Assembly (NCBI GenBank): GCA_011800805.1
Contig: MPNW01000026.1
Coordinates: 164,026-228,025 of the forward strand
Source: Hirudo medicinalis
Lineage: Eukaryota > Annelida > Clitellata > Hirudinida > Hirudinidae
Length of the DNA: 64,000 nt
Reading direction: 5' to 3'
Part shown: piece after piece, positions 1 to 64,000 of the stretch
Layout of the letters: each line of letters begins with the position of its first letter
How positions within the stretch are numbered: the first letter of the stretch is position 1
Notes under the pieces: generated by a model
Told to the model about the DNA's origin: nothing
Database searches by the model: none
What the model saw: the letters and a program-made list of their open reading frames with translations, nothing else
Translations under genes and position numbers: made by a program

Positions 1-432
1 ATCACTCTCAGATAGTTCAATAACTTCACAAGTCTCTGAGGATGTTGGTCCTATTGATGCAGAAGAGGCACTGGGGGCTGTCAACTTAGGTTTCTTCACA
101 AGGTCAAATATTTCTGTTAACGTAGTTTTGTAGCCGATGTAGGCATTCTCCAACTTGTCTGCAACCTCGTTTCTTTTTCTCATCTGCTCGTCACCATTTG
201 CCAGATCTTGTGAAACCTGCTGTTTCTTGGCTTTTAAATCATCTCTCAAAGAAGTCAGAAAAATTCTCATGGCTTGAGTATTCCTTATGGATTTCTGTAT
301 GGCTAACTCAACATTTATCCTTGGTATGGAACAAACATTTCCATTGGTTGAATGTTCCTGATTGCACAATTTTTTTGGTTGAGTCTTGTCAGCCTGTGAT
401 GTAACCATCTCTTTGGTCTCACTTATTGGCAT
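1..432 (-). CDS. Unrecognised acidic/coiled protein, 5' portion, runs off window
   Basis: An open frame of 144 codons begins at an ATG at 432 and is still open at base 1, so the 3' part lies outside the window. The product starts MPISETKEMV. It has a central charged helical stretch (residues about 50-115, rich in Lys, Gln and Glu) that could form a coiled coil. Near the window edge is a Ser-rich stretch followed by a C-E-V-I-E-L-S-E-S run that looks like a SUMO-interacting motif (hydrophobic core next to acidic and Ser residues). I do not recognise the family. Codon use and the lack of stops over 432 bases support coding. An exon boundary inside this stretch cannot be excluded. Confidence 0.6.
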   Translation of the reverse strand, partial: MPISETKEMVTSQADKTQPKKLCNQEHSTNGNVCSIPRINVELAIQKSIRNTQAMRIFLTSLRDDLKAKKQQVSQDLANGDEQMRKRNEVADKLENAYIGYKTTLTEIFDLVKKPKLTAPSASSASIGPTSSETCEVIELSESD

Positions 433-2739
433 GTTAATCAAAACAGAATATTTGTTTATTTGGAGGGGATGAAATAACGTCTTCAGTCACTAAAAGTAAA
501 ATCATAATATCAAACAAAAGTGATTTTGCAAAAACCACCATTTCATAATATTTACGTCATCGATGCATATTAACTCATCAATATTGCAGATATTTAATCA
601 ACCATTTGACAACTAAGCTTGATGAGCTCATTTTTATTTAGCCTTATTTAATAATTTTAGTAAATAATGAAAATAAACTTTCTTTATCTAGCAACTCTTA
701 AATAAATATCTAATGTTGTCATAACATAACATAACATTAATTTGTAATGGTTTAAGTATACTAATGTCTGTGTGATAAACCACAAAAGGTGCTCACAAAA
801 CATAAACTAATGTATTCCTGCACAATCTTTAGTTTAAAAAAATGTTCAAATCTGATAATAGATATTTTATGACTTTTAATTTTGCGTGCAACATGCAACT
901 ATTTAACGTTTGGCACAGAAATGGCTTTCGTTATATGTTATTGCATATTTATTGATAACATTACTAGAGCAAGCTTAATTAGAAGCAAAATAGCGGTCCA
1001 TAACCTTCTCATTCCAAATCGTTTAGATATATTTTGAAGGACGAAAATCATCACGTACATCCAACCTGAGATCACCAACACTTAAATAGCCAATTACCAG
1101 AACAACAAATCCAACCGAGTGACTACATAAGTGGCCGTCCGTCAATTACAAAACAAAAGCTTTTCCAAAAGCATTAAAATGTTGAATTTAAAAAAGTTTT
1201 CTATTAAAAATACTCAAATAATCACAAGCTTTTATCAAGCAATGCCGTTTTTAATTGCAAACGCAACAAATAATTGAATTTTTAATACTTTTTCAAAAAA
1301 GTGAAGCGCTTAATTTAAGAATTATTTATTTTATGAACATCAAACATAAGTAAAATAATTAAGATGCAAAATAATTGATCCATAAAAAAATTATGTCCAA
1401 GGCAAAGTCCGAATGGATTTACATCCAGCTGGGAAGGCTGACTAAACACAAAGATGAGGAATTTATTGATGGTCCTCGTTCCCCATATGATCTAACATGA
1501 TCTCACGATGGCTGGGACGGTCCGCCCCGGGCGGTACGTAAAAAAAATAGAAAAAACGGTCCCCCCAGAGTTTCTGCTGCCACACTTAGACCTTTCGAAA
1601 TGTGTCCATTGAAGAGTTAGATTTCAATTTGGCATTTGGTATAGCGCATCGATTGATGTACAACATATGCGAGCCACACATCAAAGAGAATCACCCTGCC
1701 AGGCCCTCATCAAGTTCCTCAGATCGTCCAGTGATTTCTTTTGATCGGAAGAGTATATATGGAACTATTCCGAGACCATATTGTTCGTGCATTCTGTTTT
1801 CATCAACTTGCAAGTATTACGTTCATCCGTGATTGTTATTGCTATATTGAAAATCTTTTTAAGAGTAAATTCCTGGATTCGCAAGCATCTCGGTAAGTTT
1901 GATTAGTATAAGCTTTATTTATTTCAATATTTATTTTTTTTACTTATCTGAGTAGATGTCCAATAAATCATTCTGAACAAGTTGGTAGGACAACTTTGCC
2001 TAGCGCTTCCTTCCAAGGCTGATTGCATAATGTGGTTTGAAGCACCAGGGAGTTGTGCCACTCTTCTTTAATAGTCGTTTTGCAGCCTGCTAAATTAACT
2101 TGCATTCCAAATATAAGTATCAGACTTTTTGGCTAATATTTTTGGTAGACTCTACTTTAAATTAATGTTATGTTATGTTAAAACATTTTACAAAAGCATA
2201 TTATTTTTATTGTTTTCTTGCTATATTATAAATAAATCCACCTATACTGCAATTACTTAAATTCAGTTTAAAACGCCATAATATTTCTGTGTTCAATTGT
2301 GTGCAATTGTCGCGTGCGCAATTGTCCGTGTGTGCAATTGTCCTTCAAATAGGGAAATCCGAATATAACATCAATTCTGTCACTAGGGACATTTTTTAAA
2401 AGATCCTTTTTTTTTCACTGAAATTTGACCCTAATTTACAGTGCACTTGTCAAAATTGGATGAGAGCGTGTCCGAAATATTTAAATAAGAATATTTGTAT
2501 TGTTTGTAAATTTTTTTAAATGCAATTTATTCACATAAATTTTGGGCGAAAAGTTAATTTTGTGTATTTTTAATGTATTTCAAACATCCGTTTATTGTGT
2601 GCTTAAATGACTTTGTGATGGATTGTAAATTGTAGCTATGGATTATCAGAAAAGACATTGCTTGCCATTGAAAAAGAAAATTGAAGTGATTAAAAATTTT
2701 GAAAGAGGCCATTCTAACGACGAACGATAAGGAGTTTTA
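433..2739. other. Noncoding spacer with repeat debris
   Basis: No convincing gene. The region is A/T rich. A dispersed repeat lies at about 712-790. A short GC-rich patch at about 1500-1545 is out of character with its surroundings and may be transposon sequence. On the minus strand at about 1980-2110 there is a weak reading reminiscent of a transposase C terminus, too degraded to name. Confidence 0.5.
712..790. repeat. Dispersed repeat, copy 1
   Basis: The stretch containing aacattaatttg, ggtttaagta, actaatgtctgt and aaaccac recurs in the same order at about 36175-36245 (aacattaattta, ggtttaagta, actaatgtctgt, aagccac). Two diverged copies 35 kb apart indicate an interspersed element. No ends or coding capacity are visible. 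Confidence 0.55.
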
Positions 2740-3100
2740 TTAGAGTGGCATATGTCCACTAGAACTTCAAGATGTAAAGGGAAGCTTTCTCTGAAGAGGA
2801 AGGTTTTGAGGGCGGAATGAAATCCGACTGGATCAGTGTTGGTAATAGAGGAAGGAGTCTATTCCAGATCTGTGTGCCAACAACATCTATAGACCTGCCA
2901 TCCAGTGTCGCACGTCGGGCAGATGATTTGACGAGGGAGCCCCTGGTTGCTGATCTGAGCCCGCGCCTAGCAGGAATTTGTGCATTGCGAGTGACAGGCA
3001 GGTGTGGCCGTGCATGACCCACGTGAGACTTGAAAACGAGTGACGAGATTTTGTAGTCAATTCTTCTGGCAAATGCTTAGTCAGCAGAGATCATGAAGAA
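2740..3100 (-). mobile_element. LINE (non-LTR retrotransposon) 3' remnant, copy 1
   Basis: The minus-strand reading frame 3022-2759 has the layout of the extreme C terminus of a non-LTR reverse transcriptase: Arg-rich string, then a D-G-R-S-I-D-V-V-G-T-Q-I-W-N-R-L motif (compare the usual GPRLWNSLP), then a short tail ending in FK/LF-like residues. The downstream flank is homologous to 28740-28840 (shared agtggcat, gaacttcaaga and gggaagctttcc/tctgaagag blocks), so this is one of two copies of the same family. It is decayed and 5'-truncated. Confidence 0.6.
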
Positions 3101-3667
3101 GAGTAACGTGGTCATGTTTTCTTTTGTTGTTAGATTTGCGTTGATGACATGCTGAAGTTGCTCGAAGCGGTAGGCAGGTAGACCGACCAGAGAATAGATT
3201 CAGTTTTGTCTAAATCTTGTAAATTTTGTCTATATTTTTGACAAATAAGAATGAATGAGACAATTCAGCACAGCATGAGAACATATTTTTTTAAAATAAA
3301 GTAACACATACGGGATAAGATATCTTGAAATCCTTGATTTTACGTAGTGAATGTTATCAGACCGTGTAAAATGTCTATTCAATAACATTCACCTAAGAAC
3401 ATAACATAAAATGACACAATTTACTGGAATGCCATTGATTCGTAAAAATCGGATTGCAGGTAATTTTTTTGTTCAAAGAATTAAATGAAATGCTATTAGT
3501 TTTGGCAAATTTGTGGAAGGTTTATTCGCAGAGATATTCCTCGCAGTCTCAATGAAGAAGTGGTATTGAAGGCAAAGTTTAGTAACTATATATTAGTGTT
3601 TATATTTTAGTCATATAATTTTGGTACAGTTACTATAATGCATTTAACAATCTGTTACGATTTTCTC
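3101..3667. other. Noncoding spacer
   Basis: A/T-rich sequence with no supported gene or repeat. Confidence 0.5.
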
Positions 3668-3759
3668 ATCTAGCTAATGGCGAACCCAGAAATTTTTTTC
3701 GGGGGGCTTTGATTTTTTTAAAGTTTTTATCTTTTCAGAGATTTTTCTATATTATTTTG

Positions 3760-3790
<31 letters not shown>

Positions 3791-4300
3791 TATATGGTTA
3801 TACTATATGCCATTTATTTAAATTTAAATGAATCATTTTTCAAAATCGTCTACTGAACAAGACAAACTAATTTAAAATTTATTTCAAAATTATAAACAGC
3901 TTCAAATATGTTAAAACAACACTTTAGATCAGGTGTAGTTATAAATTAGTGCTCAATTTTCTTTGCTTTCCAGCCATTTTATCTAGAATTGATTCCACTG
4001 TTGGTGTCAAGTTTCTATACAAATAAAGACGAGTTAAACCATTTAATTTGTTCTCAGATGTACAACTTCTCCAATATGTTTTTAGACGACGCAACGAAGA
4101 TCTTTCATTCCCTGCTGTAGACACGTGCATTTGACATCATGTCATCTATACGTTGCTGTAAAACACTCATTGCATGTCTTAGCAATTCATCTTGCAAGTC
4201 TTCTGAACCAAAGTCTAAGCTCAACAATGAGCTCAATAAGTGCAGCACTTAAATCATTTTGATAGAACAAAATCATGAATTAAAGTTTTCCAGAACTTGA
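3668..4300 (-). mobile_element. hAT transposon remnant with dimerisation-domain fragment
   Basis: The minus-strand frame 4130-3939 encodes 63 residues matching the C-terminal hAT dimerisation region (motif order N-E-R-S...L-K-T-Y-W-R-S...L-N-G-L-T-R-L), as in ZMYM1-like hAT transposases. At 3676-3710 a degraded end resembles the start of the hAT-type terminus seen at 63798 (ggcgaacccag against ggcggatctag, each followed by a G run). Sequence upstream on the minus strand (4130-4300) looks like decayed transposase. This is a dead element end. Confidence 0.6.
3761..3790. repeat. (TA)n microsatellite
   Basis: About 13 uninterrupted TA units inside the decayed hAT region. Confidence 0.9.
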
Positions 4301-4879
4301 TCTGTAAGCTGACTTGGATCACGTGGTAATAAACTTTGGAATCCCACCAGAATGAATTTGTGTTTCGAAAATCTGTTCCGAAAATTTTTTAGAAAAGAAT
4401 CTATAAATGGAATATCATAAGTTTCCATTTATGACTGTTCATTAAAATATTCATAAGTAACTTGATAGCTTGATGAGAACCTAACAATATTTTAAAAATT
4501 ATTGATTTTATACTAAATTAGGATTACATTAATTATATAATTTTTAAACAAATTTACCTTGTTCCCTCACAAGGGGCTCACACTCTGATCGAATTTGCGC
4601 TTTTTTTTACAGAAAAAATAAGAAATGTCAAGCCGCCTTTTCGCTATATTTAAATTAGTAGTCAATAATAAGTGGACTGCTATACCACACTGCTACAATA
4701 AGACCCTTCTAGGACGACCAAAAACCAAAGAAATTTTTTTTATTTATTATCATCTTCGGTCAAATGGTCATTCGACCTCTTACATGACCAAGAGAACTTA
4801 AGAAAGCGGAAATGCACAAATTTGAGCGAGAGCATCAATGGCAGCAACAAACTAAACTAAGCCCCCGTAGCTCAAAATA

Positions 4880-5500
4880 AAAATGAATGCATTCGTTTGT
4901 GGACACAAAAAAAGAAGGAAATTATTTGTAGGTGAGATATTGATTTAAGTTAAGTTCACGAATAGCCGAGTCAAAACGAGAAACAGATGATGAATTTACA
5001 TTATCGACAGGCAGGGAGTTCCATGATCTAACAACTCGGTTACAGAAGAAATTCTTAGTAGTTTCACATCTGATTTTACCAGTTCTTAGTGTAAAATTGT
5101 GACCTCGTATCCTAGAACATGTTGAGGGTAGGAGAGAGGAGGCTGTGCAATTAAGCAGCTCCCTTCTTAACTTGAAGTAAAGTGATAAGTTGATAGAGTA
5201 AGTAGTCTGAGTCTATCCATGTACGGATGAGAAGCCACGAAAGGTATGGCCTTGGTAAATCTCCTCTGGATACGTTCAATCCTGTCGATAAGTTACTTTT
5301 TATGAGGATTCCATATCGGAGAGCAATATTCGAGAATGGGTCTCACGTAAGTACAAAACTCTCTTTTGAGAATGTCTTGATTCCTTGCTGTGAAAGAAGA
5401 AAGTATCATTCGGAAAATTGTGGCAGCCTTTTTGGTAATGTTGTCGATGCGCTTATCAAAACGGAGAGAGGAATCATTAAAATACCATTAAAATAAAACA
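4880..5500 (-). mobile_element. LINE (CR1/L2-like) reverse transcriptase C-terminal remnant
   Basis: Read on the minus strand, 5330-4940 gives in order, with frame changes: I-L-E-Y-C-S-P-I-W-N-P, then L-I-D-R-I-E-R-I-Q-R-R-F-T-K, then R-G-H-N-F-T-L-R-T, then F-F-C-N-R-V-V-R-S-W-N-S-L-P, and a closing F-D-S-A-I-R-E-L. This order is diagnostic for the C-terminal third of CR1/L2-type non-LTR reverse transcriptases. Frameshifts and stops show it is inactive. Confidence 0.8.
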
Positions 5501-6094
5501 TGGAATACTATGAGTATCTAAATATTATTGACGAGTTTTATAATACCGGAGCCAATAATATTTGTTAAATATGGATAATTAAAACCAGTTAATAAAATAA
5601 TTTTTTCAATTTAACTATCTTGTCTTCGTGATTTGAGTTCGCACTGTCGATTATTAATTAGAAACAGGAACACATTTTATTGAATCATTACATTCACATC
5701 GAGAAACACAAACTAATATACATACAAAGTTCATTCTATGAAATTTAATCGTATTTGCAGATAATATAAATAATATTTCTATTTGCAAATGAGTAATTCA
5801 AATAAACATAAAACACGTACGACAATAAAACAAATAGAAATAATTCTTCCAATTCCAAAAAGCATAGCAGCATCAGTGAGCAGAAAATGTCTTCCGAGGC
5901 ACGTTTGCAAAAGTAGCACTTTGATTAATTAAGTCGAAACTGGAAGCAATGATATGCATCACAATAAAATGCAACCATTTAGATATATGACGCCATCAAA
6001 AATCCAGTTGAAATATAAATTAGTACAAAATTGAAGCTATCTTAAACAATGCAAAGGCCACTGTATATGTGATGTAATACTGATTTCAAAAAGA
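5501..6094. other. Noncoding spacer, 3' flank of the 6-9 kb gene
   Basis: A/T rich, no gene seen. It probably holds the 3' UTR of the minus-strand gene ending at 6095. Confidence 0.5.
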
Positions 6095-9000
6095 TCAGAC
6101 GACTGATTCGATATCAAGAACTTCAGCAGAACGAAGTACAAAGGCCTCTGCAGCTAGAGGAGAATAAACAGGAACGGAATCCGGATGTTGATGGTCAATC
6201 AAGAACTTAATCAAAAGCTGAAGATTTTGAGCGTTGAAATCCGTTATAATTAAGACTGCGCCATAAAAATCTGAAAAATGGTCTGCATGGCAAGACCCAT
6301 TGAAGGCCATGAGTTTGTTGTTCCCAATTTTAAAAATTGCACAAGAACTCGTGTTAATGTTAGCCAAAACAGCATTCACATAAAAACCGTAGAGTTCCCT
6401 ATTAATATTGTCCACGAGACTATCAACCGAGTTGCCAGCGTCGATGCTGAATAAAAGCGGTTGAAGATCCGGGGGAAATAGTAGAGTTGAGTCTGAAAAT
6501 GGTGCGTAATGAAGACTTACAGCTTTCGAGCTTGATTCCAAGATGCAGCTTTCGATCATCATCGTCCAGATTCTCAGAGAAGCCTCGGTGTCTATTTTTT
6601 CTGGAAAGTTTTTCGAGACTGCTCTTACCAAAAATGAAACGGCAGCAATTCTATTCGCCAGAGAATTCACGTAGAATTCATTTGTTTGAGTTTGTTGCTC
6701 GCAAGATACCAACCAGGGAAACTTCCACAATTCTAAAGTCCTGAACATGCAATGCCTGGGCAGTTCTATTTCGAGGCATCCAACGGGTCTCACGTCGTAA
6801 GTGGATAGATATTCTTCTCCTTCTACTCTTGCTGATTTTATTCTATCCACTTTGATGTGTCTGTCTAGCACGTCAGGAATGATTTTTGACCATCTCATTC
6901 TCTGGCAGGCAAATTTGTTTTTATACTTGAAACTGAGCTCCAACATCTTAGGAACTGCAGAGCCACTAACGGTTATTAAAATAGCATACGTGCCCTCATT
7001 ACTCCACAGGAAGTTGAACATTTTTACTAGCAAGAGAACAACCATCATATACAAGACCAACATGAACATTTTTTTAGCAAACGTTCTCAGACATCTCGAC
7101 CATCCGTATTTCAGGTCATCACAAACTCCATAATACAATTCCTTTGAAACGTATTCTGTTCCATCTCCGTCAATAAATTTAACAGCTCCAAGACTATGAG
7201 CTTTCAAAAGATGGACACTCGAATCCTCGATCTCACCCTCGTCTATAGCAGAGAGTCTTGGAGAATTTTCATCAATCAGATTTAAAATAAAACGATGTTG
7301 GTAGTTTATGTGAGATAGAAAGTCGTTAGCATAGAAAAATAAAGAAACAACAAAACACAGCCATGGAAATAAAGTTGAAGGATAAATGAGACAAGATAGA
7401 ACGACAAAAAAAGTCACTTTTAAGAAAAATTCGACGATTAAAAAAACTATAGTGCAGTAGCCGAAGAGAATGAGGCTAAACACAAGCCATATGAAAGAGG
7501 AAGCAAGAGCTTTGAAACATTTTGTTGGAGAGCTTCCATTTTTGCCCTCCAGTGAAATTTCTCGAGATTTGTAAAACGTCCGAGGATATAAACTCGCACA
7601 GACATTGACAATTGGGATAAACGCCCCTAAGGTCTCCATCCCAGCCTTAACGATTCTTTTCAGCTTTGGTGATTTCCATGGTAACTGAAAGAAGTGACTT
7701 AGAGTGTCTTCCTGCGTTCCATAAGCAAGTTCTCTCAATATTGATTTATAATTGTTATTAAATTGCTTTTGTATGCTTTTCACGTAGTTGGCTGTTTTTT
7801 TGCCGCTGCTTTTCAAAATATACCTTTCAATTGGAGTGTCATTCCGAGATAATAAAAGGAGCGTGTAAAAGAATGCAACCAATGAAAATAAAATCCACAT
7901 GCCGAGTGCAAAATTGTCTGGCAAAATGGCATTCAGTCCCAAAATACTGAAATGAAGTTTAGCAGGATGAATGTCAGGAGAAGAATTGGTATGATCAATA
8001 ATTTCCTTGTAAAAGGATAACCTAGGAAAGTAAAATATGACAGCCAGATGCAATGCCCATGGATACACTAAAAGTACTCCCATGGCCTTAAGCAAAAAAA
8101 CCCAGCATTTTCTGAGCTTTGAATGCGGCAAACAAATCGATGGTTGGTACGGCCAAGAACCCCACCAATGGATGCAACAACGACCCTCTCCGTAACAATG
8201 GAATAACAAGCGGAGCAGGGATCTCGGTAAGGAAAAGGGAGTTGAGTCATTGAGATTGACGAGCTGTCTGTAAGATATTCTGATAACGTAGCTACACTGA
8301 CCTGTTATTCCATGCTTTAATGATGCCCTAAAAAACTTTGTGCTCTTTTCAAAGACAAGAAAATGCTTCAGTCGGATGACTAACACAGGACTGTAAAGTG
8401 TTATTATGAGGGCCATAAAGAAACTGAAAATATTGATTACTAGGAAGTCTCCTTTATCGTGAACGACGAATTGACATTTCGCTCCATCATTTTCGTTTTC
8501 TGAAATTGAACAGCAACGATGAACAAGAGAAGAAACGTTCACGTCTGTGCTGAGGAACTGGTAATGACACAAGTAGGTTCCAACCAAATTAGAGTCGTTA
8601 TCTGAATGTCCTTTTAGGACGATGTCTTTTGCGATTGTTGTCCTTATGGCTACGAGGCGACAGTTGGAGGTTAGCATTATAAAGCATCTTGGAGGATTCT
8701 CAATCATAGAAATTCTTAGAACGGGTACTTTGAAATCTAACAGATGCAAGGATAATACGTCTGCGTCAGATGGTAACTCTAACAATCGTTTACCAATTCT
8801 TCTGGTTGTCCAAACCCACCTGGAAGCTTTATAGCTCGACTTCATGTAGGGGTAAGTTTCCAATGCAGGGGAGGAGTGATTCGGAAAATGGACATGGAAA
8901 TGTATAAGTTTGATTTCTTTGTCCTCTACATGCTTATGAAACATTTCTCTTACGGAGGTCTCTTTATCGATTTGCAGGTGACACTTCTCTTGGCATTCGT

Positions 9001-9172
9001 CTCTGTAATCAAAATCCAAGTTACGATCCTCATGTTCTTCATTGTCGCTTTGCCAACTTTCTTTTCTATACAACTTGTATCCCTCGGAGACAATAACGTG
9101 TCCATAAAGTACCAGCTGTAAAAGTGGGAGAATCATTTGGGAGGCAAAATCACACCAATACTTGGGAGTCAC
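6095..9172 (-). CDS. Intronless large multipass membrane protein, family not recognised
   Basis: A single uninterrupted frame of 1025 codons. Residues 1-29 form a signal-peptide-like hydrophobic start. Residues about 30-242 are a soluble, presumably extracellular, region with about eight Cys (60, 64, 163, 171, 202, 220, 221, 233). Hydrophobic segments follow at about 243-266, 359-382, 422-441, 556-582, 583-613 and 702-719. Residues about 760-1025 are soluble and presumably cytosolic. A Y-G-V-C-D-D-L-K-Y-G-W motif precedes the last membrane segment. I recognise no named domain. The absence of introns contrasts with the intron-rich neighbours and could mean an old retrocopy or a lineage-expanded intronless family. 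The full-length frame with no decay argues it is functional. Confidence 0.85.
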   Translation of the reverse strand: MTPKYWCDFASQMILPLLQLVLYGHVIVSEGYKLYRKESWQSDNEEHEDRNLDFDYRDECQEKCHLQIDKETSVREMFHKHVEDKEIKLIHFHVHFPNHSSPALETYPYMKSSYKASRWVWTTRRIGKRLLELPSDADVLSLHLLDFKVPVLRISMIENPPRCFIMLTSNCRLVAIRTTIAKDIVLKGHSDNDSNLVGTYLCHYQFLSTDVNVSSLVHRCCSISENENDGAKCQFVVHDKGDFLVINIFSFFMALIITLYSPVLVIRLKHFLVFEKSTKFFRASLKHGITGQCSYVIRISYRQLVNLNDSTPFSLPRSLLRLLFHCYGEGRCCIHWWGSWPYQPSICLPHSKLRKCWVFLLKAMGVLLVYPWALHLAVIFYFPRLSFYKEIIDHTNSSPDIHPAKLHFSILGLNAILPDNFALGMWILFSLVAFFYTLLLLSRNDTPIERYILKSSGKKTANYVKSIQKQFNNNYKSILRELAYGTQEDTLSHFFQLPWKSPKLKRIVKAGMETLGAFIPIVNVCASLYPRTFYKSREISLEGKNGSSPTKCFKALASSFIWLVFSLILFGYCTIVFLIVEFFLKVTFFVVLSCLIYPSTLFPWLCFVVSLFFYANDFLSHINYQHRFILNLIDENSPRLSAIDEGEIEDSSVHLLKAHSLGAVKFIDGDGTEYVSKELYYGVCDDLKYGWSRCLRTFAKKMFMLVLYMMVVLLLVKMFNFLWSNEGTYAILITVSGSAVPKMLELSFKYKNKFACQRMRWSKIIPDVLDRHIKVDRIKSARVEGEEYLSTYDVRPVGCLEIELPRHCMFRTLELWKFPWLVSCEQQTQTNEFYVNSLANRIAAVSFLVRAVSKNFPEKIDTEASLRIWTMMIESCILESSSKAVSLHYAPFSDSTLLFPPDLQPLLFSIDAGNSVDSLVDNINRELYGFYVNAVLANINTSSCAIFKIGNNKLMAFNGSCHADHFSDFYGAVLIITDFNAQNLQLLIKFLIDHQHPDSVPVYSPLAAEAFVLRSAEVLDIESVV

Positions 9173-10408
9173 GCCATGTTTGACACTGGTTTACTACTTC
9201 TTCTTTGGTCCGTGATTCTCTTCTGATCCTGCACCGAATGAATGTAGAATTGCCTTTTTAGATAATTTCGTGACCAAAATAATTTTTAATATTTTGTAAT
9301 ATGATACAATCATTAATAAGTTAGTAAGATTCATTATTAAATAAAATTGTTCGACGTCGAATGAGAATTTGTTTTATTATTTTAGAGAATACGAAGGATG
9401 TAATATGAAGACTTGTGTAATCAAATAAAAAAATCCTTTGTGGAAGTCACTTCATATTTCCAAGCAATGATTTGAGACCAGATGTTGGAATCTGAACATT
9501 TCTCTCTAGGTCTGAACGTGGCACGAAGGAAATGAAGGAACAGAAGCAGGGAGATGATTAATGGATCGTGAGCCAACAATGCTTTTGATTGCTAGTCGCT
9601 TTGACCTTCTCCTTTTCTTAATCTCCTCGAAACCGGCAAATGGTGCCTTAAAACTTATATTGACAATAAGTTATGTCTGCAATTACTACCGGAATATCAA
9701 GAAATTATGGTGATGATGTCTCAATTATTTTATGAATAAAACAAAAATAAAATTATATTTTTTTAAAGATGAAGCAGACGTCTAAAATGACTATGCATAA
9801 GACACAGGAATGAAACTAACACTGCGTCTCATCTTTATCTTGGTCATCTTACAACGGGCTAGCTGAAGAAACGACAGATGGCGAACAATGGCTCTTTGTT
9901 CACGACTCGCAGAGATTGACAAAACTGAGACGACGGCCACACACGAGCCTTTAATATCTCTCGAAGGCTGCTACATTAGCATCACAAATGCAGTCATTAC
10001 TGAGTAACAAGGGAGGAAATGACAATTCATTTGATTGCCTATTGGCGACCTAATGTTGCTTAATGACTCCATAATTGCAATTCAAATTACACTTCTGAAA
10101 TAGTTCATAACATGACATAGTTATTTCATTTTAATGTCAAGCGAAATCAATAATCCACCAAAAATGTTTGCATCACATGTCACAGAGATCACAAATGTTT
10201 ACTTTTCTATGATTTGCGAACGACTATTCGGACTATTCAAAAGTCGTTTATTTATAAGAATGCTTGAATTGACCACTTCTCAACATCACATTGAATCACG
10301 AATCATAAAAATAGAAATAAATAAGCATACCGATTTCCCCTCTGCACATAAGACCTCTGAAAAATACGCAGTCACCAACTTCACTTCCATGGAAGATGCT
10401 TATTTGTA

Positions 10409-10559
10409 GCAGCCTCTCCCAGGCATGCAGTCAATGAGAGCATTATCATCACTACCACCATCATCATAATCGTCCTCTTCTTCCTCGACATCATCTCCTT
10501 CGTGATCGAATATATTTTTGAGCACAAATCCCATTGGTGAGGACAAATATTCCTGTCAA
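10409..10559 (-). other. Exon-like stretch: acidic run ending in a two-Cys C terminus (candidate small secreted peptide)
   Basis: On the minus strand, after an acceptor-like ttgacag, the frame reads about 50 codons: a short hydrophobic lead, a run of Asp/Glu with mixed GAG/GAA/GAC/GAT codons, then D-C-M-P-G-R-G-C-Y-K and a TAA at 10407-10409. An acidic spacer followed by a short Cys-bounded loop is the layout of peptide-hormone or toxin-like precursors. No upstream signal-peptide exon could be joined with confidence. A second frame over the same bases is also open (hydrophobic segment then A-C-L-G-E-A-A), so the coding frame is uncertain. Confidence 0.25.
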
Positions 10560-11592
10560 ATATCTTCATTCGAAAGCATCGCAAACATCCGAAACTCTCA
10601 GACGATGGCCATGCATCTGCAGGTTCATAATATTAAGAATTCAATATTTTTATATACCTTTACATAATATTTCTCTAAAATAATTATTCGTCGGAAGAAA
10701 GTTGTCCACGCAACCAGTGACAAAGATTTCCATATGCTGGCAGCTACAGAGATTTGCACGTGTTACCAATTCCCATGATGTTCCTTACAATTATAGATTG
10801 AAAGTCTATTAAAAAATTATGTCACTGAAGCTTTCTAAAGTAAATATTCCTTGTGCGGACCTCAAACTTTCTCAGTTTCTTCATGACGTGGCTTGATATC
10901 TCCGTGATATCTTTTCATTATTTAAGATCGCAATGCTTATTTAGAACTATTTTAATAAAATTCGTCTAAGTCACCCATAACAACAGAGAAGAAAGATGAT
11001 ATCAGGCTGAAATTAATGCGATTAATATTATTCACCAAATAGTTCTGATAAACCACAGTTTAGTGTTTCAGCGGGCTTATTCTTGGGGATCGAAACTGTT
11101 CAATAATTAAAAACAAGTCATTCTTCGCAAAAGGCGACATGATCGCTAGATGTGGAAGCGTTATTTGGCATTGTTGTCGCTGACATCTAGTTAACTAGGA
11201 TAAACTGTCGACAATCTGTCACAAAACATGAAGATAATTGCTGGAGGTAGTGAATTAAATCTTAACTTTTATAAAATTGGTTTTAATATTCAAGGCTCTA
11301 CAAGCTCTTACGATCTAAACATTAAAAATAAATTCGTGAAACCATCACTATCGTAATTATTTAGGGTTGCATTAGAGATACATTATAAAGATACATTATG
11401 TCGCTCGATAGCAATTCAGAGATGCACTTTAAGCTCATTTGCCACACACTCACGTGACCGATGCTATTGACAACAATTTCAAAACAACGAATGTGGCCTT
11501 TTATCAAGTTGAAACATGGAACAGGGATGACTATTGCTATTCAGCAACTGATGAATTGGATTTGAACACATTTTTAAATTTAATTTGTTAAG

Positions 11593-11668
11593 GGAATCGC
11601 TGTGAGTTTGCTGACCCTGAGCTATGGCGTTACTGCAGTGGAAAAATGCCATAAGCCCGTTGATAAAG
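11593..11668 (+). other. Exon-like stretch resembling a signal peptide
   Basis: Between an acceptor-like gttaag and a donor-like G|GTTTGG one frame gives a hydrophobic core with a V-T-A cleavage-like end and then V-E-K-C-H-K, typical of a secretion signal. Another frame also yields a Cys-containing peptide. The only nearby ATG exon (11229, M-K-I-I-A-G) joins in the wrong phase for the signal-like frame. It may be the first exon of a small secreted protein or chance. Confidence 0.2.
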
Positions 11669-11940
11669 GTTTGGTTAGGAATAAATAAACTTTGTAATTA
11701 TAAATTAGAGCTGACAGTTATTAATATTTACTTGAAGAACATTTTAATTTTGTTATAATCGTTACTATTAATAATTAGTGATTAATGACTTGCAATATTT
11801 GAAACTTATTAGTAATTGAATATTATAATAATACATAAGAATGGCTTTAATAGATGGATTAAAAAGTGTACATGTATGAGAAATTTTTCATCCCATGATC
11901 AGTGAAGAGAAGCCATTTTCATTTTCAGTCGGGAAAATTT

Positions 11941-14900
11941 ATGGAAAGTCCCCGAACGGATTTTGTGCTAGTTTATAAAATCGATGATAGTGAGTTTGGA
12001 AAACTGTACCGAGATAAATTTTTCACTTGGATTCAGAATTTAGAAATTAACATGAAAGAAACCAAATTCAATGATGAGATGATTGTCGAGTTGAACGTGC
12101 CTCTGCATCTCTTGTGTTTTGAGGGGACCAGAGATGGTCTTAAAGTTATTACAAAAGTATGACATAAATTATTTAAATTTACTTGTTTAAGAACACATTT
12201 TAATTCTCAGAAATCAAATTTGATTAGTATTCAAGTAGTTACAAAGATCTGCTGAAAACTGAATGTAGTTATTGTTGCTTCTGGAGATGTTTTGAGAGTG
12301 AAAGTTTTGGTAGGCCAGCTTTTAAAAGTCTTCTTCGATCAAATAAGCTGTTCTTTGTTTTTTTTTCAAGTGGACAGGCTTTCTGTGGCACTGGATCAGC
12401 ACAACATTCAATCTTTGGACTTTCAAAGCCCTTATTTATTCAGATCATCCACAAGATCTCTAATAGTAATTTATTTTAACTAACAGTATTTTCTATTAAT
12501 TGTCATCATTATTTGTAAAGGCAACAGATTAACTGATGAATTGAATCAAGAAATTTTTGCCTTTTTATTTAATTTCTTTATGCAGACATATTACATCCTG
12601 AATTCTACTGATTTAGTTGATAACCAAGGAAGTAGTGATGATTTGAATTTCAATGAAGGTGAAAATTATTTGTAAAACTATGGATGTTAGTTCCAATTCA
12701 ACATTATGTTCACATCTATATGTAGCACTTTCTTCCCTTAAGAATTTTTAAGATAACTGAGAAATACATTCTTAATGAGTTTTTCAAATATTTTGATGAC
12801 TTAAGCAAAGTTTGCAAAATTGTAAATCATTTAAGTGCTGACTTTTCAAATCTTCTGAATATAGGGCACATTATAAATTCATGTTTGAATTTTTTATATT
12901 TCATAGATATATGCATGTATATGTGGATGTTAATTTAACGGTGCACATGATTTTTTTGTTACAATTCCCAAGGTTTGAACTTCATGTTGACTAAAAAGTA
13001 CATATCGGATGCATTTCCGATGCACGAGGTCGAACCAGACGAGTCCGAATCGACGAAAGAAGCAGAATCGGCTAAATTATCAACAGAGAGTGGTTCGAGA
13101 AATGATCTGTATAAGGCATGGATAAAAATATTCAGGTGTAAAGTTCATTTTCATTTTCACTAGGTTTAATTTTTATTAGACTTTCAAAATGTGTATAAAT
13201 GTATTAATTATTTAAATTATTAAATTTATCATTTATTAAATATAAATATTATTATTTATTTCAAAATGTTTACTCTGCACACGATATTAGGTTTCAACCG
13301 GTTCATAGCATAAGAGATTACTTTGGACCGCATATTGCCCTCTATTTTGCATGGTGTGACATTTTGAGCTTGTCGTTGTGGGTTCCAATGGTCATAGGAA
13401 TCATTACATTCGTCTATGGATTCAATGAAGAGTGAGTGTGGAGGATGCTCTAATTTGTTTATATCGTTTGATCGTATCGTAAATAACGTGTCTTAATTTG
13501 AATTGCATGCACTTGAAGTCACTCCAAGCTACACGAAGCAAATCAAACAAACAGGTTTGAGGGCTTGAATTACTTCAATTCATTTAGGATAACTCTATTA
13601 CAATGTGTACAAAATGCATTTTATAATAAGTTAAATATGTTGTGTAACATCTTTTTGAATAATTCCTATTTATATCTTTAATGACATTTATATTTTGGTT
13701 TTTGCCCATTACTTATTAAACAACAATTACTGAATATTGATAGGATCAAATTCTGCTTTTTTTTATGCTTCTAACAATTTTAATGTGATTTGGAAAGCCA
13801 ATAGATTAAGAAAACATTGCAGTTTAATGAATGTGTTCTTATTCAGAAGCCATGCAAATCTAAAATCTTATGTAAATCTGTTCAAGGAGTCTTTTGATAA
13901 TGATCTGATGCCTGCTTATGCCGTCGTTGTAACTCTCTGGGGTTAGAAGAATTAGATTTCAATTAAAATGTTAAATTAAAATAATAATGTTCACCTGGTA
14001 GTTTCTTTGTTTCAGGAACCATTTTCCTTGAGCTATGGAAACGTGAAAATGCAAAACTCGCTTATTTGTGGGATGTAAAATCTTTTGAGGATAAAGAACC
14101 AGACAGGCCCCAATACATTATTGAAGTATCCTACTGTTTTTATTTTTTTCAAACCATCACAATGGAAAATATTTGCATCTTTGTGTTTATAAATCGTTTA
14201 AATAGCAAAGTTGGAATGTAGTCCTCCGGTCGTTCTGGGTGAGGTGTTTCATCTCCACCGGCATCAGTCTCTTTATGGTTTGCATGCTCGGTTCATGGAA
14301 CGCACCCTTAAATCATTTGACTCATAAACGACTTTTCTGACAAAGGTCGGCCTCGTCTTGGTGATAACTGCAGCTCTCATCACTTATCGGGTGATCATGA
14401 CCGTTGATTTCTGCTCTTCTGCGTCTCCGATAAATTGTCTGATAGTCTCCGAGATGGTCGCGTTAATCCTCAACACGTTGGCCATTATCACCCTTGGGAA
14501 GGTAGCATTTGCACTTAAATGCTTTTAAATTTTAATAATGTTGAGGTAGTTACAAGCAGAACTAAAACTTATTCATAATAACTGTGTGTTTGCATTTTCC
14601 TTGGTCATCATCTTCTTATGAATTCGACGTAATTGTAATTAGTGATTAAAAGATCAATTGTAAATAATATAATTTAAAGGTTAATTGCGATTAATTTATT
14701 TGCAAGGGTAATTGTTATTAATGTGATTAAAGGATTAATTGTGAATAACATAATCAAAAGATTAAGCAATTTCATGTTGTTCGATGACAAGCTTTATTTT
14801 TTTGTTAAAAAATGATAATTCTTTCACTCCTTATAGATCTACCGAAAGGTAGCTTACAAGTTGACCGTATGGGGTACTACTTTGTATTTATTCAGTTCTC

Positions 14901-16726
14901 TGAAATGTTTGTTGCATACAAAATATTTTAAAAGAAAATTACAGGTGCTTGACAGAATTTAACGACGCTCTGATCTCCAAGTTATTTGCTTTTGAGTTTA
15001 CAAATTCCTACACGGCCTGCTTCTACATTGCATTCTTTAGAGTTTGCTCTTATTTTTTGTCTTACATTTATGGATAAAGATACTATTTATTCTTAAATTT
15101 TTGCCAGCGATCCTATAAATGGGGCATTTTTGGTCTTGGTAAAGAGTATAACGATGTCTGTGAAGATGCAATAAGCAAATCATGCATGCCAATGCTCTCT
15201 CTGCAGATCTTCTTCTTAATGATCATCACACCTCTTCCAAAACTTTTTACAGATTTTTTGTTGCCGTGAGCACTTGTCATATTTTATCTTTAAATCTTTA
15301 TAAATGATAATTTGATTGATTAAAGTTCTCCCATACACAGAATTTTCAAAAAACGTTATCTTAACAAGAACAAGGTGTCAGATGAGAAGAATTCTAAAGC
15401 TTTATCCAATGTTGAAAATGAATACCTGAAGGAGCCTCTCAACGATTTCACCATGTCCGAGTACACCGAGAAAGTGGTGTTGTATGGCTACTTAATGGTA
15501 AACCTCGATAACGGTGGACCGAATCCTCCCTCTTTGAATTAACATTTTGTCCTCGACAGTTATTTGCCGCATCTTTTCCATTGGCACCTCTAATAGCCAT
15601 GTTGACTCTGACCATAGATGTAAGAATTGATGCCCATCGCCTTCTTTTTATCAACAGGAGGCCCATCCCATTTGTGGCAGAAGACATAGGTTGCTTGATA
15701 TTCTTTGTTTGCAGAATTTAACCTTAAGTCTTGGAAACCTCTAGACATTAAAAACATTAAAACCTATGCATAAAATCCATGACCAAAAAAAAATGACCAG
15801 GATTATACACATTGTTTTTTATAGCAGTGACCAACAAATTAGTTTGATGGGTCGTAATTATTCGAGTAATGTGATTTGTTACACTCACTTTGATATACTC
15901 ATTTGTAAATTTCAGTAGACATTAAAAAATATTATGTTTACACTTGCTCTAACCCCTTAGGTTGATTATTGAGTAATGTAATAAAACGAGTACCATCCTT
16001 CATATGGTCAAACAAACAATGCAAAGTGAACAGCTCACAGGGCTGCTTTTTTTACATCATTAAAATTGATAACAATGTTAGCTTCACTAGTCTACACCCT
16101 ACTGAAATCAATGTTTGCAACTTAGTTTATTAGTAATATTTAAAATAATTTCGTAACTTTGAATTCTTTCAGGGATGTGGTATGATATATTAAACTTCAT
16201 AAATGTTGTCGGTGTGGTGGTCAACGCCTGTCTCATTGCATTCACTTCTCGTTGGGGTGAGAAGCTCTCACCCACAGATAAATTGATTTTTGTTCTCATT
16301 TTTGAGGTTAGGGATCCATTGCCTTATCTCATTTGCGACATGAAATGTTATTACTGAGACATCGTTGTAGAACGTCGTGTTTGGCCTCAAGTACCTGATT
16401 GCAATCATTATCCCCGATGTTCCTAGGAATGTGAAACGAGCCAAGAGAATGGTGCTTATTTGCATTTTTCTAATTTCGATTTGTCGTACATTATGTTCCT
16501 GCTTTCATAAATACTGCTGACCACTGCTATTTAATTAGATTTCATAATAAATAAAGCATAACATCTGCCCTGATGTCTGTCCATATTGTTATTTCCCTCT
16601 CAATTACTTTTTCTTACTCACCTAATATCTGTCTGCATTCTATTGTAGGATCTTTTCAAAGCTGGGAAGATGGTTTCTAAACTCAATGTTGGAAGGAAGA
16701 GAAGGATCTCAAAATACAGTCAATAG
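11941..16726 (+). CDS. Anoctamin/TMEM16-family membrane protein
   Basis: Seventeen exons join in phase: 11941-12136 (end uncertain), 12371-12465, 12586-12658, 12973-13135, 13291-13431, 13823-13941, 14016-14125, 14206-14277, 14346-14501, 14837-14873, 14956-15041, 15108-15265, 15341-15497, 15560-15689, 16173-16306, 16371-16451, 16649-16726, giving about 661 residues. The N-terminal cytosolic dimerisation region (D-F-V-L-V-Y) leads to the family signatures D-Y-F-G-P-H-I-A-L-Y-F-A-W, T-I-F-L-E-L-W-K-R and F-P-L-A-P-L. Anoctamins are ten-helix Ca-activated chloride channels or lipid scramblases of plasma or internal membranes. The protein is short for the family and has a basic tail. Exon 1 may start earlier (acceptor-like sequence just before the ATG). 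The exon 1/2 junction is the weakest join. It is convergent with the Cep170-like gene, 273 bp away. Confidence 0.88.
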
Positions 16727-16999
16727 ACAAAACCACCTAAAACACTTTTAATCATAAGAGCTGATATTGACAACAAAATTTGAGATGATGTATCATTTAA
16801 CTGCCTTCTGATCTTATTGTTTAATTGCCAAAATAAATATTTGTTACAATTATAAACCTTTTTCACATTAGAAATGTACAATACCATGCACAATAAATCA
16901 TTCTTCAGTTTTCTGAGACTAGTTTTGAATTTGGTAGCATCAGACGCCGCATTCCATTAATGAAATGTTTGGTTGAGCCTCCTTGACATGTCAAAGGAC

Positions 17000-19900
17000 T
17001 CAGAGTTGATCCATTTCAGCAATGAGGAAGTCGTGAAGATCTGTAAACATAACATTTATCCTAGAATCCTTCATTACGATAATATCCACTGCTTCCTTAC
17101 CAAAGAGAAGGTCATTGGATGCCTTCATGGTAGATAACATGGTAGAAAGCCTGGAAGTGACGGTCGTGTCCACCATCTGCCGATCGGCAGATCTCCACAT
17201 GTCTTTCTTCTCGTTCCTTAAACTTTAAGAGGCTTAACAGTGATGCTGGATTTGATTTTATTATTTCTATTTTATGTTATTTATTATGATCAGGAAATCA
17301 TTAGTTTACCTTATTAGTTCAAGTAGATTCCCAGCTAGCAGTTGAATCTGAGCAGAATATTTCATGATGGCAGTCAAGCTTGATATATCATCATTCCCCT
17401 TATTAAAGAATAAAATATTGATCTAATATAGGCAGGTTATTATTTGTAGATGAGATGATAAATACATAAACTTTTTCCATCTTAACTTGGCTGGCATTTT
17501 CCAGTTTCTGTTTTGCTCTGCCTTTTTGTTGCCAATCCAACTCCCTTGCAACTAATTTTCCACTGAAGGATCTTCCTTTCACTGACAGTTCAGTTGAACT
17601 TCTTTCCCTGGTTGAACTTCTTGTGTTTTGCTTCAATCCTTTTGTTTGAACATCTGGAATTTTCCTTTGCTTATTATTTGGTGTTTTGTATGATGGTTTG
17701 TCTGAAGCGGTTGGGCTGTCATTGGAAACCAACGAATTTTGAATGAAAGCATTTGTCTGTTTCCTTTGGGGTGGAATGAATGATTCATGAGATTTACCAG
17801 TCGAGGCTGATGAATTGCTTCTGCATTTCTTAACTATTTTCTGTCCTAGACTCAGATCTGTAAAATTTGACTGGCAATCTTCAACGGATGAGTCTGTGCA
17901 AGTTGTGATGCCACATTGATAACTTGCTTTGTTCATTGAATCATTCTTCTCAAATCCTATTGGAATACTTTTTGAATAAACCCTCAAACTCTTCATAGAG
18001 TCATTCATGTCATTAAGTTTTGTTTCAAATTTGCAGGTAGAATCAAAAATATTTTGAGGCTTGATTACTTCTTTAGATTTGGTTCCTAACTTTTCAATGG
18101 AGTCTGTGGATTCACAAGAGCTCTCATCACTACCAGCTATCCCTCTGTCCACCATACTCTTAAATGAAAAATCTTCTTTACAATTCTCAAGTTTCTTGTT
18201 GTTTAATCGCGAGTAACTACTTGATTGCTTCAAATGAAGGCTTATTTCCTCAGTGGGTTTGAGAAGTAATTCTGTCTTTATGCTTCTATTTGTCAACAAA
18301 TTTAAATCACTTTCATCCAAGTCTTGCATCTGACTAGAATTCGAGTCAACATCATTAAGTTTGGAAAAATCTGCTTTCTGACTAAGGTTGTCAGGTGCTA
18401 GAATGTTATAAATCGGTGAAATGGATCTCAAATACTCCTCACTATCCATTCTATCGTTGTGGGAACTATCATCTTTTATTTTGTTTTCAAACGTTGGTTT
18501 GCTTAAAATCTTTGGTGAATCTAATTTCATGACAGACATGGTATATTCCATATTTTCCAAAATATTATCAGAGCCCATAAAATTCCATGACGATTCTTTT
18601 GAAAGTTGCCTGGTATCTAAAGAACTTCCAAGCTTGGATAATTTATTCGAGGTCGGTGTAGTGAAATTATTCTTATCATTGATGTTGCTCGCAAATTTAT
18701 TAACGGAGAGCTTATCTAGAGAATTTTCTCGCAAATCAGCAACTTTATCTTGATGTTTAACTGTCAATTGGTCCTCTAGATCTTCGGATGAAACGACGAA
18801 AGTTTTTTTCCGACTGACTTTTTTTGGATTGTCTGTAAAATATATAATTTAGGAAATTTCAAAAATTCCCTTTGTTGGCACCTTAAAACTTACTTTTACT
18901 GTCTTTGTCCTTCTTGTTTCTGTTTGGCTTGTCTTCTTTAATCTTTATTTCGTTGAAATTGTGTACCTGTTCAATGTGTTCAACTCACGTACACCAACCC
19001 ATCGTAAATCCCAACATGGTACCTACGGATGATTTCCATGACAACCACCAAAAAACTCGTATTTAAAAATAAATAGTGTATCCTCTGGATGTTGGCTTAT
19101 ATGGGATTGTTATTAGTTTGAGGAGTATGTACAAGAATTTTAATGGCTTAGCATATTGTTAGTTAAATAAATGACGTAGATTGCGCGGTGAGATCATGAT
19201 GAATCGTAGATTCTGTGGAAAAAAAACATTCCAAGCTACCTATAATAAGTTCTGCTTAATTACGGTAAAACTTCTGACTTTCAATAAAGTGTAAGTTTAG
19301 GACTAATTTTAAAACTGAAACTTTAACTTTACTAGCGGTTGCGCAAATAAATCTCACTTGGCAAGCAGTCTCCTTGAGAGGCGGACATTTCCTCTGGACT
19401 CTTTCCGCTTTCTGTTGTGAAAAGGCCATTTGGGAAAAATCGTCTTCGTTGATGTCATCGTCTAAGTCAAGGTCGATAACGTAAGTTCCGTGCTCGCTGG
19501 CGGCATCTGAACTTAAATTCCTGTCTGTTGCTTCTAGCGACTGCTTTCTGCGTACGGATGCCTCCCTTCTTTGAAGACTCATTTTTCGCGAAACTGGAAA
19601 ATAGGAGCAAAGATGATCGCTGATTTGAAACGACGGCAACGAACTCGAAAGAGACATTTGTGCTTCTTGTTCCGAATTATCCAAACTGACTACAAAAGCA
19701 GTTGATTGTCTTCGCTTTTCTCCATCGGTACTGCTGGCTTGGACTTCCGAGAAATCTGATGGATCCTGTTGACCGTGCGATTTTAAAGACACTTTTGAAC
19801 TCGGAATTGTTGAATATTTACGGGTACTGACTTTTACCTTAGAATTGCCTGGTATTCAAAAGTAATTCTTCTGAAAGAGTTTATGATTTCAAAAACGATC

Positions 19901-20651
19901 ACAAACCTAAAGATGGTGGATTAGAGTTGTCGGGAGAATTGTCACCCCACCAAGAGGGTGTCTTGCCATACAAAGGTGTGGCATTCTTAGGACATAGAAG
20001 TCGTTTTCCTTCAAGAATAAATTAGTAATAATTTTAAAATAAATTGTAAACTCTTAAATTCTTCAGATTGTGAAACTTACCTCGAATTCTTGTGATTCCA
20101 GGTTTATCCTGTCCTTCACAGTTCGTTTTAAAAACCTTTTCACCATCTGTGTTTAATTCCTCTCCTTTGCTCGACTTACTGGATATCAAATTATCGAAAT
20201 AGTTGGAATGTGCACTGAGAACATTCTGACAAGCAGTCTTTGCGCCTGTGCGGGTTGGAAGAAAAATGCAGCAGTTTGAAGACATTGAAGCGAAATGAGA
20301 TCCTCTCAGAGATATTGGCTGACTTGTTGGCTCCTTAGTAGCATCCAACTTTATGTGTTGAGGACACGTACAACATTTCTGTTTATGTGCGAATAAATCA
20401 AGTGGACAGCCAATGACAGGAGTTAGTTGGCGAAGATCTTTGGGAGTGGGACATCCGTGTGCTTCGGGGGAATTTAGTCTGTCCAAGTGAGGCAAATACA
20501 TGCTCTGGAAATGTGGAATTAACTGCAAATTATCCGGCGGCACCCAGCAGTACGAAATGTCCTTCGCCATTAGATGGTTGTGAGAAGAGGAGCATCCGAG
20601 ACTACTAGACGAAACTGCATGATTTGATAATTCTTTACTCCGTTCATCCAT
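17000..20651 (-). CDS. Cep170-like centrosomal protein, no FHA domain seen
   Basis: Seven exons (20651-20081, 20008-19907, 19848-19358, 18966-18894, 18832-17472, 17398-17310, 17216-17000) join in phase to 967 residues, mostly low-complexity and Ser-rich. The Cep170 link rests on three short motifs in the expected order: T-P-L-Y-G-K-T-P-S-W-W-G-D (201-213), T-A-F-V-V-S-L-D (274-281) and G-T-Y-V-I-D-L-D (345-352), with a helical C-terminal domain. Cep170 binds centrosomes and microtubules. The N-terminal FHA domain of vertebrate Cep170 is not encoded here. An acceptor-like cccag just before the ATG leaves room for upstream exons. Without those the gene would be an FHA-less paralogue. Confidence 0.6.
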
Positions 20652-21993
20652 CTTTGTGTGGTTCAATCTAAACTGGGATTTTTAAATTTTCCTCGGTTTA
20701 GATGAAGAAACCACTAATCGAAATTTAAAAACTTTTTAATTCTACTAGAAATTGAGTGGTCTTGGCTGCACGGTATCTTTCATGAGAATCAAACAAATTT
20801 TATGCATCTTGGTGTGCATACAAATGCTTGGAATACATATGAAATACCAAATTCGTCAGCAAAAACAAGATAAATGCATGCAGGCGAGTTTTCTTTCAAC
20901 GAGAAACACAGACAAATGTTGCAAAAATAATTGCAAAGCCTCCTTTTAATTGGGAAACTGAAACATAACTTTTTGCTATTTAAAGTCTTGGCTTTAATCA
21001 AGACCACATCCTAAAGGAGGTTTTGTGCAAATTGAAATGTCAAGCTCAGATTTGTGAATTATTATTTATTTTATTGTCGGATCAATCAACTTTTGTAATA
21101 AAATTAAAAATCACTGATTTGAAGATTAAGCATCTAAATTTCAAAAGAAAGTGTAAGTTGCGTTCATAAAGATTTTTCTTACTTTTCTTTTAATAAAGAA
21201 ACTAATTTATTAAAATTATTCTATTAATTCAAAACAATTTACCGGATTACTCGTGCCGCCTTTCTTGAAAACGCATTTAAATCCAAATATATTGATGTAT
21301 AAATGAGATTTTAATTTCTAAAATAATTTTCCCGAGAATAGACACTCAACTGCATCATCACACCTGAAAGATGCAGTCAGATGTTTACAGTCAGATGGAT
21401 GAGTAATCAGTTGCTTCAAGGGCAGCGCACTACAACAACCTTATCAGCCCATCTCATGTGTTATGCTACGCTCGCAATGAATATCACAGAGAGAAATATT
21501 GCTCGCTTAACAACATCAACTCTTGCCTTGCTTATGGGCGCCGACTTCTAACTATCATCGTCTTCATTAAATTGATTAATAATCATCCATGCTGTCATGG
21601 GGCTGCTAGCTCCATTCATGATAAACAGATAACAAAACGGGATGACTGGAGTCATGTGTGACAGGACAATTAATTAACGTCGGTCGCAATTACTTGTGGT
21701 AATTCTCAATTATTTAATTACTTATTTAGTTAATGAAATATTGGCAAAAATGTGGATAATCAAAAAAATAATTTTTTTTTTTTAAATAAAATGTAATTTA
21801 AATTTAAATTTAAAAGTTAATAAATAAATAATAAACAATTTTGCACAATATGCTTCATTCATATATTTCATTAATTGATTTTAATCAGTTAATTCATTGT
21901 TGAGTGCTAAGATTAAAATTTGTAATGATATCATAATCATTTTATTTTAACAATTGCTAAGGATCCCGAGAGTTTTGAAGCACAAACATAAAA
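20652..21993. other. Noncoding spacer between divergent genes
   Basis: No supported gene. It contains the shared upstream regions of the Cep170-like (-) and SLC13-like (+) genes. Short frames here lack family similarity and start/splice context. Confidence 0.5.
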
Positions 21994-23895
21994 ATGTTTA
22001 AAAAAACAAGAAACAATGATGCTTTGCTACATACGTCACTATTCTTTCTAAGATTCGAATATTTGTTGGTTGTCGTTATTTGGCATGCAATTCGAAAAGT
22101 TTCTAATTTGAAGATGGTGACTTTTGAGGATAGAATTATAGAAGAAGATCAAACAATCAAATCCGAAAGCGGTAGCACTTTGTCTCGTGCAGCACACTTT
22201 GCAAGAAGTTTTTGGCTGGATTTCTTGGCGTTTAGGGGTATTATTCTTAGCTTAACATGTTTTGTAATCTCATTTATGTTTCTTGGACACACAATGTCTT
22301 ACGGAGTGATATATTTTTTTGTCACTATCGGATGGACGTTTGCGAGCTTGCCTCTCCACGTTATTTGCTTACTAACTCCTATAAGCCTGGAATTTCTGCA
22401 GTTGGTCCCAGAGGAAAGTCCAATCAAAGGATTTTTATTAGAAGAATCTTTGGGCATACTTGCTGCATCAATTTTTTACTTTCCATTCAAGACCAGCCTC
22501 GTAACAAGGAAATTGATGGTGAAGTTCTTTATCAGGTTTCCCTTCTTTCCTCACAACCATCTACTCATGTGCATCATCATATCGGCTGCTTTGTCGACCA
22601 TATTTCCTGCTTACTTTGTCGTATTTTTTATGCTGCCATTCATTGAATCTGGAATGGAAATCCTGACTTCCATCGATAGCAAATTTTATTTTGGGGCGTC
22701 GGCACAGAGGAAAATGATAAGGATGCGTCAATTCGACAAAGCCTTCAAGTTGGCAGTTAGCTATTCATCGGTCATTGGGTCAACTACGTCATTGGTAACT
22801 AGCGAGAGTGGAGAAATCATCTATCGAGTGCTCGTTCGAAGTGGCACTTTTGACACCGAATTGTGGTATATAATGTCAATCCCGATCGCCATCATCAACT
22901 TATTTAATCTCTGGATTGTAATGTTATTAGTATTTTTGGGCGTCAACTTCACAAAATTTAGCTTTTATTCGAATATCGAGACTATACAGAACCTGTTCAC
23001 GAGAAAGGAGCAAAGTCTTTCTGAAAAAGGCTTCCATTTATTCACGAAGCAGTTGGAAGAATTCAAAAGAGAAATGGGACACCTTAGTCTGACAGATGCG
23101 TTCATGACAGGTGTTATGATTCTTGTTATTGTGGCAGCAATTACAAGAAAATCGTTTTATTTTAAAGGCTGGAGTGATTGGATTGTGATTGATATACTTC
23201 AATTGTATAAAGAAGGTGAACAAAAGCATATCCATTTTTCGCTAATTGTCAGTCTTGCTGCCATTTTACTCTTCATCGTGCCAAGTAAAAAGATGTCCTA
23301 CATTTACACAAAGGACGCTTCCATGACTGATGCTTATTCTATGTCATCAACTGTCCCAATTCCAATTTCTGATTGGGAATTAGTATGCAAGTACATCCCT
23401 TGGACGGCCATGTTATGCGTTGGAACGTCAATTAATTTATTTTACAGCTATCAGCATACCAAAATATACCATCGTGTAAGCATAGGATTGGCACACATAT
23501 TAGGAACAGAAAGTGATGAAACTGCTGTTTTTTACTTATACTTCATCGGTCTTTTGCTAAACATATTTAATTTTAGCCTAGTAGTAAGTTATATGATGGT
23601 TCCTATATCGATTCATGTGGCAAGGTTTCAAAATATTAATGTTGCAGAACTCTTACTGGTATCATTATATGGTACACGTCATTCGTTCATTACGCCGTTT
23701 TCTTGTAGATCGAATTTAGTAGTGTTTTATATGACTAACAACGTCAGAAGATCTGATATGCTAAAAGCGGGTGTTCCACTACTAATTGTATGTACCATGA
23801 CAACATTAATTTATTTTAGAACCTTCAAAAACGAGTTTGCCGCGGGTTTTGATTTGTCAGTGGTGCGTCAGTGTATATTTAAACTTGTGGACTGA
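21994..23895 (+). CDS. Intronless, divergent SLC13-like (DASS family) transporter
   Basis: One uninterrupted frame of 633 codons with about 11 hydrophobic segments. The start may be Met1 (21994) or Met41 (22114). SLC13 proteins are sodium-coupled sulfate/di- and tricarboxylate carriers. The match is through conserved scaffold positions: S-L-P-L-H-V near 119, I-V-P-S-K-K near 430, D-W-E-L-V...I-P-W near 460, S-F-I-T-P-F...N-L-V-V-F near 570 and M-L-K-A-G near 590. The substrate/sodium motifs are degenerate: the first Ser-Asn-Thr site reads T-I-F-P-A-Y (about 202-207), its partner reads S-T-T-S-L-V-T-S, and the second Ser-Asn-x site reads F-N-F-S. The scaffold is kept but classical sodium-carboxylate transport is doubtful. 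Confidence 0.7.
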   Translation: MFKKTRNNDALLHTSLFFLRFEYLLVVVIWHAIRKVSNLKMVTFEDRIIEEDQTIKSESGSTLSRAAHFARSFWLDFLAFRGIILSLTCFVISFMFLGHTMSYGVIYFFVTIGWTFASLPLHVICLLTPISLEFLQLVPEESPIKGFLLEESLGILAASIFYFPFKTSLVTRKLMVKFFIRFPFFPHNHLLMCIIISAALSTIFPAYFVVFFMLPFIESGMEILTSIDSKFYFGASAQRKMIRMRQFDKAFKLAVSYSSVIGSTTSLVTSESGEIIYRVLVRSGTFDTELWYIMSIPIAIINLFNLWIVMLLVFLGVNFTKFSFYSNIETIQNLFTRKEQSLSEKGFHLFTKQLEEFKREMGHLSLTDAFMTGVMILVIVAAITRKSFYFKGWSDWIVIDILQLYKEGEQKHIHFSLIVSLAAILLFIVPSKKMSYIYTKDASMTDAYSMSSTVPIPISDWELVCKYIPWTAMLCVGTSINLFYSYQHTKIYHRVSIGLAHILGTESDETAVFYLYFIGLLLNIFNFSLVVSYMMVPISIHVARFQNINVAELLLVSLYGTRHSFITPFSCRSNLVVFYMTNNVRRSDMLKAGVPLLIVCTMTTLIYFRTFKNEFAAGFDLSVVRQCIFKLVD

Positions 23896-24150
23896 ATATC
23901 ATTTCAGATTTTAAATGTGTTTTGTTTGAAATTTTCTTGTAGAATATTGCAATAAATTACTTCCAGAAATTACAACTTTAATAAATATCAAGGTGACGTT
24001 AAACATTTATTAATAATTAAATCTTGAATTATTTAATAAATTTTTAAACAAATACAATATTGTTAAATTAATAATTGTAATTTTTTTTTAATATTTAAAA
24101 AATGATAGGTTCGATAAATCCACAAATTCGTCCAACAAAAACAATCTTTG

Positions 24151-24174
24151 CTCTTTCTTTTCCGTTCCGTCGAG
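24151..24174 (+). promoter_or_regulatory. Probable 5'TOP leader exon of the ribosomal protein S9 gene
   Basis: A pyrimidine-rich ctctttcttttccgttcc runs into gtcgag|GTTAGT, a donor. A matching acceptor tttcag at 24311-24316 sits eight bases before the RPS9 ATG. A short noncoding first exon beginning in an oligopyrimidine tract is the standard form of animal ribosomal protein genes and links translation to TOR/LARP1 control. The exact transcription start is inferred. Confidence 0.55.
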
Positions 24175-24324
24175 GTTAGTGTTGTTCGCATATTGTCGAC
24201 ACGCCGAAACGTTAGCTTTTTGTCACATTTTAAACTGTAGAGATTTGACAAGACTGGAATATCGTAACGATTTCAATACGGATTTATAAAAAAATTTTAA
24301 TATTGATAAATTTCAGTGTGAAGG

Positions 24325-25025
<701 letters not shown>

Positions 25026-25495
25026 ACTAATGGCCGTCATTGACATTCAAATAAACAGCCATTAAATGAATATGTGTCTGTTAAATTGGTTTTTTGAATA
25101 TTTGATCATGAACTCTGCGCTTGTGATGTGCAAGGTTTATGTTGGCAAATTGGTTTTACCACTGCAAAGTGCCCATGAGAGATGGTGTTGAACATACCTT
25201 ATGCTTATAGCTTATATGTTTTAAGGAGCTTAGCAACAATTAGTGCAAGTGTTTGGTTTGAATCATAATGCAGTTCATTTCCTAAATGCATTTTGGTTCA
25301 GCTTAGGCAACATTCTTTTCTGGGTTGTAGACTGGTTGTCAGAAAGGAACTGGAAGCATTTTTGTTACATTCTGTCTGCTGAGCTAAGATTGACTTTCCT
25401 GTAATTTCCAATTCAGTACTTAAATACAGAAACTTGGACATCAGTATAAACTATGAAGAGATTTCTAGTTTTCAATTGTTCAAGGCTTCTTGGTA

Positions 25496-26646
25496 TCAGA
25501 AGATAGTGGTGTAGGGATGTGAAGTGGTCGGTATGGGCCACACATAATCTGAAATGTAATGTTGGTGTTAGAATGCAATTGATTCAGTTGTCTGAGGAAT
25601 ACCTGATGATGCTGTGGTGTCGTAGGGTGTGTCATATTGCTGAAGCATGTCTTGCACAGTTGAAATGCAATCCACTTCACCCTTCAAGAGATAATTGATT
25701 ACACCTGTGTAAGAAATTAAATCAGTTTTGCTAGTCTTTAATGTTCAAATAAAAAGTCAAACCCTGTGAAGGAAGTAGTTCAGAATTGTTGGTGAATAAG
25801 TTATCAAATACAGCTGGGAAGAAATGCCTTGGAGTTTTGAGAATGTAAATTCCAATGTCAAGGATCTGTTTAATTAGATCGATTACAATTTTTTCATCTT
25901 TATCACCTGGTTGAAAATTATCAGAGTCCACTCCTTCAATTTCTAGAAGTTGCCAATAAAAATATGGATAATGTGGAATGGCAATGTGTCAAAACTTGTT
26001 AAGGCAAATAGTAATAAGGTGGGATTTTAAGATAATTCAGTTTAATTAGAAAGGATATATCATGGTTTATCATTAGCACTTTGGAGATGTCAAAATTTCG
26101 GTTTTCTCGAACTGAATCATCATAAACTTCCCTCAAATAGAGGGTGATCAATGCCATAGGTGCCTAACATAAATATAGAAGTCAGTTTAGCAGTGTAAAA
26201 ACATGTAAGGTTCATAACGTTTACAAACTTCAACTATGTGAACAGCGTGTCGTCTGTGAATCATTAAAAAGCCAGTAGCAGGTTCTACTTGCAAAACCTC
26301 AGAGGTATTCTTAAGAAATTGTTCATATTGTTCTATTAAAATATTTAAGCATTTTTTTTTTAATTTCTAGAAGTTGCCAGTAAATATTTAAGTAGCTCAG
26401 AATATTTTATGTTTTCTCGTACCTCCTATTGCTGTGCCATCTTGAGCCTTATTTGCTATTTGAGATATTATCGCTATTCGTTGCAAAATCCCTTTCTGAA
26501 TTAAAATATTTATGAAAGTATATCTCAACATTAATCTATTACATATTCAAGTATCTAACTCTTCCCAGAAGAGCGCTTTTTTCCTCAAAAACTGTATATA
26601 AATTTTCTCGCTTGTCCTCAGCTTCGTCGAGCTCGATGCTGGCCAT
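25496..26646 (-). CDS. TEX47-like protein (C7orf62 family), contains an AT-AC intron
   Basis: Seven exons (26646-26560, 26495-26423, 26332-26229, 26163-26059, 25985-25763, 25704-25603, 25548-25496) join in phase to about 248 residues. The order of conserved blocks (L-L-x-R-K-G-I-L-Q-R-I, E-P-A-T-G-F-L-M-I-H...A-V-H-I-V-E, K-V-L-M-I-N-H-D-I, F-Y-W-Q, V-I-D-L-I-K-Q-I-L, L-P-S-Q-G-V-I-N-Y-L-L) matches my memory of the testis/cilium-associated TEX47 family. Its biochemical role is unknown. Exon 4 joins exon 5 through an intron with U12 AT-AC signals, without which the frame cannot continue. The gene starts 0.5 kb from the divergent DUF4806-type gene and may share its promoter. Assignment is by pattern, not by search. 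Confidence 0.6.
25986..26058 (-). other. U12-type AT-AC intron (73 nt) in the TEX47-like gene
   Basis: On the minus strand, exon 4 ends ...CATGAT, and the intron begins ATATCCTTTC, the U12 AT-AC donor consensus. Near its end it carries TGCCTTAAC, matching the U12 branch site TTCCTTAAC at eight of nine bases. It ends TTTTGACAC 11-13 nt after the branch adenosine. No GT donor fits. Joining restores phase 0 and an expected aromatic/Trp block in exon 5. Confidence 0.8.
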
Positions 26647-27131
26647 GATGCTCACATATAACTAACACGATTAAACTGCGTTGCTAAGGCTTCGTTTAAA
26701 GTTGATTGATGCGAATTGTAATCGAATGTGTGCAACATTATTATAAAAATATAGTAAAACAAAACATTAGCTAGCTAACTAAATGGGCTGTGAATTTGAA
26801 TATAAATAGCTAATAATTAACAACATTTACTTTAAAGCGCTTTTTTAATGCTTTTATTTTTGCGCATATTCAATTCACCGTATTGCATCAACTTTCAAAG
26901 TTTGGGGCTGTCGATGTGTGGAGGAATTGGAAAAAAAAGTCAAAACGTGAGGAATACGGAGAAGGAAGGACATAAAAGTAGCGTGCAAAGAGAAACATTC
27001 TTTCCAAATACATGTATGTAGTGCTATTGCTCTGTTGTAATACGTACATCATGTGTAGAATCGAATTACATGATCATGTCCATGCCTTAGCTCGAGCTAA
27101 TGTTCATTCTTGATATATTGCTTCAAAACAG
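26647..27131. promoter_or_regulatory. Intergenic interval between divergent TEX47-like (-) and DUF4806-type (+) genes
   Basis: The two genes are transcribed away from each other across fewer than 500 bp, so a shared bidirectional promoter is likely. The 5' exon(s) of the plus-strand gene must also lie here (possibly around 26880-26960), but I could not define them. No TATA box is evident. Confidence 0.35.
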
Positions 27132-28059
27132 ATTTGGATAAGGCCATTAAGCTATTAATAGCAAATACAGAGATGATTAAGAGATCTATAAGTACGATTG
27201 CACAAAGCTTGCAAAACAATGTGGTTCTAATGTTGAAATACCGGAAGGAATTAGTTTGCCAATTCGGAATGATTGTGAATTTGCAAGCACTGAAGACATT
27301 TTAAAGGATGTTGCAGTTAAAAACCAATTGGTTGGTATAAAATCAACATTTTAAAAATCAGTTTAATGACTCTAATACGCAATTCAGATTTCTGTTCTGG
27401 TATCCAATGGAAGATTTAACATCGAGACCACCATCCGGAGACTTATGAAGCACTTGCTGACGGATGAAATGGGTAGAAAGTGCAATTTGTCGGGGCAGCA
27501 TGGCAAAAAGGCCTTTCGACAAACTGAAATGATGAATGTTGTGTTTGGTTAGTCAACTGGCTTCCATTTTGTAACTTTTATGATTAACACTTTGGTTTGA
27601 TGCTACTATAAATTTGTACTTAATTTATATAGCGCCATATGCATAGCTTAAGAGGCGTAGTAGTAGTAGTATTTTATTAATGTCCTCAGCATAACGTGAA
27701 GAATAGGACAAGGCGTAAGAGGCGCTTCTTGAAACCATTTATATAGCGCTCCTTCCAGAGGGCGCTTGTGGCAGTGCAGACTGGGTTTCGAACACGACAC
27801 ATTACGACTGTTGCCATTACCTTACCCATTCGGCCAACCTGCACGCCAGAAATTGAATTTTAATTTAATTTAATTATAGAGTAATAATAAGCTTAGCAGT
27901 ATGATTAATCTTTTCGTCTGGAAAATTTTAGGGGTAGTACAAAGGAACCAAAGCACTTCAACTGCAACCAGCCAAGATTGTGAGATGGAACTTCGCAAGT
28001 GGTTTGGAAATGCCAGAGACAGAGGAGCTGGCAGTCGGAAAAGAAACCCCTTGAATTAA
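27132..28059 (+). CDS. DUF4806-domain protein, 3' exons, apparent frameshift
   Basis: Exons 27132-27330, 27388-27547 and 27932-28059 are identifiable. The first has a helical, coiled-coil-like start (L-D-K-A-I-K-L-L-I...). The second carries the DUF4806 core (R-F-N-I-E-T-T-I-R-R-L-M-K-H-L-L-T-D-E-M...K-K-A-F). The third gives its end (E-L-R-K-W-F-G-N-A-R-D-R) and a stop. DUF4806 occurs in invertebrate proteins and transposon-related families, with unknown function. Within the first exon the helical part and the G-I-S-L-P-I-R-N-D part are in different frames, so either a base is missing or added near 27190-27250 or the copy is a pseudogene. The first coding exon and ATG were not found. Confidence 0.55.
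27600..27845 (-). mobile_element. tRNA-derived SINE, copy 1
   Basis: On the minus strand the element has an A-box-like TGGCcgaATGGG at about 27835, and a B-box-like GTGTTCGAAACCC about 40 bases later. A body follows with repeated agcgcc/ggcgct blocks (tatagcgctcc, gagggcgctt, tatagcgcca). The same arrangement recurs at 58655-58865. Internal polymerase III promoter boxes plus two interspersed copies define a SINE. This copy lies in the last intron of the DUF4806-type gene. An AGT/GTA short repeat is embedded at 27658. Confidence 0.75.
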
Positions 28060-28149
28060 TAACAGCTGAATTTTTCTCAATAAAATTGATGTGATAACCC
28101 AACAATTTGTATTCTTCAGTCTTACATATATTGTTGAGAAACTCGTGTG

Positions 28150-28370
28150 ATTAATGATGTAGGGATTGGGCTTGGCAACCCGTGCTTAATGATGCCGGGC
28201 AACTAATGCGGGGCCCGTATGGCACCCACAACACAAACCAGCGGGAACCCGGCAGGCTACCCGAGCGGGACTAGACTGGTGCCCGCGGTCATAAACCAGC
28301 GGGGCCCCGGTGGGCTACCTAATCGGGCCCTGCTTTTCTTCCCGCGGGTCCCGATTTCTTGTGCTTGCTG
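28150..28370. repeat. GC-rich island with tandem repeat of about 58 bp
   Basis: A very GC-rich block in AT-rich DNA. Two adjacent units align: (a)aaccagcggga...ggcaggctaccc...cgggac...cccgcggtcat and aaaccagcgggg...ggtgggctacct...cgggcc...cccgcgggtcc. Similar gggcaac and gcggggcccg blocks precede them. It looks like a fragment of a minisatellite or repeat element inserted here. A 61-codon frame through it is a by-product of composition. Confidence 0.65.
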
Positions 28371-28739
28371 GGTCGAGCTTTTGTTTAAAACCATTTTAAT
28401 ATGAAGGCCATGCTGCCTTTTTCAATATTTATTAAATTTAGTATAGCTTATTAGAAGCATTCACGACGATCGATGATATAAGACTCTCTGTACTAATCAG
28501 GGATGTCATTTTATTTGATTTGAGAGAAAGCGGAAGGTCAAACATTCAGTGAGTCTTATGAAAAATTTCAAGAAATTAGCTGACGAACGTTTTGGTTGGC
28601 AAGCTGAAGAGTTGGGACATTAATATATCGGAGGCATTTGATACGGTAAAGTATCAAATATTGAGTTGAGGAATGTTGAGGACTGACTTCTTGGCTTCAG
28701 TAAGGCATTCTCCAGTTAGTGATAATATGAGTCTGAATG

Positions 28740-29560
28740 TGATTATAGTGGCATGTGTTCCAACGGAACTTCAAGACCACTTCAAGACTGAGGGAAGCTT
28801 TCCTTGAAGAGAAAAATTTTCAAGGTATTATGAAGCCCGGCTGGAACAGAGCAGGTTAATGAAAGGGATAGTCTGTTGCAGATTTGCGGGCCAACAAAGG
28901 TAATAAACTTGCCATCCATCTGATTTTTGACTAAGAAGCTTCTGGCTTGCTGATCTGAGCAGTATGTAGGCTTCCTTCCCAGTATTTGTGCAGCACAGGT
29001 GAAAGACGGGTAAGACGGCACGTGACCAAGGAAAGATATGTATATGGCTCGTAGCGACAGAAAGGCAAACTAACCAGGTTGAGTTGACGTAATAAATTTT
29101 TGAGAGAATCAGGGCATATAAGAAACTTCCGGCATCTATGGGAAGAGTGGGTCAGTGATGCTGCAAATCGCCCTGAAAGATGCATGGCAGGTTTGAGTAG
29201 TTTTGTTGGTGTGAATAAACATAGAACAATCTGAATCAAGCCAAACCCTAGGATGCGGACGGATCGCACTGCCTAAATCTGGAGAAAATAGATAACAACT
29301 GGTTTGAGAAAGAGTTCAGAAGCACGTCGACCGGAGGAGCACGACATCACTCTCGGTCTTGCTGGCATTCAATTGGAGATGACTGCTGAAGATCCTTCTG
29401 CCGTTGTAGGGCTTCTCGCTTGGATAATTGCAACTCCTTTCTTTATGGTGCAGATGATTCTCTCTCCAACATAACTTTATGTGCCTCTCCTTATGTCTAG
29501 AACGCCCTCTCCCATCATTAGATCTCAACCAGCCCGGAGCCCTTCACAACGGCACTCGAA
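28740..29560 (-). mobile_element. LINE remnant, copy 2 (reverse transcriptase end)
   Basis: The minus frame near 29370-29320 reads H-L-Q-L-N-A-S-K-T-E-S-D-V-V-L-L, the conserved segment after the FADD box of non-LTR reverse transcriptases. The frame 29021-28782 carries K-F-I-T-F-V-G-P-Q-I-C-N-R-L, the C-terminal GPxxWN-type motif, and a closing F-L-F-K-E-S. The 3' flank is homologous to that of the copy at 2740-3100. Stops and frame changes show decay. Confidence 0.7.
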
Positions 29561-30314
29561 GACACATCTCATTCGAGGAGCCACTGAATCCAAGACACTT
29601 CCAAGGGTCTCTGATGATGTACCATAGAAAGTAACTATTATTAATAATAATGTAATTCAACATTAAAAAAATTCTCCCGTCAAATGTCGTACCTTTTCTT
29701 AATTCATTGGATGAGTAAATCCGATAAATTCATTAACCCTAGAAAACATCGAAATGAAATTAACATTGCACGGTAGTTATGAATGCATTGTAGCTTAAAT
29801 GTCGACATGATCATGGCATTTAACAAATATTTCTTTGAAATTGCAAGGCTCTTTGTCAAAAGAGCAGGAGAAATTATTTTAATTATTAAAATATGGAAGT
29901 GAAAAATTCGTCAAATGTCCAGCTGAGGATTTATTTGCACAGATGATCGTTTAAGTGCTCAGATTTTGCAATATTTTCTCGGCCAAGAGTATTAAAGGGA
30001 GTTTTAGCTGAACTCTTTCACTGCTCCAGATTTGTTTCCAAAAAGGGAAGATATTGTTCAGATTAATTTAGTGTCATTACCAAATCAATTTTAGATATAA
30101 ATTGCTGTAGTATGTAGTCTGCAGTCATGCGCAATAATATCGCACTTTTTAAATCAGCAAGTCTTGGAAAAGAGGATAAATTTAAACCATATAAATATCA
30201 AAATACAACTTCTTCAGAAATATTTAATTATTTATAGCGATGCCACAATTGGTAAATTTACGAAAACATTGCTTGTATATTTTTTGGTTATAGGAAGTTG
30301 GTAACTGAATCAAG
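29561..30314. other. Noncoding spacer, upstream region of the G alpha q gene
   Basis: A/T-rich, no repeat or gene recognised. It must contain the promoter/5' UTR of the gene starting at 30315. The ATG is preceded by ctgaatcaag, a fair context. Confidence 0.5.
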
Positions 30315-34002
<3,688 letters not shown>

Positions 34003-35556
34003 TTTCAGTGTTGGTCAGTTCACCTTTTCTCAAGTTTAAATTATTCCAATTGTATCGTTTTTGTGTTCGCATACACGGATAAAGAAGATGTTTTACTGAG
34101 TTGAAATTAGTCATTGTGCTTATCTTCTGTCGTACGATGTATCTCGTGGTATTCATTCTTCTCCAAGGAAGTTCTTGTAAAGTTTTGCTGTAGAAGAGGA
34201 CAGTAGTGAATTGGACATTTGTTTTTCGTTGATGTTATTTTATAGCATTTTCAATAGCTTAGAAGTATTTTCGTTCTTCATTTTTACAAAAAAAAAACCT
34301 GTTTGTCTGAAAATTCACCTCTGAAGGGTTTTAGTTGGTAATCATTGTGATGGTCAATGCCCCTCTCAAATTGCATTAACTCGATGCACTGAATGAAGGC
34401 AATTTCTGCTGAGCAAAAGCAAACAAAAGCAACGATGAAGCACTTTTGGTGTCGTCTTGCTCTTGATTTCAGACAGATTCATGAATCTCAGTTATTTTTT
34501 TAATCAACGACTTGCTTTAAATTCGTCGGATTTTGTTAAGTTTGTTTTAGCTTTAAAAGTTTTTAAAAAATCTCTAAGCCTGCATATTTTAAACTTTGTT
34601 TTGCAGTGTTTTTAAAGCTTATAAATTTGATTGTTCGAGGTCCTTTCTGCAACGTCTGCGAGCGGTTTATAACGACCCCAAACTTATTGCTACTGTGTAT
34701 ATACCTTGTGGCTCATCTGCTTTGTTTGTTTCTTTTCATTCATAATGACTGAATGTTTTTTAAATATAACAATCATGCTGACAAGTATTCAATATTGAAG
34801 AGCACACTTTGGATTGTGATTGTGGCTGAAAAGCTTGCCCAAATCCCTATTGACTCAACATTGCTCTGTTGAGTTTCCTGCTTCAAAGTTGCTGGATATT
34901 TTCTCTGTAGTGTTTGTGATGCTAAAGTAGAGACCAGCGGGAAGAGCGCGCAGCTCGGTCGTTGCCCGTGTTTTGCTGTCGTTAAATTTGGACGGATGCT
35001 TTTTATTGTGTTGCTCTCTTAGGTGGTCAGTCAAACTATTTGCTTTGGTTATCTGCTGTTGTCATGTTTTGATTAAACCCAAGTCAAACTTTCTGTCTGT
35101 ATGTTGTACATTGAGTTGTTGCTATCATTTCTGTATATAAAGGCAAGTATATAAATATATATATATATATGGTATTGTTTGTATATGATCAATTTGTCAT
35201 ATAATTGATAGAAACAATAAGTACATGCAGACATACATAATATTTTTCCAATCATCATCACTATGTCATAGTTTCATGTTTCCAAGGCTACATTGACAAT
35301 AGATCTTCATCAACTTTTTCGTCATCTGTCTCGAAGTTGCTGTTGAAGATTCTGGACAATTTTGTACATTTATAATGATATTTATGTAGGTGTCACAATG
35401 TCTGTGTTTTCTTGAGAACAAGATGTGTTGCTTTTCCTCCATTTTTTCATTTCATCTTTTCTCAAACTGTAAAAGTAACATGAGGACTGTTACATGACAA
35501 AAGAGTGAATCACTAGTGATGTAGAGTTGATTACAGAGTTCAAGTGCTGTTTAAGA
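34003..35556. other. 3' UTRs/spacer between convergent G alpha q and TRPC genes
   Basis: No gene seen. It holds a (TA)n run at about 35153-35170 and a short GC-richer patch near 34930-34990. It probably contains the 3' UTRs of both flanking genes. Confidence 0.5.
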
Positions 35557-38500
35557 CTAAGGACTAGATGGATCATGTCCACTAAAGGGGTTCTCTCCAC
35601 TTGAGAAGCTTTTAATTAATTTCTGGACTTTTGATTGCTTGGGCCAATCGTCCTCGAGAAAGAGCACATTTTCCTCTCTGAATGCTTCCTCAGGCTGATT
35701 GCAGGCACTGTTTGTATACTGCATCTCGACTGGATTGACGTTGGGACTTTCCTCCTCAAATGTACATTCTTCCAAGGTGTCCAGATGGGGAACAAGGACG
35801 TCCACAGATTTCTGTTTTGTCAATTTTGCTCGGCCGATCGTCTGTAAGGAATATTCCTTGTGCCAGTTTGAGTCGTCGAAGGACTGCGAAGATGCAAACT
35901 TGTGCATGGTGGTTGAACTTATGTTCTGAGGCATGGTTAAGTCACTCTCTGAGTATGGAACTGTGTGCTTGCCTTGGAGGATGTTGCCTTCCTGATTGCA
36001 TAGTGTGCTTGCTGAGGACATGCGACTGTTCCTCCTCTTCAGTCTCCCACCTTCTGTTAATAATGGAGAACATTTTTTAAAGACAATGTTTATGTATATT
36101 GAATCATTAATTTAGGAAACTTGTTAGGAAAAGCTCGTTTATTCGTAAATGGAGATGTTGTTATGTGTAAGGAAATAGTTAACATAATATAACGTAACTC
36201 AACATTAATTTATAGTGGTTTAAGTAGACTAATGTCTGTAATAAGCCACTCTTTTTAATTCAAATCCAAATTCTATAGTCTTATTTTAAGTGGTTCTATC
36301 TGGATCTGGATATATTGTCTCCTCATCTAGGGCTTTTTCTACAGATCAACTGCTCTCATGCTGAAGTAGTTGTTCTTCAGAGTACCTGTCGCTTTCCTGT
36401 GTAATTTACATCCATGCCCTCTTGTGGAACTGCTTTTGGTGGCCTCCGTTCCAATAGGTATGTTCCATCTGACTATTTGGTGATCAATCGTTCCAAAATG
36501 TTCTCAAATTGTCAGGTTTTCCACCATATTCTCCTCAGTTGTCATGACCAGATCAAATATGTTTGAATCCCTAGTTGGATGTTGAACATGCTGCAAAAGA
36601 AATGCATAACTTATACAATTTAAGAAATTTGTATCCTCAGATACTGTTAAGCTGTTCCATTCAACGTGATATTTAAAATCTCCTGTGATTAATGCTGGTA
36701 CTCTGCTGGTTTTCCTAATTGCTTCATATAGACCTGTATCATCTTTAGAATCTTGTGGTCTGTCACACAAACCAACCAGCAATTTGAACTTATCTAAATA
36801 AATGTCACAGCATAAGCTTCCCTTAAAATTCTAAAATTTAAAATCCTCCCTTACAACCTTAATACAATTCTTAACATAAAATATCACACCTCCAGCTCTA
36901 TAACCAGATTCCTTTTGACCCTCTCTGTCTTTTCTCAATAACTTCAATCTATCAAGCATTAATTAATAGTTTTGGATACTTTCTTTAGCCCATGTCTCAG
37001 TAATACCTATATGATCAGGATTCTGTTAAACCAATTAGTTCGAGTTCTGCTCTCTTTTCTTTATTCACTATACTCTTAGCATTTGCATAAACTCAAAAAG
37101 AGATTGAGAGTTATAATGTCAGATTTTGTGAAAAGCTCTCTTTGAATGTTTAAATACTGTGTTGGAAGTTTTTGATTCGAAAGATCCAGCTATAAAAATT
37201 AGAAAGCGCTTAGGAATCATTTTATTTTGTAATTAAAATCAAATATATAAATCTTTGTTGCCCGTGTTCTTCGGTTGAATTGTGAGCGACTAAATCGAAC
37301 ATTTTAGATTGACTAAATGACAAATTGATAATTTGAAACCGCCTTATTATCGCAATTCTATTTTCAGCTCTAGATTTTCAGGCCAGCCTTATGGTCAAAT
37401 TAAGATGCGTCACTTCGCAACTTTCCGAACCTAAGAGGATAGATGAGGAACTTTTGCAGCAAAAGTGATCATTTGATACTTCAAGGACGCTTTTATATGA
37501 AATATTTAGGAATTATGCTTTTGAAAATTGTCGGGACTTGATTGGCTCTCTCAACTGTCTCAAATATTTCTAGCGAGGCAAGAGGAATGATAACATTATC
37601 ATGCTAATTAATTCAATTGTATCGTGTTGTGTAAACTAAAATAATACGACACATTCACCTCCCCAATATTTATTTTCCATAAAGAATTTCCATGACTTTT
37701 TTTTGTGGGCAATCGAATCATTCAACTCTCAGCCGTTATCACCACTTGTGGCGCGTAATGGGATTTGATAACGAAATGAGCTTGGGAATTCCCACTATAT
37801 CGTTACGGGAGTGATGTTACATTAAATGCGGTAAAGTATTAAGTATTAGAGAGTGCATCTTAGATGGTATTACATGGAATTTATTGTCAGAAACATCTAC
37901 AGTATAATCCCTCCCGACCAGATTATCCTCTAAATTAATGTTGCATGTTTCACTGCTGCACATCTGTTGCTGTTTTTTCTGCTGCGAAGTGTTGAAGGTG
38001 ATAAATTCAATTTCTACCGAAATGTCTAAATTGTCTTGAGTCTGCATTTCAAACGTCGTAACGGAAGCATTAATCTTCCATCGATCCCCAAAACACGAAT
38101 TTTAAACATTTTCATGCCAAGTTCCGAGTTCAGACAGCTGCCAAATGTTTTAAACTTACTCTAAAACCATTTTAGATTTCTAATAAAAAAATTTATTAGA
38201 ACCTTTAGAAGTCGATGTCTATGTAAATTTAGAATGAAATTCATTGCATAAGGGATACATTTGAATTCACCACTCCCAAATGAAGAAGATTGTCTTATTT
38301 TCAAAGGAATATTCGATAATGCTCGGCTCTTTTAAGCGCTCACAATATGCGTAAGGATTATTACTTTGAAAATTCATTTAAAACCGACAAACTCCTCGTC
38401 CAAACATCTTGTCGATGAAAGAAGAGAGTATGTAAGAATCACTTACGGCAGGCAGAGGAACCAAGGTTGGTTGTTGGAACTGACATGCCGTTGGACCTCA

Positions 38501-41500
38501 GAATATCGAGCAGTTCGTATCTGAACGATGATAAATCTTGCTTGAGTTCGTTCACGTCGTCTTCGCTGACGCCGTCAGAGATGGCTTTCTTCTGTCTCTT
38601 CATGAGGTACCTTTTCACCAAGTCCCTGATGACCGCCTGTGCACAACACTGATCGTTCAAATCGCATTTCGTGTTGCTTAATCTAACATCACTTTTTGAT
38701 GTGTTACTGTATCACCACACATCGCGGTTTAAGATTCTTCAATTTTCATCTTAAGAAGGAGCTTTATCAATCGATTTAAAAAATGTAAATTGTCTTTCGA
38801 GTCTTACTTGGTAAATGACGTCTCTCTCTTGAATTTTTTTAACTGCCTTCTGAAAATCGAACATTCAAACATAAATAACTAATTACAACCAATACATTAG
38901 CTATGAATATGAATTTTATCAAATTTCCAAAGCTATGGTAATTTTTTAAAGGTTCTAATCATTTCTTTGCAAATGCTCACTCTCAAACTCTGCCATTTGT
39001 TTGTCTTGGCCTTCTTCGTGCATCGGCAGAAGCGATTCCATATCCACCTGGAAAGATACCAGCAGGATTTGGGAGTAGGAATAACATTAAACGGAGCTGG
39101 AACTGTACCCCCCTCTTCGAAGTAACTCATCCAAAGTCGTGAACGTGCAAACTTCCACTCTGTGTCGGCATCGTCCTTCCAATCATAAAATTCCGATGAA
39201 AATTATTTATGCGAGTAATTTAGATCAATTTCACATGAATGATTTGAATTGCATATTTATTTTTATATCCGAACAGATGGCGCGAAAGATATCCTCAAAA
39301 ACGCACAGAAATCTTCTGGAAGGAACTGCTCAGCATGGCGATGAGCATGTTAATGAGGACGATTGTCATTATTCCCATGTAAGTGCCAAACATGAGCTTC
39401 CCCACAAACTGAGTAAAAATATGCTTCTCTTTCAATTCGAATTTCGAAAGTTCCACCAGCCCGTAAATGGCAAAGTACAAAGTTTGAATTATTTCAAACA
39501 AGCTGAAACAAACTTGCATTTAGACAAATGAATGGCATTTAAAACAAGCAACAAATATACAATACATATACAACAAATATACTTGGCGATGGATCGATCG
39601 CATAGCCCATGACAATCGGATATCTGATTGGAAACATCTGCCAGTCCAGAGTTCTGTTTCTGGAAGTGCTTGGCCTCACACTCGTTGCAATCTCTGCTCC
39701 TCACTTCTGCGTAGTACCAGTACAATTGGTTAACCCCGCATGAATACGAGAAACAGACGAGCAGAGCGATGAAGAGGAACTTCATTATATCGATGACCAT
39801 TCTGCCCAAAGATATTTGTAGAGGACCGAGGTGTGGATTGACGGTGAAGAGAGCGATAAGCTTGAGACAGCTAAAAATGTTGGCACTTGCGAACAGACCT
39901 TCAGAAATCAACGTTGGATCGTAGGCATCCCAAGACTTTCTGCTGGCAGAGGCGGTTTGAAGATCATTGCGTTTCTCCTCTTGAACCTGAAATGTTAAAA
40001 TTTGTATCGATCGCATTTGTGCTGGTCAGAAAGCCAATGTTTGACCTTAAGATAGGCGACCAATTTCAATGTATATGTAGCTATGTAGAGAGAATTGGTT
40101 GTAAAATCCAAAATGTTCCACATGTCCTGAACATATGATTTCAATCCCTGATCCCAGAGTTGTTTAATTTCAGCCCAAACAAGTCCTTTTAATTGATTAT
40201 ATTGCGTCGGCATATAAATTATTGATACTCACATTATTTTTACTTTATCCAATAAAATACACCTTTAAAACCAACCAGTGACGTAAGCTAAAATCATCCA
40301 CTCGATGCTGGTTGGTGGTGCTCCTCTCACCTCTCTTGTCATTTTAGTCGACGAATCATTGGAATCGTTTTGCAAACTTATGATGGACTCGATGCGCTGT
40401 GAAGCCAGTATCAGAAGAACTGAAATATAGACAAGTTTTCTAAGACTTTTGAGCTATATCGCCATCACCATGTCGTCTAACATAGAAAGGTCATGTAGGA
40501 AGCACTGTGACAGATGAACTTGATGAATGGTCTCCTCATGAACTGCCCAGTTCTGCTCTTCGGAGCTACGATGTAGATGATTGAGAGCACCGGGAAAAGA
40601 AGAGAAATGAGAATCGTTAGGAGAACCTTGAAGATTATGTGCCGTCTTCTGAACCCCAGCAACCCTTCGTACCAAATAGAAGCCAGTAATTGCTGACAGT
40701 TGGCATGAGACACAAACTGTTACGGACAACTTTTGTAAAAATCCAATCATTTATCATGCTTTATTAAGCATCGTTTAAAAGTTTTAACCTTTTTCTGCTT
40801 GTATTTTATGGCTAATTTTAATCTGGCCAAATCCATTCTGTCTCCTCTGTCTCTCACGGGACTGTATCGATCGTAATTGAGTAGAATTTCCAGTTCTTTT
40901 GAGCCTCTTACCTGATCCAACAGGTCGACAGCAAAATCCTGGCATTGCTTGGCCAACGACTCATATTCGATCTGCAAAATTAACAGAATTTTCTTATGAA
41001 TAATTTCCCATTCCTAAGTAATATCATTTGTTTCCTGAAATCATCTCAGCATTGATCCTTGCTTTTAATTCGTTTTCAAGTTGGCTTAGACGTCGGAGTT
41101 CCCAGCTCAATTCGAGGCCGTCAAAATTGGATCCTTGCTGGAAAGTGCCATCAGGGAAGGACTCGCAAGTGCCCGGTAAGCGTTGATTCTGGACATGGAG
41201 TGGTTGAGGCTGTCTTCTGACGATTTTTGGACGCAATCGTCACAGCTGCATCTTATGTCGTGAGGTTTGGCGATGCGATCCCCTCTGGTATTAATAATGT
41301 CGATTAGGCATTTTAAATTATTTCTTTTGAAATTGATCAATTGATATTAGAAACCTGTCGAGTAGAATCTTCGTGATTTCGTAATTATCGCGTTGAGCTG
41401 CGAGAATAATTGGTGTGATGTCGGGCGTAAAGCAACTGGAACTCACAGATGATGTCGTCTGCAAGAATGAGGATTTTTTTAAACTCCAGAAATAGATTAA

Positions 41501-42305
41501 ATAAAGAAATAGTTTAAATCATTTAACAAATTTAATACTTATTTATCTATAAATAGAAGTTAATATAAACATAAATAACATGAAATATTTAAATACCCGT
41601 CCACGAATTGTTTCATTTAAAGGAAATCGTCCATTCTACTCAAACTGAGAAAGCAAACTTGCAACACAAACATGCAACCGGTGGAACTTGTTTCCAGAGA
41701 GCAACCTGATGGTGTTTGCTTAATGCCTCTTTTATTTTCTACCATCGCACGAAAATTTCGAAATTGTACAACAATGAACTCAAAATTGGACTCGCGATAG
41801 ATGGGGAATTTTTGGAGATAACTATTACGCTGTGCGTTGTGTTAATAATTGACATAGTAATATTATTATTATTAGTTTTTACAATTATTTACTGTAATTA
41901 ATCAATAATATTTATTTATTTTTACTATTTTTATGTTTCTTTTATTATGTTTAATCACTAGAATCCAATGAGAGGAAATCAAGAAGTTTGGCGAGGAAAA
42001 TATTCATTATTGTGAACTTAAATGTTTATTGATTTATATATTTATTGATCTCTTGTCTGCTTATTGTGCTTATTGCTATAAAAAAAACAAATAATAATAA
42101 ATAATAAATAATTACACAACTCAAACAACATGAAATGGAATGAGAATTTGACAATGAAAACTACTGCATATAAACTCATGAGTTTGAAGGAATATTTTAA
42201 TTAACTGCTCAGAATTCACAGCAGGTTGGAATTCCAGTACGTCGGTAGAATCTCAGTGGTGATCATGTCAATAGTAATAATAGTAATAACAATAGCAAGA
42301 ACAAC

Positions 42306-42380
<75 letters not shown>

Positions 42381-45300
42381 TTAATTATTAATTAATAATA
42401 ATAATAATTATTATTATATCAAGCACAGGAATAAAAAAAATCATAATGGTATCAATAATACATCCTGAGTTTAATCTCCTTTATCAATCGGTCATCATGA
42501 AATCCACTTTCGAGAGCAAAGATATCTCAAGAATTATTTCTCAATTCAAACAAAAGCACTAGAAAATTCTTCCGTGGAAGCGAATATTATATATATATAT
42601 AATTACCAATATTGTATTTATAAACACTAAGATTGTATTTATATATACTAGTATATATTTGTATACACTAACATTATGTTTCATCAAAAATCGTTGCAAA
42701 CGTCGTCTTCAATGTTCGGTCACAAAAGATTCAATTTCAGTATTTTGAGTAACAAACGTCAATCAACAAATGGAGAATAAAAGCAAATTATTTATGCGGT
42801 GTTGAATTTATTTAAAAAATAAACTGCTTTTATTTGAGAAGATAAGTTAATGACATGCTTTGTTGACAAGAAAGATAAAGAATAATGTGTAGAATAGTAA
42901 TAATAATAATAATAATAATATTATATAATAATAATGTCGTAATAATAATATTATTATTATAATAATAATATTAAAATTAAAATAATTTTATTTTTTAATA
43001 ATTTATTAAAATAATAATATTATTATTATTATTATTATATATTATAATATATAGTACATTAATATACATTATAATATAATATAATATACTATAATATATT
43101 ATTATTATTACAATATAATAATGTAATAATAATTATATTATATTAATATACATTATAATATAATATTATATTATATTATAACATTATAATATAATATTAT
43201 AATATAATATTATATTATATTATAATATAATATTGTTTTTATATAATATTATATAATATAACATAATATTATTTATATTATTTTTATACTATTTTATTAC
43301 TATTATTTTTGACGTTTTAATTATTATATAATTATTATATAATATTTTATTATTATATTATAATAATTATTATATTATTATAATATTATATAATATTAAT
43401 ATTATATTATATATACATACATATATAAATATGATATATTAATATAATAATATTATATTATTATTATTATTATTATATGGTGTAATATTAATAATTGACA
43501 ATTAAATTTCTAGTTATAAGTATAATGTTATCAATAAAATGCACCAGTGTTGCGATATAATCCTTGGATTTTATAAAATTCAACTGACATAATTTTAGCA
43601 TTAAAATATTTTCCCTGGCTTTGTTCTTCTTGAAGTTTTCGTATTCATTTCAAGATAAAGGGTTTGATTGTAAAGCCATTATTAGATGTTATACGTCGAT
43701 GAGAAATTTAGGTTGAGATAAGTAGGACCAATTCCATCAATAATCATTTATTAGTAATACATAACCAATAACCCTAATCACCTTTAGGTACCTTTAGCTA
43801 AAGCCCTAACCCTAACCTTAATCGCAACAAAAAGCAAAGCGTCCATTATTAGTCTTAAACATAAACGTTATAATAAATTATAAATTCTAACCTTTAACCA
43901 TAGACTTTAAAACGTCAAAAATACCAGACCTCCTCCAAGTAAACAGAACTAAAGATTGTCTTTTTAAAAAAAAAGGGAACAAGCCGCCAATGAAAACTCA
44001 GAAGTTTGTAAAAAGTTAAGTGAATATTTGGTTGATCAATTATTTTAAGCGTTATTCTACACACGAAAATATGTATGATCTCTTGTTGAATTCGCCAGTG
44101 AAGTTTTAAATATTATTAATTAATTAACATATTAAAATTAGTTAATTATGTGTTTATCCCAGAATTTATGCACGAATTCATCAACAATTTAATTGATCTA
44201 AAGGCTCTCAAAACCTTTAAGTTCAGTTCTTTCGACCAATCGAAAATTGTAAGCTGAAATTATTTTAAAAGTCATGAATATTCATTTTAAAAATGCATCG
44301 ATATCCAATTCAATTCATCGATATGAAAACATCGGTTATGAAATATCTACTGAACAACCTTCGCTCCTCTAAAAATATGGAAACCCAATTTCAATGAATC
44401 ATGGAATCACACCCAAGGAAACATGGAATCCTTGCTGTCGACGCTCGTCCACTTCTTCATCGTCAGTTTCTTCCATTTGGCTGTGATTTTGGCTGCCTTC
44501 TCCTGTGAGGAATTATATCATAAAATAGCGAATGATTTTTTCCTTTTTTTTTGTTTTTAATGTTTTTTAATTTGTTTTGTCTTTGTTTCTAATCAGCACG
44601 AGAAGAAAAAGAATTATTTTGAATTGATGAACATTTCTGTGACTTACTTTTATTACATTTTCGATTCCTTCAGAAAGCTAAAAAAACATTCAAATGAATT
44701 AATTTCACGTTATTCATTCTTTAAAATGAACGAATCCAATTCTACAACCCTCGCGTGGTTGATAATAAAAATTTAAAAAACAACCGGTATCACAATGACA
44801 TCGTAATCTGGGATGAAGTGCGTGCAATATTGTAAGAATACCGCATGAATAATATTAATTACATTAATTATACAAAGGAAAATAACAAGGAACTCAACAG
44901 AAATCCGAACCGAATAAGAGGACGGTTGACTGAAGGATCGTTTGATGTTTCTGGAGGAGGAGAGTTTTTGTTCGTGGTTGAGGATGAGTCTGGTGGCTTC
45001 AACGTTGTCCTCGTTGATCGCTTGGAGTAAGGAGTCCCCCAGGTCCAACCCTGCCTTGAGGAGGGCATCCAACATCTCGATGTTGTCGTACTCAATCGAT
45101 ATCCCCAGAGCTGTTCTTCCGAGAGTGTCCACGCAGTTTGGATTAAATGTTACCTTATGCGAAAGATTTACAGTTGAAACTAATTATCATCATCGTCATC
45201 GTCATCGTCGTCGTCGTCATCATCATCGTCATCATCATCATCGTCATCGTCGTCATCGTCATCATCGTCATCACCTTCTGCTGGTGCAACATCCTTTGAA

Positions 45301-45532
45301 CACTCGGAATGTCCCCGCGTTCGACAGCCAAAAGGAATTGCCTTTCCTGTGGCGTCAGATCCATTTCTTTCCTGACAACTCCTGATCCAAGGCCGTTCCA
45401 TCCCGGTGACAAATCATGCGGAACGAGTGTGACGGGTGAGTGCACGGCTTCCTCATTGGATGATTCGAAAACATTATTTTGCTGGAGTATTTGATTGTTT
45501 GGTTTTTTCTTTGTTATTGGACTCCGCTCCAT
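35557..45532 (-). CDS. TRPC/TRP-type cation channel (one-base frameshift in exon 6)
   Basis: Sixteen exons: 45532-45275, 45153-44911, 44677-44648, 44502-44413, 41458-41355, 41284-41063, 40971-40789, 40716-40482, 40419-40276, 40185-40046, 39986-39583, 39502-39307, 39175-38981, 38849-38808, 38636-38447, 36053-35557. They would give about 1057 residues. N-terminal ankyrin repeats, the TRP_2 region (C-S-C-D-D-C-V...[13 protein letters not shown]), six membrane segments, the pore loop (L-Y-F-A-I-Y-G-L) and the TRP box E-W-K-F-A-R are all visible. The closest remembered pattern is insect TRP/vertebrate TRPC: Ca-permeable channels opened downstream of Gq-phospholipase C. Near 41116 the frame shifts by one base inside a conserved stretch. 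Exons 3 and 4 are small and less certain. The last intron carries a LINE fragment. The intron after exon 6 is GC-AG. Confidence 0.9.
36175..36245. repeat. Dispersed repeat, copy 2
   Basis: Diverged second copy of the repeat at 712-790, with the same block order (aacattaattta, ggtttaagta, actaatgtctgt, aagccac). It lies in the last TRPC intron. Confidence 0.55.
36340..37120 (-). mobile_element. LINE endonuclease-domain remnant in the last TRPC intron
   Basis: The minus frame 36782-36504 reads [10 protein letters not shown], then I-T-G-D-F-K-Y, then [18 protein letters not shown], the apurinic-endonuclease motifs of CR1-like LINEs (usual V-G-V-C-Y-R-P-P, G-D-F-N, Q-H-V-x-x-P-T-R). Upstream on the same strand (37110-36800) A-N-A-K-S-I-V-N-K is the usual N-terminal motif. 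Frameshifts throughout, so it is dead. Confidence 0.8.
42306..42400. repeat. (AAT)n microsatellite
   Basis: More than 20 near-perfect aat units in the large intron between TRPC exons 4 and 5. Confidence 0.95.
42890..43480. repeat. A/T-only low-complexity block
   Basis: About 590 bases almost devoid of G and C, made of att/aat/tata words with short palindromes, in the same TRPC intron. It has no coding potential. It would be a fragile, hard-to-assemble region. Confidence 0.9.
45183..45274. repeat. (GAY)n trinucleotide tract in TRPC intron 1
   Basis: About 30 GAT/GAC units on the minus strand (atc/gtc on the plus strand), starting directly at the exon 1 donor CAGAAG|GTGATG. It would read as poly-Asp or Met/Thr in translation but lies between a donor and the exon 2 acceptor cataag at 45154. 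Confidence 0.85.
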
Positions 45533-46199
45533 GCTGACCTCATCTTTCTATTGGGAGTTATATTTAGTAAAACTTATAATAATATGTGCACATATTTACT
45601 TATAAATGGAAATTAAGAATTGTGATCAAACAGCGAATAATGTTTCATGTGCATGTTTGAATTGTTCTCAGTTGCTGTTGAATGGGAATATGACTCGAAT
45701 TCAATTCAACTCAACCACGAAATTGAGGACGAAATTTTAAATGTTGTGAAAAGACGAATCATTTGCCAGCGAATGATCACCATTTTATAACTGAAACCAT
45801 CGGAAAGAATTGGAATGAATTGAACTCTTAAAAATATCGCCGATGCGAATTTAATAAATTATTATTACATAATTAATGACTTGTTTGAAGCATCAACATT
45901 GAAGATCATAATCACTGAAATCTCTCATGCCTCGTCAGCTCCACACAACTCAAACAAATTAACTACCATCTTTCAGTGCTAAAAAATCTCTGTGAAAATA
46001 CATTTCTCAATGTCATTAATTTTACAAATTCTTAAAATATCATTCTAATGTCAAATATTAATTTGATATAATCGTTTAATTTTCAATAATAATGATTTAT
46101 TAAAAGCAGCACTTGAATGCTGTTGATGACATTCAATAGTTACACAGATATTAAACATTATTCATGCAAGTATGAATCATTATCAAACATTAATGACAT

Positions 46200-46700
46200 T
46201 TTTTATTATTACTGTTTAATTCAATTATTAAATAAATAATCATTTAATATTAATCAATTATTAATTCAATTAATTAATTAACACTACTATCAATTCAATT
46301 AATTAATATTAATTATAAATTCAATTAATTAATATTAAATATAAATTCAATTGATTAATATTAATTATTGATTCAATTAATTATTATTATTAATTTAATT
46401 AATTAATAAAACAATCAATACTTAATATTCATTAATAAATATAAATAATAAAATAATTAATTAATAATCAATAATAAATTATTAAAATTTTATTAAAATT
46501 ATTAAAATATTATAATAAATTATAATAATATAATATTAATATTAATATTAATTCTATTAATATATAATAATATATAATAAATATAAATATTATTATAAAT
46601 ATTGATTATAAATTAAATTAAATTAAATAATAATTATAAAATTATTATATATTTATATTAATATTTATATTAATTATATATTAATTCTATTAATTAATAT
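46200..46700. repeat. A/T-rich degenerate tandem repeat
   Basis: Repeated aattcaattaattaatatta-type units of roughly 30 bp (around 46265-46400) grade into simple ata/tta sequence. Confidence 0.7.
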
Positions 46701-48235
46701 TAATTCCAATGAATTTCATAATGGCATGTAACAATAAAATAATCCTTAAGCACAACCAATGCACTGTTAGATACTTTGATGTGATCGGTTACTTGATGTG
46801 TTTGTTGTTCCATTTATTTATCCAGCACCACAAACAATTCCAAAGGATGGTTTGTTTCAATAAGAATTTCAAAGTGCAACTTGTTTCGATGTGTGGATGT
46901 GATTTCATTCAAGGATAAATGCTGCTGCTGTTGCATTGCTTTTCTTATTTTAAAGGAAAACTGACTTTCAATTGACAAAATGAGTTGTTGTCATCACTGA
47001 GAATGCCCGAATGCTTGCCTTCAACAACAACAACAACAACAAAAACAACAACAAACCGGTCATCATGGTGGAAATGAGAAAATGTAACATTTTATTGGAA
47101 AACATTCAAATTGCTTCCACAACATGGATTTAAAATCGATCTAAAATTTTCAATTTTCCTTAAGCCTTTCCAGTGCATTTTGTAACCTTTCAAGCATAAA
47201 TTTCGGTTACTTTCATTTCCTGACAGTCGTTCTGAAAACCCGCGAAAAGCATCAGCAGACGATTACATCAGCAAGATGAATGAGATAAGGATAAAGATGA
47301 ATCATGGAAAGATATCGACTATGGAAGTACTTTGAGAGAAATTTTTTCATTAATACAATTCCACACGAAAGGCATTATGCGATGTCCAACATTTGGAACA
47401 AGGCACGATGTGATGTGATGTTGTTCATCGTAAAAACTTTTCAACAGCATCAAATAATAATGTTTACAAACATTTCAAACATTGTTTACAAACATTTGAA
47501 CCGTTGTTCTTCAATAATCCGCTGCATCTCACCAGGTAAATAAAATGGTGTGCATTTGTGGTGCCTGATTGAAAAAATACTGACAACATTAGTGAGTCGT
47601 TGACTTGATAACATTCACATCAACCTGTGAGGCAAAATAAGAAAATAAACTTCGATGTTGGACGTTGGCGTAACGTTCTCTTCTGAGCAACAATTCAAAT
47701 CAAAATGTATGTTAAAACCGCCAAAGCACGCAGAGGAAACAATTTTTAATGAATTTTTGTTGAAATATCCAAGAATATCTCACTTTTATTTTCCCACATC
47801 TCATTATTTTTTGAATAAAAAATAAATATGCCCATAGAAAATCGAAATTAGATTTTTTAAATCATGGGAAATTCTTCGGGAATAACTTGGTGTCCATTCG
47901 TGCATGACCACTTTCCAGGTGAATAAACGGCATCCTCCTGCGAATGCTAGACTCATTTCTTCCATGTTTTCAACTGCTAATGGTTCAGTGGTATCAAGGA
48001 AGCATAATAAAATAAAAGTGTTGCAATAGAAATAAATCATTTAAACAAAATAATGCCTAAAATTCAGTAGCAAAAAAGAGGGTCATGCAAGGTCAACAAA
48101 TGAAATCCATGAGGCGAATGTCAACCTCTCGGTGATTGTGGTTTGTTTGGTTTTCAATGCACACGACGAACGGATGCTAAGTAGGCTGTCTTAGTTTATG
48201 TTTAATACCCTGCTGCGTGTATTTAAGTGATAATT

Positions 48236-48390
48236 TCATATTTAATATAATCTGTAATCTAATATTTAAAATATATTAATATTTAATATAATCTGTAATC
48301 TAATATTTAATATAAATTAATATTTAATATTTAATATAATCTGTAATGTAATATTTAATATAATCTGTAATGTAAATTAACATTTAATTA
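48236..48390. repeat. Minisatellite with aatataatctgtaatsta core
   Basis: The core taatataatctgtaat occurs four times within 150 bases, separated by ctaatatttaa/gtaaattaa-type spacers of unequal length. Confidence 0.8.
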
Positions 48391-48936
48391 TAAGTTTTAG
48401 ATTTTACTCGAGGCGTCCTACTTAACTAGGGAAAATAATAAATGACCGCAAATATTTGATAAATAAATAAACTGCTTAATATTATTATATGAATTATTAA
48501 ATTAATCCAAAAGTAATTTATTTTATTAAGAATATTTATATAAAACAAATATTTAAATGTTTTTAATTAATATAAAATATTTATAAACAATATAATAAAC
48601 AAATATAAAAAAAATATAATAAACAAATATTTAAATATTTTTAATTAAATATTTGTAAATGTTAAATATTTTCGTTTATTACAAGTTTTTTTAGGGTTTA
48701 AAAATATTTGCTCTTAGTAATTAGTAATTATTATGGTATTTTGTTATTTTTAAGAGTCAAATAAATTCATTGCAATTGCATATCTATATTTTATGGATTT
48801 ATCCTTAAAATGAATTCTATAAACTAATTAAATTTTGAAATAAAATATAACAAAGTTCATTCTGTGCAGCTCCAAATTTTATGATGAAAAAGCGACATTT
48901 GGAAAATGCATTTTTTATTGAATTGCGAAAATAATC

Positions 48937-49164
48937 GCGTTAGAAGCCAGAAATGACCGAAAATTGTTGGAAAACACTCAAGAAGCTCTCACCTCTCAAG
49001 TAGAAGACCACTTGAAATCCATGCAACAAGTTTCGGCCGCAACTCACAAATATCTCATAAATTATTCATTAACAATTGTTGCGTTTGTAATTATTTTTTA
49101 TTTTTGGCACCGCTATAATATGTTGCGACGAAAAATGTTTTTGATTCCAAAAGCGTTGAGTTGA
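48937..49164 (+). other. Exon-like stretch ending in a tail-anchor-like membrane segment
   Basis: After an acceptor-like cgcgttag an open frame of about 72 codons ends at TGA 49162-49164. It has an amphipathic helical part (L-E-N-T-Q-E-A-L-T-S-Q-V-E-D-H-L), one hydrophobic segment (L-T-I-V-A-F-V-I-I-F-Y-F-W) and a short basic tail. The layout suits the last exon of a coiled-coil tail-anchored protein. No in-frame start or upstream exon was found, so it may be a pseudo-exon. Confidence 0.3.
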
Positions 49165-50306
49165 GCATGGAATGGATGGAGTCTTTATAGAAACTCCGCA
49201 CAACTTCGAATCGTTTCATAGAGAAGACAAACATAGAGGATACAATCGTCAGTTGCAGGATCCAACTGGATGTGGAACTGCAATGACGACGACGACGACG
49301 ACGATGACGATGAATGAGATAAATGTTCAACCTCCAACTCCAAATGAAGGTTTTAAATCGATGGTGAAGATTTTAGCGGTTGAAATTTTATAATTTGCAC
49401 TTTATAGGAGAACATCGGAATATTTAAAGTTTGAAATAATTTTAAGTATCTGAAATTTTATTTCTATTTTATTTGAGTTTTTTTTTATTTTGTGTTTTAT
49501 TCTGAAACATTATCCGTTCACGCACAAAATTGATTTTTTGAATGATTGATCGCAACGAACCTTTTTATCAGAAATGCTTTTTTAGATAACAACTTGCGCA
49601 CAATTTGAACAAACTATTTATGAGCGACCTCGAAATTGCGATTTCGTTTGTGGTTGTGGAGAAATTTTATGGTTGATTGGTTTTTTAAATCATCGACCAT
49701 AAAATGGCTGAGGTGATTGCATAAATTGCATTCCAAAATAAGAACTGGAATAAAGCGGAACGATGAAATATTCCCCACTGCTGCACCTGCATGTTGTCCA
49801 TTAGGGATATGGGGAAGAATCCCATTATCTCATTAAACAGCCCTCACCGACACCAATACCTGAATCACGTATCCATGACAACGAGTGTGGTGCACCGATC
49901 TTGCAAAACGACAAAGATTAGACAATGATTTCTTTGCAACGAATTACTGGTTATAAAATTTCGACAAGTTGCCGCATTAACCTTTTGATAATTTGTAATT
50001 CTAATAACTTGTTAAAACACGCATCCAAGTTAAAACATGAAAAACATGAGTGCTGCTATAATCTACAACACAAGTCAAAAATTAACTTTTATATTTTGGA
50101 AGGTTACAAAATCCACCCTCAAGTTTAGTAATCATTAGCAGTAATTAGGGATTGCTAATTTAACAATGCTGAGTGAAGAAATTAACGAAAATCACGTGCT
50201 GCCTCTCAAAACATTGATGAAAGTTGTGGTGGAGTTGGCAGACATGAAATGATTTATTAATTACAGAATACATATTGAGAAAAAGTGACATTAAGAAGAA
50301 CAATGC

Positions 50307-51772
50307 TTAAACTGATATAAAATTTGGAATATTCTTTGGATCGAGATAGTAATATTTGTAGATATCGTCCCGAGTGGAATTACGCTGGTTAATCGTTTGA
50401 CTTATGGACTCCAGGTCTTTCGAAAGTCTAAAAACAATCTCAGAATCATTTGAACATTCATAGCTATATATAATTACATTTTTGCACTCACTCAGCTGCA
50501 GCTTTTCCAGCCATGTAATCAAACCCGAACTGAAACTCCCATTGCGTCAAGCACTTGACCGGTCTTGTGCTGAACAACTTGCTCATGGACATGATCTCCA
50601 AAGTCGTTGCCTTGTCTGGCAGGACCGCCATGACATCTTCTTCGGTGCGCGGAAGCTATGGGAAGTATTAAAATTTAGGCAAATAATTTTGAATCTCTTT
50701 ATATATTTCCAGTGTAGCATTTAGTTAGGCAGTTCATTTAGTTCACATTCACTTGCATCCAAGAGGTTTTGCAAACTCAACACTCAGTAGATCAATGTTG
50801 AAAGCATAATAAACTTTTCTTGTACGAAGAGAAGTATATAAATGCAAATTTGAAACATTGATATGTTTTAATGAAATACTTTGTCTCGTGGTGGGCTTCC
50901 GTTGAGAACCGACGGATAGTTGGGAGGAAAGGCATATTCGTTATACTGAGGAAAGTTGACAGCTGCATGTTGAACAGAGCAAGTGAAGAGGACAGTGGTG
51001 CACACCATGGCCACATCCTCTGCTCGGGCAAATGTCTTCCATCCCCCACTGCTCCCTTTATTCTTTCGTTCTTTACCTGGAACACCCTGCAAATGTTGCA
51101 AACATTTAAATCTTTTAGTCAAATTTAAGAATACCATTAAATTAGTTACTCATTTACCACTTATTTTATGATTAAACATTTCAACTAGAAGATCATGTAT
51201 TTCTTTGACCTGATTATTAAATATCTGTTTATTTGTAACAATAGTTCAGTATTTAATTATACTATTTTAAAGATTGCTATTTTTAAGGAGCAGCTTGACT
51301 AATAGCAAAATTTGCCACCAACTTTCAATCCAGCTCCCCCATCATCTTTAGGGAGTGACAACTCCCTTGCAAAATCTTGGATTTCGGCATCATTTATCAA
51401 CTTTTCTTGGCTATCTATGATGCAAGTAAATTATTTTGTACTGCAAGTAAATCCAAAAGTACATCAAAATAACTGAAAGCAAACCATAGTAAAAGAATAT
51501 AATCTTATTGATATATTGCTCAAAGGCCTTGTATACAAGCATGGCATCATCTCTGTAGCCATAATCATTAAGTACTCTTAAGTCCAGTAGCTGCAACAAA
51601 ACAGCAGAATGAGAATCATGTATTAACTTTAAAAGCCACATTCTCGCAACTTGCCCCTCTTCTCTCGAGTTCCTTAGGAAAAGTTCCATGAACATCCATT
51701 CTCCACTCATCCATCCTAGGACAGTGAAAGTATGTACTGTGATCATAGTAGACTTAATTCTAATATAATTGA

Positions 51773-51827
<55 letters not shown>

Positions 51828-54152
51828 ATTATTGTTATTATTATTCTATTTATTTTGAACATCTGAAAAGGGAAACATTAAAAATAATATGATTTCAAAA
51901 TAAACTAATTTGACACTCAAGGACAGCCAGAAGGGATATTCCCCACTGAAGTGGCTGTCTAAAACAAAGCAAAATTATTTTTCAAAACAGTAAGGGATCG
52001 AAACAATATTTATCGAAATCAAAGCAATATTTATATATTATCACCGAAGAAAGGCACTAAAAATCGATCGGTCTGCGAATGCAATCGAATAAATTGCTAA
52101 TTAATAGTATGCTCGACTACCCTCTCTTCATGAGCTCAAACATTCCCTCCCTGCCAAGCGAAGTGGTTCTGTCGATCCATCCGTTCTCGCTCGACAGCTG
52201 GTCCAGTCCACGGCTGAAACGATATTCTTTCGATTCATTTCCATCGAACGAGCGATCGAGCGAGCGTGCTACTCACGCATTTATGGCCGGCAAGAAAAGA
52301 AAGTGGGGAGCCAAAAGTTTGTAGACCGGATGGCTCGGGGAGAGCGTCCGATGCATTGCCACGCAAACCGACTCCATGACCAGGTGAGTGAAACCTAAAT
52401 TAATGTTTGTCAAGTTCCAGTCAATTAAGAAATGTCAATTTTTATTTTATATCATTTTGTTTTGAAACTTAAAAATGAAATAACTAACAGAAGTGGCTGA
52501 GAGCCTGATGGACTGCTGCATCAGCATTGTTGAACCACATTTTGGCCAGGAGCCAGGTGAAAGGAGGGTCATTTGGAAGGAATACCTGATTTATTTACAA
52601 GTTATAATAACTCATCAATGTCTCATAAATAAATTGCTCACACTCACTGGGTTATTAGGAGCTATATCTTGGAATAATTGAATGGCTATGGGAACGAACT
52701 GTTTATCTCCCGTCAGAAAGAACAACCCGATCGGAGCGCACACCTAAGAGGTTCAAGTTATTCGCCCGTGAAACCATTCATTTTGAAAGTCCTCTGAGCT
52801 TACCTGACGACCGGGCATGCAAGCGATGTTTTTAAGGATTTTCAAGTCGACGATGAAAAGGCGCTTGGCTTCAATGATTTGCTTCATACTCCAACCTTCC
52901 AAAAACGGTCTCAACATTTCAGCTGTAACACCCAAGCTGCAAACATCCACTAATTTAAATCTTTTCGTGTCTTTATTTTTAAAGAAATGCTTCGCACTTT
53001 TCTGGTAAGTTGTTGCACAACTGAACCATTGCCGGGTTGCATCCGATCAATCTTTGAGCTCCAAAACACAAATCGTTACTCCATCGATCGATTCCCTGAA
53101 ATTTGAAATCTTCGTTTTTAAACTATTGTTTCTGAATTTAATAGACAACAGTAGACAACTAATAATAATTTCTAAGTTATTCAAATGTTAAAAATACATA
53201 TCATGCAAATATTTTCCAATTAAAGATGTAAATGGTTCGTAATGATTTCAAAATAATGAGGTGCTGACAACAGGTTCGGGAAGTTCGGGCACGTAGATTC
53301 CCAAAAGTTCTTCCAATGAATCCCACTGAGTGGAAGGAAGTTTAGAGAGGCCAGCCTTTGTTAAAACTTGGAACTGGGAGTTTATGATGTCCCACTGGTA
53401 AATTAAAGTAAATTTTAAATTAAAGATTAATTCTGAAGGTTCTTCTTTGGTAAGCCTACCTTGTATTCATCTGAAAATTGTTCTGATGGAGGTAACGTGC
53501 CCACCTGGATGTCATGCAAAATGTATCTCAAGATCTTGTAAAGAATTCAACAACTTGATTCCAAAACAAACTTGGACTGGAAGATCAGGAGCTGATTGAC
53601 CATATTGGTAGGCATCCTGTTTAAGTCTCAGTTCATCTGCTCTTTGTTCTTTGTTTGGATCAAACTGAGGTAAGAAGGAATCATTAAGCTCGATTTTGTA
53701 GGTTTGATCTGGCAGGATCCATCTGCAATTAACCAGTTGTGTAAAAATAATTTCCAATATTCACTCTTCCAATATTCATGCTTGAGCATGTACCTCAGAA
53801 CTGGAAAATAAAAACATTTTTCTGATTGGCGATTATTTACCAAAATGTATTCGCAAAACCAGTCGAAACCATCTGTATTTTCACCGAAGTCATCGTCTAA
53901 CTTCTCTCTCGAGATTTCAACTCTTGCCATTTCAGAAAAGCCATTGAGTGAAACTGCTTCAAAAACATCGATTTTACCGCGTTCGAAGAGTGTTTCAAAT
54001 TTCAGATCAAGCTTTAAAGCGTTGCTCGTTTTTCCGTTCACATCCTGCAATTTGACTCGGAGCTTGATTTGAGAAAGTTGTCCTTTAACGTCGCCTGTCT
54101 TCACGTACAAAAAGTGATCGATTTTGTTCGGAGGTTCGCAACAGTTGCCCAT
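50307..54152 (-). CDS. PLAT-domain lipoxygenase
   Basis: Sixteen exons (54152-53794, 53722-53572, 53504-53460, 53394-53272, 53095-52998, 52936-52804, 52743-52648, 52585-52489, 52394-52277, 52213-52121, 51715-51628, 51590-51485, 51414-51323, 51086-50880, 50655-50492, 50427-50307) all join in phase to 696 residues. An N-terminal PLAT/LH2 domain (1-130) precedes a full catalytic domain. Iron ligands are seen at His361 and His366 (H-Q-A-L-S-H), His573 with Asn577 ([10 protein letters not shown]), and a C-terminal carboxylate, here Val696 in I-P-N-F-I-S-V rather than the usual Ile. It adds O2 to polyunsaturated fatty acids. The N terminus M-G-N-C-C resembles a myristoyl/palmitoyl site, suggesting membrane attachment. 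One intron is only 37 nt. Confidence 0.95.
51591..51627 (-). other. 37-nt intron in the lipoxygenase gene
   Basis: On the minus strand GTTAATACATG...TTTTGTTGCAG separates V-A-F-K and L-L-D-L-R-V. Reading through would break the frame (37 is not a multiple of three), while removal restores the conserved D-Y-G-Y-R-D-D block. It is near the lower limit for a spliceosomal intron. Confidence 0.75.
51772..51830. repeat. (ATT)n microsatellite
   Basis: About 18 att units in the lipoxygenase intron between exons 10 and 11. Confidence 0.9.
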
Positions 54153-56150
54153 GTTTTGTTATCAATAAATCTGAGTTAAATGAATCTTAGTGGTCGAAAA
54201 CTTTTACGACACTTCGTCCGGATATCGCGATAATCACACAGGTGAGCTTCCCTGTTTACATGTTTACCAGGTGATATATTGCAGATATTTGTTTTACTTT
54301 TATGTTGTTACATATTTCACAAAACTTAACTTACAAACAGGAACAACTTAAATTTTTTATTTTACATTTTACAGACTAAAAATTCCTGTTTTTTTTAAAC
54401 AGTTATGAATTGTTCGGATGGGGAAGCATTAAGATTTGAAATTTTATTTTGTGCCAAAGAAAAGTTTATTGTAGATAGGCTAATCTTTGCTTTAGCTCTA
54501 ACGGAGCTTAGCCTTTCAAATCAGCATAGGCTAGTTGCTATTTCGTAGCATTTATAAATTTGTCATCGTTTTTATTAACACTATTTAGTTAATTATATAG
54601 TTAATAATAATATAATTATATTATTATAATTAACTAAAACTTCCGTCACTTGAAAAGTCACATTTCATAGTCAAAGTTCGGTAACTGCTAAGTTCAGACT
54701 ATCTGCTATGAAATCTTGGATATTTCTTTATGTCGTTATTATCTTGGATCGCTCGCTTGCGGGCATCCGAAACATTCGTTATGTGGGAGAAAATGTTCCA
54801 AAGTTCTATTAAGAAAAAGGATCGTCGAAGCATTGAGTCGTGTTCGAAGTTACTTTAACAATTCATTATTTTGATTAGATATGTAGTCCATAATTTAGTC
54901 CGACATTGGAATAAATCAGAGAAAATTACAAATAAAAAACACAAAAACACCAAATTAATAAATATTTTTAAATTCACCGATAAAGAAAGATGCAATTATG
55001 CCTAGATAAGTTAAAAGGAATTGATAGGCGGAAGCTTTTTTTTTAATTTACAAATCAACTGAGCCTAGAAGCAAGTGTTTGGTCCAATGGTCACCGAAAT
55101 ATATAAAAGCAGGAGAATTATTTTATCACTTCAGATTGCATTGCAGGTGAATTCCTGCTGTTGAGAAATTAACTTAATTTTTAACGTAACGGAATTTTAA
55201 GTTCAGAAAGCGACTTTAAGGAAATTGCCTGTGGAACTGGAGAGACAGTCGTTCGCGTTGCCGCTGATAAGGAAATATTGCACTCGACTGCAGTATATAG
55301 CTGTCAAGACTTACATAAAAAAATTAAGAGCCCACTCATTTTTCAGGACATCGCTTGCCTTAACACCTAACCAAAGTAGTTTCGTTTAATTTTGTACGTA
55401 CTTGTACATGGCAGTTTATCTAATTTCTTAACTTTATCCAACTAAATCGTTGTAGTGCTTCTAGATAATAATAACAAATAATAGATGAATAAATATTAAA
55501 TAAAGAAATCAAATTTAAAAGTCGACATTTCATTGAAACCCATAAAATTATTTTACATGGTTGATTTAGTTCAGGATTTCAATTGGCTGGTAGTCTAGAA
55601 TTACAAGACTATTTTCAGACGGACTCTGTAATGAATAATTAATTACATTTACTTGCAGAATTACATTCATAAATATATATTACGAACAACAGATGATAGG
55701 TACCTATGAGTTCCAATGGAAATTTACAAATGAACGAAATCAGGTCGTATTTTGTGTCCAAGGTTTGTGTTCACTGCTTTGATAAACATGCTTCCACGTG
55801 TAAAGAAATATCTGATAATGAATTATTTACTCACTTTGCTTACTTTTTGTACCCAGTGTCGAAATGGACGATGATGATGAATACAGGCAAAGTGAAATTT
55901 CCTATTTGCATTATTAATAATTAATTAAATAATTACCATCTAATGAGACAAGTTGAATAAAGAAAGATTAACTAACAAATTACTCAAGATGTTTGAAAGT
56001 GTATTTCATCAATAAAAAAAAATTATAATATGTTTAACAACAACAATAATAGTAATTGTGAACTGCACTTTTAAAAGTAAACAATTTGCTGCCATCACTT
56101 TTTATATTATGATTATTATTATTAACTTTATTTATCATGCTCCCTGAAAG
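54153..56150. other. Spacer with the lipoxygenase promoter region
   Basis: No gene is well supported. A TATA-like atatataaaagcagg lies at about 55098 on the plus strand. About 110 bases downstream a 60-codon basic frame without ATG (55206-55389) follows an acceptor-like ttcag; this is too weak to call. A/T palindromes occur at 54580-54645. Confidence 0.4.
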
Positions 56151-59100
56151 CTAAAACTCGAAGCAATAAATGTTGCCAGATGTCAGCCCGACAAATAAGA
56201 GATTTTCTAAAATGTAAATGCTTGAAGGGGCAGTAATTCCATCGCTGACGTTGAGAATTTCAATGGGAGCGGATCTGATGAATCGGTCGACACGCATGAT
56301 TTTGTTTCCTCCTGCATCGGCGATTAAGATTCGTCCCGAAGGAGAATGAACAGCAACGTCTGAAACTTTGTCGAAAGGCGCGGCACCAAAGCCGGAAGAC
56401 ATGAAACCATCGTTATCCAGCATGCAGAGTTCCTGGGGACTTGTCGAATAAATAGAGCCGTGGAGCACTAAACAGTGCATTTCGTCAACTTTGAATGCCT
56501 TCCATGGACCTTCAGTTATGCTTCCACACTTCAAACAAGATAGCTTATTGCCTTCGCTGTCGTATTCCAGTGCAATGTATTCCGAACTGCAGCAACCAAT
56601 GAGAATGGTATTTTTATAGGTGATTGACAAGCTAATGGCTTCCTCGGGAACCTTCCAGGATCTTGTGATCTTTTGGCGTTGAACGTTTATTTGAATTACA
56701 AGAGACTGCCCAACATCCAATGCGTACAGGCATTGCATAGCGGTACTAGAAGCGATACTTTTTAACTTGTTGCTGCAAATCTTAATCGGTTTCAAGGTAC
56801 CTATCTTTTCTCTACTCACTAAATCTTTGTTTTTGAAGTATGTCTTTAGTTTAGACTTAGTACTCGGTCCTAATCTGATTGACTTGAGTTGATCGAAATT
56901 TTTTTGCATATCGTAACGCTTGATGGAGCTAGAATACATGAAAATGGCATATAGAATACCGGAGAGTGAAGCTAAACCTTGGACAGGTTTTTTGCATGGA
57001 ATCATGTGCTCGCTTTTATACTTTTTTGCAAACGTATCTGTAACATTTAATTACTAAAATAATTGAGAGTTATAGTAAGGGTCAACTAAAACTTACCATC
57101 ATTCTCTTGAGGCATGTATTGAGTGAATGTAGAAAGTTCAGCCATGTGTGGTCTTTTGCACTCTTCCAAACTAAGGCATTTTTCAATCGTGTTTTTAAAT
57201 ACTGGATAATTCATCAAGTGCATGTTCAAAAAACTTATTATGCTGTCCTCTTGGGCGTTTGACAGGAATTGTATTATGTCCTTCTGAGTCATTTCTACGA
57301 TTTAAAAGTTAAATATAATTACATTCCAAGAAATTCTTCATAATTTGTTATATATTTATCTGGTATTATTTATATCACACATTGCTACCTTGTAAATATA
57401 AAGAGTTCTGTATCAGTTATTTTGCGACTTTTCTCTAAAAACTCAAATTATTTCAATGGATACAATTGGTTCAAGAAAAATACAAGTCAATCACAGTCTC
57501 CAGGAAAATGTTGCTCGATAATTCAAAGCGATTTGCAAAAATCATTCGAGATGATTTGCATCTCGTCAACGTCACGAACGTCAAGGATGATCGATTTTAG
57601 ATTTTAGTGAAATGTGGTTTATTCAATGGAATTATTTGATGTGGAGCGTTAATGTAAAGCTATTTTCTAAAGGTTTAACAAAAGTTATTCTGTATATCAT
57701 GAAAGGAGTAGCACATAAAGTAATTCAGTGATCTTTCAAAGTTCTTTCAAAGCTTTTAGCGAGCGAAGTGTTGCTAATTACTTTCAAATTCGGACACGAA
57801 TATAAGGACGACATCCACTGAGTAGTTCCTGGTTCGCTAATTTAGATTCTGTGAATCAGCAACACCAATAGTAATTGTCGCCAATTATTAAGAGAGATGA
57901 ACATTGAAATTAAACCAGTGTGGGGAACAGAAAATCACGGAGCTAATAAAAGAATTACGTTTTATTTGTAACAATTAACGGTTAATATTCTCTAGAAGAG
58001 CCTGTAGAATGTTCACACATTTCAGCATGCGATGCTGTCTTAATGGATTAATTATTGGAGAAATAATGTATTAAATTTTGCACACACTAATTCTTTCACT
58101 GTTTTCAAAATAATGACCCATCAGCTCATATGGGATGTCCATTAATTATGTCAGCAAAATAGGGTAAGGAAGGGATTTGAAAAAGTTTGAAAATTCTTGA
58201 CAAAGAAGGAGGGGGAGTTTAAGATTATTTGACGTCAACAGTGTTATTTTTATTATAAAAATCTAAATTGTAACAGAAGGATTTATAAAATTACAGTTAG
58301 TAATTTTAATTAATAATTTTGTAAACAGTTACAAACTATAAAACTTGTGTTTACTAGTTTTTTTTATAAACTGTCTTTGGTTTCGGGAATCGGCGTCCAT
58401 TTTGTTGAATACTGGACTGACAGCAGCTAACAAACAGGTTCCACTTCTGACGCATACCTTCCGTCGAATACCATGTTGTGTTTCCACATCACGACTGGGT
58501 TGCAGGAGCAGCAAGGCGAAAACCCATTCATAGGTTTATTCAAAAACATGGTCTGAAGGCAAACCTGAACCTGTAACTTATTCTGGTCCAATTTACATAG
58601 CCAACAGGTCAGGCAAGCATTCCTAATAATGATGATGATGATAAAATAATATTGTAATAACTTGTATAACTTGTATAGCGCCGTAAGCGTAAGCATTAGG
58701 GGCGCTTAGACCACACACACACATATATATGTATATATATAGCGCGTCTCCTAGAGGTGCTTTGTGGTGGTGCAAGCTGGGTTGCGAACATAACACGTAA
58801 CGACTATTGCTTTCACCGTCGCTCGCAGGAACGCAAACCCTCTGAGCCAACTTGGACCCTAATTCCTCAGTTAAAGTCATCAGCCTACACTCATGGACTG
58901 GATCACGAAAGGCTACTTGAATTTGAAGAATTGGACCTTATTTGATAAAAAAAATATGAAGGCAGTAAGTTGGTCAAACGTGTTCTTATTATGAGTAGAT
59001 GGTGGACCGGATGAAAAATCAAGACATCAAGAACTTATTGATGTGGCAATTCATCATTATCTGAAGCACAACATCGATGCATTGTTCATTGCAACAAATG

Positions 59101-62100
59101 CACCTGTTAGGAATGCATTTAATCGAGTCGAAAGACGGATGACTCCTGTGAGTCGAGAACTGTCAGGCCTAATTTTAGCTCATGAGTTTTGGAAGCCATC
59201 TTCACTCACAAGGTCGAACAATTCAGGGGCACCATTTGAGGACAACGGTCCCAATGTCTATTGTTACGATGGAGGAACTTTTGACTTTCCCATGGAAAGA
59301 TGTTAGAAGCTGACATAAAAAAATTGACAATAATATTCAGCAATTATTTTATTTACCTTCAAAATAAAATAGTCACAAATTCAAAGTGCTACAAGGTACA
59401 ATGTAAAAATTTTATAGCAAAAAAACTTTTTGGGGATTTCAATTTTGTATACATAACCTTATTAGGGGGTCTTTGAAGTTTGACAGTTGTTGACAAGGGG
59501 GGTCAAAATTATCTTAAACTTGTTGACATAATTAATGGACGAGCCCATAGCAAGCATTAATGAAAGAAAGCTGAATATTGTGACCGAAATAAAGTCTCAC
59601 TTTTATCCATATTGGTTAATTACCAACATAATTACCAACATAATTTGTGGAATTAAACAAAAAGTATTTAAAAACATTAAAGGGACACGTGGCTATTATA
59701 TCAGCCGATGATTGGTGGAATTCAGACGAGGTTTAATTTTTAAATATAATTGGCGATTATTAAACATTATTCATTAACATTCAGAAATTTTATATGAATA
59801 TAACAAATATTATTTTAATTATAATTTATTATTGTTATCGATATTACATTAGGCATCATCATTGAGAGTCTTTGTTTCGTAGAGACAGCAAATTGTATGG
59901 ACAGGAAGTACAAAAGTTAGCTGAAGAGACTTTTATAAACCACAACGGAATTCGTGTTTAAAAAAAAAGTAATCACTTGCCTGGAAATATTTTTCTACCC
60001 CTGATCCATATTTTTAAGGCAGTCAGTCCAAATGACCAAATATCAGTGGCAGAAGACCATTTGTTTCGATCAATTATTTCTGGGGCTGTACGTTCAGCTC
60101 CAGAAAGAGGTTTACCTAAGTTAAATACTCACAGTTATGTATTTATTATTTATTATTTTAAGATTTTTTTTTTGAGGAATTACTAAGAACAATTTTTTTT
60201 AAATGGAAATAATTGCAGCTAACTTTCGAGAATATAATTCCTCATTCCTAGGGTTGCAGCATTTTGAAAGTTGGTTATTTTAATGGAATAGCCGGAGTTG
60301 CAGACTATTAAGTTAGATGCAAAAATACTTCGGTGTAATATTCTGTTATCGTGCAAATATTCCAACCCGCAGGCCAGCTGTTAACAATGAAAATACTATT
60401 TATGTAGGTTCTATTGTATGTTTCTTACGAGTTGAGAACATGAAACATTAATGAATTATCATTTAATGTCACTCTAAAAGATAATCTTTTTTGTTATTAA
60501 TTTAAAATAAGTCTAAAATATGAATACAACCTGAACAATCCATTCTGTTATTGTTTCATTTGAGATACGAAATAAACCTGATTTCTTGAGAAATATGAGA
60601 ACGTTTGGGAGAACTGAGGACTCAAGTACTATAAAGATTTTGCTGGAATCATGAGGACTCCTTCCCAACAAGTTGGCAATTCTTGAATGTTTCAGACCCC
60701 TCAATAAATTAACCTCTGGAAAGTGTTCGATATCCTGGTTAATATCGAGTAGTTCTTTCATGCAGACATCTTTCGGTGGACATTCTGCAATAACAGTTTC
60801 ATGTCATGATCAATGTTTATTTGGACGAATGAGAATTATAAAAGTTGCAAGAATTAATTATTTTAATCGAATATTTTAAATTTGTGTTTATTTGTTATTC
60901 ATTGAAAAAAGTCAATCACCCAAATGTCCCTTCCACAAATCATAGGTGGAGTGGCAGTACTTCGGTAGTTTTTTTAAATCATGCAACTCATTGCTTTCAA
61001 TTATTTTTATTTCATTCCTCATCTGGATATCTTCTGAGCTTCCTTAAAATTCAAAAAATTTGTTTTCAAACTTTATTGGCTTTGTTATAATTTGTGATAT
61101 TAAAGTTTAACCTCGATTTTGATACATTTCTTGTTCGGAGGTGTATACTGGTATCCCATCAACTGAAACAATGAACGTGAATATTAACTTAAATTTTATT
61201 ACACTTGTTTTTTTTTTTCATATACATGAGATTGCAACTGACATAAGTTTGAGATGTTTAAAAGGAATAAATGATCAATTTGTGATTTATTTCATCAAAG
61301 TCGATTTCGAAGTTAACAATTTTAATCTAACGTCTTTATAATGTTTCTGCAATTTCAAAAAGACATTTTCAAAAAATATGAACGTACACAAACTATTCTA
61401 TTCTATTTAAAAAAAAATGGTGAGTTTATCGGTGTGCAGTTATTTTGATTAAATAATTGTTTTGAATAATCCTCAATAGTTTTGTATTAACAGGTAGAGG
61501 GATTGCGAAGAGCGAGAACATTGTTTAGGCCTCATCCCGATCTATGCTAAGCCATCCTTGTTGTCTGTACATTATGAAGAAACTATAACACAATTTAAGT
61601 ATATTCAGCAATTCCAAAAATTGATTTTAAAGCAACCGACCAGCATCAGAGTTTATTGAATTTTCTCGGTCAGCGAGAACATCTTCATTTTTGAAAATGG
61701 ACGAAGCAGGAGTTTTTATCCGGTTCTCGAGTATTACAATGTGGTTCTTCAATTTTTGCGTTTCCTCATTTTTAGATTTTAGTTGGTTTTCTAGATCTTT
61801 AATTTTATTTTTCAATTCCTGGAAAATTGGTTGATCAATAGTTACTTTGGTGGAAAAAGTTGAAAGTTGCCTTTCATAGAGAGGATGGCTTTCTTGATGT
61901 TCTGCAATTGTGCTTTCGTGAGTAGAATTTAATAAATATATTAATTAATGATTATTAAATTATTATTAAAGTATAAGTTATTATTAATTTCTAAAAATTC
62001 ATTAAATATAATAATATATAATTGTTTTTTCAATTATTCATAGGATAGAAGTTATGAGGCTGCAAATATGAACGTATATGAGTTTAATTTAACTAATTTA

Positions 62101-62460
62101 ACGTTGAAAGAATCACGGACCAATTTGGATCTGCTTGGAACCCTCGTCGAGTTCAAGAGCAAGCCAGGAATAATGCTCTTGTAACGCTTCCTTGAGGAGT
62201 ACAAAGGCGCTAGGATTGGATGTTGTAAAGAACTTGTCCAGCATTGTGCGACATTTATCCTGCCTCGTGCCGCATGTAATTATTTTCTCTCTTTCTTCTA
62301 TTGTTACGACTCGCTTTTCTATTAGGAAGTCTAGAATGGTTTTTGGATCAACTTCATCAACAAACTTCTTGTAAATTCCTAGCAGGCAATATTTTAATTT
62401 TTCATTGAGGTTGTTCATGTCCTGAATTAATGAGGCATCAGATTTTATTTTCGTAAGCAT
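56151..62460 (-). CDS. CARD - coiled coil - pseudokinase - NHL/beta-propeller protein
   Basis: Nine exons (62460-62121, 61901-61641, 61162-61112, 61042-60920, 60784-60531, 60377-60224, 60115-59981, 57294-57097, 57037-56151) join with matching phases into 800 residues. CARD: about 20-105 (D-E-V-D-P-K-T-I-L-D-F-L-I-E-K...L-L-K-E-A-L). Coiled coil: about 145-185. Protein-kinase fold: about 255-495, with the beta-3 Lys268 (V-C-M-K), A-P-E (405-407), D-I-W-S-F-G and the late R-P (487-488) kept. HRD reads H-R-S (358-360) and DFG reads N-F-Q (379-381), so both catalytic Asp are lost. Residues 506-800 are beta-rich with an NHL-like block (V-A-V-H...G-R-I-L-I-A-D-A-G-G-N-K-I-M-R-V). Likely a cytosolic signalling scaffold in innate immunity or cell death (inference). 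Intron 7 is GC-AG and holds a transposon with a SINE inside. The start could also be Met at 62418. Confidence 0.85.
58131..59550 (+). mobile_element. DNA transposon inserted in intron 7 of the CARD-pseudokinase gene
   Basis: Inverted ends: gggatgtccattaattatgt... at 58131, and on the opposite strand gggctcgtccattaattatg... from 59548. Between them, 58994-59306 (plus) reads V-D-G-G-P-D-E, then I-D-A-L-F-I-A-T-N-A-P and N-R-V-E-R-R-M-T-P...L-S-G-L-I-L, a stretch I associate with a transposase-like family common in invertebrate genomes (name not certain). The reading is interrupted elsewhere, and a SINE has inserted at 58655-58865, so the element is inactive. Confidence 0.65.
58655..58865 (-). 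mobile_element. tRNA-derived SINE, copy 2 (nested)
   Basis: The minus strand has an A-box-like gTTGGCTCAGAGGGTTTG and a B-box-like ATGTTCGCAACCC. The agcgcgtctcctagaggtgctttgtggtggtgca and tatagcgccgtaagcgtaagc parts match copy 1 at 27600-27845. An (AC)n(AT)n run sits at 58712-58740. It lies inside the DNA transposon, so it is the younger insertion. Confidence 0.75.
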
Positions 62461-63687
62461 AAGCAGAGAATCATTGTGAAAAATTACATTTACTCTGTGG
62501 TTGTTTACACAAACCAAAAAGCTTTCAACTTAATAATCGAATTTAAGCAAGAATTTAAAAAGGGTACTTAAGCGTAGAGCTGCCATAAGAACCAAAAATT
62601 GTGAAGTGTTACCGAATAACAATATAAAATATCATCATTTCGGGCTCCAAAACATTATTCTATTGGATATTTAAAACCAATCTAAGAAAAACCAACCTTA
62701 TGTCTTAGTGATCCTTTACTTTGAAAATTATTAAAAAGTTAATCCTAGAAAAATAAAAACACTATTTATGAACTTTACGAGATGTCATCATAAGTTGTGC
62801 TAATGCCTTGATTCTCTTGAGCCTTTAGTTATACCTTATCCTGTTATGTATTAGTTGTAGACTTGATACTGCATGCTGTCAGACACGAATTAATTTTGGT
62901 AACAGCTCGACAACAAAGATTGCCTGAGAGGCCGCCTAGCTCTGCGTTACCTACATAAAACCAAGATCACTTCCGTTCAGAAACGTGAAATTGAAGAAAG
63001 AGAGGATGTTATGTGTTATTAAAGGATGAGTAAACCAAAGCTTCCAGTATTTCAAGGATTAATATAGAAAATAAAATATACAAAGTAGTAAACCTGACCC
63101 GATCAAGTAAAATATTGAGTGCTTCATCTTTTATGTTAATATAAGCTATAATTTCTGTTTTATTGAATGTTAATGTTATTTTGTTACTAATTATAATTGT
63201 GCACATTCTTGTCTAATAGCTGAGCACGAAGTGACTATTAATTCAGGAAGCATTTATAGTCGAATATCCAAATGACTAAACTAGACATATTGTTGCGATG
63301 GCCCTCATTTTTGAGATAACATTCGCATACAAAATCTACATAAATCTACATCAGGATAATTGTTTTAATCGATTCCAATGTGATAAAATTTTGAGTCCAA
63401 AATAAAATGGGAGTCCAAAGATCGATTGAAAATTCGCTAATTATGTAATTCTGTTAGAAATCGGGGTTGAAACTACGAATTGTTTGTCAGTTTAGGGTAG
63501 TAGTCAGTAAAGATAAGCTTACAATTCTCTTTGGCTCCGAATATGTTAATTTGATGGTGACAGGTTTCTTTAGCTACGATGTAATTAATTATAATATAAA
63601 TAACATTAGTAATAAAAAATATTTTAACTACAAAATTTATAAGTATAGGCTTATAAGGGTAAAAATAACTTTCAAATCTCATCTCTA
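62461..63687. other. Upstream spacer of the CARD-pseudokinase gene
   Basis: A/T-rich sequence. No gene or repeat is supported apart from the flanking transposon ends. The promoter of the minus-strand gene should lie here. Confidence 0.5.
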
Positions 63688-63740
63688 AGGGGCCATCCAT
63701 AAATTATGTCAACAAAGTAGGGGAGAAGGGGAAAGGGGTA
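63688..63740. mobile_element. Terminus resembling the 58131-59550 transposon
   Basis: ggggccatccataaattatg followed by tcaacaaagtaggggagaagg matches the ends at 58131 and 59548 (gtccattaattatgtca, then caa/aggg). The partner end is not identified in the window, so this is a solo end or an element interrupted by the next insertion. Confidence 0.55.
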
Positions 63741-63797
63741 ATTTTACAATCATAACCTAAACGTTCGGTGATCACTCCTCCGATGATTCCCTGTCCA

Positions 63798-64000
63798 GGG
63801 GCGGATCTAGAACCTTTGGCGGGGGGGCCACACACATGAACCTAGACCACCTTAGGGTCACCCCTAAATATTGCTTGCTGATGCAAATATAAGCCGGCGG
63901 ATATTTTATAGCCATTTTGCTTATTATTGTACTTTTGAACCTTTAAAAATTAATTTAAAAAATTCAAATTTATTCAAAGTAAAAGTTTTATTAAAAAGGT
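63798..64000 (+). mobile_element. hAT-type transposon end, runs off window
   Basis: caggggcggatctagaacct followed by a G run is a typical hAT-family terminal sequence. The decayed counterpart at 3676-3710 carries the same words. The rest of the element is beyond the window. Confidence 0.5.

Follow-up and report, generated by a model that had tools for sequence, protein, structure and literature searches.

Does a locus of the leech Hirudo medicinalis encode one protein in which a CARD, a coiled coil, a kinase domain lacking its catalytic residues and an NHL-type tail follow one another, or have neighbouring genes been joined wrongly? We analysed a window of 64,000 nt (the whole stretch of DNA; all positions given here are coordinates of this window, not of the gene). 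Nine minus-strand exons between 62460 and 56151 join in phase to give 2403 nt including the TAG, that is 800 residues and a stop codon (Table 1). The exons and phases of a preliminary description of this DNA were thereby reproduced exactly, and so was its 2.7-kb GC-AG intron 7; the remaining seven introns are GT-AG. We favour, with a probability of roughly 0.45, a single-copy gene whose product is one adaptor or platform protein of 800 residues, built by exon shuffling from a CARD, a coiled coil, a tyrosine-kinase-derived pseudokinase and an NHL-type propeller.

Table 1. Features of the gene model in coordinates of the 64,000-nt window.
Feature	Position	Strand	Content	Basis or remark
Exon 1	62121..62460	-	start codon and CARD (Pfam residues 31-104, 62370-62149)	PF00619
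Exon 2	61641..61901	-	predicted coiled coil, residues 142-175 (61818-61717)	heptad register
Exon 3	61112..61162	-	putative 51-nt linker, phase 1-1	splice sites TTTCAG / GAG|GTTAAA; without homology support
Exon 4	60920..61042	-	predicted pseudokinase begins; glycine loop lost	
Exon 5	60531..60784	-	pseudokinase N-lobe: beta-3 Lys (CMKELL), alpha-C Glu (EVNLL)	Lck alignment
Exon 6	60224..60377	-	catalytic loop HRSIFASN (HRD Asp to Ser); NFQ at DFG	
Exon 7	59981..60115	-	APE motif and subdomain IX (TAPEII, DIWSFG)	GC donor CAG|GCAAGT
Intron 7	57295..59980	-	2686 nt	GC-AG
Dispersed mobile-element copy within intron 7	58132..59546	.		approximate boundaries, from repeat matches
Exon 8	57097..57294	-	kinase C-lobe end (RPHM)	
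Exon 9	56151..57037	-	putative NHL-type propeller-like domain, residues 506-800, and TAG	
NHL motif GRILIADAGGNKIMRVD in exon 9	56336-56286	-		sub-threshold PF01436
AATAAA polyadenylation-type signal right after stop codon	56127..56132	-		AT-rich DNA, hence non-diagnostic

The N-terminal CARD described earlier is well grounded, since PF00619 scores 43.7 bits in the assembled protein (Pfam cut-off 23.9), and in a profile search of the genome exon 1 was the highest of six CARD places (47.8 bits). By sequence search it is closest to APAF-1 among solved CARDs (E 4e-4 to 0.0016), followed by the CARDs of ASC, caspase-1 and NOD1 at E 0.2 to 1, a range that also contains chance hits, ribosomal protein S16 among them; the RIPK2 CARD was absent among the 42 sequences matching at E up to 10. 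The predicted structure of the CARD is helical and its best fold matches are CARDs, but these matches are weak and the model has low confidence (pLDDT 51). The sequence pattern behind the CARD agrees with the expected coiled coil: one of the seven heptad registers has hydrophobic residues at 8 of 10 a/d positions, the others at no more than four. In addition, exon 2 gave sub-threshold matches to coiled-coil families in Pfam.

The kinase domain (PF07714, 100.1 bits, residues 263-494, Pfam cut-off 23.1; PF00069, 79.8 bits) reads HRS for HRD and NFQ for DFG and has no glycine loop, yet it keeps the beta-3 Lys, the alpha-C Glu, APE and a C-lobe Arg. From these losses, with the structural residues kept, it is a pseudokinase predicted to lack phosphotransfer; alignment bears out the earlier observation that both catalytic Asp are lost and the beta-3 Lys retained. 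It is nearest to Lck/EGFR-type tyrosine kinases in the best 60 of 1972 matches, among which there is no RIPK entry; RIPK2 is likewise absent from the 30 matches of a second sequence search. Elsewhere in the genome all 21 of 21 matches to the protein fall in the kinase region, and no paralogue or second copy was detected in these sequence searches. Drift in a decaying or non-expressed gene might also have removed the catalytic residues, in keeping with the missing second copy and relatives and with the mobile element in intron 7. We regard this as very improbable: the nine exons are all open with GT/GC-AG sites throughout, exon 9 stays open across 295 codons (a length that DNA of this base composition would reach by chance with a probability of about 2e-10), and the structural kinase residues survive although the catalytic motifs are gone.

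At the C-terminus the profile check gave a different result, for the CARD and the kinase exceed their Pfam cut-offs but NHL does not: PF01436 found one sub-threshold repeat, at 12.5 bits in the whole protein and 14.5 in exon 9 alone (cut-off 20). In line with the NHL-like propeller proposed earlier, a profile of exon 9 aligned to three NHL propellers of the same genome at hhalign 33.3, above all 150 shuffles (maximum 25.1), but with a probability of 33%; the confident part comprises 127 columns at the C-terminal end, and the AlphaFold model of the tail, with a pLDDT of 33, is too poor to use. Internal repeats in the tail did not rise above shuffles, phmmer matched exon 9 to none of the 151 frames of the genome's NHL loci, and neither exon 9 nor the CARD exon had an NCBIfam match that exceeded its cut-off. 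We consider the tail probably NHL-type, and it may fold as a propeller.

Proteins of the TRIM-NHL layout carry a RING, a B-box, a coiled coil and a C-terminal six-bladed NHL propeller, and the genome contains NHL frames of which one (L040) by eye resembles B-box, coiled coil and NHL. Since the present protein likewise has a predicted coiled coil and probably ends in an NHL-type domain, and its exon 9 profile aligns to three of the genome's NHL frames, it could be a TRIM-NHL-like scaffold in which the CARD takes the place of RING and B-box and the pseudokinase is inserted between coiled coil and NHL. We find this unlikely, because neither RING nor B-box is among the 15 Pfam families matched (E up to 1), the confident alignment is confined to the C-terminal end and phmmer found no match among the 151 frames. 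Its corollary is equally doubtful: the protein would then act through substrate or RNA binding, as an NHL protein, and not as a death adaptor.

Do the exons belong to one gene? Lck is collinear with the protein over residues 252-451 in a sequence alignment that spans junctions 4/5, 5/6, 6/7 and 7/8, the last across the 2.7-kb intron, and the junctions predicted within the kinase are thus supported by homology. The joins from CARD and coiled coil to kinase and from kinase to tail are predicted from splice sites and phase; junctions 1/2, 2/3, 3/4 and 8/9 are putative and, without homology support, unproven. Frame compatibility alone is weak evidence, since the frame stays open in 144 of the 13,824 ways of combining neighbouring splice sites. 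The locus could therefore hold two wrongly joined neighbours, a CARD-coiled-coil protein (exons 1-2, read through to a stop in frame near 61630) and, encoded by exons 4-9, a pseudokinase-propeller protein. A separate tail as well is a less likely variant. AATAAA occurs at 20 places on the minus strand between 56000 and 63200, with one or more in intron 2, and animal protein misprediction is a known origin of false architectures (PMC3927609).

Several features nevertheless make such a wrong join rather unlikely. Introns of 219, 478 and 69 nt leave exons 1-4 close to one another, and the intron between exons 8 and 9 measures 59 nt. The acceptor of exon 3 is good and the sites flanking this exon are in phase, donor 2 ranks 8th of 292 GT sites and donor 8 is outscored by none. 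Against the single gene, donors 1 and 3 score low (39 and 55 of the 292 score above them), though donor 5, which homology supports, is weaker than either (84 of 292). Between CARD and coiled coil, coiled coil and linker, linker and kinase, and kinase and propeller, the intron is of phase 1 each time, which in this gene model would be as in exon shuffling. The length of intron 7 is no argument against the model, since the intron carries a dispersed mobile element, located from end matches; its stretch 58180-59500 has at least 88 further match rows in the genome (40 of 1121 candidates scored). If there are two genes after all, the locus holds an ordinary CARD protein beside a pseudokinase gene.

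The earlier description knew this architecture from no described family, and within the limits of our searches this holds, as the same order was found in no relative from three protein searches and in no title or abstract start among the open-access papers matched. The whole-protein search, with the 8000 most word-sharing candidates scored, gave two matches, both other kinase proteins by Pfam domains or name; none of 72 candidates matched the CARD part at E<=10, and none of 3599 the propeller part at E<=1. This search reaches only relatives that share exact 5-residue words, in a database perhaps poor in invertebrates, so the absence of relatives is weak evidence. 

Individual parts have counterparts in known systems. 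RIPK2, the comparator chosen earlier, also unites a CARD and a kinase domain, with the kinase N-terminal and the CARD C-terminal; the order here is indeed the reverse, CARD 31-104 preceding kinase 263-494. It is otherwise a poor comparator, for the kinase here has its best matches in Lck/EGFR-type kinases and has lost its catalytic residues, the CARD is APAF-1-like, and a coiled coil and a tail are added. In IRAK/Pelle a Death domain likewise stands N-terminal of the kinase and IRAK has no propeller, whereas here the death fold is a CARD (PF00531 is not among the Pfam matches), the kinase by its best matches belongs to another group and a probable propeller-type tail follows. The CARD-CC family (CARD9/10/11/14) shares the coiled coil after the CARD but has no pseudokinase or propeller, unlike the present protein with its kinase and propeller-type tail, if the gene model is right. 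With pseudokinases it shares a protein kinase fold, judged by sequence, and the loss of the HRD and DFG Asp. Apaf-1 (CARD, NB-ARC, WD40 propellers) resembles it in having an N-terminal CARD, a central domain and, probably, a C-terminal propeller-type tail, but here the centre is a pseudokinase with no NB-ARC among the 15 Pfam families, and the tail is NHL-like with no WD40 family matched. Excerpts of PMC11747288 describe mammalian Apaf-1 recruiting RIP2 through contact of its WD40 part with the kinase domain, and kinase-dead RIP2 that still signals. In invertebrates, death-fold domains are fused to new partners, as in the DED-TRADD-N-WD40 propellers of Branchiostoma, which share the N-terminal death fold, lineage-specific shuffling and probably the C-terminal propeller but have TRADD-N instead of a kinase and form expanded families, whereas no second copy was detected here (PMC8195603, in part). 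Exon-based grafting is described for lophotrochozoan RLRs (PMC8998645, in part).

Most likely, we suggest, the protein is a lineage-specific CARD adaptor whose pseudokinase would serve as scaffold and whose tail would serve as a propeller-type sensor. CARD proteins turn a sensing event into all-or-none assembly, and the known switches of CARD platforms are, to our knowledge, NTPases (NB-ARC, NACHT), helicases or coiled coils. If made from a single transcript, the protein may oligomerise, mask its CARD, recruit partners and act in death or immunity: chains would pair through the coiled coil, the propeller would bind a partner or a ligand, and the pseudokinase, without phosphate transfer, would either be a scaffold or change shape so as to hide or release the CARD. 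Released CARDs would then seed CARD assembly and recruit a CARD partner, either a caspase or another CARD adaptor. If this is true, a pseudokinase between CARD and propeller is a further kind of platform switch, and one chain unites Apaf-1 propeller-type and RIP2 kinase-type parts that in mammals interact in trans (PMC11747288, in part).

A bolder version is a replacement apoptosome, with an APAF-1-like CARD, a propeller sensor and the dead tyrosine-kinase fold as an NB-ARC-like oligomerisation switch; it would be a new class of pseudokinase-driven death-fold platform, but we give it only a slim chance. Its context is the genome profile search, in which neither NB-ARC nor the APAF-1 winged-helix had a match, with exon splitting, divergence and gaps as possible causes. 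In the same genome the arthropod cuticle family PF00379 and the nematode collagen family PF01484 gave no match, a weak negative because neither family matched in any control genome, whereas innexins matched in 37 rows on 16 contigs. Caspase and CARD matches shared no contig in these profile searches, and no clear partner was seen by eye near the CARDs of four further contigs (L046-L050). Potential CARD partners are nonetheless present in the genome by sequence, as caspase-domain matches (31 rows on 9 contigs) and CARD matches at five other places.

The predicted minus-strand fusion gene, rebuilt from the raw sequence, reproduces the nine phase-compatible exons of the preliminary description. 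Together they measure 2403 nt with the TAG stop counted in, and encode 800 residues. From intron 1 to intron 8 the intron lengths are 219, 478, 69, 135, 153, 108, 2686 and 59 nt. Seven are GT-AG introns, and intron 7 is indeed the 2.7-kb GC-AG intron proposed, with a near-consensus donor (CAG/GCAAGT). Since 144 of 13,824 combinations of nearby splice sites keep the frame, phase compatibility alone is not strong evidence. Exon 9 is open for 295 codons and the CARD exon for 113 (chance about 2e-10 and 2e-4, respectively, in random sequence of the same composition), and the GC content of the three codon positions is 42, 34 and 40% compared to 31% in introns. Junctions 4/5, 5/6, 6/7 and 7/8 are spanned by an alignment to Lck (residues 252–451), the match continuing over the long intron at 7/8 (GRKIFPEMTQKDIIQFL in the fusion protein, GRIPYPGMTNPEVIQNL in Lck). 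The junctions of CARD with coiled coil, of coiled coil with the linker exon (51 nt), of linker with kinase and of exon 8 with exon 9 are without homology support. When 292 GT sites were ranked with a generic matrix, donors 1, 2 and 3 came 40th, 8th and 56th and no site outscored donor 8. Weak donors are not unusual in this gene, since the homology-supported donor 5 came 85th. The intron phases are 1, 1, 1, 1, 0, 1, 1 and 1, the sole phase-0 intron lying inside the kinase, and thus every module border carries a phase-1 intron. Phase-1 introns at module borders are a trace left by exon shuffling. The fusion architecture is probably real.

The length of intron 7 is largely due to a mobile element inside it, a dispersed repeat with alike sequences near its two ends. 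Across the genome, positions 58180–59500 have at least 88 other match rows, a lower bound since 40 of 1121 candidates were scored. Query segment 445–675 is covered by just one of these rows, so that part of the copy in intron 7 may be a nested insertion or a segment that few copies retain. Elsewhere in the window lies a related repeat end.

The kinase domain (Pfam match at residues 263–494) scores 100.1 bits against a curated cut-off of 23.1. As had been claimed, both catalytic Asp are lost (HRD to HRS, DFG to NFQ) and the beta-3 Lys is kept (CMKELL), together with the alpha-C Glu, APE, DIWSFG and the C-lobe Arg (RPHM). Since the glycine-loop region, LPKYCHSTYDLWKG, is also without the usual glycines, these motifs suggest that the domain is very probably enzymatically dead. 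Among the matches listed, the closest solved structures by sequence are EGFR (tandem chain) and Lck, followed by the Src/Abl ancestor, CSK, Lyn, Abl and FAK, with CDK2 and ASK1 scoring similarly to those tyrosine kinases. The TAPE and HR-x-x-x-A-S-N motifs resemble those of Src-type kinases more closely than what we take to be the RIPK2 motifs. The ranking within the leech genome varies with the method: the genome search places locus L015 (39.5 bits) just above the Src-like locus L016 (38.8 bits), and rescoring of 12 kinase loci places L016 first (44.8 bits). By eye, the frames of L015 and two further loci, L022 and L023, look like SH2 proteins whose kinase domains are degenerate at the corresponding motifs (HRKL/GEFD, HRNL/FNFE and HRNV/SGFH); they may form a group of SH2 pseudokinases.

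The N-terminal CARD is also borne out, at 43.7 bits against a curated Pfam cut-off of 23.9, and its exon tops the six CARD places in the genome (47.8 bits). By sequence it is nearest to the CARD of APAF-1 (E 4e-4); those of ASC, caspase-1 and NOD1 (E 0.2 to 1) lie amid chance matches. A model made with no alignment is all-helical at low confidence (pLDDT 51), and its best fold matches are CARDs with weak scores. Residues 142–175 show a clear heptad pattern, a predicted coiled coil. Elsewhere in the genome, approximately 700 nt upstream of the CARD match L002, another frame is CARD-like by eye. L004 and L006 match the N-terminal half of a CARD, and by eye a similar frame for the second half lies close to each of them; the two are apparently tandem paralogues.

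The proposed NHL-like propeller is supported in part. The tail contains one NHL repeat below the Pfam cut-off, and in the PDB one unrelated protein ranks above the NHL domain of TRIM71, itself a weak match (E about 0.1). Comparison of the tail profile by hhalign with three NHL propellers of the same genome (L037, L040 and L041) gave a score of 33.3 (E 4.5e-4, probability 33%) over 127 columns at the C-terminal end, above the maxima of shuffled tails (17.9 in 40 shuffles, 25.1 in 150). As controls, the kinase part, the CARD–coiled-coil part and the reversed tail scored 17.2, 13.4 and 14.5, respectively. The best of 35 other reading frames (29.6) came from L011, a locus with a flank overlapping exon 9, and the next best reached 19.5. 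However, phmmer found no match between the tail and the NHL frames of the genome, self-comparison gave no internal repeats above shuffles, and the AlphaFold model of the tail was unusable (pLDDT 33), which we counted against a propeller. We predict that the tail is likely an NHL-type propeller.

Searching the 133-Mb assembly (1557 contigs), in which the window is G000:C26:164026-228025, with the whole protein returned 30 match rows at E<=0.01, nine being its own exons. Since the other 21 all fall within residues 241–494, the kinase region, no paralogue of the CARD–coiled-coil part or the tail was detected at this threshold. No relative with the same domain order was found with the whole protein, tail or CARD as queries in a collection of 5.8 billion proteins, which may hold few invertebrates, by a search reaching relatives that share exact 5-residue words. 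No naming of the architecture was found among the open-access titles and abstract starts listed. Death-fold domain shuffling is frequent among invertebrates. Death-fold domains joined to new partners are described in amphioxus (PMC2575513), in lophotrochozoan RLRs (PMC8998645) and in Branchiostoma, where the partners include WD40 propellers (PMC8195603), and one kinase with a death-like domain is reported in Trichoplax sp. H2 (PMC6321704).

In the mechanism judged most likely, the propeller would bind a ligand or partner, the coiled coil would pair chains, the pseudokinase would serve as scaffold or conformational switch, and the CARDs would be released to form an assembly with a partner that also has a CARD. 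Experimentally, the closest precedent is mammalian Apaf-1, which recruits RIP2 via a WD40–kinase contact, RIP2 K47A and D146N still signalling (PMC11747288); here CARD-carrying proteins use a propeller and a kinase fold without catalysis, but on separate proteins, whereas in the fusion protein the parts would share one chain. Caspase-domain rows lie on nine contigs of the genome and Death-domain matches number 11 rows, but no CARD partner was identified. The APAF-1-like CARD and propeller-like tail, with no NB-ARC (PF00931) or APAF-1 winged-helix (PF21296) match in an exon-by-exon genome search, form the context of another reading, a pseudokinase-switched replacement of the apoptosome. Since the search was exon by exon and the assembly is possibly incomplete, these absences are weak evidence, and we therefore give this reading less than one chance in ten.

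Coordinates of the predicted fusion gene, its repeat and other loci
Feature	Location	Strand
Fusion gene	window 56151-62460	minus
Dispersed repeat in intron 7	window 58132-59546	
Related repeat end	near window 63685-63722	
PLAT-domain exon	window 53631-54152	minus
Ion-transport and ankyrin-like exons	window 39492-45547	minus
CARD match and upstream frame (L002, L047)	G000:C174:155672-155890	
CARD half matches (L004, L006)	G000:C131:78844-80461	
Intron-free COX1 (L043)	G000:C459:20763-22199	
COX1 fragment (L044, L045)	G000:C456:12202-13068	

Adjoining the fusion gene on the same strand, the PLAT-domain exon (26.9 bits) is perhaps the start of a lipoxygenase-like gene. The exons with an ion-transport domain and ankyrin-like sequence resemble those of a TRPC channel. 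The intron-free COX1 uses the standard code and is adjoined, by eye, by COX2- and ctaA-like frames; its contig is probably bacterial, from a symbiont or contaminant. The COX1 fragment uses the invertebrate mitochondrial code and lies beside non-mitochondrial-looking sequence; it is probably mitochondrial DNA copied into the nuclear genome.
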